DNA from: Clostridia bacterium
Lineage (GTDB): Bacteria > Bacillota > Clostridia > Oscillospirales > QAKW01
Assembly: GCA_017937065.1 (NCBI GenBank)
Contig: JAGBEI010000026.1
Coordinates: 62,001 to 126,000 of the forward strand
Reading direction: 5' to 3'
DNA: 64,000 bases
The notes under the pieces were generated by a model. It was given only the letters and a program-made list of their open reading frames with translations, searched no databases and had not been told where the DNA came from. Both the position numbers and the translations under genes were made by a program. Shown here in pieces: positions 1 to 64,000 of the stretch. Position 1 is the first letter of the stretch; each line of letters starts with the position of its first letter.

Positions 1-1395
1 GTAAGTCAGCAGCCCGACGGGCAGATTGTAACCGACAGAGTTTGGAGCGAGCTTGCATTCGGTCCCGAAAATCTCGGAATAAAACCTAATATAACAAAAA
101 GGCGAATAGCCGAAATATCAAATTACTTCGGAATGCAGGACTGGTTTTACAAATGTACATACGAACTGTCGGGAGGTCAAAAGCAAATGCTGAATCTCGC
201 CTCTGTAATGGTAACACAGCCAAAACTTTTACTTCTCGACGAACCGACAGGACAGTTAGACCCCGTGGCAGCGTCTGAATTTATATCAACTTTGCGTAAA
301 ATCAACAGCCAATTCGGAGTTACCGTAGTATTATCCGAACACCGTATCGAAGATATTTTCCCTTATGCAGATAAAATACTGGTTATGGAAAACGGTGAAC
401 TGCTATTTGACGGTACACCGGAAAACGCATGTATCAAACTCAAAAATTACAATATATTTACAGGCTTTCCCGCATCCGCGAAAATCTGGAAAGAACTTGA
501 TGTACGGCAGCCTTGTCCCGTTTCTGTAAAAGACGGCAAAAACTTTTTAGAAAATATTTGTATTGAAAAAGACACTATAAATACCGACAATCCAAATATG
601 TATTTGCAGTCTGATGACACCGAGAACACATCGGCTGTCCAAATAAAAAACATATGGTTCCGGTACGGTAAAGAGGACAAAGATATTCTCAAAAATACCT
701 CGCTTAACGTAAAGCACGGTGAAATATTTACGCTTTTCGGAGGAAACGCCTGCGGTAAATCAACGCTTTTAAACATAATTTCAGGACTGAGCCGCCCATA
801 CAAAGGGAAAATTAAAATACTCGGTAAAAATATTTTATCATATAAAAACAATTCACTGTATCAAGGCTGTATATCACTGCTGCCTCAAAACCCGAAAGCC
901 GTATTTACTGCAGATACCGTAAAATCCGAGCTTTGCGGACATTCAGAGTTATCGGAAGAAATAGCAAAGCAGCTTGAAATAGAAGATTTATTGGACAGAC
1001 ATCCGTTTGACCTGAGCGGCGGAGAGCTGCAAAAATGCGCACTTGCAAGACTTATCCTCAGCAACCCTCAGATACTCCTTCTCGACGAGCCGACAAAAGG
1101 AATGGATGAATTTTATAAAAATAAGCTGGGAGAATATCTGAGGAACTTGAAATCCAAAGGTAAAACAATTATAATTGTCAGCCATGACATTGAATTTGCA
1201 GCAAAATATTCAGACCGATGTGCTATGCTGTTTAACGGTGAAATTTCAGAGCCGGAAGACCCGCACACATTCTTTTCCGAAAATTATTTTTACACTACCG
1301 CGGCAAGCCGTATTTCACGGGAAATATTCAAAAATACAATTCTATGTGAGGAGGTCGCTGAGCTTTGCAAAGAAATCCTCGGCAGACAAATATAA
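1..1395 (+). CDS. Fused two-domain ECF importer ATPase (5' partial)
   Basis: This cytoplasmic ABC ATPase would power an energy-coupling factor (ECF) importer for a vitamin or metal. The frame is open to the left edge, so the N-terminus and first Walker A lie outside; 464 residues are visible. The first half shows a Q-loop (SQQPDGQIV), signature LSGGQKQ and Walker B LLLLDEPT. The second half shows Walker A GGNACGKST, Q-loop LLPQNPK, signature LSGGELQK and Walker B ILLLDEPT. Two nucleotide-binding domains in one chain is the YkoD-like fused form, unlike the split pair at 32-34 kb. The S component starts inside its 3' end, so the two are probably translationally coupled. An EcfT gene is expected just to the left. 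The substrate cannot be read from this chain. Confidence 0.93.
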   Translation, partial: VSQQPDGQIVTDRVWSELAFGPENLGIKPNITKRRIAEISNYFGMQDWFYKCTYELSGGQKQMLNLASVMVTQPKLLLLDEPTGQLDPVAASEFISTLRKINSQFGVTVVLSEHRIEDIFPYADKILVMENGELLFDGTPENACIKLKNYNIFTGFPASAKIWKELDVRQPCPVSVKDGKNFLENICIEKDTINTDNPNMYLQSDDTENTSAVQIKNIWFRYGKEDKDILKNTSLNVKHGEIFTLFGGNACGKSTLLNIISGLSRPYKGKIKILGKNILSYKNNSLYQGCISLLPQNPKAVFTADTVKSELCGHSELSEEIAKQLEIEDLLDRHPFDLSGGELQKCALARLILSNPQILLLDEPTKGMDEFYKNKLGEYLRNLKSKGKTIIIVSHDIEFAAKYSDRCAMLFNGEISEPEDPHTFFSENYFYTTAASRISREIFKNTILCEEVAELCKEILGRQI

Positions 1396-2081
1396 ACGGT
1401 AATTCAATAAAAAAAATCATTTCATATTTGCTTCTTTTACTCTGCGTACCGACTCTGATAATCATCGGAAACAGTGTATTTGCAAATAAAAAATACTCTT
1501 TTATCAGCATCGGCATCGCCGTTATTGCCTGCGCCGCGTTTTTTCTGTCATTTGAATACGGCAGGCACAGCAGCATAAAGCTGGTGCTTACCGCAGCAAT
1601 GACAGCACTTTCAGTATCGGGAAGGTTTCTATTTGCCATGCTTCCGGGATTTAAGCCTGTAACGGCAATAATAATAATTACAGCATTATATTTCGGCGCT
1701 CAGGCAGGGTTTATGACAGGAGCACTCACCGCCCTAATTTCCAACATTTATTTCGGTCAGGGACCGTGGACGCCTTTTCAAATGCTGGCATGGGGCATTG
1801 TCGGTCTGCTCGGAGGAATATTATCCGGATATCTTAAAAAGAATAAGTGGCTTCTTTTAATTTACTCGGCACTTGCCGGCATTCTTTTCTCAATGATTAT
1901 GGATATATGGACTGTTCTGTGGATGGATAACAGCTTTAACTTTACGCGTTATGCGGCGGCATTACTCGGATCAGCCAAATCAACACTTACATATGCCGTT
2001 TCAAATGTTATATTTATATCTGTTTTGCTGCTCCCAACAGGCAGAGCATTAGAACGAATAAAAGAAAAATACGACATTTAA
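1365..2081 (+). CDS. ECF transporter S component (substrate-binding membrane protein)
   Basis: A 238-residue integral membrane protein with about six hydrophobic segments, taken as the substrate-capturing S component of the ECF importer encoded just upstream. The stretch around residues 95-150 (LPGFKPVTAIIII, GAQAGFMTGAL, GQGPWTPFQMLAWG) matches what I know of clostridial ECF S components linked to fused ATPases. The TTG start at 1365 has a strong ribosome site, GAGGAGG at 1348-1354, and lies within the ATPase gene, giving a 31-base overlap. The ligand is not identifiable by eye; a B-vitamin or corrinoid is the usual choice for such modules, but that is inference. Confidence 0.82.
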   Translation: MQRNPRQTNINGNSIKKIISYLLLLLCVPTLIIIGNSVFANKKYSFISIGIAVIACAAFFLSFEYGRHSSIKLVLTAAMTALSVSGRFLFAMLPGFKPVTAIIIITALYFGAQAGFMTGALTALISNIYFGQGPWTPFQMLAWGIVGLLGGILSGYLKKNKWLLLIYSALAGILFSMIMDIWTVLWMDNSFNFTRYAAALLGSAKSTLTYAVSNVIFISVLLLPTGRALERIKEKYDI

Positions 2082-2086
2082 AACAA

Positions 2087-2115
2087 TAAAATTGCCGCAG
2101 TGCGGCAATTTTTTA
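2087..2115 (+). terminator. Intrinsic terminator after the ECF genes
   Basis: An ATTGCCGCA/TGCGGCAAT hairpin is followed directly by a run of T. It ends the ECF operon just before the blaI promoter, whose -35 box begins at 2116. Confidence 0.85.
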
Positions 2116-2172
2116 TTGACAGCCTTGGTCTAATATGTTAGAATTGATTTGAACTAATACATTAGACCAAGG
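2116..2172 (+). promoter_or_regulatory. Promoter and dyad operator of the blaI-blaR1-like pair
   Basis: TTGACA (2116-2121), a 17-base spacer and TAGAAT (2139-2144) form a near-consensus sigma-A promoter. Two half-elements, 2123-2141 and 2154-2172, are inverted copies agreeing at 17 of 19 bases and separated by 12 bases. Each element is itself nearly palindromic around TCTAAT-n-n-n-TTAGA, as expected for BlaI/MecI dimer sites. The left element fills the spacer and touches the -10 box; the right one covers the ribosome site of the repressor gene. This arrangement implies autorepression. Confidence 0.85.
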
Positions 2173-2180
2173 TGAAAGAG

Positions 2181-2540
2181 ATGTCTATGCCGAAAATTTT
2201 TGAAAGCGAATACAGATTCTGTCTTATTTTATGGGAAAATGAACCGATAAACAGCACAAAGCTTGCCGCCTTATGCAAGGATAAGCTCGGCTGGTCCAAA
2301 ACAACAACATATACAGTTATCAAACGTCTCTCACAGCGCGGAGTTGTTAAAAACGAAAATGCAACTGTAACTTCACTTATCAGCAAGGAAAAAGCACAGG
2401 TTTCAGAGCTTGATGAGCTTTTAGAGAAGAAGTTTGAAGGGTCGCTGCCCGCATTTATTTCTGCGTTTGCCAAAAGACAAAAGCTGTCAGATAAAGAACT
2501 GTATGAAATTCAGAAAATTATTGAACATGGGGGTAAATAG
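2181..2540 (+). CDS. BlaI/MecI/CopY-family winged-helix repressor
   Basis: A 119-residue DNA-binding repressor. The N-terminal two thirds form the winged helix typical of BlaI/MecI (WENEPINSTKLAALCKD, then WSKTTTYTVIKRLSQRG for the recognition helix), followed by a short dimerisation helix. In this family the protein binds TA-rich dyads and is inactivated by cleavage when a partner M56 membrane protease senses its signal. That partner gene follows after 2 bases. ATG at 2181 is chosen over GTG at 2172 because AAGGTGA lies at the right distance from it. The duplicated dyad upstream suggests negative autoregulation. The inducer need not be a beta-lactam, because the partner lacks a penicillin-binding domain. 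Confidence 0.9.
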   Translation: MSMPKIFESEYRFCLILWENEPINSTKLAALCKDKLGWSKTTTYTVIKRLSQRGVVKNENATVTSLISKEKAQVSELDELLEKKFEGSLPAFISAFAKRQKLSDKELYEIQKIIEHGGK

Positions 2541-2542
2541 CT

Positions 2543-4207
2543 GTGGATACCGTTTTTTTAAAAGTGTTCAATTTAAGTATTGCCGCCGGATGGCTTGCGA
2601 TAGCTGTTATTGTTCTGCGCCTTTTTTTAAAAAGGGCTCCGAAAACAGTTATGTGCTTTATGTGGGCGATTGTTGCCGCACGCCTGCTGCTGCCATTTTC
2701 CGCTGAAAGTGCACTGAGTCTTATTCCGAGCTTTGATACAGTACCCGACAGTATTTTATACGCAGCCTCGCCTTCTATCAACAGCGGAATAGAGATTATC
2801 GACAATACAATAAATCCGTCGCTTTCACAAAGCCTTGCACCTAATCCAGCCGCAAGCATAAATCCTGCACAGGTATTGGTTTTTATCACTTCTGTTATTT
2901 GGCTTGTCGGAATTGCCGTCATGATGATATACATGCTAATCAGCTGTATTATACTGCGCCGAAAGCTGAGAACTGCGACTCATTTATATGATAACATATA
3001 TGAAAGCGAGTATGCCTTGACGCCGTTTGTTTTCGGACTGTTCAGACCGCGCATATATCTTCCGTACAATCTGAATGAAAACGATAAAACCTGTGTTTTA
3101 CTGCATGAAAACGCGCACATTCTGCGGCATGACCACATCTTGAAGCCATTTGCATTTATACTGCTTGCCGTGTATTGGTTTAATCCGATACTATGGCTAT
3201 CGTACATTATGTTTTGCCGTGACATTGAGTTTGCCTGCGACGAAAAGGTAATAAAAACAATGAACAACACAGAAAGAAAAGATTATTCGTCGGCATTGCT
3301 TGGATGCAGCATAAACAAAATGAAAGTAAGTGCATGTCCGCTGGCATTCGGTGAGGGCGGCATAAAGCATAGAATAAAAAATGTTATTAATTACAAAAAG
3401 CCGGCGCTGTGGATAATACTTATTTCCGCTGCTGTGTGTGCAGTGTTAGCATTATGCTTTTTAACAAGTCCTGAAACCGACGCCTCAAAAACAGACGGAA
3501 TGAAGGTATTACAGGTTGACACGGGACACGATGATGTGAAATTTTCACTTAAAGAAGCCTCATATGACGGCATTAATGCTGCTTTAAAGGCAAAGTGGAA
3601 AAACAGCTCAAAGCGCAGCATAGAATTCGGTGAAAATTATGAAATTTTTAAAATCAGCGAACAAGGCTTAGAAAAATGCCAAATGAATGATAACATGGCA
3701 TGGAACGATATCCTAATCTCACTCCTGCCCGGCGGACATGGAGAATATACCTACAACATTACCGATTATTATATATTGTCATCACCCGGGAAATATCGTT
3801 TTGAAATAAATTATAATTTTGATGATGATAAAAACACTAAATATTCGGTTACTGTGGATTTTGAAATATACTATATATCATTTTCTGATAAAGATATTCA
3901 AAAGACATACGTTTACAAAGAATCATCGGATATTATGCCTCCTACTCTAACTCTGTACGAAAATAACAGGTTCAGTTTTTTCTATTCAAGCCTCAGCAGC
4001 TACTATCCAATCGGCAGCTATACAAAGGAAAACGGTAAGCTAATCTGTAAAACCGACGACAATAATTACACATATGCCTTTACAATAGATAATGATAGAT
4101 TAATTTTCATCGAAAGCGAGTCCGCAGAAATTCCAAAATGGAATTATTCATCCGGAGACAAAAACTCACCCCAGTCCTGCGTACCCGACGGCGCTGTATT
4201 TTATTAA
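2543..4207 (+). CDS. BlaR1-like M56 membrane metalloprotease with a non-PBP sensor domain
   Basis: A 554-residue membrane sensor protease. Hydrophobic segments near residues 5-28, 35-52, 110-137 and 203-225 surround a zinc-protease site HENAH at 188-192, with a downstream ECACDE-like cluster (IEFACDE, about 228-234) that fits the third ligand. A further membrane segment at about 284-306 leads into a 245-residue extracytoplasmic region. That region is not a penicillin-binding transpeptidase: no SxxK/SxN/KTG set is visible. Residues about 325-425 look like a bacterial Ig-like domain and the last about 100 like a small beta-barrel. GTG start at 2543, 2 bases after the repressor stop. In this family, signal binding triggers cleavage of the repressor. 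Confidence 0.88.
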   Translation: MDTVFLKVFNLSIAAGWLAIAVIVLRLFLKRAPKTVMCFMWAIVAARLLLPFSAESALSLIPSFDTVPDSILYAASPSINSGIEIIDNTINPSLSQSLAPNPAASINPAQVLVFITSVIWLVGIAVMMIYMLISCIILRRKLRTATHLYDNIYESEYALTPFVFGLFRPRIYLPYNLNENDKTCVLLHENAHILRHDHILKPFAFILLAVYWFNPILWLSYIMFCRDIEFACDEKVIKTMNNTERKDYSSALLGCSINKMKVSACPLAFGEGGIKHRIKNVINYKKPALWIILISAAVCAVLALCFLTSPETDASKTDGMKVLQVDTGHDDVKFSLKEASYDGINAALKAKWKNSSKRSIEFGENYEIFKISEQGLEKCQMNDNMAWNDILISLLPGGHGEYTYNITDYYILSSPGKYRFEINYNFDDDKNTKYSVTVDFEIYYISFSDKDIQKTYVYKESSDIMPPTLTLYENNRFSFFYSSLSSYYPIGSYTKENGKLICKTDDNNYTYAFTIDNDRLIFIESESAEIPKWNYSSGDKNSPQSCVPDGAVFY

Positions 4208-4247
4208 TTAAAACAGCTGCGGCATTTAAGCCGCAGCTGTTTTAATT
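4206..4247. terminator. Bidirectional terminator between convergent genes
   Basis: A perfect 18-base-pair inverted repeat (4206-4223 with 4230-4247, loop ATTTAA) has a GC core GCTGCGGC and A/T-rich outer arms, so it gives a T-run on either strand. It sits between the M56 gene and livF. Confidence 0.92.
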
Positions 4248-4256
4248 AAATGTCTT

Positions 4257-4955
4257 TTAGCCGCCCAGATATGCCTTTTTAATTTCATCGCTTTGAGCAA
4301 GCTCTGCGCCGGTCCCGGACAGCTTTATCCTGCCCGATTCAAGCACGTATGCCCTGTCGGCAATACGCAGCGCCATTTCGGCGTTCTGCTCAACAAGCAG
4401 AATGGTCGTGCCGGACTCATGGAGATCCCTTATTATATCAAAAATCTGCTCAACCAAAATAGGCGCAAGACCCATTGACGGCTCATCCATCATGATAAGT
4501 TTAGGTCTGCTCATAAGTGCACGCCCCATTGCAAGCATCTGCTGCTCACCGCCCGACAGAGTACCTGCAATCTGGTTTTTTCTGTGCTTTAGACGCGGAA
4601 AGCGATTAAACACATTCTGAATGCCCTCTTTAACGTACTTACCGCTCGTATAAGCACCCAGCTCAAGATTTTCCAAAACAGTCATCTGCAAAAAAACATG
4701 ACGACCCTCCGGAACATGAGCCATGCCTTTTGAAACCAGCTTATACGCCTCAGTATGCGATATATTCTCATCCATGAAATTAATACTTCCGGTTTTTGAG
4801 CGAAGCAACCCGGAAATAGTTTTAAGTGTAGTGGACTTACCCGCGCCGTTAGCTCCGATAAGTGCGACTATTTCTCCCGGATGAACCTCAAGCGAAACAT
4901 CTTTAAGCGCATGGATTTTACCGTAATATACATTGATATTATCCACCTTAAGCAT
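4257..4955 (-). CDS. livF: Branched-chain amino acid ABC transporter ATPase LivF
   Basis: A 232-residue cytoplasmic ATPase, one of the two energisers of the branched-chain amino acid importer encoded in this operon. Walker A GANGAGKST, signature LSGGEQQ and Walker B LIMMDEPSMGLAP are intact, and the tail (VLESGRIKLSGTG) is typical of LivF. Start ATG at 4955 has AAGGAGG upstream. It overlaps the end of livG by 8 bases, so the two are translationally coupled. It is the last gene of the operon, followed by the bidirectional terminator. Confidence 0.96.
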   Translation of the reverse strand: MLKVDNINVYYGKIHALKDVSLEVHPGEIVALIGANGAGKSTTLKTISGLLRSKTGSINFMDENISHTEAYKLVSKGMAHVPEGRHVFLQMTVLENLELGAYTSGKYVKEGIQNVFNRFPRLKHRKNQIAGTLSGGEQQMLAMGRALMSRPKLIMMDEPSMGLAPILVEQIFDIIRDLHESGTTILLVEQNAEMALRIADRAYVLESGRIKLSGTGAELAQSDEIKKAYLGG

Positions 4956-5790
4956 TATTGTCCGCCTCCTTTTTCTTGCCCAAATACGCCTCGATAACCT
5001 TAGCGTCGGACTTTATTTCATCAGGAGAACCCTTTGCAATAACCTTACCGTGGTCGAGCACACAAATACCCTCGCAGATATTCATAACAAGATTCATATC
5101 GTGCTCTATAAGCATTACAGCTATATTGAAATTATCCCGTATTCTTCTGATATTTTCCATAAGCTCTGCCGTCTCGGACGGATTCATTCCCGCAGCCGGC
5201 TCGTCAAGAAGAATTATTTTCGGATGAGTAGCAAGAGCTCTGGCAATTTCAAGTCTGCGCTGAGCACCGTAAGGCAGCGCGCCTGCCTCAGCGCCCGCTA
5301 CGTCTTCCATATTGAAAAATTCCAACAGCTCCATTGCTTCATCACGGGACGCCTTTTCACTCCTTCTGTATCCAAAGCCATGGGTAAAAGCAGAAAGCAA
5401 GTTCTGATTTATTGAATTGTGCATGCCAATCTTAACATTATCCATAACGGACATATTTGCAAACAAGCGAATGTTCTGAAATGTCCGCGCAATACCCATT
5501 TTGTTTATCTGCGCAGTTGTTTTACGTGATGTTGACACGCCGTCAAGTATTATATCGCCTCTTGTCGGCTGATAAACATTTGTCAAAAGATTAAAAACCG
5601 TAGTTTTGCCGGCTCCGTTAGGACCGATTAAACCTGCTATCTCGCTTCTGCCGACTGTTATGGAAAAATCGTCCACAGCAGTAAGACCGCCGAAATCAAT
5701 ACCCAAATGATGTGTTTCAAGAACCGGTCTTTTATCTACATCCCGCTCCGGCACAATCGAGTTGGACGGATAAGGCACCATTCTATCCAT
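4948..5790 (-). CDS. livG: Branched-chain amino acid ABC transporter ATPase LivG
   Basis: A 280-residue ATPase, partner of LivF. Walker A is GPNGAGKTT; the signature region reads LPYGAQRRLEIARALA, the normal LivG variant of LSGGQ; Walker B is IILLDEPAAGMNP. An N-terminal extension of about 25 residues precedes the usual start of the family. ATG at 5790 is supported by AAGGAGG nine bases upstream. It overlaps livM by 8 bases and livF by 8 bases. Confidence 0.96.
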   Translation of the reverse strand: MDRMVPYPSNSIVPERDVDKRPVLETHHLGIDFGGLTAVDDFSITVGRSEIAGLIGPNGAGKTTVFNLLTNVYQPTRGDIILDGVSTSRKTTAQINKMGIARTFQNIRLFANMSVMDNVKIGMHNSINQNLLSAFTHGFGYRRSEKASRDEAMELLEFFNMEDVAGAEAGALPYGAQRRLEIARALATHPKIILLDEPAAGMNPSETAELMENIRRIRDNFNIAVMLIEHDMNLVMNICEGICVLDHGKVIAKGSPDEIKSDAKVIEAYLGKKKEADNNA

Positions 5791-6889
5791 TATGCGCGTC
5801 CTCCTTCCCTTTCGGCTGATTTTTCGTGCGTGACATTGCTTTTCTAAGCCATGACATTATGGCAGCAGAGGCATTTGCACGGATAAGCTTAATTCTGTCG
5901 TTGTTTGTAACAAGCATCACAAGAATGAGGATTATCGCATAAATAAGCATTCGGTAATCGGAAAATTCACGCAAAAGTTCAGGCAGCATATATAATATAA
6001 CCGTAGAAATAATCGTACCCACAATATTTCCCATACCGCCCAAAACAACGAATACAAGAATAAGAATTGACGTATTAAAATCAAACTTTTTTGCCGCGAT
6101 TGTGGAATAATTCATCGCATACAGAGCACCCGCCATTCCTGCAAGCACAGCTGATGTGATAAACGCTGTCAGCTTATATTTTGTTATACTTATTCCAACC
6201 GATTCAGCGGCAATCCTATTGTCTCTTATTGCCATAACGGCACGGCCTGCCTTACTGTTCACAAGATTTAAGATAACAAAAAGCGTAAACAGAATAAGTA
6301 TAATTCCGGCGGTAAAGCTTGCAATTTGTTCAATCCCGACAGCACCCTGCGGACCGTTCAAAATAACTCTGCCGTTTTCCATGCCCAGAGATTTTATATC
6401 AGTCATGCTGAAATGCAATCCCTTGTTATCTACTCCGACATACAGGCAGTTGATAATATTTTTAATTATTTCACCGAACGCAAGCGTAACAATAGCAAGA
6501 TAGTCCCCGCGCAGACGCAAAACAGGGATACCGATAAGCAAGCCGACGATTCCCGCAAAAATACCGCCGATTATTATGGCAATAACAAGTCTCAGAGGGT
6601 CAGGAGAAACCTTATCCTGAAGACTTGACGCCGCAATTACACCGGTAAAGGCACCCACACTTACAAACCCTGCATGACCGAGGCTGAGCTCGCCCAAAAA
6701 TCCAACGGTAAGATTTAAGGAAAGCGCCATAACAATGTATGTGCATATAGGCACAAGCTGACCGCTTATAGAATGATTTATAATCCCCAAATTCTGAAGC
6801 GGAAATAAAATTGCAAACGCAAGCAATATTATCGAATAAGAAGTAATCCCGGTACGGGCGGATTTACTTAATGATCTGAACTTTATCAT
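5783..6889 (-). CDS. livM: Branched-chain amino acid ABC transporter permease LivM
   Basis: A 368-residue membrane permease with about ten hydrophobic segments. Family landmarks include GELSLGHAGF (about residue 65-75), RLRGDYLAIVTLAFGEI and a central RAVMAIRDNRIAAESVGI loop, the EAA-like contact for the ATPases. The C-terminal tail is basic and cytoplasmic. A GGGAGGAG site precedes the ATG at 6889, and the gene lies 13 bases after livH. Confidence 0.95.
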   Translation of the reverse strand: MIKFRSLSKSARTGITSYSIILLAFAILFPLQNLGIINHSISGQLVPICTYIVMALSLNLTVGFLGELSLGHAGFVSVGAFTGVIAASSLQDKVSPDPLRLVIAIIIGGIFAGIVGLLIGIPVLRLRGDYLAIVTLAFGEIIKNIINCLYVGVDNKGLHFSMTDIKSLGMENGRVILNGPQGAVGIEQIASFTAGIILILFTLFVILNLVNSKAGRAVMAIRDNRIAAESVGISITKYKLTAFITSAVLAGMAGALYAMNYSTIAAKKFDFNTSILILVFVVLGGMGNIVGTIISTVILYMLPELLREFSDYRMLIYAIILILVMLVTNNDRIKLIRANASAAIMSWLRKAMSRTKNQPKGKEDAHNG

Positions 6890-6902
6890 ATTACACTCCT
6901 CC

Positions 6903-7784
6903 CTATACCTTTTCGGTTACCTTCTTGCCGAGAATACCGGTGGGCTTAACAAGAAGAACGATAATAAGCACCGCAAAGACAATTGCGTCCGAAAGCGATG
7001 TTGATATATATGATTTACTGAATATTTCGATTATACCGAGCAGAATGCCTCCGAGCATTGTGCCGGGGATAGATCCTATGCCGCCGAAAACTGCCGCAGT
7101 AAATGCCTTTATGCCCGGCATAGAGCCTGTTGTGGGAACAAGCGTTGGGTATGCAGAACACAGTAAAACACCTGCAACGGCAGCAAGAGCACTCCCTATT
7201 GCAAAGGTTGTGGAAATAGTAGTATTAACATTTACTCCCATAAGCTCTGCAGCATCCTTATCTTCCGATACCGCTCTCATCGCCTTACCCATCTTTGTTT
7301 TCTGTGTAAAAAGCGTAAGCCCTATCATAATAAGCACGCACGCCGCTACCGTGACAATAGATTCAGCCGTTATGGTAAGTTTACCGCCAAATAAAGACAA
7401 CGGTTTAATATTTACAACAGACGTAAATATTTTAGGCGTACTGCCCCATATTAGAAGCGCGGCGTTTTGCAACAGATAGCTAACACCGATAGCCGTAATG
7501 AGAACGGCAAGAGAGCCTGCCCTGCGTAAAGGCTTGTACGCAAACGCTTCAATAACGACGCCTAAAATCGTACACACAACAATAGAAAACAAAATTGAAA
7601 GCAGCGGGTGCCAATTAAGGTAAATCATTGTGCAGTACGATGCATATGCTCCAACCATAATAACATCACCATGAGCAAAATTCAGCATCTTGGCGATGCC
7701 GTATACCATAGTATAACCGAGTGCAATTATGGCGTAAACGCTGCCGAGACTTATTCCGTTTATTAAATTTGAAACAAAAGTCAT
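6903..7784 (-). CDS. livH: Branched-chain amino acid ABC transporter permease LivH
   Basis: A 293-residue membrane permease, the second channel subunit. It shows the family start NGISLGSVYAIIALGYTMVYG, here only partly quoted, and the cytoplasmic KTKMGKAMRAVSEDKDAAEL loop that docks with LivG or LivF. The conserved GGIGSIPG motif lies near residue 235. ATG at 7784 is preferred to an in-frame TTG at 7799, because GGGGTG lies seven bases before the ATG. A hairpin separates it from livK. Confidence 0.95.
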   Translation of the reverse strand: MTFVSNLINGISLGSVYAIIALGYTMVYGIAKMLNFAHGDVIMVGAYASYCTMIYLNWHPLLSILFSIVVCTILGVVIEAFAYKPLRRAGSLAVLITAIGVSYLLQNAALLIWGSTPKIFTSVVNIKPLSLFGGKLTITAESIVTVAACVLIMIGLTLFTQKTKMGKAMRAVSEDKDAAELMGVNVNTTISTTFAIGSALAAVAGVLLCSAYPTLVPTTGSMPGIKAFTAAVFGGIGSIPGTMLGGILLGIIEIFSKSYISTSLSDAIVFAVLIIVLLVKPTGILGKKVTEKV

Positions 7785-7810
7785 TTGTTTACACCCCAAT
7801 AAATTTTAGT

Positions 7811-7859
7811 ATAAAAACACAGTAAAGAAGCGACCGTTTAACAGCCGCTTCTTTGCTGT
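7811..7859 (-). terminator. Hairpin with T-run between livK and livH
   Basis: On the minus strand a 14-base arm pair with one mismatch (7846-7859 and 7819-7832) is followed by GTGTTTTTAT. It lies after livK and before livH, so it probably acts as a leaky terminator or 3' stabiliser that gives more binding protein than permease. That is a common layout for binding-protein operons. Confidence 0.7.
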
Positions 7860-7896
7860 AAATCACAAAATTGTACGCCGAAATTTCATTATGATA

Positions 7897-9114
7897 TTAC
7901 ATACCGACATATTCGCCGTTTTTGATTACCATACCTTTGGGCGCTTTGGAAACCTCGCCGCTGTCAGACCAGGTCATATTCTCGCCTGTAAGACCGCTGA
8001 AGGTAAAATCTGAGCTTGTAAACTCAGCGATAAGCTTTTGGCTGATTTCCTCAGCAGTCATATCTGAGGTCACACCCTGATTGATACAGGCTTCATAAAT
8101 CGCATAAATGCAGTCGTACATATCAGCAGCAAACTGATTGGGAATGCCGCCGTATTTTTCCTGGTACTTTGTTACAAAGTTTTTGGTAAGATCATCGGTT
8201 GCATCAGCTGTAAAGGGAGTAAGAAGCATTACGCCTTCTGCAAGCGATGTGTCAAAATTCTCAAGGCTGAGAATGCCGTCCATACCGTCAACGCCGAAAA
8301 ACTTGGGTGCATATGATATCTCTTTGGCCTGTTTAAGAATAAGGGAGGCAGGAGTGTAATATATAGGCAGGAACAGAAGGTCTGCACCCTTGCTCTTTGC
8401 GTCATTAAGCTGAGGCTTAAAGTCATTATCCGAATCGTCCGTAAACGTATTTACCGAGACAATGTCAAGACCGAGCTTTTCAGCCTCTGCTGAAAATTTC
8501 TGATAAATACCGGTAGAATAAGCATCGGAGTTATTATAAATAACAGCTATCTTAGTACCGAGATTCTGCTCCTTAATATACTGAGCGGAAGCTGTTCCCT
8601 GGTTAGGATCGGTAAAACACATCTGATATATCGTATCCTTGCGCTGGATTGTTACATTCCCGTCAGCATCAGGCTGACCGCCGATAACATCTGTTGAAGA
8701 TGCTGAAGGCGTAAGCGTAAATATTTTATCATTATTTGCTTCTGACGATACGGCAATACAGGGCTGAGTTGTTACAGTACCGCACAGTATCTGCATACCC
8801 CAGTCTTTAAGATTATTGTAAGCATTAGTTGATTTTTCCGGGTCGTTTTCATCGTCCTCAAACTTGAGTTCGAATTTAACAGAGCTGTCTTTAGCGTTGA
8901 TTTCTTCAACTGCAATTTCAGCCGCATTTTTTACTGCCTGACCGTAAAGCGCCGCCTTACCGGTGGTAGGTCCGATACCGCCGATTTTTATTGTAGACGT
9001 ACCGGTGCTGCCGTCACTGCCCGTTTGGGTGTCGCCGCTTTTACAGCCGGAAAAGCATGCAAGCGCCATAACCAAAGCAAGCATGACACAAATAATTCTC
9101 GTGAATTTCTTCAT
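7897..9114 (-). CDS. livK: Branched-chain amino acid-binding lipoprotein LivK/LivJ type
   Basis: A 405-residue extracellular binding protein for the Liv importer. The signal sequence has a KK N-region, a hydrophobic core and a lipobox FSGC with Cys24 as the lipid-bearing residue. The mature part begins with a Gly/Ser/Thr-rich linker and then the type I periplasmic fold (IKIGGIGPTTGKAALYG, EINAKD). Ligand choice within leucine, isoleucine, valine or a broader amino acid set cannot be told from sequence alone. It is the first large gene of the operon and lies behind a roughly 330-base leader. Confidence 0.95.
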   Translation of the reverse strand: MKKFTRIICVMLALVMALACFSGCKSGDTQTGSDGSTGTSTIKIGGIGPTTGKAALYGQAVKNAAEIAVEEINAKDSSVKFELKFEDDENDPEKSTNAYNNLKDWGMQILCGTVTTQPCIAVSSEANNDKIFTLTPSASSTDVIGGQPDADGNVTIQRKDTIYQMCFTDPNQGTASAQYIKEQNLGTKIAVIYNNSDAYSTGIYQKFSAEAEKLGLDIVSVNTFTDDSDNDFKPQLNDAKSKGADLLFLPIYYTPASLILKQAKEISYAPKFFGVDGMDGILSLENFDTSLAEGVMLLTPFTADATDDLTKNFVTKYQEKYGGIPNQFAADMYDCIYAIYEACINQGVTSDMTAEEISQKLIAEFTSSDFTFSGLTGENMTWSDSGEVSKAPKGMVIKNGEYVGM

Positions 9115-9149
9115 CTTTCTTCCTCTTTTCTGTAATTAACATTATAAAA

Positions 9150-9171
9150 GGCCTTGCCAGACGGCAAAGCC
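9150..9171 (-). terminator. Terminator-like hairpin just upstream of livK
   Basis: On the minus strand GGCTTTGCC, loop GTCT and GGCAAGGCC form a nine-pair stem (one G-T pair) followed by TTTTAT. It lies 36 bases before the livK start, within the leader, so it could act as an attenuator. The same T-run also reads TATAAT, a possible internal -10 box with a poor -35. Confidence 0.6.
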
Positions 9172-9197
9172 ACTTTACCATAACTTTACCAAAAACC

Positions 9198-9380
9198 TTA
9201 TACAAACTTATACCTTGCTGATTGTAGGTCAATCACGCCTGCAATCACAATTATAAAATAAGCCAAGGCAAAAGATGCCTTGGCAATTATCCCGCTATCC
9301 GAAAAAGAACACGCAAATTCAGCCGGTGCTGAATTTGAACCGGCACAATACATATTCTTTTCGCATAACTGGTATTTCAT
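9198..9380 (-). CDS. Possible 60-residue leader peptide or small membrane protein
   Basis: A small ORF in the livK leader, downstream of a good promoter (9448-9476). ATG at 9380 has GAGGT seven bases upstream. Residues 31-52 are very hydrophobic; 10 of these 22 are Ile, Leu or Val, which would suit either a membrane helix or a leader peptide that senses branched-chain aminoacyl-tRNA. Two hairpins form inside the ORF (9315-9336 and 9262-9284), and a terminator-like hairpin follows the stop. No family recognised. It may also be a chance ORF in a structured leader. Confidence 0.35.
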   Translation of the reverse strand: MKYQLCEKNMYCAGSNSAPAEFACSFSDSGIIAKASFALAYFIIVIAGVIDLQSARYKFV

Positions 9381-9447
9381 AATAATTACCTCAAAAGTTG
9401 ACGCTCATACCGTAATAAAATAAGACTCTTAGTAACTATTTTTTTAT

Positions 9448-9476
9448 AGTCTAAAGCAATATTCATCTTTTGTCAA
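9448..9476 (-). promoter_or_regulatory. Promoter of the liv operon leader
   Basis: On the minus strand TTGACA (9476-9471), a 17-base spacer and TAGACT (9453-9448). Transcription from here gives a leader of about 330 bases before livK. The rest of the 9115-9546 gap holds the small ORF, three hairpins and the pgcA terminator. Confidence 0.65.
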
Positions 9477-9484
9477 GTATTTAT

Positions 9485-9533
9485 TAAAAATTTATTCAAA
9501 TATTACGCTGCAGTATATACTGCAGCGTAATAT
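9485..9533 (-). terminator. Perfect 34-base palindrome ending the dnaX-pgcA operon
   Basis: Bases 9500-9533 form a perfect inverted repeat with 17-base arms (core TTACGCTGCAGTA on one side). On the minus strand it is followed by TTTGAATAAATTTTT, so it works as an intrinsic terminator 14 bases after the pgcA stop. It has no unpaired loop beyond the minimum needed to turn. Confidence 0.75.
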
Positions 9534-9546
9534 GATTTATAAAAAT

Positions 9547-11268
9547 CTATTTAAGTTTTTCCGAAAAGAACTCTAAGTATTTATTAATACGGTCATTACA
9601 CTCAAATTTATTATCGCCGACAGTCAAAACATAAAGCTTTACCTTAGGTTCCGTTCCCGAAGGGCGAACCACAACACTGCATCCGTTGTCAAGCTCATAA
9701 TAAAGCACATCCGAAACGGGAAGCGTTGTCTGAGTAATTTCTCCTGTACAAAAATTTCTGATTTGTCTCAGCTTATAATCACGCAGACAAATAATATCCG
9801 TACCGGCAACGTCAGAATCATTGCTGTCACGCAGTGATTTCATAATCCTGCCCACCTGCTCCATCGGCTGAGCACCGCTTATTGAAAAGCTGACTGTTTT
9901 TTCGGCAAACCAACCGTATTTTTTATAAAGCTCATCCATCGCCTGCTTCAGATTCATATGTTTATTTTTATAAAACATCGCCATCTGTGTAATTAGCATA
10001 GCCGCAACTACCGAATCCTTATCCCTGGCATATGTACCTTTGAGATAGCCGAAGCTTTCCTCAAATCCGAGCAGAAATGTATAATCACCCGTCTTTTCAA
10101 ATTCGGCAATCATCTCACCGATGTATTTAAAGCCCGTCAGCACTTCAAAGTATTTAATATTATTATCGGCGCAGACCTTCTTAATCATGAGCGTGGAAAC
10201 TATGGTCGAGATAACTGCGGCATTTTGAGGCAGACGTCCGTTTGACCTTAGGTTTTGAGCGATAAAATCACAAAGTAAAACGCCTATCTGATTTCCCGAC
10301 AACAGCTCTACGGTGCCGTCCGGCATAATAACCGCAACAGCACAGCGGTCGGCATCGGGATCGGTTGCGATAACAAGATCCGAGCCTATTTTTTCGGCAA
10401 GCTCTATCGACATTGAAAGCCCTTCCCGCTCTTCGGGATTGGGGGATTTCAGCGTCGGAAAATCTCCGTCCGGAACAGCCTGATCGGGCTGAACGGTAAC
10501 ATTGGCGCCTATTGCCTCAAGAACACGCGGAACAATTTTATATCCGGCGCCGTGAAACGGAGAATAAACAATAGAGACATTTTTTGCCTCTTCGGAAATA
10601 TCTCCGAGGTATAACTGTTCACCCAGAACACACTTAATATAAGCATCATCTATCTTATCACCGATAATTGTATAAAGCCCCGCCTGTACGGCAGCCTCCT
10701 TGTCGGCAAGCTCTACCGTAAGCGGATCGGTATCTTTCATGTAGCCTAAAATTATATCGGCTTGTTCACCTGCAATCTGCGCTCCGTCCTCAAAATATGC
10801 CTTATAACCGTTATATTCTTTGGGATTATGCGACGCCGTAATATTGATACCGGCGACGGCGTGCAGCTCCCTTATCGCAAATGAAAGCTCTGGCGTCGGA
10901 CGCAGCGAATCGAATACAAATACACGCACGCCGAGCTTACATAGTGCCAGTGCTGCATTTTCCGCAAAGCGAACACCGTTGTTGCGTGAATCAAAGGCTA
11001 TTACAACACCTCTGTTTTTTGCCTCTTCACCGAGAGTACACAAGTATTTTCCGAAGCCGTAGGACGCCTGCCTTACGGTATATATATTCATTCTGTTCGT
11101 TCCGGCACCCATAAGACCGCGAAGTCCCGCCGTGCCGAAATTAAGCGATGCATAAAAACGCGAAAATATCTCCTCGTCATTTCCGTGTATGGAGATAAGC
11201 TCCGCTTTATTCCTTTCATCAAGACCTGCAAAGGAAAGCCATCTTTCATATTCTTTAATATAATCCAT
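9547..11268 (-). CDS. pgcA: Phosphoglucomutase/phosphohexomutase
   Basis: A 573-residue alpha-D-phosphohexomutase that interconverts glucose-1-phosphate and glucose-6-phosphate (or mannose phosphates), feeding UDP-glucose and cell-envelope sugars. The active serine motif TASHNPKEYNGYK is intact, metal-binding DPDADR is near residue 290-300, the sugar-binding GFEESFGYL and the C-terminal phosphate loop RPSGTEPK are present. Length fits the Bacillus PgcA-type enzyme (about 580). ATG at 11268 is preferred to TTG at 11274 because AAGGGG sits eight bases before the ATG. Last gene of the dnaX operon; galE at 50 kb is a likely downstream pathway partner. Confidence 0.95.
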   Translation of the reverse strand: MDYIKEYERWLSFAGLDERNKAELISIHGNDEEIFSRFYASLNFGTAGLRGLMGAGTNRMNIYTVRQASYGFGKYLCTLGEEAKNRGVVIAFDSRNNGVRFAENAALALCKLGVRVFVFDSLRPTPELSFAIRELHAVAGINITASHNPKEYNGYKAYFEDGAQIAGEQADIILGYMKDTDPLTVELADKEAAVQAGLYTIIGDKIDDAYIKCVLGEQLYLGDISEEAKNVSIVYSPFHGAGYKIVPRVLEAIGANVTVQPDQAVPDGDFPTLKSPNPEEREGLSMSIELAEKIGSDLVIATDPDADRCAVAVIMPDGTVELLSGNQIGVLLCDFIAQNLRSNGRLPQNAAVISTIVSTLMIKKVCADNNIKYFEVLTGFKYIGEMIAEFEKTGDYTFLLGFEESFGYLKGTYARDKDSVVAAMLITQMAMFYKNKHMNLKQAMDELYKKYGWFAEKTVSFSISGAQPMEQVGRIMKSLRDSNDSDVAGTDIICLRDYKLRQIRNFCTGEITQTTLPVSDVLYYELDNGCSVVVRPSGTEPKVKLYVLTVGDNKFECNDRINKYLEFFSEKLK

Positions 11269-11285
11269 AAACAAATCCCCTTAAG

Positions 11286-11882
11286 TTATATTTCGCGTCT
11301 GTTTTCCATAGCTCTTGCAAGCGTTATACTGTCCGAGTATTCCAAACTGCCGCCGACAGGAATTCCGAGTGCCAGACCCGTAACCTTCACATCAAACGGC
11401 TTTAACAGCTTGGCGATATACATAGCAGTTGCCTGACCCTCAACATTCGGACTGGTTGCCATAATAACCTCGCTTATATCGTTTTCACTGACTCGAACAA
11501 GCAGTTCGGACAGCTTGATATCATCCGGACCAACATCATTCATAGGTGAAATAAGTCCGTGCAGAACGTGGTACAATCCGTTATAATCACGGGTGCGTTC
11601 AATCGCGTCCACGTCGCTGGGCTTTTCAACAACGCAAATAACAGAACGATTCCGTTTGTCCCCCGCGCAAATGGAGCACAGTTCTTTATCTGTCAAATTC
11701 TGGCAAACAGAGCAACAGCGAATTTTCTGCTTTGCTTCAATCAATGTATCCGCAAACGCCTTTGCAACCGATTTATCAGCGGAAATAATATAATATGCCA
11801 TTTTTTGTGCGGATTTTGAACCGACTCCGGGAAGTTTTTCAAATTCCTCAACCAATTTGGAAAAAATAGGAATATACTGCAT
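11286..11882 (-). CDS. recR: Recombination mediator protein RecR
   Basis: A 198-residue DNA repair protein that works with RecF and RecO to load RecA at gaps. It has the N-terminal helix-hairpin-helix (LPGVGSKSAQKMAYYI), a four-cysteine zinc motif (CCSVCQNLTDKELCSIC), and a Toprim domain (VVEKPSDVDAIE) ending in the IPVGGSLEYSDSITLARAM segment. Full length. It follows ybaB by 15 bases, in the widely conserved dnaX-ybaB-recR order. Confidence 0.98.
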   Translation of the reverse strand: MQYIPIFSKLVEEFEKLPGVGSKSAQKMAYYIISADKSVAKAFADTLIEAKQKIRCCSVCQNLTDKELCSICAGDKRNRSVICVVEKPSDVDAIERTRDYNGLYHVLHGLISPMNDVGPDDIKLSELLVRVSENDISEVIMATSPNVEGQATAMYIAKLLKPFDVKVTGLALGIPVGGSLEYSDSITLARAMENRREI

Positions 11883-11897
11883 AAATACGCCTTTACA

Positions 11898-12239
11898 TCA
11901 AAGCATCGGAAAATTAAGATTAAGTCCGCCCGTTGCGGCGTTCATCTTTTCTTCAAGTGCAGAGTCAATCTGCTTTGAAGCCTCATTAACGGCAGCCACA
12001 ATCATATCCTCCAGCATTTCAACATCATCGGGATCGACGGCTTCCTTTTCCAGCTTGACCGAAAGCAGTTCTTTTTTACCGTTCATTTCCACCGAAACCA
12101 TTCCTCCGCCGGACTTTGCGTTAAATATGCTCTCTTCGACTTCCTTTTGAGCAGCCGCGACATCCTCCTGCATTTTTTGTACCTTGCGCATCATGTCGCC
12201 CTGCTTCATATTATAGCCTTCTGGTAATCTTGCTTTCAT
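11898..12239 (-). CDS. YbaB/EbfC-family nucleoid-associated protein
   Basis: A 113-residue DNA-binding protein. The family start MKARLPEGY is present, followed by a long charged helix (MRKVQKMQEDVAAAQKEVEE), the VSVEMNGKKEL strand region and the C-terminal helix. It sits 3 bases after dnaX and 15 before recR. Known members form dimers that coat DNA, and the link to RecR-mediated repair is by context. Confidence 0.96.
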   Translation of the reverse strand: MKARLPEGYNMKQGDMMRKVQKMQEDVAAAQKEVEESIFNAKSGGGMVSVEMNGKKELLSVKLEKEAVDPDDVEMLEDMIVAAVNEASKQIDSALEEKMNAATGGLNLNFPML

Positions 12240-12242
12240 AAC

Positions 12243-13865
12243 TTACTCCTTATACAAAATATCTTCGGCGCTGCTTAAAAGCTCGCTGAACGAGTCCGTT
12301 TCATCATGCTCTATATCTGCATTGCTGTCAGGCTCCTTAAAACGAACTGTCCAATCACTGCCGGACGCATTTTTGGCGGCATTTTCAATAATAGATACAC
12401 TTTCGGTGCTGCTGAGAACCGAGTATGCAAAATCGCTTTTAGAGCAAACGATATACAGAGTTTTGCCGCTTGTTACAACAGACGATTCAGATATAAACGG
12501 AAGAATAGACCTGCCGCCCAGCGCCGTAATCTCATGCAGCAATTTTGCGGCAAATTCGTGCGTTTCGCTGTCGGACTGCAAAGAACTATCTCCGGCATCC
12601 GATGTTTCTTTATCGGTTAAATCACTAACGTGCACTGATTTTTGTTTATTTTTTGATTTTTCCGAATGTTTGAAATCAACATTATTTTCATATATATTTT
12701 TTTCGGTATCGGACGGCAATGAAACAGCACCGTTTTTTTCTATACGGGAAAGTCGTGCGTTTAAATCGTCAAAATCTCTGCCGAGCTGCGGGTTTGTGAG
12801 TCGTATCAGCGTAAGCTCCGCCATAATATGCTTGTCTTTATATCTTGAAACTTCATAGATACCGTTTTGAAGCAGTGACACGCAGCGCACCATTTTTTCA
12901 AGCTCAAACCTATCGGCAAGAGCAGATATTTCGGCAAGCCGCCGGTCATCAACGGACAGAAAAGTTCCGGCGTCCTTAACGAGCTTTACGATTATCATAT
13001 CCCTAAAGCAGGAACACAGCTCCGAAAACAGAGCCACGGCGTCCTTTGAGTTTCTACGGCATCTTGAATAGAATTCAAGCGCTGCCGCCGTATCATTATC
13101 AGCAATAGCGGTAATTGCTGAAGATAGCTCGTCATATGAACAAATACCGACAGTATTTTCAACGGTTTCAAGCGTAACCGTATCGCTGCCGTTAATACAT
13201 CTGTCCAAAACCGAAAGTGCATCACGCATAGCACCGTCGGCAATTTTAGCTATAAGGTTTGCGGCACTGTCGGAAAGCTCGATTTTTTCACACCCGGCAA
13301 CATATTTCAAGCGCTCCGCAATATCCGAAACGGCAATACGCTTAAAATCAAAGCGCTGACAGCGTGAAAGAATAGTCTGAGGGACTTTGTTTATTTCGGT
13401 AGTTGCAAAAACAAAAATAATATGCTCGGGCGGCTCCTCCAATGTCTTCAGCAGCGCATTGAACGCCTGCGTGCTGAGCATGTGCACCTCATCAATAATA
13501 TACACTTTATATTTTGCAAGAGCGGGAGTAAATATAACATCCTCGCGCAGCTCGCGTATATTGTCAACTCCGTTATTTGACGCGGCGTCTATCTCATATA
13601 CATCCGGCAAACTCCCGTTTAAAATTCCTTTACACGTATCACACTCATTGCAGGGATTTCCGTTTTGCGGATTTTCACAGTTGACAGCGCGCGCCAAAAT
13701 TTTAGCACAGGTTGTTTTTCCCGTACCGCGCGTACCGGTAAACATATATGCATGAGAAATCTTATTATTTATAATTTGATTTTTTATCGTTTCAACAACA
13801 TGCTCCTGACCTACAACGTCTTCAAACGCCTGCGGTCTGTACTTTCTGTATAGAGCCCTGTACAC
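12243..13865 (-). CDS. dnaX: DNA polymerase III subunit gamma/tau
   Basis: A 540-residue clamp-loader subunit. It has Walker A GTRGTGKT, a four-cysteine zinc site (CENPQNGNPCNECDTC), Walker B IIDEVHML, the SRC motif (TILSRCQRFDF) and sensor 2 region. The C-terminal part, after about residue 370, is Ser/Asp/Glu-rich and variable, as is usual for the tau tail. The GTG start at 13865 (VYRALYRKYRP) is chosen because GGAGGT lies five bases upstream; longer starts would run into the SRP RNA. It is probably expressed by read-through from the SRP RNA promoter. Confidence 0.97.
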   Translation of the reverse strand: MYRALYRKYRPQAFEDVVGQEHVVETIKNQIINNKISHAYMFTGTRGTGKTTCAKILARAVNCENPQNGNPCNECDTCKGILNGSLPDVYEIDAASNNGVDNIRELREDVIFTPALAKYKVYIIDEVHMLSTQAFNALLKTLEEPPEHIIFVFATTEINKVPQTILSRCQRFDFKRIAVSDIAERLKYVAGCEKIELSDSAANLIAKIADGAMRDALSVLDRCINGSDTVTLETVENTVGICSYDELSSAITAIADNDTAAALEFYSRCRRNSKDAVALFSELCSCFRDMIIVKLVKDAGTFLSVDDRRLAEISALADRFELEKMVRCVSLLQNGIYEVSRYKDKHIMAELTLIRLTNPQLGRDFDDLNARLSRIEKNGAVSLPSDTEKNIYENNVDFKHSEKSKNKQKSVHVSDLTDKETSDAGDSSLQSDSETHEFAAKLLHEITALGGRSILPFISESSVVTSGKTLYIVCSKSDFAYSVLSSTESVSIIENAAKNASGSDWTVRFKEPDSNADIEHDETDSFSELLSSAEDILYKE

Positions 13866-13882
13866 GATACACCTCCGACTTT

Positions 13883-14180
13883 GCGGCACAAAATGAAATC
13901 ACACAGCCCTGTTCGAACGTCTGTAAACACGAGCCTGACACAGGATTTACTCAAAACAGGCAGCTCGGCGTCACATACCGTATATTGCTTAATGCTGCTC
14001 GGTTCCCCGCCTGACATATTTCACAACTCGATATTGCGCCGAACCTGTTTCTCAACGTAAAACCCGTGCCGCTTACCGTATCCGCAAACGCCCTCATAAA
14101 GGCATTCTCCCCCGCTGCAGCGGATTGCGGGTGCAGGGCACCGCTAACGCCCCGGATAGTGTGATTTCACTTTATGCCGC
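13883..14180 (-). ncRNA. ffs: Large signal recognition particle RNA (SRP RNA)
   Basis: The RNA core of the signal recognition particle, which targets nascent membrane proteins. The apical S-domain signature is exact: UCAGG-CGG-GGAA-CCG-AGCAG near 13990-14025, with the GGAA tetraloop closed by three G-C/C-G pairs. The 5' part carries the Alu domain of Bacillus-type SRP RNA (GCGGTGCCCTGCACCCGCAA with the following CCGCTGCAGCGG). The two ends pair in a perfect 22-base-pair helix, 14159-14180 with 13883-13904, allowing three G-U pairs. About 298 nucleotides, which suits the large Firmicutes form. It lies directly upstream of dnaX, its usual place. A 68-codon ORF across it is a shadow. Confidence 0.95.
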
Positions 14181-14191
14181 AAATATAGTAT

Positions 14192-14220
14192 ATTATATAA
14201 TATTACCGATACATTTTCAA
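14192..14220 (-). promoter_or_regulatory. Strong sigma-A promoter of the SRP RNA
   Basis: On the minus strand TTGAAA (14220-14215), a 17-base spacer and consensus TATAAT (14197-14192). Initiation about seven bases downstream would fall just before the 5' arm of the terminal helix at 14180. It overlaps nothing coding, but starts 4 bases from the end of the preceding gene. Confidence 0.9.
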
Positions 14221-14223
14221 GTG

Positions 14224-16467
14224 TTATTTAGAAAAGAGAGCAACAAACATCGCCGGCAGTGCCCATAACAGCTGGTACACCAAAATCTGAACCGGAAAAT
14301 AGGAGGTCATTCCGGAGAAAAAAGCCAGAAAAGTGACCAACGCAAACGCAATAACGGAAGAAATAGCTTTAATGATTTTGCCCGCACCGAAAGCAAACTT
14401 GACAGACTTACAGCCGTGCAGGGCAAACGCGAGACCGCATATGCCGGTTCTTGACGCAATGAGCGAGGGTGCTTTTTCCATAAGTCTGAATTTCTGAACA
14501 CATCTCTGCGCGCTGCCGAAGTTGAGTATTTTGAAAAGCAGCTTATCGTCCGTCCGATAATGATAAAACAGGGTATCGGTATTTACGTTTTCATCATGTT
14601 CGGCAATAACCACACAAACCTGATCTCTCTCATATGTTTCAAACGCTCTTTTAACATTCTGCGGCAATGAATAGCTGAGCAGAAAAACGCCGGCAAGTCT
14701 GCCATCATATGCCGCAAAGAGAACATGCTTTGATTTCTGCTGATAAATGATTTCAAAATCCCTGTCGTCAATCTCAATTCCGAAATGCTCCATCAACTGC
14801 TTGTTTCCGGCAAGAAATACTTTCGAATCAATAAGGGATGAATATCCCATTTTATCATGATAATAAATATCGTCAATCCTCGGCAGAGTCTTAATATCCT
14901 CACTGAGCATATCACTGAACAAGGGCTTCAGCGGTCCGCCCGCAACACGGTACAGAGAATTAAGGTACAAAATCACCTTATCAGCCGTGGAATCGCCGTA
15001 AAACCGTATTCCGTTAAGGGAAACAGAAAAAATATCCGAATCATCAATAACAACGGTCTGAACATCGTCAAGCTCCATACAGCTGTTAATCCCTACAATG
15101 CTGCCGCCGTTTCTGCGTGTTTTTTTACTGTTAGTATATACCGAAACGGCAAAATTCATGCCCTGAAGCAAAGGGGAAACGGCACAAAGAGCACCTGCCG
15201 CAAATTTAAGACAGGTAGTAAAACTGCCAATAACGGCATAGTTTACAACCGCCGCCAAAACAGACCCGAAAAGCAGAAAAATCCCCGGCGCGGCATATCT
15301 GCTGCATAAGTCAAAATCCAGAAAGCTCCTGCGGACAAAACCGGAAACAAACTCACTTCTGGCAGCATATGCTATATCGTTACTGCAGCCCGTATCGACA
15401 ATAATATCATTTATAAGCTCATCATTCTGCCTGTTATCCATAACCATTTTAGTACCATCGGCAGAGACAACCGAAAAGTTCTTATAGATATTGTCGGCAA
15501 TTATCCTTTTTGAATTTATGCTGAAAAACAGCATAATTACATACAGCATATCAAATACGATACATTCATTTGCCGGAGTTTTTAAAATAATATAACAAAT
15601 ATCCAGTACGGACGAAAAAATAAATATCAAGGCAAGAAACGACTCGGAAGAACATTTGAGCTTAAATATTCCTATAAAGCCGTTCCAGACAGAAGCCGCA
15701 TTAACAGCCGTTGCCGCGACCGACAACGCGAGCATTATCGGAATATAAACGGAAATATCATATTCAATATCAATGCCGGGAACGGTAAAATCCGTACAAA
15801 GCGCGGCAAAAAGTACACCCGACAGACATGCTGTTATAAAGGTCAGAATGGTTTTCAGCGACGCTGACGAGCGTATGCGCTTAAGCTCGGCGGAAACATC
15901 CTCCTTTTCCTCCTCCTTTTCATAATCGTCAATTTCCTCGGTCGGTTCAAAGACAGGTATTTCCTCTCCCTCAACATCCTCCTCTTCTCCGTCTCCCTTG
16001 GCAAATGAAGCGATCGGGCTTTTAATCTTTTCATGTGCCTGCTCTTTAACGGAATTAAATGTAGCGGTATCAAAATATCTTACGTTTTCAATAGGCGACA
16101 AAATTTCCTTTTCGCCATTACCATCAGAATTTTCCTTAGAAATTTTGTTTTCTGCCGTATCATATGTACTGTCATTATTTCCGGCAATCTCAGATTCAAA
16201 GCCTTGTGATTTATCAGTCCGAGTATCTTTTTCATGCACCTTTTCCGAATGAATAGCTTCAAAAACGCCCGTAATGGACAGTCCCTGAGGCTTGACGACC
16301 TCGACATCATCTATATCGGATTTTGAAAGTTCGGGCACATCGGGCACGTTTTCACCGCCGCCGAAATCCCTGAGTATAGTATCAAGGTCAAAATCGTCTG
16401 TGCCTGTATTTTCATATCCGGCATTTTCAAATTTCTTGAATTCCTCTAAATTCAGCTTATCACTCAT
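14224..16467 (-). CDS. Degenerate P-type ATPase homologue with an acidic disordered N-terminus
   Basis: A 747-residue membrane protein. The first about 205 residues are highly acidic and low in complexity (EEEDVEGEEIPVFEPTEEID), followed by several membrane segments. The region AGALCAVSPLLQGMNFAVSV, then a soluble part beginning VVIDDSDIFS, aligns with the metal-pump core just before DKTGT. Here the motif is D475-D476-S477-D478-I479: the aspartate remains, but Lys, Gly and Thr are lost. No GDGxND hinge motif or TGES is visible, and two membrane segments close the chain. It should not transport ions by the usual cycle. ATG at 16467 follows GGGGA. It follows rlmB closely; a related but distinct degenerate pump lies upstream of rlmB. 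Confidence 0.7.
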   Translation of the reverse strand: MSDKLNLEEFKKFENAGYENTGTDDFDLDTILRDFGGGENVPDVPELSKSDIDDVEVVKPQGLSITGVFEAIHSEKVHEKDTRTDKSQGFESEIAGNNDSTYDTAENKISKENSDGNGEKEILSPIENVRYFDTATFNSVKEQAHEKIKSPIASFAKGDGEEEDVEGEEIPVFEPTEEIDDYEKEEEKEDVSAELKRIRSSASLKTILTFITACLSGVLFAALCTDFTVPGIDIEYDISVYIPIMLALSVAATAVNAASVWNGFIGIFKLKCSSESFLALIFIFSSVLDICYIILKTPANECIVFDMLYVIMLFFSINSKRIIADNIYKNFSVVSADGTKMVMDNRQNDELINDIIVDTGCSNDIAYAARSEFVSGFVRRSFLDFDLCSRYAAPGIFLLFGSVLAAVVNYAVIGSFTTCLKFAAGALCAVSPLLQGMNFAVSVYTNSKKTRRNGGSIVGINSCMELDDVQTVVIDDSDIFSVSLNGIRFYGDSTADKVILYLNSLYRVAGGPLKPLFSDMLSEDIKTLPRIDDIYYHDKMGYSSLIDSKVFLAGNKQLMEHFGIEIDDRDFEIIYQQKSKHVLFAAYDGRLAGVFLLSYSLPQNVKRAFETYERDQVCVVIAEHDENVNTDTLFYHYRTDDKLLFKILNFGSAQRCVQKFRLMEKAPSLIASRTGICGLAFALHGCKSVKFAFGAGKIIKAISSVIAFALVTFLAFFSGMTSYFPVQILVYQLLWALPAMFVALFSK

Positions 16468-16483
16468 ACCCAATCCCCAAAAT

Positions 16484-17236
16484 TCATCTGTTTTTAGCTA
16501 TTTCCTGCATGACAACGGCGGCTGCAACTGACGCATTTAAACATGAAACCCTGCCATGCATAGGAATATTAACAACAAAATCACATTTCTTTTTTAGCAG
16601 CGCCGACACACCCCTGCCCTCGCTGCCTACAACAAGTGCCAAAGCACAGTCATAATCTTCACTGTAATAAGGTTTTTCCCCATCCATATCACAGCAAAAA
16701 ATCCATACTCCGCGTTTTTGCATCTCATCAACGGCTGACGCAAGGTTTGAAACACGGACTACCGGCAAATAATTCAACGCCCCGCCCGCCGCCTTGGCAA
16801 CAGACGCCGTAAGTCCCGCGGCACGCCTTTTGGAAATGACAACGCCATGTGCACCGAAGCACTCGGCAGTGCGTATAATAGCTCCAAGATTATGAGGATC
16901 TGCAATTTCATCGGCAATTATTATAAACGGGCGTTCATTGCGGCTTTCCGCAAGACTGAAAATATCCTCAAGCTGCGCATAATCAGCCACTGCAGCCTGT
17001 GCCGCAATACCCTGATGGTTATCCTCAGGAAACTTCGAATTAAATTTACTTGACGGCAATTTAATTATAGGTATTCGCTTTTTCGCAGCCAGCGTAATTA
17101 TTTTCCCGGCGCTGCCTCCGGCAGTTTCGGATACAAACAGCTTGTCCACCTGCCGTTCCGAACGCAGTGCTTCCAGAACATTATTTCTTCCGAAAATATA
17201 GTCCTGCCCCATTCTGTCTTCCGCCATCGACGTCAT
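16484..17236 (-). CDS. rlmB: 23S rRNA (guanosine-2'-O-)-methyltransferase RlmB type
   Basis: A 250-residue SpoU/TrmH (SPOUT) methyltransferase, predicted to methylate the ribose of G2251 of 23S rRNA or a close site. The three knot motifs are present: DEIADPHNLGAIIRTAE, VVGSEGRGV and IPMHGRVSCLNASVA. An N-terminal L30e-like substrate-binding domain (YIFGRNNVLEAL) identifies RlmB rather than TrmH. ATG at 17236 is chosen because AAGGAG lies six bases upstream; the earlier in-frame ATG at 17251 would precede that site. Confidence 0.93.
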   Translation of the reverse strand: MTSMAEDRMGQDYIFGRNNVLEALRSERQVDKLFVSETAGGSAGKIITLAAKKRIPIIKLPSSKFNSKFPEDNHQGIAAQAAVADYAQLEDIFSLAESRNERPFIIIADEIADPHNLGAIIRTAECFGAHGVVISKRRAAGLTASVAKAAGGALNYLPVVRVSNLASAVDEMQKRGVWIFCCDMDGEKPYYSEDYDCALALVVGSEGRGVSALLKKKCDFVVNIPMHGRVSCLNASVAAAVVMQEIAKNR

Positions 17237-17265
17237 ATTGTGCTCCTTCATGATTTATACATTAT

Positions 17266-17293
17266 ATTATATCATATTTTGCTGTAATATCAA
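17266..17293 (-). promoter_or_regulatory. Promoter of rlmB
   Basis: On the minus strand TTGATA (17293-17288), a 16-base spacer and TATAAT (17271-17266), 30 bases before the rlmB start. It gives rlmB and the following degenerate pump gene their own transcript. Confidence 0.75.
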
Positions 17294-17305
17294 TTACTTT
17301 TTACA

Positions 17306-17342
17306 CTTTCAAAAAGCAGGTCAGAGCTTTGCCGACCTGCTT
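17306..17342 (-). terminator. Terminator overlapping the 3' end of the P2-type pump homologue
   Basis: On the minus strand AAGCAGGTC and GACCTGCTT pair across an 11-base loop and are followed by TTTTTGAAAG. The left arm is part of the last codons and stop of the upstream gene, so the transcript ends without a 3' spacer. Confidence 0.85.
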
Positions 17343-19777
17343 ATCAAACAAGATATATATTTAATTAAAATTCCGACCGCTATTGCCGCAAGAGCGTGCA
17401 CCGCGGAAAAGCCGCTTACAAAAAACATTGTTGACGCAGGGGTCATAAACAGTACCGCAGTAATTAAGGCGGGGACAAACGACAAAGCAACCAGCGCTGA
17501 ATTCCGCAGGTTCTTAAAGTCAAGGTCTAAAAATGTCGGAGGAACAGCGGACATAAACGCAACTGCTGCAAATCCGCCGGCTGTTTGCGGCAAAGCGGTA
17601 AACTTCAAAATAACAGTCAGTAAAACAAACATAACGGTACAAACCGCCGAAAAAATCAAATTTTGTTTCTGAAGCGGTTCGACTGCAAACGCAGCCGTAC
17701 GTTCAAGCCCCCGACGTCGGACACAAAAAACAGACAATACGGCACTCAAAGGCACCGAGCCGAAAATAACCAAGCCGAGTATCTGAGGACTGAACAAAAG
17801 CGATTTGTTCATCAGCGAAAACAAAATTCCGCATACAACAAAAACCATCGCAAAAAGTATCTCATTTACAAGTAAATCGCATATCGAAGCAAATACATTC
17901 TTGGCTCCCGTGACCGCCGAATAAACCGAGGCAATGCCGTTGTTTGAAATAACGTCGTTGCTCTTACTGTCGTACATCGGGCAAGAACATGTGTTAAACG
18001 CAACGCTCTTTAACGAATCGGCACTTTTGCCGCCGATATAAACAGGAGTATGTTTGTTATTCACACATATATCAGCCAGCTTTTCGCCTTTGCCGTCAAA
18101 ATCATATATTATATCACAATCTGATATTTCACTGCTGTCTGTTAATGAATTATATGAAACGCATTTTATTTCCGAGTCATTTTTATAAATTTGCTTTGCA
18201 AATGCGTTTGCAAAAACCTCGTTGTCGGGGCAAATGATAACACTGCGAACTCCGCATGATTTAATACCGCGCAGCATACTCAGCCTGTCGGCTGAGATAT
18301 CACGCCTGAGACCTATAAACCCGATAAGCTTAAATCCCGACTTTTCATAAGATAAATCGGCGTTTATGATATCTGTCTGTTTGACTGCAACAGCGATAAT
18401 TTCGGTCGACGTGCCTCTGAGCCTGTCAAGCGCTTTATGATAACGCTCAAGCTCCCCGTCTGCGCACAGCTTGAGAACGGAGGTATAGTTTCCCCTTGCA
18501 ATCAGCACACTGCTGCCGTCATATACAATTCCGCAGACAGCATAGTCGGAATCGGCGTCGGAATAATGAGAAATAACGGGGCACATCGAAGAAACATCTT
18601 TATAGTCAATGCCAACGCCTTTTAGCACCTTGGCAGTAAGTTTTTTTAAAGAATAATAGGGCGATTGTTTTTGGGCATTTTCATTACAAAACGAACAATA
18701 CAAAAATATACTGAAATTACTTTTATTTACCTCGGACAGCTCACGATACTCACCGTTTTCCAGTATAAACCCTGAAATTTCAGAGCCTTTATCATAAAAA
18801 GCACTGTGCTTTATAAGAAAAATATCGGCGCTGTTCAAACTGTCAATTACAGCATGAGACTTTAAAAATACGCCTTTTTTATAAAGCTTTCGCACACATA
18901 TGTTAAACGCCGCTTCGGCAAATACCGAAACAAAGTCAGCCGTAAATACGGCGGCAAGCAAAAATGCGGATGAAAAAAACGCTAAATAATCCGAAGCGAT
19001 TAAAGCGCTTATTAAACCGAATACAAGCGATACAGCAAGCAAAAGCAAAGATAGTATTTTTGAAAAATCGCACACCCTTACAGCCGGACGGAAACGGCGG
19101 TCTGCACCGTCTGCCCGCCTTTGCACGTACACACGATACGATATATCGGTTACTACCGCCTTTGCACTGCCCTTAACAATATAGCTTGAACAAAACAGCA
19201 TGTTATACTGCCTGGAAACATCCGCGTTTTCTTCATTAATCACTCCGGCATGTTTCAGTACCGCATTTTCGTGAATTATATCGGATTCATCGGCGACAAG
19301 TCCGTCAGATTCGATTATTCTTGCATCAAACGGAATATAATCGCCCTTTTTTAACAGTACTACATCTCCGTATGTTATATTTCTGTATTCAAGCTCAGCT
19401 TCCCTGCCTTCGCGCAGTACTGTCAGCTTGCCGTAATCTAAAGGAGATACATGACTGTTTTTATGCTTTATCCACTTAAATAAAAAATGTAAGGCACAAG
19501 AGCAAACTATCGGAAATACCGCAGCAGTAATGCCATAAAAAACATAATTTATATCCCTTTTAAAAATTGCGGTCAGAAAATACACTGCCGCTGCAAGCAA
19601 AATAAAAAGCAGTGAGCGTAAAAGACGGAATTTTGTATGACACACTGAATTAGACATACGAAAATTAGGACCGTCCTTTTTCAGACGCTCCTCTGCCTGA
19701 CTTTGAGATAAGCCGGACTTCAAATCCGTTGCCAGCTCCTGCTGCAATTCAAATGTGTTCAACTTATAAAATTTCAA
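17321..19777 (-). CDS. Degenerate P2-type (Ca2+/Na+-like) P-type ATPase homologue
   Basis: An 818-residue membrane protein with the full P2 layout: cation-ATPase N-terminal domain (SGLSQSQAEERLKKDGPNF), two membrane helices, actuator domain (GDVVLLKKGDYIPFDARII), two helices, nucleotide/phosphorylation part and a C-terminal helix bundle. All three reaction motifs are altered. DESxLTGES reads DESDIIHEN; DKTGT aligns with K323-H324-S325-A326-F327, so the acceptor aspartate is a lysine; TGDGVND reads IGGKSAD. It can hardly form a phosphoenzyme. TTG start at 19777 overlaps the gtrA stop by 4 bases, with AGAGGA about 11 bases upstream. The open frame over 800 codons argues for a maintained, non-pump role. 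Confidence 0.8.
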   Translation of the reverse strand: MKFYKLNTFELQQELATDLKSGLSQSQAEERLKKDGPNFRMSNSVCHTKFRLLRSLLFILLAAAVYFLTAIFKRDINYVFYGITAAVFPIVCSCALHFLFKWIKHKNSHVSPLDYGKLTVLREGREAELEYRNITYGDVVLLKKGDYIPFDARIIESDGLVADESDIIHENAVLKHAGVINEENADVSRQYNMLFCSSYIVKGSAKAVVTDISYRVYVQRRADGADRRFRPAVRVCDFSKILSLLLLAVSLVFGLISALIASDYLAFFSSAFLLAAVFTADFVSVFAEAAFNICVRKLYKKGVFLKSHAVIDSLNSADIFLIKHSAFYDKGSEISGFILENGEYRELSEVNKSNFSIFLYCSFCNENAQKQSPYYSLKKLTAKVLKGVGIDYKDVSSMCPVISHYSDADSDYAVCGIVYDGSSVLIARGNYTSVLKLCADGELERYHKALDRLRGTSTEIIAVAVKQTDIINADLSYEKSGFKLIGFIGLRRDISADRLSMLRGIKSCGVRSVIICPDNEVFANAFAKQIYKNDSEIKCVSYNSLTDSSEISDCDIIYDFDGKGEKLADICVNNKHTPVYIGGKSADSLKSVAFNTCSCPMYDSKSNDVISNNGIASVYSAVTGAKNVFASICDLLVNEILFAMVFVVCGILFSLMNKSLLFSPQILGLVIFGSVPLSAVLSVFCVRRRGLERTAAFAVEPLQKQNLIFSAVCTVMFVLLTVILKFTALPQTAGGFAAVAFMSAVPPTFLDLDFKNLRNSALVALSFVPALITAVLFMTPASTMFFVSGFSAVHALAAIAVGILIKYISCLISRSAKL

Positions 19778-20223
19778 GAATTTTCATTTCCTCTTTTATT
19801 TTTATCCGATGATAAAAAGAACCTGTAATTTTTATATACAAAAAATCTATTAAGCAAATAATTCAGAAAACCTGTCGTAAGGGTCGCCGGAATTTTTCCT
19901 ACATATTCATCAAAAATCATGCAGTAAAAAGAAATAATTACAGGACTTAAAAGTATACAAATAAGACACACAACAAGATATTTCAGCGCTTCTTTCCCCA
20001 AAGACGATTTTTCACGCCTGAATACAAGCTCCCTGTTTACAATAAAGCTGCAGCACAAACCTATGGACATGGATATCGGCTGTATAAGACGAAAGTTTAT
20101 ATCCGCAAAATTGAGAAGCAGATAATAAACTCCGCAATCCACGGCAGCGCTGACAATACCCGTACAGGTAAAGCGCAGCAGTCTTTTTATTTCATTTATT
20201 ATTTTAAATTTATTTATTTCCAT
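19774..20223 (-). CDS. GtrA-like four-helix membrane protein
   Basis: A 149-residue protein with four hydrophobic segments and the GtrA family features: LLRFTCTGIVSAAVDCGVYY near the start, FIVNRELVFR after helix 2, and FLNYLLNRFFVYKNY at the end. Members are thought to move or flip polyprenyl-linked sugars for cell-surface glycosylation. ATG at 20223 fits the family start; a longer TTG start at 20250 exists, and neither has a clear ribosome site. It shares a transcript with the degenerate P2-type ATPase, with overlapping stop and start. Confidence 0.88.
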   Translation of the reverse strand: MEINKFKIINEIKRLLRFTCTGIVSAAVDCGVYYLLLNFADINFRLIQPISMSIGLCCSFIVNRELVFRREKSSLGKEALKYLVVCLICILLSPVIISFYCMIFDEYVGKIPATLTTGFLNYLLNRFFVYKNYRFFLSSDKNKRGNENS

Positions 20224-20262
20224 ATTATTCAAAATTATCGCAGAATTCAAAAATATACTTGG

Positions 20263-20291
20263 ATTATATCATATAATCGTAAAAAAGTAAA
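20263..20291 (-). promoter_or_regulatory. Promoter of gtrA and the P2-type pump homologue
   Basis: On the minus strand TTTACT (20291-20286), a 17-base spacer and TATAAT (20268-20263), 40 bases before the gtrA start. It is divergent from the small gene at 20374. Confidence 0.7.
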
Positions 20292-20373
20292 TATAATTAT
20301 ATTTAAGACATACATCCGAGAATATTTTCTCCCGTGTGAAGCATAATATTAAAAAAGCAAAGGAGATGAAAAC

Positions 20374-20544
20374 ATGAAAAATAAAAACGGTCTTTTGATT
20401 TACACAGCAATAGGTACGGTACTGGGTGCCGGTATCGGCATGATGGCAGGCAAAAACATCTGCTGCAAAACAGGAACCCTTAAGAAAACTGCCGGAAAGG
20501 CACTCAGGGCAGCCGGTTCTTTCATAGAGCATATGTCTTTTTAA
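20374..20544 (+). CDS. 56-residue glycine-zipper membrane protein
   Basis: A small gene with a strong AAGGAGATG ribosome site ending six bases before ATG. After a short polar start comes one membrane segment with glycine-zipper spacing (GTVLGAGIGMMAG), a CC pair and a Lys/Arg-rich amphipathic tail (TLKKTAGKALRAAGSF). It has the look of YtxH-like or similar small clostridial membrane proteins, but I do not recognise a named family. A GC-rich terminator follows. Upstream, ATA-n17-CATAATAT resembles a mother-cell sporulation promoter (SigE type); this is weak evidence. Confidence 0.75.
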   Translation: MKNKNGLLIYTAIGTVLGAGIGMMAGKNICCKTGTLKKTAGKALRAAGSFIEHMSF

Positions 20545-20560
20545 TAAAATAACAGATTAG

Positions 20561-20592
20561 ACCCGGCACTGTGTGCCGGGTTTATTTTATTC
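20561..20592 (+). terminator. Terminator after the glycine-zipper gene
   Basis: ACCCGGCAC-TGT-GTGCCGGGT hairpin followed by TTATTTTATT. Confidence 0.9.
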
Positions 20593-20597
20593 AAATA

Positions 20598-20626
20598 TTG
20601 ATTTTATTTCCAAATTAAACTATAAT
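20598..20626 (+). promoter_or_regulatory. Promoter of the HD dNTPase gene
   Basis: TTGATT (20598-20603), a 17-base spacer and consensus TATAAT (20621-20626), 22 bases before the GTG start. Confidence 0.85.
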
Positions 20627-20647
20627 AAATAAACGAGGTGATAAACG

Positions 20648-21856
20648 GTGTTGAAATATCATGTCTTAAGCAAAGAAATTCAAGAAAAAATAACTGAAGA
20701 CCGCACAAAAAAACGGGAAAATCCGTATAAATGCAAAGATTTTGACGCTCTGAGACGGGACACAACACATGACAATGCAAATTTGTGGCGCCCTGCTTTT
20801 GTACGTGATATTGAGAAAATACTTCATTTGCCGGTGTATAACAGATATGCCGATAAAACCCAGGTCTTTTCGCTGTACCATAACGACGATATCACCAGAA
20901 GAGGACTGCATGTGCAGTTTGTCTCGCGCATTGCACGCAATATAGGCACCGTATTGGGTCTTAACATTGACCTTATTGAAGCAATAGCGCTCGGACACGA
21001 TTTGGGGCACACTCCTTTCGGACATGCCGGAGAGCGTTTTTTAAGCGAATTGCTGTACAGAAATACCGGCTGCTATTTCAATCACAATGTACATAGTGTA
21101 AGAGTTGTTGACAGCCTTTACAGAAGGAACCTCACTATACAGACTCTTAACGGAATTCTGTGTCATAACGGCGAATTTGAAATGAAGGAGTATATACCGG
21201 AGCCATGCGAAAACTTTTGCGATTTTGACAGCAAGGTTTCCGAGTGTTACCATTCGGGAAAGGAAGCAATTAACAAACTGATTCCGTCAACTCTTGAAGG
21301 CTGTGTAGTACGAATCAGCGATATGATAGCTTACCTCGGAAAAGACAGACAGGATGCAAAAACAGCAAAAATAATAGACAAAAACAGTGAATTTGCTCCA
21401 AATGAAACAGGCTCGAGAAATGCTGAAATTATCAATAATTTAATAGTTGACATAATTGAAAACAGCTACGGCAAGGATTTCATACATTTAAGTTCAACAG
21501 CGTATAACGACCTGAAAAAAGCAAAAGATGAAAATACAGAAATAATATACAAAAACAAAGAGATAAATAATGTTTACGATAATGTTATAAAACCGATGTT
21601 TGAACAGATGTACGATAAATTACTGGACGATATCAAGCAATTTAACCGAAACTCGTTTATTTTCAGACATCATATAAATGACATAAATTATCAGACAAAA
21701 TATTACAATCAGTTTGATTATCTGAGCGAAAGCCCCGATTTTATCGTCACGGATTACATTGCCAGCATGACGGACGATTATTTTATCGAGCTATACCGCG
21801 AGATGTTTCCGGGCAGCAAATTTAAAATAGAGTACAAATCATACTTTGAAGATTAA
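20648..21856 (+). CDS. HD-domain deoxyguanosinetriphosphate triphosphohydrolase-like protein
   Basis: A 402-residue HD-superfamily phosphohydrolase, expected to cut dNTPs to deoxynucleoside and triphosphate and so tune the dNTP pool. The signature LGHDLGHTPFGHAGE (about residues 115-130) holds the HD metal pair, and RRDTTHDNANLWRPAFVRD plus HDDITRRGLHVQFV-type segments near the start fit the Dgt family. A second histidine/aspartate site (RISDMIAYLGKDRQD) follows. Start GTG at 20648 has GAGGTGA upstream. The next gene starts 13 bases after the stop. Confidence 0.9.
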   Translation: MLKYHVLSKEIQEKITEDRTKKRENPYKCKDFDALRRDTTHDNANLWRPAFVRDIEKILHLPVYNRYADKTQVFSLYHNDDITRRGLHVQFVSRIARNIGTVLGLNIDLIEAIALGHDLGHTPFGHAGERFLSELLYRNTGCYFNHNVHSVRVVDSLYRRNLTIQTLNGILCHNGEFEMKEYIPEPCENFCDFDSKVSECYHSGKEAINKLIPSTLEGCVVRISDMIAYLGKDRQDAKTAKIIDKNSEFAPNETGSRNAEIINNLIVDIIENSYGKDFIHLSSTAYNDLKKAKDENTEIIYKNKEINNVYDNVIKPMFEQMYDKLLDDIKQFNRNSFIFRHHINDINYQTKYYNQFDYLSESPDFIVTDYIASMTDDYFIELYREMFPGSKFKIEYKSYFED

Positions 21857-21869
21857 CACAGGAGAATTT

Positions 21870-23006
21870 ATGGGTTATTATGAATACGTAGCCACATGCC
21901 TTTTCGGTCTCGAAAAGTTCTTAGCAGATGAAATCGAAGCACTCGGATATAAAAAGCTGGAAACGGTTGACGGCAGAGTAACATTCGGCGGCGATGAAGA
22001 TGCCGTTGCAAGATTTAATATTTTTTCAAGATATGCTCAAAGGCTTTACATAAAACTCGGAAGCTTTTATGCATCTACCTTTACCGAGCTTTTTGACGGG
22101 ACTAAGGAGCTTCCGTTTGAATGTTTCATCGGCAAGGACGATTGTTTTCCAGTAACGGGCAGCTCAATAAAATCAAAGCTCACATCCATACCCGACTGTC
22201 AGAGTATTATAAAAAAGGCGATAGTAGAAAAACTCAAGGAAAGCTACCGGGTTGACTGGTTCAAAGAAAGCGGCACGCTTTACCGTATTGAATTTTTCAT
22301 ATCACGCGATATTGTAACAATAATGATTGACACAAGCGGCGCGCCATTGCACAAACGCGGCTACAGACCTGATTCAAATGCTGCTCCTCTGCGGGAAACG
22401 CTTGCCGCAGCGATGGTAAAAATCGCCCGTCCGCGCACAGACGTTCTTTTATGGGATCCATTTTGCGGTTCCGGTACCATTGCCGTTGAAGCCGCGATGT
22501 TAATGACAAATACCGCGCCGGGCATCAACCGCGGCTTTGCCGCACAGCAGTTTGAATTTCTCGATAACAATATATGGAAAAGAGCAAAGGAAGAAGCGAA
22601 AGACAAAATAATACGTAAATGCGAATTTGAAGCATTTGCATCTGATATTGATGACAAATGCGTAAGTCTGACAAAGGCAAATGCAAAACGAGCCGGAGTA
22701 GAAAATAACATCAGAGCATTTAAAATGGATATGCGGGATATAAAAACAAACGGCAGGCGCGGCACCATTGTCTGTAATCCTCCCTACGGTGAACGCCTTA
22801 TGGATTTAAAATCAGTAGAAAAGTTATACAATGATATGGGCAATGCCTTCTCTGCTCTGGATAATTGGCAAATTTACATTATTTCCTCATTTGACGGCTT
22901 TGAAAAAGCCTATGGTAAAAACGCAGACAAAATACGCAAGCTTTATAACGGAAGGCTTAAATGTAATTACTACCAATACTTTAAAAATAAAAAGGTGCGG
23001 ATATAA
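21870..23006 (+). CDS. THUMP-domain 23S rRNA (guanine-N2) methyltransferase, RlmL N-half/YpsC type
   Basis: A 378-residue RNA methyltransferase. An N-terminal ferredoxin-like and THUMP domain (about residues 1-155) is followed by a Rossmann methyltransferase domain with the SAM site DPFCGSGTIAVEAAM and the catalytic NPPYGERL that marks N2-guanine or amino-group methylation. Length matches the clostridial/Bacillus YpsC-like class. ATG at 21870 has AGGAGAA upstream. It follows the dNTPase in the same transcript. Confidence 0.93.
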   Translation: MGYYEYVATCLFGLEKFLADEIEALGYKKLETVDGRVTFGGDEDAVARFNIFSRYAQRLYIKLGSFYASTFTELFDGTKELPFECFIGKDDCFPVTGSSIKSKLTSIPDCQSIIKKAIVEKLKESYRVDWFKESGTLYRIEFFISRDIVTIMIDTSGAPLHKRGYRPDSNAAPLRETLAAAMVKIARPRTDVLLWDPFCGSGTIAVEAAMLMTNTAPGINRGFAAQQFEFLDNNIWKRAKEEAKDKIIRKCEFEAFASDIDDKCVSLTKANAKRAGVENNIRAFKMDMRDIKTNGRRGTIVCNPPYGERLMDLKSVEKLYNDMGNAFSALDNWQIYIISSFDGFEKAYGKNADKIRKLYNGRLKCNYYQYFKNKKVRI

Positions 23007-23018
23007 TCCGCACCTTTT
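22990..23018. terminator. Bidirectional terminator between the methyltransferase and hsp20
   Basis: AAAAGGTGCGGAT, a three-base loop and ATCCGCACCTTTT form a 13-pair symmetric hairpin spanning the stop codon of the methyltransferase. Flanking A and T runs suit both strands. Confidence 0.92.
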
Positions 23019-23025
23019 GTATATA

Positions 23026-23457
23026 TTATTGAATTTCGATTTTTTTCTGTTCCGGCTCGCGTTTTTCCAGCTTTGGCAGCTTGAGCGTCAAAACCCCGTT
23101 ATCAAAGCTTGCATTAATAGCTCCCTCATCAATCTCCGATATATCGAAGCTGCGTGAGAATGAACCGTAAGAACGCTCGCGTCTTATATACTCTCCTTTG
23201 TCATTCTTCTCTTCTTTCTCATCATTGCGCACAGCGGAAATAGTTAAATAACCGCCGGACACATCAATGCTGATGTCTTCTTTCCTGAAGCCCGGCAGGT
23301 CTGCTTTCAGCACAAACTCTCCGCCGTTATCTATTATATCGGTTTTAAATCCGATATTTCCCGGTGAGAAAAACTGCTTTTCAAGATTTTCCATTTCCTT
23401 GAAAATATCATAATTTCTCAGCGCTGAGCTGCGCTCATAAGGTGTAAGTCCAAACAT
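23026..23457 (-). CDS. Hsp20/alpha-crystallin small heat-shock protein
   Basis: A 143-residue holdase chaperone that binds unfolding proteins without ATP. The alpha-crystallin domain spans about residues 38-130 (VLKADLPGFRKEDISIDVSG, then SFDNGVLTLKLPK, the A-x-x-x-n-G-V-L signature). A short C-terminal tail (KKIEIQ) carries the I-x-I motif used in oligomer assembly. ATG at 23457 with GGGAGGT upstream is chosen; a longer frame to 23529 has no such support. A perfect CIRCE element lies 134 bases upstream, which implies HrcA heat-shock control. Confidence 0.95.
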   Translation of the reverse strand: MFGLTPYERSSALRNYDIFKEMENLEKQFFSPGNIGFKTDIIDNGGEFVLKADLPGFRKEDISIDVSGGYLTISAVRNDEKEEKNDKGEYIRRERSYGSFSRSFDISEIDEGAINASFDNGVLTLKLPKLEKREPEQKKIEIQ

Positions 23458-23590
23458 AGTTATTACCTCCCAAAATATATCGGCGTGACGCCGTATGTAA
23501 TATTGTGTCTCGGTTTTTCCCTTTGACATTTATTATTATACACACCGATTGTTAAAATATAAGGTATAAATTATGTCTAAACCGTAAAAA

Positions 23591-23617
23591 TTAGCACTCG
23601 ACGATATCGAGTGCTAA
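23591..23617. promoter_or_regulatory. CIRCE element (HrcA operator)
   Basis: TTAGCACTC-N9-GAGTGCTAA, an exact match to the CIRCE consensus. It lies between ktrA and hsp20. A TATAAT on the minus strand at 23540-23535 with a poor -35 (CTTATA) would put the element upstream of the hsp20 promoter. On the minus strand the dyad is followed by TTTTTA, so it may also serve as the ktrA terminator. Confidence 0.95.
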
Positions 23618-23632
23618 TTTTAATATTAAATT

Positions 23633-24289
23633 TTATTGCAGTTTTTTTATAACGTTATCTATGTCCTTCTTGCGTGAAATAATCATAAGATGATCATTCG
23701 GCTTTATAACATAGTCCGCGTGCAGAGTTACATTCATTTCCGAATTTTCGTCCTTAACGGCAATTATAGAAATATTATACCGAGCCCTGATATCGGAATC
23801 TTTCAGGCTGTGACCTATCCATTCTTTAAGAGGCGATATTTCGAAAATCGAATAATCGTTTCTGAGCTCAATATAATCAAAAATATTATCATTGCTGTAT
23901 TTTATCGCAACACGCTCTGCTATATCCTTATCGGGGTGAATTACCTCATCGGCACCGTTACGAAGAAGAAATTTTGTATGTATCACACGTTTTGACATAC
24001 TTACAACGTATCCCGCACCGAGCTCTTTCAAAAGACAGGTTATCTCGAGGTTGCTCTGAAAATCACTGCCGATACATACAAAGCAAATATCAAAGTCAGA
24101 CACACCTATATGACTTAGTACGTCCTCTTTGGTACAATCCGCTACAAGCGCACTTGTAACAAGCGGCATCATATCCTCGACTGCCGATTCCAGCTTATCG
24201 ACAATCATAATTTCATTATTCTGTTCAATAAGATTTTTGCAAAGATGATGACCAAATCTGCCCATTCCAATTATCAATATTGATTTCAT
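23633..24289 (-). CDS. ktrA: K+ uptake regulatory subunit KtrA/TrkA (RCK domains)
   Basis: A 218-residue cytoplasmic gating subunit of a potassium channel-like transporter. The N-terminal RCK domain has the dinucleotide motif GMGRFGHHL and an acidic strand end (MIVDK); the C-terminal RCK_C domain (residues about 135-218) ends in the LMIISRKKDI segment. In the family it forms an octameric ring whose ATP/NAD(H) or cyclic-di-AMP state gates KtrB. AAGGAG precedes the ATG; the gene follows ktrB by 21 bases. Confidence 0.95.
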   Translation of the reverse strand: MKSILIIGMGRFGHHLCKNLIEQNNEIMIVDKLESAVEDMMPLVTSALVADCTKEDVLSHIGVSDFDICFVCIGSDFQSNLEITCLLKELGAGYVVSMSKRVIHTKFLLRNGADEVIHPDKDIAERVAIKYSNDNIFDYIELRNDYSIFEISPLKEWIGHSLKDSDIRARYNISIIAVKDENSEMNVTLHADYVIKPNDHLMIISRKKDIDNVIKKLQ

Positions 24290-24310
24290 AGCTTTCTCCT
24301 TATTATATAC

Positions 24311-25672
24311 CTAACCGATAATTACATCCTCAGTTGGATAACGCATATCCGGTATCTTTTTCCTGTCGAGAAAAGATACCGCGAATGAAAGACTTCCTAT
24401 TCTGCCGCAAAACATTAAAAAAACTATAACAAGCTTTGACAGCGCGGTAAGATCGCGTGTAATGCCCGTTGTCATTCCGACTGTACCCAATGCGGAAAAC
24501 ACCTCAAATGACGCGTCAGTCAAAGAAATATCTTGATTCAGTGTGATAACTAATATCGCGGTAATTGCCAGAGAGATATTTATAAAAAACACTGTACTTG
24601 CTTTTTTGATAAGATCGTCGTCAATTCTGCGCTTAAATACATTACAGCCCTTTTCCTTTTTGATATATGCAATAATAAAGAATACTATTGCCGCAACAGT
24701 CGTTGTTTTTATACCGCCGGCTGTTGAACCCGGACTGCCGCCTATAAACATAAGCAGCATAGTAGCCGCCTTTCCCGCGTCGGAAAGCGCCGCGGTATCA
24801 ACTGTATTAAATCCGGCTGTCCGCGGAGTTACCGAAGAAAATGCAGAAGTTAGCAGCTTATCCTTAAAGCTCATATCGGCAAATATGCCCCGGCTTTCCG
24901 ATACCCAAAAGAATATCGTACCGCCCGCAAGTAAAACCAATGTTGTAATAAGTACGATTTTCGTATGCAGCATATACCTTTTTACGTGCAGCTTATTTCT
25001 GTATATATCGTTCCAGACCGAAAAGCCCAAACCGCCTATAATAATCAGCAGCATAATAACAACATTTATCGTTATATCGCCGGCATAATTACAAAAGGAC
25101 GAATAGGCGCCCTGCTCACCCATAAGGTCAAAGCCTGCGTTGCAGAAAGCAGAAACCGCATGAAATATTCCGAAATATACGCCTTTTAAAAATCCGTACT
25201 CCGGAATAAACCTTGCAGACAGGATCAATGCACCCGCGGATTCAAAAATAAGCGTTCCCGACAGAACAAATTTAACCAGCCGAACACCGCCGCCCACATG
25301 CATTGAATTTAAGCTGTCATGGATAAGCTCTCTGCTTTTAAGACCGATCTTTTTGCGCAGCAGCATCATTCCGTAAACACCTAAGGTAATAAACCCCAAT
25401 CCGCCTATCTGAATCATGGTCAAAATAACAATCTGACCGAAGTACGTCCAATGCAAAAAAGTGTCATATGTAATAAGCCCGGTCACGCATGTAGCAGAGG
25501 TCGCTGTAAAAAGCGCACCTATAAAGCTTGTACTCTGCCCGTCTCTTGTAGAAATCGGAAGCATCAAAAGCAATGTTCCGGTCATGATTATAAGGAAAAA
25601 TCCAAGCGTTATCATCTGTGCACGCGACATTACAATTTTTCCGATTTTTATTTTTCTTTCCTCCCCGTACAT
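24311..25672 (-). CDS. ktrB: K+ uptake membrane subunit KtrB/TrkH family
   Basis: A 453-residue membrane protein with four M1-P-M2 repeats. Filter segments can be placed: TSATCVTGL, VSAFCNAGF, TPRTAGFNT and LGTVGMTTG; the gating-loop region GGSPGSTAGGIKTT is intact. Works with KtrA for K+ uptake, usually Na+-dependent in KtrAB. The ATG at 25672 lacks a ribosome site in front; a second Met at residue 15 (GKIVMSRAQM) is a possible alternative start. Confidence 0.94.
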   Translation of the reverse strand: MYGEERKIKIGKIVMSRAQMITLGFFLIIMTGTLLLMLPISTRDGQSTSFIGALFTATSATCVTGLITYDTFLHWTYFGQIVILTMIQIGGLGFITLGVYGMMLLRKKIGLKSRELIHDSLNSMHVGGGVRLVKFVLSGTLIFESAGALILSARFIPEYGFLKGVYFGIFHAVSAFCNAGFDLMGEQGAYSSFCNYAGDITINVVIMLLIIIGGLGFSVWNDIYRNKLHVKRYMLHTKIVLITTLVLLAGGTIFFWVSESRGIFADMSFKDKLLTSAFSSVTPRTAGFNTVDTAALSDAGKAATMLLMFIGGSPGSTAGGIKTTTVAAIVFFIIAYIKKEKGCNVFKRRIDDDLIKKASTVFFINISLAITAILVITLNQDISLTDASFEVFSALGTVGMTTGITRDLTALSKLVIVFLMFCGRIGSLSFAVSFLDRKKIPDMRYPTEDVIIG

Positions 25673-25706
25673 TATTCAAACGGAGACTTTCAGTCTCCGC
25701 TTGAAT
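25673..25706 (-). terminator. Hairpin between clpE and ktrB
   Basis: ATTCAA-n-CGGAGACT, loop TTC, AGTCTCCG-n-TTGAAT: a long stem with one internal mismatch. It lies between the two stop/start codons on the minus strand but lacks a clean T-run, so it could be a weak terminator or a processing/stability hairpin. Confidence 0.5.
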
Positions 25707-25714
25707 GAGTTTTA

Positions 25715-28003
25715 TCAATAAGTGAGCATTACACCGTCAACCGTCGCAGTACAAAATATAGATTTAATGTCGGACATATAATTTTCAACAATTATCTGCG
25801 CTATTTTGTCTTCGACCTCTTTTTGGATAAAGCGCTTCAGCGAGCGGGCGCCGAACTTGCGGTCAAAGCCCTTTTCCGAAACATAATCAAGAGTCTTATC
25901 GTCAAACGAAAACTCTATTTCACGCACTTTGAGATTATCTCTAAGGTCACCCAACATAATACCGGCAATATGCCTGACGGTATCTCCCTGTAAAGGAGAA
26001 AAGGTTATAACCTCATCAACACGATTTATAAACTCGGGACGCAGGAACGTAAGCAACGCTTTCATTGCCTTTTCCGATTCCAATTCCTCCTGCGTACGGT
26101 TAAATCCCGTCGCATTCATTGCACCGGCGGTGGCGTTTGTAGTCATAATTATTACGGTATTTTCAAAATTGACGGTTCTGCCCTGCGCGTCCGTAAGTTT
26201 TCCGTCGTCAAGTATCTGAAGCATAATGTTCAGCACATCCGGATGCGCTTTTTCAATTTCATCAAACAGGACTACACTGTACGGCTTTCTGCGTATTTTT
26301 TCAGTGAGCTGGCCCGCATCGTCATAGCCAACATATCCGGGCGGAGCCCCGATAAGCTTTGACACGCTGTGCTTTTCCATGTACTCACTCATATCTATGC
26401 GAATAAGAGTTTCAACACTGTCAAACAGCTCCATTGCAAGTCTGCGCACAAGCTCCGTTTTACCTACGCCTGTGGGGCCGGTAAAAATAAATGACACCGG
26501 ACTTCTGTTAAAGCCTATACCCACACGGCGGCGTTTTATAGCAGCAGCAACCGCATCTACCGCTTTATCCTGACCGATAATGCGTTTTTTCAGATTATCG
26601 GCAAGCTTTGTCAGCTTTTCATATTCCTGTTCCTGTATTTTTGCAGCAGGAATACCCGTCCAAAGCTCAAGCACATATGCAATATGACCAAAGCTCAGCT
26701 CTGTTACGGAATCGGCTTCGGTATATTCTTTGAGTGCATTCTCCGCTACACACTCAGCCGCGCGAAGCTCGGCAATTTTTTTGAATGTCTCTTCATTCTG
26801 CTCGGCACCCGTAAGCTCCTCAAGCTGCTGCTTTATCTGTTCAAGCGCACGAGTGTTTTTGACAATTGTATTCTGCGCCACATTTTCCAGTGCCGCACCG
26901 CTGCATGCTTCATCAATAAGGTCAATTGCCTTATCGGGCAAAAACCTGTCGGTGATATACCGTTCAGACATGATTGCCGCCTGTGCCAATAGTGCGTCGG
27001 ATATCTTAACATTATGATACTGCTCATATTTGGGGCGTATTCCCTTGAGTATTTCTATCGTATCGTTTATAGTAGGCTCGTCAACCATAACAGGCTGAAA
27101 TCTGCGTTCAAGCGCCGCATCCTTTTCAATATATTTTCTGTATTCCGAAAGAGTAGTTGCGCCTATTACCTGAATTTCACCGCGGGAAAGTGCCGGCTTC
27201 AGAATATTCGCCGCATTCATCGTTCCCTCGCTGTCACCCGTTCCCACAAGATTATGAACCTCATCAATAACGAGTATAATATTGCCAAGTGCAACAACCT
27301 CGGATATCAGTCCCTTAATGCGGGCTTCAAACTGACCGCGAAACTGAGTGCCCGCAACAAGTGCCGTCAAATCAAGAAGATATACTTCTTTATCAAGCAG
27401 CTTTGCAGGCACCTGCTCATCTGCAATTTTCTGCGCAAGCGCCTCGGCAATAGCAGTCTTTCCGACACCCGGCTCGCCGATTAAAACAGGATTGTTTTTC
27501 GTACGTCTGTTCAATATTCGAATCAAACGGGTAAGCTCCACATCGCGACCTATTACGGGATCAAGCTTTCCGTCATGTGCATTTCTTGTCAGATTTACTC
27601 CGTACTGATCAAGATATTTTCTCTTTTTATCAGTACGCTTTTGCTTCTTTTCCTCCTTTTTATTATCAGTCTTTTCCGCACTGCGTTCCGTTTCCGGCTG
27701 CTTGCCGGAAGACACAATGTTATTCATAAAATTGCCGAAAAACGGAGGGAATGAAGGCGCAGTCTGAGAATCCATTTCATCCGGGGAAATACCCATCTGG
27801 TCAACCATAGAATCAAACTCCTCAGACATATTATCTATATCCTCATCCGAAATGCCCATATTCTTAATAATCTGATCAACCTGGTGTATACCAAGCTCTT
27901 TAGCGCATTTCAGGCAGTAACCTTCATTTACGGTTTTGTTATCCTCATATTTTGAGACAAACACAACCGCCATACGTTTATTGCATCTTGCACAAAGCAT
28001 CAT
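25715..28003 (-). CDS. clpE: ClpE-type ATP-dependent Clp protease ATPase
   Basis: A 762-residue AAA+ unfoldase that feeds proteins to ClpP or refolds them. The N-terminus is a four-cysteine zinc finger (C4, C7, C30, C33), the ClpE mark, in place of the Clp_N double repeat. Two AAA+ modules follow: GEPGVGKT with VIDEVHNLVG, a short coiled middle region (LEQIKQQLEELTG), then GPTGVGKTE with FDEIEKAHPD and the sensor 2/D2-small domain. Start overlaps the pgsA stop (ATGA). In Firmicutes clpE is often CtsR-controlled; no CtsR heptad was found here, as the gene is inside an operon. Confidence 0.92.
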   Translation of the reverse strand: MMLCARCNKRMAVVFVSKYEDNKTVNEGYCLKCAKELGIHQVDQIIKNMGISDEDIDNMSEEFDSMVDQMGISPDEMDSQTAPSFPPFFGNFMNNIVSSGKQPETERSAEKTDNKKEEKKQKRTDKKRKYLDQYGVNLTRNAHDGKLDPVIGRDVELTRLIRILNRRTKNNPVLIGEPGVGKTAIAEALAQKIADEQVPAKLLDKEVYLLDLTALVAGTQFRGQFEARIKGLISEVVALGNIILVIDEVHNLVGTGDSEGTMNAANILKPALSRGEIQVIGATTLSEYRKYIEKDAALERRFQPVMVDEPTINDTIEILKGIRPKYEQYHNVKISDALLAQAAIMSERYITDRFLPDKAIDLIDEACSGAALENVAQNTIVKNTRALEQIKQQLEELTGAEQNEETFKKIAELRAAECVAENALKEYTEADSVTELSFGHIAYVLELWTGIPAAKIQEQEYEKLTKLADNLKKRIIGQDKAVDAVAAAIKRRRVGIGFNRSPVSFIFTGPTGVGKTELVRRLAMELFDSVETLIRIDMSEYMEKHSVSKLIGAPPGYVGYDDAGQLTEKIRRKPYSVVLFDEIEKAHPDVLNIMLQILDDGKLTDAQGRTVNFENTVIIMTTNATAGAMNATGFNRTQEELESEKAMKALLTFLRPEFINRVDEVITFSPLQGDTVRHIAGIMLGDLRDNLKVREIEFSFDDKTLDYVSEKGFDRKFGARSLKRFIQKEVEDKIAQIIVENYMSDIKSIFCTATVDGVMLTY

Positions 28004-28566
28004 TTCTTCTCCTTGTTAACTTGAGATTTTGCCATGTTTTCTTTAATCTTCAAATACATCTGTGCATAATCAAAAAATGCTATAATGGTAGCCACAATAC
28101 TGCAGCACATAAGAATTGTAGCATAATGCTCAGGCAGAGTCTGTTCGTCGGTGGCAAGAATTATCATTACACATGTAAAAAGTATTACAGTGGCAATTTT
28201 ACCGGACCATTTTGACTGAACGACAAACTTCTCTTTCAATAGGTTTATACCGCCGAGAATCATTATAACTTCCTTGACAATGAACAATACAAGAATCCAC
28301 ATGGAAATTCTTTTATTTATCGCAAGACAGCCGACAGCGGAAAGCTGCATAAGCTTATCTGCAACAGGATCGGCGAGCTTGCCGAAATCGGTAATTTTAT
28401 TATACTTACGCGCTATATACCCGTCAAGAACATCCGTAACGGAAGCGACAAAAAATATTGCAGCTGCCGACACACGAGCCGCCGTGCCGTCGCCCGTCGT
28501 ATACGTCAGTATAAAAACAGGCACTAAAAACAGCCTGATAATTGTAAGTATATTAGGTAAATTCAT
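28000..28566 (-). CDS. pgsA: CDP-diacylglycerol-glycerol-3-phosphate 3-phosphatidyltransferase
   Basis: A 188-residue inner-membrane enzyme that makes phosphatidylglycerol phosphate. The CDP-alcohol phosphotransferase motif D-x2-DG-x2-AR-x8-G-x3-D-x3-D is complete (D45, D48, G49, A52, R53, G62, D66, D70). About five hydrophobic segments. The start NLPNILTIIRLFLVPVF is typical. Four-base overlap with clpE. Confidence 0.96.
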   Translation of the reverse strand: MNLPNILTIIRLFLVPVFILTYTTGDGTAARVSAAAIFFVASVTDVLDGYIARKYNKITDFGKLADPVADKLMQLSAVGCLAINKRISMWILVLFIVKEVIMILGGINLLKEKFVVQSKWSGKIATVILFTCVMIILATDEQTLPEHYATILMCCSIVATIIAFFDYAQMYLKIKENMAKSQVNKEKK

Positions 28567-28577
28567 ATTAAGCTCCG

Positions 28578-29318
28578 TTATTTTATATTTAAAATCGAAT
28601 TTATCGGATTAATATTCGAAACAGTTTTAAGCAAAACGGTCGAATCAATCGTCTTCTTTGAAAACAGGCTGCCGCTGTCAGGATCAACTCCTTTGGATAC
28701 AGCAGAGAAAACGACTGAAATTACAAATACTATAATAAGACCTCTCAGTACTCCGAATAAAAGTCCCCCGACCTTATTCACTGTGCCTCCAAGCGGCAAC
28801 GCATTAAATACGGCAGTAACAAGTCTGGAAACGACCCATAAAACTATACTTAATATAACAAACAATACGATTAGAGCAATAACTCTACTTATTGTCCCAC
28901 TTATCGGCGCCGCTATACTGTCAATAAGATTATCTTTTGCTGCATTGCTGTTTTCCGTAACGGAGTTTGCCATTTTGATAATTTCACCTGTGTCGATACC
29001 GGCAAATTCCAAAACAGATTTCAGTTCTGTCGGCATGCTTTCGACAGCGCCCGCAACATCAATGCTGTTTAAGGCATCTTCATACGACTTGCCCACCGAG
29101 CTTGAGTCTACCGCACCCAATATGTATTGCTTAACAGACGGATTAACGAACTCCTGATTTATATATCCGGAGACCGGTCCGCTCAGCATAACAGATAAAA
29201 CTATGGCAACAACCGTGCCCAAAAGACTGAAAAGTGTACCGATCAGCCCTTTTTTTAATGCAAAAAACGCAGATACAATAAGTATTGCCGCCAAAACAAT
29301 ATCAATTATAATATTCAC
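28578..29318 (-). CDS. CvpA-family membrane protein
   Basis: A 246-residue protein with four hydrophobic segments. The opening IIDIVLAAILIVSAFFALKK and KGLIGTLFSLLG fit the CvpA family, and the C-terminal pair with GGTVNKVGGLLFGVLRG is its hallmark. CvpA is linked to envelope stress and, in E. coli, to colicin V production and purF. An insertion between helices 2 and 3 (about residues 60-140) is larger than in the short E. coli protein, as usual in clostridia. Confidence 0.85.
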   Translation of the reverse strand: MNIIIDIVLAAILIVSAFFALKKGLIGTLFSLLGTVVAIVLSVMLSGPVSGYINQEFVNPSVKQYILGAVDSSSVGKSYEDALNSIDVAGAVESMPTELKSVLEFAGIDTGEIIKMANSVTENSNAAKDNLIDSIAAPISGTISRVIALIVLFVILSIVLWVVSRLVTAVFNALPLGGTVNKVGGLLFGVLRGLIIVFVISVVFSAVSKGVDPDSGSLFSKKTIDSTVLLKTVSNINPINSILNIK

Positions 29319-29336
29319 AGTAAACTCTCCTTATCT

Positions 29337-30542
29337 TCAATTAATTAAATTATATACTATCCCTGAATCACTTACAACCAAAACAGAATTTTTATCGGAA
29401 AATAAAACATATTCAGCGTCATTTGGATTTTCACGTTCCGAAATCAGCTTTCCCGATACGGTATAAATATAAATTTTATCTCTCGACAAAAGTGCCAATC
29501 TGTCACCGAAAATATCGGATGAAATAACGGTTACATCCGTTCCGGTTTCCGATATTGTTTTTCCGGCATTGTCAAATACCGTCACGGCAGAGCTTCCGCT
29601 GTGGCTGTCGCTTAAAACAACGCAGTTATATTTACCTCTTCCGAGCGAATAAGCCTGTAAAAATTTATTGCCGAACTCGTATCTGTATTTTTCCTTACCC
29701 TTGGAATCCAGTATACAAACACCCCACTCGAACAGAGCGCATACGGTCGAATCATCCTTGCACAAGACCGATACTGCTATATTATCTTCAAATTCAGCGT
29801 TCCAAAGACTCTCCTCTTCCGTAAAGCTGTAATAATTAATCTGAGGAATGATGCTGCTGTTCTCAATATAATAAGAAGAAACCGCTGCATGACGGTTATC
29901 CTCTGAAATGTCAGCGGAAAGAATATAACGCGACATACTGTTGAGCCTGTATATTTCCTCAAAAGAAGAATTGTATACTATCAGTTTGTTCTTGTATGCA
30001 TCGCTTTCCGTTACAACCGCAAAATAGCCGCTGTCGTTCATTGACGCCGTAACAATATTATCGTCAAATGTCATATCAAAGACAACAGCAAAGGAGTTTG
30101 TAACAATAAGATGCCGCCCTCCTCTGTCAAATGTCATGACATACTTATCGGTAGTGACAAGAGCCGGATTGTTAAATCCCGTCAGCACGCTTTGAAACTG
30201 CGTCCCCGCATTATCCATAATAACAAGACTGTCCGATGTAACCCGTGCAATTCCGTCCTTATAAACACCGACAGCGCCTGACGAATTATAATCGTAATCA
30301 ATGACAGAATTATCCGTGCTTTTGTCAGATGACAGACCTATATCGATTTTTGCGGCAAGCCGTCTGAAATTATCTGCATTCAGCTTATCTTTATTAACAA
30401 AAAGCAAAACAAGGGCAAACACAGCCGCCACAAACAGGAGAAGAAAGCGCGAAAACCTGATTTTCGATTTAATTCTTTCCTTTTTCGAGCCTTGCTGCTC
30501 ACTCATGTCCATTAAATCATCCTGTTCGCTATATTCCGGCAT
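29337..30542 (-). CDS. Membrane-anchored beta-propeller-like protein, probably DUF5711
   Basis: A 401-residue protein of unknown role. A polar cytoplasmic head of about 30 residues and one membrane segment (RFLLLFVAAVFALVLLFVNK) are followed by an extracellular domain of short repeated beta-strand units (VYNSSFEEIYRLNSM, VFDNAGKTISETG, IYTVSGKLISE) as in seven-bladed propellers. I place it in the DUF5711 group by length, layout and its usual position beside cvpA and pgsA; that name is from memory. It overlaps the truA end by 14 bases. Confidence 0.7.
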   Translation of the reverse strand: MPEYSEQDDLMDMSEQQGSKKERIKSKIRFSRFLLLFVAAVFALVLLFVNKDKLNADNFRRLAAKIDIGLSSDKSTDNSVIDYDYNSSGAVGVYKDGIARVTSDSLVIMDNAGTQFQSVLTGFNNPALVTTDKYVMTFDRGGRHLIVTNSFAVVFDMTFDDNIVTASMNDSGYFAVVTESDAYKNKLIVYNSSFEEIYRLNSMSRYILSADISEDNRHAAVSSYYIENSSIIPQINYYSFTEEESLWNAEFEDNIAVSVLCKDDSTVCALFEWGVCILDSKGKEKYRYEFGNKFLQAYSLGRGKYNCVVLSDSHSGSSAVTVFDNAGKTISETGTDVTVISSDIFGDRLALLSRDKIYIYTVSGKLISERENPNDAEYVLFSDKNSVLVVSDSGIVYNLIN

Positions 30543-31299
30543 CAGCGTTTTCCACCTCCTTTATATCATAAAAAACTCTGTTAAGATACAAGCCCTGCGG
30601 CGGCGCGGTTTTTCCGGCGGCACTGCGGTCTCTTGCTGAAATTATATACGAAATTTGATTTTTGTCAATCTTTTGTTCGTTTACGGCAAGCAGAGTACCC
30701 ACAATAATACGAACCATTTTATATAAAAAACCGTCGGCGCATATACGTATTTGCACGCAGTCATCGGCTTTCATCACAGAACAGTAATATACGGTACGAA
30801 ACGTATCTGTTATTTTTGAGCCGTTTGCCATAAATGAGCGAAAGTCATGCCTTCCCACAAATTCCTTTGCCGCATCATTCATAGCATCTGTATCAAGCTC
30901 ACCGATATAATGATATGCAAGTCCGTTTAAAAACGGATTGCGCGGCCGTCCGCCGTATATCTTATAAATATACTCCTTGGCAACGGCGCTGTAACGCGGA
31001 TGAAAATCGTCAGGCACTTTTATGCAGTCGTATACCCCCATGTCGTCAGGAAGAGCAAAATTAAGTGCCGCCACCGCTTTAAAGGGTTCAACCTCGTACG
31101 GCGGCGTAAAGCAAAAACAATAGCCGTTCGCGTGCACTCCGCTGTCCGTCCTGCTGCATCCCGTAACATCGGCTCGGACTCCGTAAAGCTTTTCAACAGC
31201 ATCCTGTACGCAGCTTTGCACACTTTTCCCGTTCTTCTGTACCTGCCATCCGACATAAGCCGAACCGTTATACTTTAATTTTACAAGTAATTTTGACAC
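30529..31299 (-). CDS. truA: tRNA pseudouridine(38-40) synthase TruA
   Basis: A 256-residue enzyme that isomerises uridines 38-40 in the tRNA anticodon arm. The catalytic aspartate is D52 in GCSRTDSGVHANG, and the family LNFALPDDMGV and FLYKMVRIIVGTL segments are present. It lies 8 bases after ecfT, the usual ecfA1-ecfA2-ecfT-truA order. Confidence 0.96.
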   Translation of the reverse strand: MSKLLVKLKYNGSAYVGWQVQKNGKSVQSCVQDAVEKLYGVRADVTGCSRTDSGVHANGYCFCFTPPYEVEPFKAVAALNFALPDDMGVYDCIKVPDDFHPRYSAVAKEYIYKIYGGRPRNPFLNGLAYHYIGELDTDAMNDAAKEFVGRHDFRSFMANGSKITDTFRTVYYCSVMKADDCVQIRICADGFLYKMVRIIVGTLLAVNEQKIDKNQISYIISARDRSAAGKTAPPQGLYLNRVFYDIKEVENADAGI

Positions 31300-31307
31300 A
31301 ATGTCTC

Positions 31308-32114
31308 CTAAATAAAAACATTTATTAAAATTATAGATACAAAAACTGCCAAAACAATAAACGCAGCTATATAGTCCCTTAGCGAAAAGCTGTATATTTT
31401 ATAACGGGTTCTGCCGTCACCTCCGTTATAGCATCTGCACTCCATAGCGTCCGCCAGCTCCTCGGCACGTCTGAAGGCGGATACGATAAGCGGAATCAAT
31501 ATCGGAATCAGCGCCTTGGCACGCCTTATTATATTCCCTGTTTCGAAATCCGCGCCCCTCGCCTTCTGGGCGTTTGTTATCTTTTCCGTCTCGTCAGTAA
31601 GCGTGGGAATGAAACGCATGGCAATGGTCATCATCATTGCAAGCTCATGAACGGGCACCTTTATATACCGAAGCGGCGATATCAGCCGCTCCAGCGCGTC
31701 TGTAAGCATTACAGGACTTGTGGTATAAGTCATAAATGACGTACCGGTAATAAGCAAAACAATACGTATTACCATAAACGCTGCGTTTCTGAGCCCGCCC
31801 CACTTAAGCCATGCAAGCCAGCCGATATCCGGAAATACAGGAGCTCCCGTACCGTAAAAGATATTAAAAAAGGCGGTGAAAACTATAATAAACAACAGCG
31901 GCTTTATGCCTTTGAGCACCGTTTGGACAGGTATTTTTGAAATAAGAATTATTACAATCAGCAGACCGCCCGTAAGAAGAAAGCCCCAAAAATTTTTAAC
32001 CATAAAAAGAGCCGCAATGTAAACAACGGTAAGAATAATTTTCATCCGCGGATCCATTTTATGGATAACGGAATCTCCGGGAAAATACTGACCTATCGTG
32101 ATATCCTTAATCAT
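31308..32114 (-). CDS. ecfT: ECF transporter transmembrane subunit EcfT
   Basis: A 268-residue membrane scaffold that links the two EcfA ATPases to exchangeable S components. Start GQYFPGDSVIHKMDPRMKI is typical. Coupling-helix motifs occur as QKARGAD near residue 185 and MECRCY near residue 228, the second being a variant of the usual ARG. Its start overlaps the ecfA2 stop (ATGA). Confidence 0.93.
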   Translation of the reverse strand: MIKDITIGQYFPGDSVIHKMDPRMKIILTVVYIAALFMVKNFWGFLLTGGLLIVIILISKIPVQTVLKGIKPLLFIIVFTAFFNIFYGTGAPVFPDIGWLAWLKWGGLRNAAFMVIRIVLLITGTSFMTYTTSPVMLTDALERLISPLRYIKVPVHELAMMMTIAMRFIPTLTDETEKITNAQKARGADFETGNIIRRAKALIPILIPLIVSAFRRAEELADAMECRCYNGGDGRTRYKIYSFSLRDYIAAFIVLAVFVSIILINVFI

Positions 32115-32974
32115 TTGACATCACCGTCCTTTATACACCGCATTATCTCGTCACGCGCATCCTCAACCGTATATATGTCGGGCGAAACCTTATATCCCAG
32201 CTTGTTTAACGATATAAAAACCTTGGTTATCTGCGGAATATCAAGTCCGATTTTTTCAAGCTCTTCTGCCTTTTCAAATACCTCTTTCACAGAAGCGTGC
32301 ATCATACATTCAGCACGGTTCATGACAATTATTGAATTAGCATTTTTTGCAATATCCTCCATCGAGTGGGATACAAGCAGCACCGTGCTTTTTGTCTCCT
32401 GATGGTATTCCCGTATTCTTGCAAGTATTTCATCTCTGCCCCTGGGGTCGAGACCTGCCGCCGGCTCATCCAAAACCAAAACCTTCGGTGACATTGCCAT
32501 CACCCCTGCAATTGCAACACGCCGCTTCTGCCCGCCGGACAAATCAAAAGGCGACTTTTCAAGATACTTTTTATCAAGTCCGACAAACTCCGTTGCCATC
32601 ATTACGCGCTGTTCTATATCCTTATCGGAAAGTCCCATATTTTTAGGACCGAATGCAATATCGTTATAAACCGTATCCTCGAACAGCTGATACTCAGGGT
32701 ACTGGAAAACAAGCCCGACCTTAAACCTTGTTTGAATTCTTTTAAGCTTATTCTCCTGCCACAAATCCTCGCCGTCAACATAAACCCGACCTGAGGTCGG
32801 CTTTAAAATAGCGTTAAAATGAGAAATAAGTGTACTCTTGCCGGAGCCGGTGTGACCTATTATGCCTACGTAATCCCCGTCTTCAATACCGATAGACACG
32901 TTGTTAAGCGCCGTCTTTTCAAAAGGAGTTCCGACGCCGTATTTATAAGTTAAATTCTCTGTGGTTATTATCAA
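32111..32974 (-). CDS. ecfA2: ECF transporter ATPase EcfA2
   Basis: A 287-residue ATPase. Walker A GHTGSGKST, Q-loop VFQYPEYQLF, signature LSGGQKRRVAIAG, Walker B VLVLDEPAAGLDPRG and switch His in VSHSMED are all intact. TTG start at 32974 with GGAGGG five bases upstream, overlapping the end of ecfA1 by 32 bases. Forms the shared group II ECF module with EcfA1 and EcfT, distinct from the fused ATPase at the left edge. Confidence 0.96.
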   Translation of the reverse strand: MIITTENLTYKYGVGTPFEKTALNNVSIGIEDGDYVGIIGHTGSGKSTLISHFNAILKPTSGRVYVDGEDLWQENKLKRIQTRFKVGLVFQYPEYQLFEDTVYNDIAFGPKNMGLSDKDIEQRVMMATEFVGLDKKYLEKSPFDLSGGQKRRVAIAGVMAMSPKVLVLDEPAAGLDPRGRDEILARIREYHQETKSTVLLVSHSMEDIAKNANSIIVMNRAECMMHASVKEVFEKAEELEKIGLDIPQITKVFISLNKLGYKVSPDIYTVEDARDEIMRCIKDGDVK

Positions 32975-33830
32975 TTTTACCCTCCAGAAGCTTTGACAAA
33001 ACCTCTACGCAATCTTTTTCGTTGAGCACTGAAATCGGCACCTTGATATCATATTCACGCAGCTTATACATAAGCTCCGCAGCCTGGGGCACATCCAGCG
33101 CAACACTGTGCAGCAGCCCTACGTTTTGAAATACATATTCAGGTGTTCCGTCAACAAGAATTTTTCCGTCGTCCATTACTATCACCCTGTCCGCCTGCAC
33201 CGCCTCATCCATATAATGAGTTATCAGCACGACCGTCACACCCTGTTCCGATTTCAGCCGCTTTATAGTAGCCATAACCTCTTTTCTGCCTTTGGGATCC
33301 AACATAGCCGTTGGTTCATCCATAATAAGACATTTGGGACGCATGGCAATGATACCTGCAATAGCAACGCGCTGTTTCTGTCCTCCCGACAAGCGATGCG
33401 GTGCATGATGTTTATATTCGGTCATACCGACAATCTCAAGCGCCTCATCTACCCTTTGTACCATCTCATCATGCGGTACACCAAGATTTTCAAGTGCAAA
33501 CGCTATATCCTCGTCAACAACAGTGGCAATTATCTGATTATCCGGATTTTGAAATACCATACCCATATTACGTCGTATTTCAAGTATTTTATCGCTCTGC
33601 GCAGTGTCTATTCCGCACGCGTAGACCTTTCCTCCAGTCGGGAGCAGAATTCCGTTGAAATTTTTTGCAAGCGTGCTTTTACCGCTTCCGTTATGACCGA
33701 GGATAGCAACAAAGCTGTTTTGCTCGATTTCAAGGTCGATACCGTCAAGTACAAGCGCACTGTTTTCTTCGGGGTTATACGAAAATGAAATGTTTTCTGT
33801 TTTTATAATTTCGGTTTTAATATTACTCAT
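32943..33830 (-). CDS. ecfA1: ECF transporter ATPase EcfA1
   Basis: A 295-residue ATPase. Walker A GHNGSGKST, Q-loop VFQNPDNQI, signature LSGGQKQRVAIAG and Walker B CLIMDEPTAMLDP are intact. The C-terminal extension (LPQAAEL-type, here DVPQAAELMYKLREYDIKV) is normal for EcfA1. ATG at 33830 overlaps the stop of the upstream methyltransferase gene (ATGA), with AAGGTGG eight bases before it; a GTG at 33842 is less likely. Confidence 0.96.
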   Translation of the reverse strand: MSNIKTEIIKTENISFSYNPEENSALVLDGIDLEIEQNSFVAILGHNGSGKSTLAKNFNGILLPTGGKVYACGIDTAQSDKILEIRRNMGMVFQNPDNQIIATVVDEDIAFALENLGVPHDEMVQRVDEALEIVGMTEYKHHAPHRLSGGQKQRVAIAGIIAMRPKCLIMDEPTAMLDPKGRKEVMATIKRLKSEQGVTVVLITHYMDEAVQADRVIVMDDGKILVDGTPEYVFQNVGLLHSVALDVPQAAELMYKLREYDIKVPISVLNEKDCVEVLSKLLEGKIDNNHREFNL

Positions 33831-34687
33831 CTGCCGTACCACCTTGCCACCGAGCCTGACGGAAATGCCCTGCCGCTTTCAGTCAAAAGTCCGATTTCCG
33901 AGCTTTCAAACCTTCCGCCCAATTTTTCGTCTATGCATGTTCTGAGCAAATATTCCATAACAGACGCACTCAAACCCGTAGAATATGAATTAAGAATAAA
34001 AAACAAAGGTTTGTCCGACAGCAGCAATGCACATTTTTTCACAAAATCATAGAGCATGTCCTCCAGCTGCCAGACCTCACCGCCCGGCCCCCTTCCGTAG
34101 GACGGCGGATCCATAACAATGCCGTCATATTTATTGCCGCGGCGGATTTCACGTTCCACGAACTTAATACAGTCGTCAACTATATAACGAACCGGCTTTT
34201 CCCTCAGACCGCAAGCCTGCGCGTTATCCTTTGCCCACTGAACCATACCCTTTGAGGCGTCGACATGGCACACATTTGCACCGGCTGCCGCACAAGCCAT
34301 AGTTGCACCGCCGGTATATGCAAAAAGATTGAGAACGCTCACCCTGCGTCCCGCGTTTTCAATCTTATTACTCATAAAATCCCAGTTTACCGCCTGCTCC
34401 GGAAAAATACCCGTATGCTTAAAATTCATGGGTTTTATGTTGAAAGTAAGGTTTTTATATTTTATCTGCCAGCTTTCGGGCAGGTCATAAATCTGCCAGC
34501 TTCCGCCGCCGCTTTTTGAACGGTGATAGTGAGCGTTTGCCTTTTTCCACAGCGGATGGCTTTTTTCACTTTTCCAAATTGCCTGCGGATCGGGTCTGAT
34601 AAGAATATAATCTCCCCAGCTTTCAAGACGCTCACCGCATAAAGCATCAAGCAGTTTATAATCTTTCCATTCATCAGCCAAAAACAT
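33827..34687 (-). CDS. Class I SAM-dependent rRNA methyltransferase (RlmI-like family)
   Basis: A 286-residue protein. SAM-binding motif I is VLNLFAYTGGATMACAAAGA, motif II ends HVDASKG, and motif IV is MDPPSYGRG, as in the cytosine-C5 23S rRNA methyltransferase family around RlmI/RlmK. The PUA domain of RlmI is absent; the N-terminal 90 residues are a beta-rich domain instead. ATG at 34687 with TTGAGGTG is chosen; a longer start at 34747 would lie inside ruvB. One base separates it from ruvB. Confidence 0.85.
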   Translation of the reverse strand: MFLADEWKDYKLLDALCGERLESWGDYILIRPDPQAIWKSEKSHPLWKKANAHYHRSKSGGGSWQIYDLPESWQIKYKNLTFNIKPMNFKHTGIFPEQAVNWDFMSNKIENAGRRVSVLNLFAYTGGATMACAAAGANVCHVDASKGMVQWAKDNAQACGLREKPVRYIVDDCIKFVEREIRRGNKYDGIVMDPPSYGRGPGGEVWQLEDMLYDFVKKCALLLSDKPLFFILNSYSTGLSASVMEYLLRTCIDEKLGGRFESSEIGLLTESGRAFPSGSVARWYGR

Positions 34688-34688
34688 G

Positions 34689-35723
34689 TTACACCTCAAA
34701 AGAAACCTGTTCGCCGTCCGTAGGCATGCCCAAATGCCGGTATGCATTTACCGTAGCAGTTCTGCCGCGGGGAGTTCTTGAAATAAATCCCATTTGCAGC
34801 AGATACGGCTCATAAACATCCTCAAGCGTAACAGCCTCCTCGCCTATTGTAGCAGCAAGCGTTTCAAGCCCTACGGGACCGCCGCCGAAATTGGTTATTA
34901 TGCTTGTCAGCATTAATCTGTCTATATTGTCAAGACCCAGCTCATCAATTTCAAGAGCTGCAAGTGCGAGCTTTGCAATTTTTTTATCTATAACTCCGTT
35001 ACTCTTAACCTGTGCAAAATCCCGCACCCTCTTTAAAAGCCTATTTGCAATTCGCGGAGTGCCCCTTGAGCGCATGGCAATTTCCATCGCCCCGTCCCTC
35101 TCGACAGGAATATTCAGAATACCTGCCGAACGCATGACGATTTCGCACAGCTCATCGGCACTGTACAGCTCCAGGCGCAGCATGACGCCGAAGCGGTCGC
35201 GCAGCGGAGACGATATCTGACCTGCTCTTGTTGTAGCGCCTATGAGAGTAAAGCGCGGCAAGTCAATTCGTATGCTTCTTGCAGACGGTCCCTTGCCTAT
35301 AATTATATCAACCGCATAATCCTCCATAGCGGGATAAAGTATTTCCTCTACCGCACGTGAAAGACGGTGAATTTCGTCAATAAAAAGCACATCTCCAGGC
35401 TGAAGATTTGTGATTATAGCGGCAAGATCTCCTGCCTTTTCAATCGCAGGCCCGGACGTTATCCTGATATTTACACCCATCTCGGAAGCTATAATTCCCG
35501 CAAGCGTAGTCTTGCCGAGACCCGGAGGACCGTACAGCAGACAATGGTCAAGGCTCTCGCCGCGTGATTTTGCCGCTTCAATATAAATATTCAGATTTTC
35601 CTTTGCCTTCCCTTGTCCTATATACTCACCGATACGGCGCGGACGCAGTGATTCCTCAATTTCATTGTCTGTCCCCGTCAACGTAGACGTAACTATTCTT
35701 TCATCAAAATCCGATTCTATCAT
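34689..35723 (-). CDS. ruvB: Holliday junction branch migration ATPase RuvB
   Basis: A 344-residue AAA+ motor for branch migration of Holliday junctions. Walker [10 protein letters not shown], Walker [10 protein letters not shown], sensor 1 LIGATTRAG, arginine finger region LRDRFG, and the C-terminal winged helix ([12 protein letters not shown]) are present. Third gene of the ruvCAB run, 27 bases after ruvA. Confidence 0.98.
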
Positions 35724-35750
35724 CTAAACCTCTTATCTGTTGTCATTACT

Positions 35751-44660: not shown

Positions 44661-46052
44661 TTGGAAGTTAATTTCGGACCGGCAATACTTATAGTATTTA
44701 TAATGCTGCTTCTGATTATTTTCTGTACGTTTTTCGCATCGCGTCTTGCACAGCTGAAAAACAGAAGCAGAGCATGGGGACTGCTTGGTTTTTTCTTTAC
44801 AATCCCGGGACTTATTATTGTTTGTTTTCTTCGTTCAAAGCGCAAGGACAATATGCAGACAAATCCGATTGCATACGCCGTTTCCAAGCTGCCGTCACCG
44901 TCTCGCAAAACGATAGGACTGCTTATCGGGCTTGCTGCTGCCGCAGTGCTCACAATAATAGCCTACGACAATATTCCTGTCATGATTCAAAACTATAAGT
45001 ATTCCAAGCAGGTGCTGAATACTGCGGACACCGACTATGAGCAGCCGCGGATAATAGAAGCTAAGCTTACCGACGTGTTTACGGGCATCGACAGCACCTA
45101 CGCATTAACGGACAGCAAAGATATATACTGCTGGGGAAGACAGCTTACGCCCCCTATCGACGATAAGCTGCGAGGTGTAATTTATAAAGACGCACTAAAA
45201 GCGGCATCAACACAAGACAAACTGTTTATTCTTACGAATAAGAAAGAGCTGCTCGTATATGAAAAGCCGGATACGCTTTCCGAAAATACAGAAGATGAAA
45301 AACAGAGCGCCGAATTCAAACTGATTGATGAAAATGTCACCGACTTTTCTGTTTCGGAAACAACGGTAGGATATATTAAAAGCAACGGTAAACTGTACAT
45401 GTACGGCGACGGAAGCTACGGTCAGCTCGGAACATATGACAGAGAATCAAAGAGCAAACCCGAAGCAGTGCTCGGAAATGTCAAAAAGGTTGTGTGTGAG
45501 GCTTCATTTACCCTCGCGCTTCAGGAGTCCGGAACAGCAGTTGCATTCGGCAACAGCGCGCACGGACAGTTTGGCAAAAAGGAAACGGCGGTTACATCAC
45601 CGTTTGAGCTTGCCGAAAATATTTCGGATATTGCGGCGGGAGACGATTTCATCTTACTGCTTAAAGAAAACGGAGCAGTTCTGGCATGCGGCAGCAACAG
45701 CCACGGTCAGCTCGGAATATCTTCCGAACAGCCGATTACGGAGTTTACGGAAGTATTGAGCGGCATCTCCTCTGTTTATGCAGCAAAAGGCTCCTCATTT
45801 GCGCTTAAGGAAAACGGAGAGCTTTACGCATGGGGACAGAATAATGCAGGTCAGCTGGGAAACGGCAAAACCGATAATGTCTTAACGCCTGAGCTTGTAG
45901 CATCCGGCGTTGCCTCGGTATCAACATCTGGACTGCATACGGTAATCCTGACAAATGACGGAAAAATTAACGCCTGCGGCTACGATAGCGTAAAGCAGCT
46001 CGGAAAAGGCGGTCCGCGAGACAATTTTGAAGCGGTCGTTTCAGTAAAATAA
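44661..46052 (+). CDS. Membrane-anchored RCC1-repeat beta-propeller protein 1
   Basis: A 463-residue protein of unknown role. Two membrane segments (about residues 5-25 and 38-55) and a third at about 84-100 lead to an extracellular RCC1-like propeller. Repeat signatures are seen as GDGSYGQLG, GNSAHGQFG, GSNSHGQLG, GQNNAGQLGNG and GYDSVKQLG, about 50 residues apart. TTG start with AAGGAG upstream. A paralogue follows after 11 bases, which suggests a shared complex or an expanded pair. RCC1 propellers in bacteria are mostly uncharacterised surface domains. Confidence 0.82.
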   Translation: MEVNFGPAILIVFIMLLLIIFCTFFASRLAQLKNRSRAWGLLGFFFTIPGLIIVCFLRSKRKDNMQTNPIAYAVSKLPSPSRKTIGLLIGLAAAAVLTIIAYDNIPVMIQNYKYSKQVLNTADTDYEQPRIIEAKLTDVFTGIDSTYALTDSKDIYCWGRQLTPPIDDKLRGVIYKDALKAASTQDKLFILTNKKELLVYEKPDTLSENTEDEKQSAEFKLIDENVTDFSVSETTVGYIKSNGKLYMYGDGSYGQLGTYDRESKSKPEAVLGNVKKVVCEASFTLALQESGTAVAFGNSAHGQFGKKETAVTSPFELAENISDIAAGDDFILLLKENGAVLACGSNSHGQLGISSEQPITEFTEVLSGISSVYAAKGSSFALKENGELYAWGQNNAGQLGNGKTDNVLTPELVASGVASVSTSGLHTVILTNDGKINACGYDSVKQLGKGGPRDNFEAVVSVK

Positions 46053-46063
46053 GGAGCGTTAAT

Positions 46064-47356
46064 GTGTTAAAATTATCAATTACTTTATTAGTAACAGCAA
46101 TTATTTTTTTAATATTTTATTTAGCGTCAGGTCGCAGTAAAAACAAAAAAAGAAAAAAGTCCTCGGTCTTTCACAGATTTTCCGGTGCTTTTACCGTAAT
46201 CTGCATAATAGGCAGCGCGGTTTTCGGAGTGATATACTGTAAGAATGAAAATATAAAGCTTTTTGACAGACTCAAGACATACGAGCTGCCGGCTGAATAC
46301 GAGAAAATTCTTGAAAAAGACGGAGAGGACGCTGCTTACCCTTTTCTCCCCGTCGGTATATTCACCCAAAACGACGACATTTATTTTACAAACTCCAAAA
46401 ACGACGCTTTTATATTTAAAACCGACAAGGACGGTTCACATTCTTTCACCACCAGCTCGAATAATACCGTTTTTATCGGCGGCGATAAAACACTTAAAGC
46501 AACCGTTACCGACAGCGGAGACTTAATTCTTGACGGATACTTCCTATACTCAAAGTATGATGAGGAATACCTCGGATATTCTAATAAAACAATAGCAAAA
46601 AATGTTAAGTATTGCAGCTTTACGGATAATTCACTGTTCTACATCACAAATAGCGGAGATTTGTACTCCATGGGCTTTAATGAGTACGGACAGCTCAGTG
46701 ATAATACAACTAAAAACAAGCCGTCTCCCGTGTTTGTAATGAGCGGGGTCGAGCGTGCCGATATATCCGATACTCACGCAATGATTATTGATAAATACGG
46801 CACTCTTTTTGCCGCAGGAGACAATTCATATTCGCAGCTGGGCAACAAAAATGCAATATCGTCGACAGAGCTTACAAAGGTAATGCAGGGCGTCAGAGAT
46901 GTCGCAGTGGGCAATTATTTTTCACTTGTTCTTACCGTAAACGGTGAACTGTATTCAGCGGGCACAAACGAAAAGGGTCAGCTGGGCAACAACGGCGGCG
47001 AGTTTCGCGCCGAGCTTGTGCCGGTAATGACAGGCGTTGAAAAAATAAGCGTAAACGGCAATACCTGCGCGGCACTTACCTATGGCGGAGAGCTGTACGT
47101 ATGGGGTGATAATTCAAACTGCAAGGCGGGTGCCGAAGGGTCTGAAATTATTGCGGCTCCTAAAAAAGTGCAGGATAATATTTATGATTTTGCTCTGTCG
47201 AAAAACGGCGTTACCGTTTTAAATAAAGACCGTACAGTACTTACAAGCGGGACAGACGGAAAATTTACCGAGCTTATAATTTTCAACTCAAAAATTCCGG
47301 AACAATATAAAGAAAAAAATCCCGTGCAAACGCCTGATCTTCCGGAAAAGGTATAA
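46064..47356 (+). CDS. Membrane-anchored RCC1-repeat beta-propeller protein 2
   Basis: A 430-residue paralogue of the preceding gene. Two N-terminal membrane segments (about residues 3-20 and 37-57, with a basic RSKNKKRKKS loop between) are followed by an RCC1-like propeller with repeats GFNEYGQLS, GDNSYSQLGN, GTNEKGQLGN and GDNSNCKAG. A Pro-rich C-terminus ends the chain. GTG start at 46064 with AAGGAG seven bases upstream. It has the same domain order as its neighbour but little direct identity outside the repeats. Confidence 0.82.
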   Translation: MLKLSITLLVTAIIFLIFYLASGRSKNKKRKKSSVFHRFSGAFTVICIIGSAVFGVIYCKNENIKLFDRLKTYELPAEYEKILEKDGEDAAYPFLPVGIFTQNDDIYFTNSKNDAFIFKTDKDGSHSFTTSSNNTVFIGGDKTLKATVTDSGDLILDGYFLYSKYDEEYLGYSNKTIAKNVKYCSFTDNSLFYITNSGDLYSMGFNEYGQLSDNTTKNKPSPVFVMSGVERADISDTHAMIIDKYGTLFAAGDNSYSQLGNKNAISSTELTKVMQGVRDVAVGNYFSLVLTVNGELYSAGTNEKGQLGNNGGEFRAELVPVMTGVEKISVNGNTCAALTYGGELYVWGDNSNCKAGAEGSEIIAAPKKVQDNIYDFALSKNGVTVLNKDRTVLTSGTDGKFTELIIFNSKIPEQYKEKNPVQTPDLPEKV

Positions 47357-47401
47357 TATAAAGGCGCTTAAACGTAAAATGTCAAAAAAATAAAAAAATA
47401 C

Positions 47402-47430
47402 TTGAAATCAACAAACAACTATGCTATAAT
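47402..47430 (+). promoter_or_regulatory. Promoter of rpmE
   Basis: TTGAAA (47402-47407), a 17-base spacer and consensus TATAAT (47425-47430), 39 bases before the ATG. Confidence 0.9.
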
Positions 47431-47469
47431 AAATCGGTCTAATGAATACAGTCAAAAGAGGTGAGATAA

Positions 47470-47670
47470 ATGAAGGAAGGAATTCATCCCAATTACGAAA
47501 AGGCTACTGTTAAATGTGCATGCGGCGAGACCTTTGAGACAAGATCCACAAAGAGTGAGATTCGTGTTGAAATCTGCTCAAAATGCCACCCCTTCTTCAC
47601 AGGAAGACAAAAGCTGGTTGACTCCGGCGGTCGTGTAGACAAGTTTAAGAAGAGATATAATCTTGATTAA
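47470..47670 (+). CDS. rpmE: 50S ribosomal protein L31, zinc-binding type
   Basis: A 66-residue ribosomal protein. The opening MKEGIHPNY and the end [12 protein letters not shown] are characteristic. Cysteines at CACGE and CSKCHPF form the C+ zinc site, so this is the zinc-replete form rather than the cysteine-free paralogue. GAGGTGAG precedes the ATG. It has its own promoter and terminator. Confidence 0.98.
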
Positions 47671-47672
47671 TT

Positions 47673-47697
47673 AAAGGCACCGAGAACGGTGCCTTTT
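47673..47697 (+). terminator. Terminator of rpmE
   Basis: AAAGGCACCG-AGAA-CGGTGCCTTT followed by TT, right after the stop codon; the next gene starts 17 bases on. Confidence 0.92.
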
Positions 47698-47713
47698 TGC
47701 TTATAGGAGAAAC

Positions 47714-48349
47714 ATGATAACGCATATTATCTGGGACTACAACGGAACGGTGGCAGACGATGTGGACGCATCTGTTGCGGCTGTCAACGATATGCTGAAG
47801 GCGCGCGGTCTGCCTCCGACCACAAAGCAGGAATATACAAGCACGGTATCGCTGCCTCTTGACAATTATTACAACGGACTCGGTATTGCCGACGCCGATA
47901 TGGAAAAGCTGTCTTGGGAATTTCGTACGTACTGTCAAAAGCATGATAATCTTAGCCGTATCTTTGACGGTTTTCATGAAACCGTTGAATTTGCAAAGGC
48001 GCAGGGTATAAAAAATATACTCATGTCCTCGCTGTACATTGATTTTTTAAAGGCAGAAACAGAAAAGTACAATATTTCCGACTGCTTTGATGAAATTATC
48101 GGAATGACGGACACCCTTGTCGGCTCTAAATATGAAAATGCAAAAAATTATATTGATAAAAATAAATTAAATCCGAAGAATATACTTTTTGTCGGCGATC
48201 TTATAAACGACGCGCAAACGGCAAAGGCGCTCGGCGCTCAATGTATTCTTATTCCGAATGGTCACAACTCAAAAGAAAAATGTCAAAACCAGGGGGTAAC
48301 CGTTGTTGAAAATATCAAATGCATTAAAGAGTATATATGCCGAGCATAA
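47714..48349 (+). CDS. HAD-family phosphatase (phosphoglycolate phosphatase-like)
   Basis: A 211-residue HAD hydrolase. Motif I is WDYNGTVAD with nucleophile D8 and Asn10 in place of the usual second Asp, a variant seen in DWNGT-type HADs. Motif II Ser is in MSSLY, motif III Lys in KYENAKNYI, and motif IV is VGDLINDAQTA. A helical cap sits between motifs I and II. Small-molecule phosphate ester substrate not identified. AGGAG precedes the ATG. Overlaps the next gene by 47 bases. Confidence 0.88.
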   Translation: MITHIIWDYNGTVADDVDASVAAVNDMLKARGLPPTTKQEYTSTVSLPLDNYYNGLGIADADMEKLSWEFRTYCQKHDNLSRIFDGFHETVEFAKAQGIKNILMSSLYIDFLKAETEKYNISDCFDEIIGMTDTLVGSKYENAKNYIDKNKLNPKNILFVGDLINDAQTAKALGAQCILIPNGHNSKEKCQNQGVTVVENIKCIKEYICRA

Positions 48350-49106
48350 AATTTTGTACACTATCGGTTTGCTGCTGATTTTTACAGGCTCATTACTGTA
48401 TCCTTTTATACCCTATATACGTTTTATGCTGTTTTTTTCAGTATTCTGCGGCAGCTGCTGTATAATTTACGGTCTGCTTTGCAGGCTTGAAAAATGTCCG
48501 TATGACGCCGTGCGTATTATAGCAAAAATATGCAGAGTCTCAGCGCTTATACTTATATGTATTTTTACGGTATCATTTATCGCAGTACAAGCCTTAATAA
48601 TAGATGGAATGAAAGAAAATGAATCCGAATGCGAATACATAATCGTTCTCGGAGGAGGCGTGAACGGCACAAAGCCGTCCGCTGCCCTCGCCTGCCGTCT
48701 TGACAGAGCCGAAAAATACCTAAACGATTATCCGGAAAGCACAGCAATACTCTGCGGAGGGCAAGGTTCCGGAGAACTCATTACTGAGGCACAAGCTATG
48801 GAAACATATCTGCTGTCACGCGGAATTGATAAAAAAAGACTCATTAAAGAGGAGCATTCAACAGACACAAGAGAAAACATAGGAAATGCAATTAATATAA
48901 TCAGGTCGACAGGCAACAGCGGTATCCCGTCCACAGCAATAGTTTCAAACGGATTTCATCTGTACCGAACAAAACTTATCGCAAAAAAGCAAGGAATAGA
49001 CACACCAGTAATGCTTAATGCAAAAATGCCGCCCATTCCCGCACTGATTATCAATCTGCACCTGCGTGAATATTTCTCTGTCATTTTGGAATATATGAAT
49101 TTATAA
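48303..49106 (+). CDS. YdcF/DUF218-family membrane protein
   Basis: A 267-residue protein with three membrane segments in the first 100 residues, then a DUF218 domain: VLGGGVNGTKPSAALACRL, LCGGQGSGE, TDTRENIGNAI and SNGFHLYR, the conserved points of the SanA/ElyC/YdcF fold. Members act on envelope lipid carriers or amphiphile resistance, with no firm enzyme activity. TTG start at 48303 follows AGGGGG and lies within the HAD gene, so expression is coupled. Confidence 0.88.
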   Translation: MLKISNALKSIYAEHKILYTIGLLLIFTGSLLYPFIPYIRFMLFFSVFCGSCCIIYGLLCRLEKCPYDAVRIIAKICRVSALILICIFTVSFIAVQALIIDGMKENESECEYIIVLGGGVNGTKPSAALACRLDRAEKYLNDYPESTAILCGGQGSGELITEAQAMETYLLSRGIDKKRLIKEEHSTDTRENIGNAINIIRSTGNSGIPSTAIVSNGFHLYRTKLIAKKQGIDTPVMLNAKMPPIPALIINLHLREYFSVILEYMNL

Positions 49107-49113
49107 TTGTTAC

Positions 49114-49142
49114 TTTACAAATTTCAACTCCTATAATATAAT
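49114..49142 (+). promoter_or_regulatory. Promoter of the histidine-kinase-like gene
   Basis: TTTACA (49114-49119), a 17-base spacer and TATAAT (49137-49142), 26 bases before the ATG and just after the ydcF stop. Confidence 0.8.
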
Positions 49143-49167
49143 ATATATTCAGAAAGGAGCGGAAAGC

Positions 49168-50283
49168 ATGAACGGCAACACATATTATTTCTTTCAAAGT
49201 ATTTACGGCAATGCCTATGAACCGGTAATCTGTATTGATGAAAATTTAAGTATTATTTATGCTTCTTCCGCCGCCTATGATATCTTCGGTCTGGAACAGA
49301 GCCCTATACTGCATCTTAACTGTGTTTTTATGCGCAAATATTTAAAGTCCATAAAAGCGGCATTTGATAAAGGAGAATGTTTTTCGCTCAGATTTGAAAG
49401 TGTAAATGATAATTCCACTAAAAGATGTACAATGATGCCTTATTTCTATGACGGTGAAAAATATGGCGTCATGCTGTTCACGGATATCGCATCAGAGGAA
49501 ATAGACAACCTGAGAAAATTTGAGTTGAAGCGCGGAATATCGGTTATCGAAAGCTCTGTTATCAGTTCTACATCTCTGATTGTTTCACACATGCGACTTA
49601 TTAAGGATAAATTCCCGACAGACAAGTCCGTTAATATTATACTTCAAAATATCTTAAACATCAGAAGAATGTTCAGGCACCTGAATATACTTGCCTCTCC
49701 CAGTGTTAAAGGTAAATATTCTCAGGTTATTGATATAAACGAATATCTTCGGTATCTTACGGGTGTAATCGTTAAGCAAATCGGCGCTCACAGACTCAGC
49801 TTCTGTTTAGAACTCTGCTCAGGACTTATGCTGGCGGAAATCGAGCCGCGGATATTTGAAATTTTAATCTGCAATCTCGTATCAAATTCGGTTAAAAACG
49901 CTCACGGAAAGTCCAATATAACAGTACAGACCGCCGTTCACGATAAATTTAATCTTGTAGTTTTTTCCGATAACGGAATCGGCTGCAAAAATATAATGCA
50001 GACATTTTCGTCACACAAAAAGCCTTTAGGAAACAAATACGGAGAATATCCGGGCGTCGGAGTGTCAATAATCAAAAAAATTGTTACAGACCACGACGGT
50101 CAGGTCTTTGCCACGGAAAATCCCGGAGGCGGTGTCTCTGTCGGCTTTACTCTGCCAAAGGCTGACAACAGAATACCTGCTCTGCGCAGTGTACAAGAGC
50201 TTAAAACCGAAAGCGGCGATGTTTTTTCAACAGTCAATATTGAAATCGCCGAGCTTCTTGATATAGATAATATAAATTTATAA
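49168..50283 (+). CDS. Orphan soluble histidine-kinase-like protein (PAS + HATPase)
   Basis: A 371-residue cytoplasmic protein with no membrane segment. Residues 15-110 fit a PAS fold (VICIDENLSIIYASSAAYDIFGL in part). A helical region follows where a DHp domain should be, but no H-E/D-x-x-P phosphoacceptor box is clear; the only His there is in SHMRLIKDK. The ATPase domain is recognisable: N-box LVSNSVKNA, G1 DNGIG, G2 GVGVSIIKKIV. No response regulator is adjacent. galE follows after 13 bases. It may be a phosphatase, a divergent kinase for a distant partner, or an ATP-binding regulator. Confidence 0.8.
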   Translation: MNGNTYYFFQSIYGNAYEPVICIDENLSIIYASSAAYDIFGLEQSPILHLNCVFMRKYLKSIKAAFDKGECFSLRFESVNDNSTKRCTMMPYFYDGEKYGVMLFTDIASEEIDNLRKFELKRGISVIESSVISSTSLIVSHMRLIKDKFPTDKSVNIILQNILNIRRMFRHLNILASPSVKGKYSQVIDINEYLRYLTGVIVKQIGAHRLSFCLELCSGLMLAEIEPRIFEILICNLVSNSVKNAHGKSNITVQTAVHDKFNLVVFSDNGIGCKNIMQTFSSHKKPLGNKYGEYPGVGVSIIKKIVTDHDGQVFATENPGGGVSVGFTLPKADNRIPALRSVQELKTESGDVFSTVNIEIAELLDIDNINL

Positions 50284-50296
50284 AGGAGTATAAATC

Positions 50297-51310
50297 ATGA
50301 AAGTATTGGTAACCGGAGGCACGGGATACATCGGCTCCCACACAATTGTTGAGCTGCTCGAAAACGGGCATGAGGTCATAGCTTTTGATAATTTTTACAA
50401 CAGCAAACCCGAGGTGCTCAACAGAATAAAAAAAATCACAGGCAAGGATATTAAGTTCTATGAAGCTGATATGCTTAATAAGGGCGAGATGGACAGGATT
50501 TTTGATGAAAACAAAATCGACGCCGTAATACATTTTGCAGGACTCAAAGCTGTCGGCGAAAGCTGCCAAAAGCCCGTACTTTATTACAACAATAATATCT
50601 GCGGTACACTTAACCTGATACAATCCATGGAGCAGCACGGAGTAAGAAATATTGTATTCTCATCGTCGGCAACTGTTTACGGCGACACCAAGGAAGTGCC
50701 TGTAAACGAAGCCTCGCCCGTCGGTCATGCAACAAATCCTTACGGAGAGACCAAAATAATGCAGGAGGTTATACTCAGTGACCTCTATAAATCAAACAAC
50801 AAATGGACAGTTACCCTGCTGCGTTATTTCAACCCCGTCGGTGCGCATGAAAGCGGACTTATAGGTGAAGACCCGCAGAACATTCCTAACAATCTTACGC
50901 CGTATATATCTCAGGTTGCCATCGGCAGACTGCCAAAGCTTATGGTTTTCGGCAATGATTACAATACACATGACGGCACCGGTGTACGTGATTATATACA
51001 CGTTGTTGATCTTGCAATCGGTCATTTGAAAGCTCTGAACGCAAGCGAGGGCAAAACAGGCGTATTTATTTATAATCTCGGCACAGGCAAAGGATACAGT
51101 GTTCTGGATGTAGTACACGCATTTGAAAAGGCAAGCGGAGTTAAAATAAACTATGAGATAACGGACCGGCGCGCCGGTGATGTTGAAACGCTGTATGCAG
51201 ACACCGAAAAGGCAAAAAAGGAAATCGGTTTTACAGCCAAGCGCGGCATTGACGAGATGTGCAGAGACCTTTGGAACTGGCAGAAGAAAAACCCGCACGG
51301 TTTTGAATAA
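50297..51310 (+). CDS. galE: UDP-glucose 4-epimerase GalE
   Basis: A 337-residue short-chain dehydrogenase-type epimerase that interconverts UDP-glucose and UDP-galactose. NAD site VTGGTGYIGSH, catalytic SSSATVYG and YGETK (Y-x3-K), and the sugar-binding RYFNPVGAH with YIHVVDL segments are intact. AAGGAG precedes the ATG. Together with the phosphohexomutase at 9.5 kb it supplies sugar nucleotides for envelope glycans. Confidence 0.97.
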   Translation: MKVLVTGGTGYIGSHTIVELLENGHEVIAFDNFYNSKPEVLNRIKKITGKDIKFYEADMLNKGEMDRIFDENKIDAVIHFAGLKAVGESCQKPVLYYNNNICGTLNLIQSMEQHGVRNIVFSSSATVYGDTKEVPVNEASPVGHATNPYGETKIMQEVILSDLYKSNNKWTVTLLRYFNPVGAHESGLIGEDPQNIPNNLTPYISQVAIGRLPKLMVFGNDYNTHDGTGVRDYIHVVDLAIGHLKALNASEGKTGVFIYNLGTGKGYSVLDVVHAFEKASGVKINYEITDRRAGDVETLYADTEKAKKEIGFTAKRGIDEMCRDLWNWQKKNPHGFE

Positions 51311-51315
51311 AATAT

Positions 51316-51343
51316 AAAATCCGGAATTTATTTTCCGGATTTT
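51316..51343 (+). terminator. Terminator of galE
   Basis: AAAATCCGGAA, loop TTTATT, TTCCGGATTTT, with T-rich 3' flank; the following gene starts 20 bases later. Confidence 0.85.
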
Positions 51344-51362
51344 GATTTAATAAGGATAATTT

Positions 51363-53414
51363 ATGGAAATACTATCACCCGCAGGCTCACCGGAACATAT
51401 TAAAGCGGCGGTAAGAAGCGGCGCAGACGCCGTATATCTTGGTACGCAGCACTTTAACGCACGCCAAAACGCCGCAAACTTTGACATGCAGGAGCTTGAA
51501 AATGCGCTTAAATACTGTCATGCACGCGGAGTAAAGGTTTACATAGCGCTTAATACGCTTATAAAGGATTGTGAGCTGAAACTTGCGGAAAAAGAAATCG
51601 TAGCCATCGCAAGGCTTGGTGCCGACGCTGTAATAATTCAGGACCTTGCAATGGTACAGCTTGTAAAGGATATTGTTCCGCAAATGCCGCTTCATGCTTC
51701 CACACAGATGAGCGTGCATAATCTCAGCGGCGTAAAAATGCTCGAAAAGATGGGCTTTTCAAGGGTTGTTCCGGCACGTGAGCTGTCGCTTGAGGAGCTT
51801 GCGTATATACGTGAAAACACATCCCTTGAGTTGGAGGTATTTGTCCACGGGGCTTTGTGTATGTGTGTGTCGGGGCAATGCTATATGTCAAGCGTATTCG
51901 GTCAGCGAAGCGCCAACCGGGGAATGTGCGCTCAACCCTGCCGACTTAATTTTAAGGCTTTAGGACGTGAGTATGCTCTGTCACTAAAGGATCTTTCAGC
52001 CATAGAAATGCTTACAAAGCTAAAAGAGCTCGGAATTACCTCCGCTAAAATTGAAGGACGCATGAAACGTCCCGAATACGTTGCGGCGGCAACGCGCGCC
52101 TGTAAAATGGCGCTTGCAGGTCAGCAATACGACAGAGAACAGCTTCGCGCTGTTTTTTCACGCAGCGGCTTTACCAACGGATATATGGAAGGCAAACCCG
52201 ATTTTAAGTTATTTGGTTTTCGCACAAAGGATGACGTCATTTCGGCGGCGCCTGTACTAAAGCAGATTGCGGCTGACTTCAGACAGGAAGCTGCGGTCGT
52301 CGGCGTAAACATGCGGCTTCAAATTAAAAAAGGACAGGAAATTTTACTGACTGTAAGCGACGGTGAAAACACCGTATCTGTCAGCCAACCCCCGCCCGAG
52401 CAGGCGGTAAACCGCCAAACAGACACAGCTTTCGCCGAAACGGCACTGAAAAAGTGCGGAGGCACACCGTTTTTTGCAAAAAACATCAGCTGCGAAATCG
52501 AGGGGGGACTTTCAGTTTCCATGTCCCGTTTAAATACACTGCGAAAAACGGCACTGGAGCTTTTGCTGAAAAAGAGAGAAACCGTTAAACCGTACACGAT
52601 AAAAGAAAGAAAAAACAGTATTACAGATAAGCTGTCTGAGGTCTCACACGAATTTACAAATAAAGAGCCTGAGCTGTACGCATTTTTTGAAAACGAGCTA
52701 CAAATATGCGATAATGCAGATAAAATCATTATAGATTATAATCTCCTTTACAAAAACCCAAAGCTGTGTGAGAAATATGCCGGCAAGCTAATAGCTAAAA
52801 TGCCGGCGCTTATGTTTTCCGAAAAATACATCGACGCAGACAGCAAGCTTTCTGAACTGCGCAGTCTCGGTATCGACACTCTTTACGCGCCTAATATATA
52901 CGTTATAAATTATGCAGAGAAGCACAACTTTAAGGTAACGGGCGGATATGGTTTAAATATTATGAACAGCGCCGCTTTGGATAAGTATCGCCTATTAGGG
53001 ATTGACAGTGCGGAAATATCATTTGAATGTTCGGTAAACAGATTCAATAAAATGCTGAAAACGATTCCCTGCGGTCTTGCTGTATACGGAAAAATGCCTC
53101 TGATGACATTTCGCGCCTGTCCCGCACGCGGCAAAAACGGCTGTCAAGGCTGCAGCGGCATGCCTAAAATCACCGACAGATTCGGCAACGAGATGACAAT
53201 ATCGTGTAAGGATAAACAATATTCGCAGCTTTTAAATCCAAAACCGATTTATATGGCGGACCGTCTGCATGAAATCCGAAATGCGGATTTTCTCAGTCTG
53301 CACTTTACAGACCAGACGCAGGCAGAATGCTGTGAAATAATAAACAAATATATAAATCGGGAAAAATCCGAACAAGATTTTACCCGCGGTCTGTATTATA
53401 AAGAAATCAAGTAA
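51363..53414 (+). CDS. U32-family protein, RlhA/YrrO type
   Basis: A 683-residue protein. The N-terminal U32 barrel begins with LSPAGSPEHIKAAVRSGAD and carries the hallmark EVFVHGALCMCVSGQC and NRGMCAQPCR. The C-terminal part (DUF3656-like collagenase insert, then TFRACPARGKNGCQGCSG) adds four close cysteines suited to an iron-sulphur cluster. Length and layout match E. coli RlhA, which makes 5-hydroxycytidine in 23S rRNA using prephenate, rather than a true protease. No strong ribosome site other than AAGGA. EamA starts right after its stop. Confidence 0.9.
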   Translation: MEILSPAGSPEHIKAAVRSGADAVYLGTQHFNARQNAANFDMQELENALKYCHARGVKVYIALNTLIKDCELKLAEKEIVAIARLGADAVIIQDLAMVQLVKDIVPQMPLHASTQMSVHNLSGVKMLEKMGFSRVVPARELSLEELAYIRENTSLELEVFVHGALCMCVSGQCYMSSVFGQRSANRGMCAQPCRLNFKALGREYALSLKDLSAIEMLTKLKELGITSAKIEGRMKRPEYVAAATRACKMALAGQQYDREQLRAVFSRSGFTNGYMEGKPDFKLFGFRTKDDVISAAPVLKQIAADFRQEAAVVGVNMRLQIKKGQEILLTVSDGENTVSVSQPPPEQAVNRQTDTAFAETALKKCGGTPFFAKNISCEIEGGLSVSMSRLNTLRKTALELLLKKRETVKPYTIKERKNSITDKLSEVSHEFTNKEPELYAFFENELQICDNADKIIIDYNLLYKNPKLCEKYAGKLIAKMPALMFSEKYIDADSKLSELRSLGIDTLYAPNIYVINYAEKHNFKVTGGYGLNIMNSAALDKYRLLGIDSAEISFECSVNRFNKMLKTIPCGLAVYGKMPLMTFRACPARGKNGCQGCSGMPKITDRFGNEMTISCKDKQYSQLLNPKPIYMADRLHEIRNADFLSLHFTDQTQAECCEIINKYINREKSEQDFTRGLYYKEIK

Positions 53415-53415
53415 T

Positions 53416-54318
53416 ATGAAAAAACTCAACCTGCCAAAACTGAAAATGACAGCTTCTATGCTGATATTCGGCACTATCGGAATTTTTGTGCGCTCAGTTT
53501 CCGTGCCGTCAGGCATTTTGGCTGCACTTCGCGGATTTATAGGCGCGCTTTTCCTGATTATACTCACCTATATTTTAAAAAAGCGGATTTCATTTAAAGC
53601 CATTAAAGCAAATTTTATAATTCTCTTATTATCAGGTGCCGCAATAGGTATCAACTGGATACTGCTTTTTGAGTCTTACAGGCATACAACAGTGGCAAAA
53701 GCAACTTTATGCTATTATCTTGCGCCGATTTTTTTTGTAATAATCTCACCGTTTGTCCTGAATGAAAAGATGACATTGAAAAAGCTTTTGTGTACATTTG
53801 CAGCACTCGGCGGAATGATACTGATATCGGGTATAGTTGACAACGGTTTCAATCAAAATATATTTATGAAAGACGACTGGAAAGGAATTACACTTGCAGT
53901 CGGTGCTGCCGTGTTCTATGCTGCAGTCATGGTATCGAACAAAAAAATTCACGATATCGGCGCATTTGACAAAACAATCGTGCAGCTAATTACAGCTGCC
54001 ATTGTAATACTCCCCTACTCGCTTTCAGCAGAAACTATAAGCGCAACAAGCATAAATCCTAAAACAACAGTACTGACGGCTGTTATCGGTATACTTCATA
54101 CAGGTGTTGCATATGTGTTATATTTCAGTGCCGTCAAAGAGCTTCCGGCACAGTCAACGGCAATTTTAAGTTATATAGACCCTGCCGCGGCAGTGTTACT
54201 TTCCGTATTACTGTTAAATGAGACAATGAAACCGTTAAACTTTGTCGGCGCAGCAATGATATTAGGTGCCGCAATGCTCAGTGAGCTGCCCGGTAAAACA
54301 AAAGACCTGAAAAAATAA
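53416..54318 (+). CDS. EamA/DMT-family transporter
   Basis: A 300-residue membrane protein with ten hydrophobic segments in two EamA repeats (residues about 12-140 and 155-290). Typical points are VALAGILAALRGFIGALFL-like GILAALRGFIGALF, and the C-terminal YIDPAAAVLLSVLLLNE. A metabolite or amino acid exporter by family; substrate unknown. One base separates it from the U32 stop. Confidence 0.9.
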   Translation: MKKLNLPKLKMTASMLIFGTIGIFVRSVSVPSGILAALRGFIGALFLIILTYILKKRISFKAIKANFIILLLSGAAIGINWILLFESYRHTTVAKATLCYYLAPIFFVIISPFVLNEKMTLKKLLCTFAALGGMILISGIVDNGFNQNIFMKDDWKGITLAVGAAVFYAAVMVSNKKIHDIGAFDKTIVQLITAAIVILPYSLSAETISATSINPKTTVLTAVIGILHTGVAYVLYFSAVKELPAQSTAILSYIDPAAAVLLSVLLLNETMKPLNFVGAAMILGAAMLSELPGKTKDLKK

Positions 54319-54334
54319 ATTTTCTCAGGTCTTT
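54301..54334. terminator. Bidirectional terminator overlapping two convergent stops
   Basis: AAAGACCTGA and TCAGGTCTTT pair across an A/T-rich loop; the arms include the last codons of both convergent genes. Confidence 0.8.
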
Positions 54335-55097
54335 ATTTTATTATCGCAGATACAGCATACATAATGCCGAAAATAACCGGCTGATGCAGCACATATACCC
54401 AAAGCGAATACTTTCCGCAAATTTCAAGCGGCACACACCGCTTTGTATAGAACCACTTCGGAAACACACCGTTTTTGATATATTTTCCGACATAAGTACC
54501 GACAAGAAACAAAAATAAATACGGAAACAACGGGTAATAATCACCGTATGACCCTATTCCCTGCGGCAGAATACCGAAAATCATTAAAAAGTACGAGCTG
54601 CCGGTCGGTTCCGTTCTGTAAAACATATAGTAAGCAACAAAAAGCACCGTAAACAGCACAATGCCAACGGGCGGTTTGATTTTATCCAGCCATCTTTTCA
54701 GCAACGCATACAATATCATTGAAAGACCAATCATATGCAAAATGCCGAAATATATATTAAGTCCGTAAAAACCCATCGCAGGCATAACAACACAGGTAGC
54801 AAAAGAAACTACAAGCGCCGCTGCAAAAACAATAAGTCCACGCTTTAAAACACTCCGACTGTAATTTGTACAAATTCCCGATACAAGCAGGAAAACCGCA
54901 ACAAACAACAGCTGAAGCAATAAAAACGCCTCTGAATACAGGATTTCAAAGCTCTTTTCAAAAATAATTTCAAAGGATACGAGCGCATGATGCAGCACCA
55001 TTCCCAGAACCGCCGCACCACGCAGGATATCAAGCATATATACACGTTTTTTTACATGTTTTACTTTGCTGATATCATTTGAATTAATATCGGTCAT
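54333..55097 (-). CDS. Heparan-alpha-glucosaminide acetyltransferase-like membrane protein (DUF1624)
   Basis: A 254-residue membrane protein with about seven hydrophobic segments. The opening YMLDILRGAAVLGMVLHHAL is the signature of the HGSNAT/DUF1624 acyltransferase group, with a catalytic-type HH pair. The tail KYSLWVYVLHQPVIFGIMY also fits. Probable O- or N-acylation of a surface sugar, by family only. ATG at 55097 overlaps the upstream stop by one base; a GTG at 55100 is an equal choice. Confidence 0.82.
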   Translation of the reverse strand: MTDINSNDISKVKHVKKRVYMLDILRGAAVLGMVLHHALVSFEIIFEKSFEILYSEAFLLLQLLFVAVFLLVSGICTNYSRSVLKRGLIVFAAALVVSFATCVVMPAMGFYGLNIYFGILHMIGLSMILYALLKRWLDKIKPPVGIVLFTVLFVAYYMFYRTEPTGSSYFLMIFGILPQGIGSYGDYYPLFPYLFLFLVGTYVGKYIKNGVFPKWFYTKRCVPLEICGKYSLWVYVLHQPVIFGIMYAVSAIIK

Positions 55098-55549
55098 CAC
55101 TTTTCAGACTTTCTGATATTTTTTCGTGTTTCCGAAACACTCTCAAATCCCCGTCTCAGTGTATCCTCGGTCTTTTTAAGTACATTGTCGCAGTACTCGA
55201 CGGTAGCACCTCTCAGCTCTTTTGCCGCGCTCTGAGCATTGGCAACAACTTCATTTGCCTTTATCTGAGCATTTTTATAAATTTCCTCCTGGGAAAGCAT
55301 ACGCTTTGCCTGCGTCTGAGCCGCAGTTATTATTCCCTCCGACTCAATACGCGCACGATTTATGATATCATCACGCTCTTTTATTATACGCTTGGATTTT
55401 TTTATCTCCTCAGGAAGATTAAGACGCATTTCCTTGACAAATTCCAATATCTGAGCACTGTCAACAACAGTCCTCCCTCCCGACATGGGCAGCGTCCACG
55501 AATTTTCTACAAGATCCTCCAAAGCGTTCAATATTTCTTCAAAATCCAT
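55097..55549 (-). CDS. Coiled-coil protein, DivIVA/ATP-synthase-b-like
   Basis: A 150-residue charged helical protein with a heptad pattern from about residue 45 to 140 and Ala-rich faces (ARIESEGIITAAQTQAKR in part, KANEVVANAQSAAKEL). The start (MDFEEILNALEDLVENSWTLP) and the short SGGRTVVDS link are typical of a clostridial protein found beside coaD and often labelled ATPase subunit, though it has no nucleotide motif. A scaffolding or division role is possible but unproven. GAGAGG precedes the ATG. Confidence 0.75.
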   Translation of the reverse strand: MDFEEILNALEDLVENSWTLPMSGGRTVVDSAQILEFVKEMRLNLPEEIKKSKRIIKERDDIINRARIESEGIITAAQTQAKRMLSQEEIYKNAQIKANEVVANAQSAAKELRGATVEYCDNVLKKTEDTLRRGFESVSETRKNIRKSEK

Positions 55550-55580
55550 TTTTTAACCTCTCTTAAACTATTTCTCTTAA

Positions 55581-56081
55581 TTATTGATTTTTTGCATTTA
55601 GTCTGTTTTTTATATCCGCCAGTACAACAGGCGGTACAAAATCAGTAATATCACCGCCGTTGCGTGCAATTTCCTTTACAATACTTGACGACAGATACAT
55701 GTATTTTGAATTTGTTGTCAAAAATATTGTCTCCAGCTCTTTATTGATTTTTTTATTTGTAAGCGCCATCTGAAACTCGTATTCAAAGTCAGTCACAGCA
55801 CGCAGACCGCGGATAATAGTTATCACATTAATTCTTTTTACATATTCCGCCAAAAGCCCTGTAAAGGTACATACCTCTACATTTGAAATATTTTCCGTAC
55901 ATTTCTTGATCATATCCATGCGTTCTTCAATAGTAAAGCTGCTGCTTTTTGCAGAATTTGTAAGCACTGCAACGTACAGCTTATCAAACATTTTTGCAGA
56001 TCGCTTAATGATATCCATATGACCCTTAGTTATAGGGTCAAACGAACCGGGATAGATAGCATTTTTCTTATCTGACTTCAA
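55581..56081 (-). CDS. coaD: Pantetheine-phosphate adenylyltransferase
   Basis: A 166-residue enzyme that joins ATP and 4'-phosphopantetheine to dephospho-CoA, the fourth step of CoA synthesis. The nucleotidyl-transferase motif YPGSFDPITKGHMD and the C-terminal YMYLSSSIVKEIA loop are intact. TTG at 56081, eight bases after AGGAG, gives the usual length; a TTG at 56099 would place the ribosome site inside the gene. It overlaps the rsmD end by 14 bases. Confidence 0.96.
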   Translation of the reverse strand: MKSDKKNAIYPGSFDPITKGHMDIIKRSAKMFDKLYVAVLTNSAKSSSFTIEERMDMIKKCTENISNVEVCTFTGLLAEYVKRINVITIIRGLRAVTDFEYEFQMALTNKKINKELETIFLTTNSKYMYLSSSIVKEIARNGGDITDFVPPVVLADIKNRLNAKNQ

Positions 56082-56634
56082 CCTTTTCACTCCTGTCAAG
56101 GATCGTAATCTTTATCTGAGAATACAAATACTCGCGCCTGACCGTAAAACCCACAGACGAAATTTGATCACCTTCAGCACTTTCGCAGACAACAACAGCA
56201 TTACTGTCAAGTATATCGCTTTTACACAGCAGAGACAGTGAATCATTAATAAGCGATTGACCGTAAGGCGGGTCAAGAAACACAAGAGACACTTTACGTC
56301 CGGTATTTTTAATTATTTTAACACACTCTGTATGTGTTTTGCAAGTAAGCTGAGATATTTTTGCAAAATCACAGGCATTTATATTTTTTTCAATTATTTT
56401 GCATGCATCTATGCTGCTGTCATTGAAAAAGCAAAAGCTCGCACCGCGGGAAAGAGCCTCTAACCCGAGCTGACCGCTTCCTGAAAACAAATCCAGTACT
56501 GTCTTGCCGTCTATTTCAAACTGTATGGCGTTAAAGAACGCCTGTTTTACCCGTTCCAGCGTAGGACGCGTACTGTTGCCCTCAAGCGACAACAGCTTTT
56601 TGCCGCGCCGCAAGCCGGAGGTAATCCGCATCAT
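56068..56634 (-). CDS. rsmD: 16S rRNA (guanine(966)-N(2))-methyltransferase RsmD
   Basis: A 188-residue methyltransferase. SAM site DLFSGSGQLGLEALSRGA and catalytic LDPPYG are present; MRITSGLRRGKKL at the start and RPTLERVKQAFFN are family features. ATG at 56634 has AAGGAGGA about six bases upstream; the earlier ATG at 56640 abuts that site. Lies between uvrC and coaD, the common arrangement rsmD-coaD. Confidence 0.96.
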   Translation of the reverse strand: MMRITSGLRRGKKLLSLEGNSTRPTLERVKQAFFNAIQFEIDGKTVLDLFSGSGQLGLEALSRGASFCFFNDSSIDACKIIEKNINACDFAKISQLTCKTHTECVKIIKNTGRKVSLVFLDPPYGQSLINDSLSLLCKSDILDSNAVVVCESAEGDQISSVGFTVRREYLYSQIKITILDRSEKVEVR

Positions 56635-58436
56635 AAGCATTCCTCCTTAAAATGTAAATAAATTTTCTCCGCCAAAGCACGAGAAATACCCGATGTGTCG
56701 GCAAGCTGGTCTATACTCGCTTTTTTAATATTATCAAGCGTTTTAAATTTATCCATAAGCGCCTTATACCTCGATTTTCCCACTCCCTCGACTGCCATAA
56801 GCTCAGAAGACAGCATGCTTTTACTCTTTTTCTTTTGCATGTATGTAATTGCGTAGCGGTGTACCTCATCCTGCAGAGCGGTAAAAAATTTAAATACCGC
56901 AGGGTTTGTACGTATATCAACTTCGCCTTGCAAACCTACACAGGCGCGTGTGCGGTGCTTTCTGTCCTTAACAAGCCCGAACACTGCAATTCCGTAGCCT
57001 GACACCAGCTCATAAACCGCATTAAGATGACCGACGCCGCCGTCAAGAAAAATAATATCGGGCTTTTTATCAAACCCCTCAGATGCGTTTTCCATGCGCT
57101 TCAGCCTGCGTTCTATCATTTCATAGGTATGCTTATAGTCATCCTGTACCAAATCATCAAACTTAAATTTTTTATATTCGCTTTTACGAAATCTCCCGTC
57201 CTCCCAGACAATCATACCGCCGACAATACTGTCGCCGCCAAAATGAGAAATATCGTACATTTCTATTCTGGAAGGAATATCGGTAATGCCGAGCATCTGC
57301 GCAATCTGCCCCATAAGCTTGCCGGAACGCACGCCGTTCGATTTTTTTTCTGCAAGCTTTTCCAACGCATTTTTGCGGCACATGTCCAACAGACGAACAT
57401 TTTCTCCCTTGCGTGCCTCAAACAGACGAACTGCCGTTCCTCTCTGCGCGGAAAGCCACTGTGTTAAAAGCTCATGTGTGCCCGGCAGTCTGCTCACGGC
57501 AATTTCCTTTGGTATCATATCCTTTTGCTGATAATACCGCTCTATAAAAACACCGATGATATCTTCGGCAGAATCGGTCATAAATACAGTATCCTGGAAC
57601 AGAAGCTTGCCCTGACGTATATGCATAACAGAAAAGCAGACCTCGTTTTCAAGCTCCGAATAGGCTATGATATCGCGGTTAACATCAGGGGACAAAACAA
57701 TAACCTGCTTAGACTCAAGCCGCTTTATGCTTCTGATTCTGTCGCGAAGAACAGCTGCCTTTTCAAATTCCATACTTTCGCTCAGCTCATTCATCTGAAG
57801 CTCAAGCTCATTTATAACACGTCTGTAATCTCCGTTCAAAAAGGCTATCGCCTGATTAACATTTGCCCTATATTCATCGGCGGAAACCTTTCCCGTACAG
57901 ATACCGATACATTTTCCTATATGATAATTGAGACACGGACGAAACTTATTAAAATCACGCGGAAAGACATGTTTACAGCTGTAAAGACCGAATACGGAAT
58001 TTATTGTACGAATAATTTCCCATACCGATTTTGAGGACTGAAACGGGCCGAAATAACGGTAACCCGTGTCACTGCGGCGCCTTGAAAGTGTAAAGTGCGG
58101 AAAATCAGTGTTCTTGCTAAGTGCTATGTACGGATATGTTTTATCGTCCTTTAAAAGTATGTTGTACTTGGGTCTATGCTGCTTAATCAGATTATTTTCA
58201 AGTATGAGCGCTTCGAGCTCAGACCTTGTAACGATGTACTCGAAATGATCGATGTTGGAAACCATTTTAAGTACCTTAGGCGTATGCTGGGAGTTTGCTG
58301 CAAAATACTGACTGACGCGGTTTTTAAGATTTTTTGCCTTTCCTACATATATAATATCATCATCGGCATTTTTCATTATATACACGCCAGGATTTGACGT
58401 GAGCACCGCAAGCTTGTCCTGTATTTTTTTGTTCAC
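56631..58436 (-). CDS. uvrC: Excinuclease ABC subunit C
   Basis: A 601-residue dual-incision nuclease of nucleotide excision repair. N-terminal GIY-YIG domain (PGVYIMKNADDDIIYVGKAK in part), central UVR motif (MEFEKAAVLRDRI) that binds UvrB, RNase H-like C-terminal nuclease (YDISHFGGDSIVGGMIV) and helix-hairpin-helix end (VEGVGKSRYKALMDKF). GTG start with AAGGAGGT six bases upstream. Own promoter at 58462-58490; rsmD follows with overlap. Confidence 0.97.
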   Translation of the reverse strand: MNKKIQDKLAVLTSNPGVYIMKNADDDIIYVGKAKNLKNRVSQYFAANSQHTPKVLKMVSNIDHFEYIVTRSELEALILENNLIKQHRPKYNILLKDDKTYPYIALSKNTDFPHFTLSRRRSDTGYRYFGPFQSSKSVWEIIRTINSVFGLYSCKHVFPRDFNKFRPCLNYHIGKCIGICTGKVSADEYRANVNQAIAFLNGDYRRVINELELQMNELSESMEFEKAAVLRDRIRSIKRLESKQVIVLSPDVNRDIIAYSELENEVCFSVMHIRQGKLLFQDTVFMTDSAEDIIGVFIERYYQQKDMIPKEIAVSRLPGTHELLTQWLSAQRGTAVRLFEARKGENVRLLDMCRKNALEKLAEKKSNGVRSGKLMGQIAQMLGITDIPSRIEMYDISHFGGDSIVGGMIVWEDGRFRKSEYKKFKFDDLVQDDYKHTYEMIERRLKRMENASEGFDKKPDIIFLDGGVGHLNAVYELVSGYGIAVFGLVKDRKHRTRACVGLQGEVDIRTNPAVFKFFTALQDEVHRYAITYMQKKKSKSMLSSELMAVEGVGKSRYKALMDKFKTLDNIKKASIDQLADTSGISRALAEKIYLHFKEECL

Positions 58437-58461
58437 GGCGCCACCTCCTTAATGTAAACTT

Positions 58462-58490
58462 ATTATATCAAAATATATACACTTTTTCAA
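58462..58490 (-). promoter_or_regulatory. Promoter of the uvrC-rsmD-coaD operon
   Basis: On the minus strand TTGAAA (58490-58485), a 17-base spacer and TATAAT (58467-58462), 25 bases before the uvrC start. Confidence 0.88.
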
Positions 58491-58497
58491 TCGCAAT

Positions 58498-58527
58498 TTG
58501 ACAACATATATCAGTAAATGATATAAT
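58498..58527 (+). promoter_or_regulatory. Promoter of the HAD-TmrB pair
   Basis: TTGACA (58498-58503), an 18-base spacer and TATAAT (58522-58527). Divergent from the uvrC promoter with -35 boxes only eight bases apart. A small ACCGCACTGCGGT dyad follows at about 58543-58555. Confidence 0.85.
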
Positions 58528-58578
58528 AAGACTTATTAGTGACCGCACTGCGGTTTATGTTAAAATTAAGGTGATATT

Positions 58579-59223
58579 TTGAAAAAAGCTGTAATTTTTG
58601 ATTTGGACGGCACGCTTTTGAATACGCTTAAATCCATTGCACAATGCGCAAATGCGGCTCTTGAAAAGTTCGGGCTTCCCGCTGTTGAGCAAGAAATATA
58701 TCCTCAGTTTGTCGGGCACGGTGCGCAAGCACTTATACGCGGAGTTTTCAAGTTCGTACATGCAGACTCTGAAATATTTAATGATTTTCAGCGTGAATTT
58801 CTTGAGATATATAATAAAAACGGTGCTGACAACATTTCTGTCTACCCCGGAATATTTGAGCTTTTGCAAGAGCTGCGTAAAAGAGAAATCAAAACTGCCG
58901 TATTGTCAAACAAACCTCACGCAATAGTTAAACACGCCTGTGCTGAATTTTTCCCGAATATGTTTGATGTAGTTTACGGGCAGCGAGACAATATTCCTGC
59001 AAAGCCTGATCCGTTTATGGTCAGAAAAATTCTCAACGAGCTTAACGTCAGCGTTAAAGACTGCATTTACTGCGGCGACAGCGGCGTGGATATTGACACC
59101 GGCAGGAATGCAGGCGCGCTTACACTCGGCGCTGCATGGGGGTTTTACTCAGACACTCAGTTTGCCAAGGCGGACGGCATACTGAAATTTCCGCAGGATA
59201 TGCTTGGCTACATAAAGTTATGA
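58579..59223 (+). CDS. HAD-family phosphoglycolate phosphatase-like protein
   Basis: A 214-residue HAD hydrolase with subclass I helical cap. Motif I FDLDGTLLNT (D8, D10), motif II AVLSNKPH, motif III Lys in AKPDPFMV, motif IV YCGDSGVDIDTGRNAG. All catalytic residues in place. TTG start at 58579 with AAGGTGA seven bases upstream. Typical role: removal of phosphoglycolate made in DNA repair; equally a general sugar-phosphate phosphatase. Stop overlaps the start of the next gene (ATGA). Confidence 0.9.
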   Translation: MKKAVIFDLDGTLLNTLKSIAQCANAALEKFGLPAVEQEIYPQFVGHGAQALIRGVFKFVHADSEIFNDFQREFLEIYNKNGADNISVYPGIFELLQELRKREIKTAVLSNKPHAIVKHACAEFFPNMFDVVYGQRDNIPAKPDPFMVRKILNELNVSVKDCIYCGDSGVDIDTGRNAGALTLGAAWGFYSDTQFAKADGILKFPQDMLGYIKL

Positions 59224-59807
59224 TATTATGGATTAACGGAGCTTTCGGAGCGGGAAAAACGACTGCCGCTTACGAACTTAAACGAAGAATTGACAACTCC
59301 TGTATATATGACCCTGAAAATATAGGTTATTTTATAAGAGAGAATATTCCTCGGCAAATAAACACCGAAGACAATTTTCAGGACTATAAATTATGGCGGG
59401 ATTTTAATTTTAAGATGCTAAGCTTTATAGCCGACAGCTTCGACGGAACAATTATCGTCCCCATGACTGTAACAAACCGCCAATATTATGACGAGTTAAT
59501 TTTAAAATTATCCGAACGCTATACTGTAAAACATTTCATTTTATACGCCTCAGAAAAAGTTATATTAAAACGATTGTCTACTCGATTTGAACGGAAAAAC
59601 TCCTGGGCAGCAAGAAAGGCGCGGGAATGTATCAACGCCTTTGACCGAAATATACCCGGCACTAAAATTATGACTGACAATATGGGAATAGATGAGATAA
59701 TACAGCAAATAGGAGAATTATCAGGAATTGTTTTAAACCGAGATAAACGCAGCAGGCTTACAAAAAAATTAAACAGACTCATTGTAAAAATAAAAAATAT
59801 CCGGTAA
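59220..59807 (+). CDS. TmrB-like P-loop nucleotide kinase
   Basis: A 195-residue P-loop protein. Walker A GAFGAGKTT comes right after the start (MILWINGAFGAGKTT), followed by IYDPENIGYFIR, which matches the TmrB tunicamycin-resistance family as I know it, and a lid-like LKRLSTRFERKNSW segment. Probable phosphotransferase on an unknown small molecule; a drug-resistance role is only inference. ATG at 59220 is placed by the Walker A position and the ATGA overlap with the HAD gene. Confidence 0.82.
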   Translation: MILWINGAFGAGKTTAAYELKRRIDNSCIYDPENIGYFIRENIPRQINTEDNFQDYKLWRDFNFKMLSFIADSFDGTIIVPMTVTNRQYYDELILKLSERYTVKHFILYASEKVILKRLSTRFERKNSWAARKARECINAFDRNIPGTKIMTDNMGIDEIIQQIGELSGIVLNRDKRSRLTKKLNRLIVKIKNIR

Positions 59808-59826
59808 TTTAAAATTAAGACAAAAT

Positions 59827-59858
59827 AAATACCCTGCCGAAAACGGCAGGGTATTTTA
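59827..59858. terminator. Bidirectional terminator after the TmrB-like gene
   Basis: AAATACCCTGCCG, loop AAAA, CGGCAGGGTATTT, followed by T-rich DNA; it also faces the surface-protein gene ending at 59868. Confidence 0.9.
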
Positions 59859-59867
59859 AATTCTAAA

Positions 59868-60812
59868 TCAGTCGGCAGAATCATTGCCTTCCGAGGGTGT
59901 TGATTCATCAGATGAATTTTCGCTATTGCTTATATTATTATCCACTTCAACTGTACCATCATCACTCTCCGTATTTTCAGGGGTTTCATTGTTCGGCTGA
60001 TTGGTATTGTCAAGCACGGACTCCGACGTCTGTGACGGCTGGATTTTATCTATCGACTGATTGGGCGACGGCGTCTGATCAGATTGTAAATCACCTGTCA
60101 CATCAGTAGTTGTTGTATCTGAGGGAGAGCCGGTGTCAGGCGTCTCTCCGTTGTGAACCGTCGTAGCATCAGATGCAGCTTCATTTGACGCGGGCGACTG
60201 AAGCGTCGGTATATCAGAAGAAATTTCATTTTTAACATCATCCGACTGTTGTAAAAGCAAAGAATTCTGTTGTATATTTTCCACACTCGCACCGATAGTA
60301 TCACCGTTTTTAATTCTCGTATCGGGGTCTACAGTGCATGTTCCCCAGCTTCCCTTAAATGAATACAGTCCGCCAGTTTGCGAGGTGTAAGTATAAACAA
60401 GATGATTTCCGGTGGCAATCACATCGGTATACTGCGGCTCAAGCTCATCACACTGAATCACGCAATAGCCCTTTGTTGCAGTACCGTACGCCGTTATCGT
60501 AATTTCATATTTATTATCCTTATATAAAAGAAATCTTCCGTCCGATTCAGGATTTACGTCTTCTTTCAGGGGCTCCTCTCCCGATAATTTAGTGATTTTT
60601 TGCACAGTAACATTCACGCCGTAATCGGCAGATTTTATATCCTGAAGCCGTGTCTGTGCATTTGCACTGAACCATGCAAGGCTCATACCCGCCATACACA
60701 CAACACAAATCACTATGCCTATAACAGACGGCATGAGCAGACGCACAATATTACGGTCCGACAGCTTTTCATGCTCAGGCATATAAAACAATGATTTAAA
60801 AAAACGCTTCAT
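59868..60812 (-). CDS. SipW-cognate signal protein with disordered S/T/E/N/P tail
   Basis: A 314-residue exported protein. A 28-residue polar head and a hydrophobic segment end in MSLAWFSANAQT, the AWF-x-A pattern of SipW-cognate signal peptides (TasA/camelysin group). A small beta-rich domain (about residues 55-170) is followed by a tail of about 140 residues made almost wholly of Ser, Thr, Asp, Glu, Asn, Pro and Gln, rather like a spacer or mineral- or wall-facing stalk. No sorting motif at the end. ATG at 60812 is preferred to GTG at 60818 for spacing from GGGAGG. Function unknown; last of the three surface genes. Confidence 0.75.
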   Translation of the reverse strand: MKRFFKSLFYMPEHEKLSDRNIVRLLMPSVIGIVICVVCMAGMSLAWFSANAQTRLQDIKSADYGVNVTVQKITKLSGEEPLKEDVNPESDGRFLLYKDNKYEITITAYGTATKGYCVIQCDELEPQYTDVIATGNHLVYTYTSQTGGLYSFKGSWGTCTVDPDTRIKNGDTIGASVENIQQNSLLLQQSDDVKNEISSDIPTLQSPASNEAASDATTVHNGETPDTGSPSDTTTTDVTGDLQSDQTPSPNQSIDKIQPSQTSESVLDNTNQPNNETPENTESDDGTVEVDNNISNSENSSDESTPSEGNDSAD

Positions 60813-60888
60813 TATCACACGTCCTCCCGATAAAATATATCAGATTATTACTATAATACTTTTTACTAAACCCGTTTATTCCCATTTC

Positions 60889-60967
60889 GGGAATCAAAGG
60901 GTACAAGTTAAAGCTAATACTTATACCCTTTGATTCCTGCCCGTCTTTAAGTAAAAGACGGGCGGGA
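60889..60967 (-). repeat. Paired-hairpin intergenic element, copy A
   Basis: On the minus strand, just after the stop of the beta-helix gene: hairpin I (60963-60939, GCCCGTCTTT with a TACT-type loop and AAAGACGGGC), then a long hairpin II (60937-60890) with outer arms GGAATCAAAGGGTA and TACCCTTTGATTCC. The second hairpin is shared in sequence with copy B at 62924. No T-run after hairpin II, so it is more than a simple terminator. Confidence 0.7.
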
Positions 60968-60983
60968 ACCGCAAAGTGCAAAA

Positions 60984-62696
60984 TTACTTTTTAAACATTA
61001 CGTAAGCGTCTGCGCAGCTTATCGTTCTGGCAGCGGATGCACCGCAGATATAAATATCACCGTTTTCATCGGCAAAAGTATTGCCGCCGGCATCTATACC
61101 GTCAATATTGACATAGTCAATATCAATTATGGAGTTTTTCATATTTTCAGATGAACCGAACTTATTGTTTCTTATTGTAATCTTCACATCAGTGTTTGAA
61201 TTATCTGCCGCCTGAATATGAATAAAGCGTTCACCGCTGACATTGTTTGAAAACTCACAGTTTGTGATAACAATTTCAGCACCTGCTTTAGGCGTTATCT
61301 GAATGGAATCCCACTGCGTATCTGCAAATGTGCATCCGTCAAATACAACCTTTCCGGTAAGACCCGAAGCGTATACATTAGACGCATTGTTTTTTGCATT
61401 TACAGGCTCGGCAAAGTTTACATTCTTAAATGTAACCTTATTATCCGCGCCGACATATACGGGGTTTTCAGATATGGTTTTGCCGTTTCCGTCTATGGTT
61501 ATATTCTTATTTACCGAAAGTGTGCTTGTAAGCACGATATCGTCAGTCAAAAGAATTGTATCGCCGTCATTAGCACCTGCAACTGCATTCTTAAACTCTT
61601 CAGTATCAGATGCGGTAGCCTTAACTACTGTATACCAGTCACCGTTTTTAACAACGGTATAACCGTCAGCAACAAAGTTTGCGGTCGGATTTTCAGTTTC
61701 ACTGTTAGAGGGGTCATACTTATAGAAGGAGCCGCCTCTTACTATGATTTTAGCCTCAGAGTTATCCTTTATATTAAGTGTCCACTTAGGAGTTACAGAC
61801 TTAAATGTACCGCCGTTAATTTCAATTACTCCGGTACCGGATGCATAAATCAGATCGTACTGATCATCATCTCCGCTGATATCCTGGGTAAAATAGCCGT
61901 CATTGATAATTACAGTACCGTTATCCGCCCACACAGCCATTGCGTATTTTTCCTTGCTTTCAACAGCGGTTACTGTGCCTTTTCCGCTTACAGTAACAAC
62001 CGCATTGTTTACAGCATGAATTGCACCGTCGTTGCCGTCCGCATAGATGGGTGTTTCCTCAAGGTTAACAGAAACCTCTTTGCCGTCTGCAACGATAGGA
62101 TCGCTGTACTGTGCATCTGCATCATAATCGTTTGAATTGCTGTCAAACTCATGTACCGCCTGTGTTGCAACAACTGAAATGCTGATGCCTGTAAGAGAAA
62201 GATTCATATACTCATTTCCGGCAGTCTGCTTCATAGTACCGCTGATAACAATCTCATCCGATACTGCCTGAGGAGCAAGAAAACCTTCTTTTGAAAGCTC
62301 AACCGTATCGCCGTTTTTATCGGTATAGCTGAAATCAATAGCTTCAAGGAGCTTTGCACTCCCTGCCAGACCATTAACGACAAGCTTATACTTCAGCGCA
62401 AGGCTTCCGTTGTTTTTAACTTTGACAGCCGGAAGCTCATACGTACAGCCGGGTTCCCACAGAACAGCGTCCGTACCCTCTTTTTTAATCCAGTTAAGAG
62501 TCGCATTTTCATCTATCTCGTTGCCGTTTTCATCAACGAGCTGCACATCAAGCTTACCTGATGTGATACTGCTTACGCTTGCAGTTGCCGAATCGGTGAA
62601 CCATGCAAAGGTCGAACCGATAAACATAGCCACACAGCAAAGCAGCGACAGCACGCTTAAAAGCAGTGCTCTTTGTGTATTTGTGCTTTTAGTCAT
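60984..62696 (-). CDS. SipW-cognate signal protein with TasA-like domain and parallel beta-helix
   Basis: A 570-residue exported surface protein. The signal region ends in GSTFAWFTDSATAS (about residues 26-39), the SipW-cognate pattern. Residues 40-180 read like a TasA/camelysin fibre domain (GKLDVQLVDENGNEIDENA). From about 200 the chain becomes a right-handed parallel beta-helix with Asn/Gly/Asp turns (VTVSGKGTVTAV, VIINDGYFTQD, IEINGGTFKSV, ITIRNNKFGSS). No wall-sorting LPxTG. No catalytic residues recognised; such helices may bind polysaccharide or build fibres. ATG at 62696 has GGAGGG ten bases upstream. Confidence 0.82.
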   Translation of the reverse strand: MTKSTNTQRALLLSVLSLLCCVAMFIGSTFAWFTDSATASVSSITSGKLDVQLVDENGNEIDENATLNWIKKEGTDAVLWEPGCTYELPAVKVKNNGSLALKYKLVVNGLAGSAKLLEAIDFSYTDKNGDTVELSKEGFLAPQAVSDEIVISGTMKQTAGNEYMNLSLTGISISVVATQAVHEFDSNSNDYDADAQYSDPIVADGKEVSVNLEETPIYADGNDGAIHAVNNAVVTVSGKGTVTAVESKEKYAMAVWADNGTVIINDGYFTQDISGDDDQYDLIYASGTGVIEINGGTFKSVTPKWTLNIKDNSEAKIIVRGGSFYKYDPSNSETENPTANFVADGYTVVKNGDWYTVVKATASDTEEFKNAVAGANDGDTILLTDDIVLTSTLSVNKNITIDGNGKTISENPVYVGADNKVTFKNVNFAEPVNAKNNASNVYASGLTGKVVFDGCTFADTQWDSIQITPKAGAEIVITNCEFSNNVSGERFIHIQAADNSNTDVKITIRNNKFGSSENMKNSIIDIDYVNIDGIDAGGNTFADENGDIYICGASAARTISCADAYVMFKK

Positions 62697-62720
62697 TTTC
62701 CATGACCCTCCGTAATTTTA

Positions 62721-64000: not shown

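Follow-up and report, generated by a model that had tools for sequence, protein, structure and literature searches.

The window analyzed here, a 64,000-nucleotide stretch of DNA from a Clostridia bacterium (genome G000), carries on its minus strand a run of genes in which two proteins related to cation pumps, designated A and B, stand on either side of an rRNA methyltransferase gene. A GtrA-family membrane protein is encoded first (19774..20250; Pfam PF04138, 2.2e-20), and its stop codon overlaps the TTG start of protein A (17321..19777), an 818-residue, predictedly dead homologue of the P2-type P-type ATPases. There follow an RlmB-type 23S rRNA 2'-O-methyltransferase (16484..17251; Pfam SpoU and synteny) and the 749-residue protein B (14224..16473), a predictedly dead homologue of the P1B-type, CopA-like ATPases that has an acidic N-terminal region and is found order-wide. 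Given the overlap of A's start with the end of gtrA, the two genes probably share a transcript, and A lacks the promoter of its own that a preliminary description of this DNA had given it. The terminator claimed in the same description is real, being a hairpin over the stop codon of A followed by a U run (17296..17350, minus strand; -18.5 kcal/mol, z -3.4). A promoter-like site before rlmB (TTGATA-16-TATAAT with an extended -10; 17266..17293, minus strand) is a consensus match only, and the suggestion is that rlmB and B form a transcription unit separate from gtrA-A. The gtrA gene lies upstream of A in its own genus only; other genes precede A in the second genus that carries it.

P-type ATPases are a class defined by phospho-aspartate chemistry. 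Protein A is related to the P2 pumps of this class by the criterion of sequence and domain similarity along the chain. Pfam recognizes E1-E2_ATPase (2.1e-15) and Cation_ATPase_N (1.6e-7) in A, and Pfam and NCBIfam together place the P2-class part in the first 320 residues, with no HAD or P-domain match from either collection. The alignment of an A-family profile to intact P2 pumps spans 675 columns (E 5.8e-43), so that the 818-codon frame and P2 homology of the preliminary description are borne out by the reading frame, by Pfam and by the profile comparison it had proposed. The nearest solved relative in a profile search of the PDB is the Listeria Ca2+-ATPase LMCA1 (E 1.8e-28). Like the P2A-type Ca2+-ATPases (LMCA1/lmo0841, SPCA and SERCA), A is ordered as an N-terminal region, M1-M2, actuator, M3-M4, P/N region and C-terminal helices; unlike them, it has no TGES, DKTGT, KGA, DPPR, TGD, GDGVND or ion-site residues. 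The two AlphaFold models are poor (pLDDT 55 with pTM 0.35, and pLDDT 42) and of too low a quality to serve as a basis for argument. In the weak model of A with pLDDT 55 the helices run as two, the actuator, two, the P/N region and about six, as in P2 pumps; the best 50 Foldseek matches listed for it are all P2-type or MgtA-type pumps, and the PDB matches listed are P-type pumps throughout.

The motif sites of A were read by alignment against its orthologues and an intact pump of a third genus (G005, described below); all lie on the minus strand. At the A-domain TGES site (19265..19276) residues 168-171 read IHEN, and at the GDGVND site (18017..18034) residues 582-587 read GGKSAD in a segment two residues shorter than in the pump, both as originally noted; in the sister genus the alignment shows the GDGVND segment wholly deleted. 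The phosphorylation site (18797..18814) reads IKHSAF at residues 322-327, with one residue deleted relative to CTDKTGT. Here the earlier placement of K323 on the acceptor aspartate needs correction, for K323 stands opposite the Lys of DKTGT, and what faces the Asp is a gap or I322. The claim that every reaction motif is broken holds, and the loss goes further than had been described: the M4 PEGL ion-binding site (18932..18943) reads TADF at residues 279-282, KGA has become RGN, TGD has become CPD, DPPR is lost, the M5 Asn is absent, and M6 has FGSVP where NVVTD (NxxTD) would be expected. Thus the ion-site signatures of M4, M5 and M6 and the KGA, DPPR and TGD loops are all lost or remnant, and no true pump motif occurs elsewhere in the chain.

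Eight orthologues of A were found, in all four genomes of its own genus and in four of six from the sister genus. The two sister-genus genomes without A are 62-64% complete, and the rlmB-B locus was also not found in them. Identity is 38-53% within the own genus and 18-25% between own and sister genus, the latter range depending on the alignment. The order A - rlmB - B is kept in both genera where the contigs allow a view; in G001 and G009 the A locus is split across contigs. The losses at TGES, DKTGT and GDGVND are common to all eight orthologues, each motif being broken wherever an orthologue covers the site, and the letters that replace them differ: the TGES position reads TCEN, CGKK, FGAT, FSSS or FGKT, and the position of the acceptor Asp is I, L or V in the own genus and F or Y in the sister genus by alignment. 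Across the eight aligned orthologues there is no conserved acidic residue at the phosphorylation position, none of them keeps DKTGT, and neither PEGL in M4 nor NxxTD in M6 is kept in any. Judged by its residues, A is predicted to be without any remaining enzymatic step of the Post-Albers cycle. Error in sequencing, assembly or alignment, or a recent mutation in a single strain, could be imagined as the source of such a protein, since the named relatives are all metagenome-assembled (the named A-bearing records are uncultured Clostridia that, to judge from their isolate names, would come from the gut of goat, roe deer and rabbit ('Lapin') and from other samples). The same losses recur, however, in independent assemblies from different hosts, and with eight orthologues in hand the recent mutant and the assembly artefact were ruled out; the probability left to this explanation is negligible.

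Substitution patterns indicate that the reading frame of A is constrained, although dS is saturated or nearly so and the omega figures are rough. For the pair G001/G003, dN is 0.197 and dS 1.88, giving an omega of 0.105; the values are 0.158 for G000/G003, 0.156 for G004/G008 and 0.263 for G008/G009, and third-position changes predominate. In the same species pairs true pumps have omega values of 0.039-0.070 and B of 0.072-0.099, so that the constraint on A is looser than that on the pumps by a factor of two to four. Slow decay, in which an inactive A does nothing important and drifts towards a pseudogene, has in its favor that A is the fastest-evolving gene of the block (cross-genus identity is at most 25% for A, about 30% for B and 52-55% for RlmB) and that one of the eight copies, in G009 (L041, about 1500-1720, minus strand), has two in-frame stops in predicted helix M1, which are either decay or metagenome error. 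Against decay, the other seven copies are free of stops and frameshifts as far as they were recovered, despite divergence to 25% identity or less, a distance at which a neutral 2.4-kb frame would be lost; three sister-genus copies and two of the own genus are full length, and two are cut at contig ends. Omega is also 0.10-0.16 in three of the pairs, with third-position changes dominant, and we consider decay improbable. A shows two features by which a pseudoenzyme is recognized, loss of catalytic residues (8/8) and a reading frame under purifying selection. The comparison of orthologues and dN/dS proposed in the preliminary description, with motifs lost in all eight and omega of 0.10-0.26, supports its view of A as a maintained non-enzymatic protein, the loss extending over two genera.

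The nearest described parallel of A, by analogy, is human TMEM94/ERMA, which likewise has P-type architecture, no TGES and a replaced GDGVND (GSSANL) (PMC12134183, PMC13322241). TMEM94 differs in being eukaryotic and in keeping the Asp, within DKQGI, and its relation to A was seen at the level of the shared superfamily; since A has no Asp, it is the further degenerated of the two. Cryo-EM work found no ATPase activity in TMEM94/ERMA (PMC12134183), whereas Mg2+ pumping that depends on its Asp has been reported elsewhere (PMC13322241). This second report, of ATP-dependent Mg2+ uptake driven by a protein that has DKQGI and GSSANL but lacks TGES, is what would speak for continued pumping or flipping of a substrate by A through an unorthodox active site. 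That reading is quite unlikely for A, in which I, L, V, F or Y stands where ERMA keeps its required Asp and from which the ion-site residues of M4, M5 and M6 are also gone; the ERMA claim is itself disputed (PMC12134183). Sequences without an intact signature were also met in a survey of 9,634 P-type ATPases, of which 22 lacked DKTGT (PMC3896382). These resemble A in that respect, but they are single point mutants only, whereas A has lost every motif, a loss common to several lineages. Among open-licence papers, no published description of dead bacterial P-type ATPases or of an A-rlmB-B locus was found.

The slot that A occupies is filled differently in a third genus (g3) of the same family. 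In its genome G005 an intact 872-residue P2 pump lies upstream of rlmB-B (L040:6823-9441, plus strand) and keeps TGES, DKTGT and GDGVND, from which it follows that motif loss is lineage-specific within one family; no pump was recognized upstream of rlmB in 19 loci of other families. Trees place A inside the P2 pumps and separate from a second class of pump, type Y (100/100). A clade of A with the G005 pump is compatible with the free tree (dlnL 0.00, p 0.43), and descent from a further class of P2 pumps, type X, is neither favored nor excluded (dlnL 2.69, p 0.10 for that grouping). With so long a branch leading to A, the tree cannot decide descent from the locus pump, for which the shared slot beside rlmB is the better argument: an intact P2 pump in that slot indicates that A probably descended from a real pump there.

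The distribution of true pumps bears on whether A might regulate a genuine P-type pump of its own cell, as the preliminary description had suggested, or act on one as a dominant partner. Such a role would be in keeping with the fold and ancestry that A has in common with the pumps and with the oligomerization of some of them, MgtA being reported as a dimer (PMC10925321). Six relatives (G001, G003, G004, G006, G008 and G009) carry type X, which is the nearest to A of the true P2 pumps, but targeted searches did not find this pump in G000, which is 99.7% complete and in which A persists, and A is therefore independent of the type-X pump. The idea of an obligate regulator of type X is weakened accordingly. 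What G000 does retain is a P-type pump of type Y, in which DKTGT is present, and two P1B pumps of the CPC type; these are the only pumps left to be regulated, and they leave room for the more general form of the proposal, to which we would give little weight.

The preliminary description missed B, a second dead pump two genes downstream of A that is far more widely conserved. It is a single-copy gene directly after rlmB. The B profile is related to true P1B copper pumps (CopA/PRK10671; E 8e-18, 396 columns) and finds CopA in the PDB (1.7e-5), with no match to P2 pumps; no Pfam or NCBIfam model reaches its cut-off on B. The phosphorylation site is a remnant in which VVIDDSDIF replaces VVFDKTGTL (residues 474-482; 15028..15054, minus strand). 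Unlike the copper pumps, none of 33 aligned members of the B family has CPC/SPC/CPH, TGES, DKTGT or GDGxND at the corresponding sites; their P site resembles VVxDxxDLF, two glycines of the N domain never vary, and 94% of the members retain the Asp at the position of TGD. In one family the B protein has a DKTGS at residue 121, which is remote from the P site and was set aside as chance. At E 1e-3, 53 of 59 relatives gave a match to B, the weakest of these matches possibly being true P1B pumps. When genomes were sampled across the class, 12 of 12 from the same order matched at 5.5e-28 or better, while the best match outside the order is 4e-19; on inspection, the eight best of the outside matches proved to be ordinary P1B pumps in which every motif is present. 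In other families rlmB is directly upstream of B in at least 14 of 19 loci, and the genes downstream of B are mutually unrelated (Lon, Met-tRNA synthetase, a GTPase, a nitroreductase and others), which leaves rlmB alone as an informative neighbor. By their sequences, then, A and B are two dead pumps of separate origin flanking rlmB.

The explanation we favor, and hold with reasonable though not full confidence, is that A is a maintained pseudopump, derived from a real P2 pump and serving as a non-catalytic membrane scaffold or sensor. The particular roles named in the preliminary description, a scaffold and a lipid or ion sensor, are conjectural. The ancestor would have been a real, Ca2+-pump-like P2 ATPase, probably located upstream of rlmB; its phosphorylation, dephosphorylation, Mg/nucleotide and ion-binding residues would have been lost before the two genera split, and the protein would thereafter have been kept at full length, with about ten membrane helices, incapable of the phospho-aspartate cycle. 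Selection on both A and B argues that there is probably some undescribed, non-pumping membrane job to be done. As B and rlmB are the only protein-coding neighbors of A that both genera conserve, B is proposed as a possible partner of A, and one membrane assembly containing both would be the most likely setting for A. An extended form of the idea is speculative, and we think it unlikely as a whole: an order of gut Clostridia would have a dedicated dead-pump assembly, in which the rlmB-linked, order-wide B of P1B origin and the P2-derived A of one family together make up a non-transporting sensor or platform tied to a translation and rRNA-modification neighborhood. If the scaffold or sensor reading is true, the pump fold has found uses other than transport beyond the eukaryotes; this significance would rest on two fully dead, independently derived bacterial pump families that stand beside each other, one of which is conserved order-wide. 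The locus would also offer a small bacterial system for the disputed TMEM94/ERMA question, namely whether such a protein can pump.

Other genes of the window may be mentioned briefly. Two adjacent, putative secreted or surface proteins with TasA-like N-termini (...FAWFTDSATASVSSI) are encoded at 59868-62696 (minus strand), which we take to be possibly a locus of the biofilm-fibre type. On the plus strand, a putative alpha-2-macroglobulin relative of 1634 residues (38394-43298) directly follows a sigma-factor-like gene (37821-38384), and two consecutive putative membrane-anchored proteins with RCC1-repeat-like sequence lie at 44661-47356.
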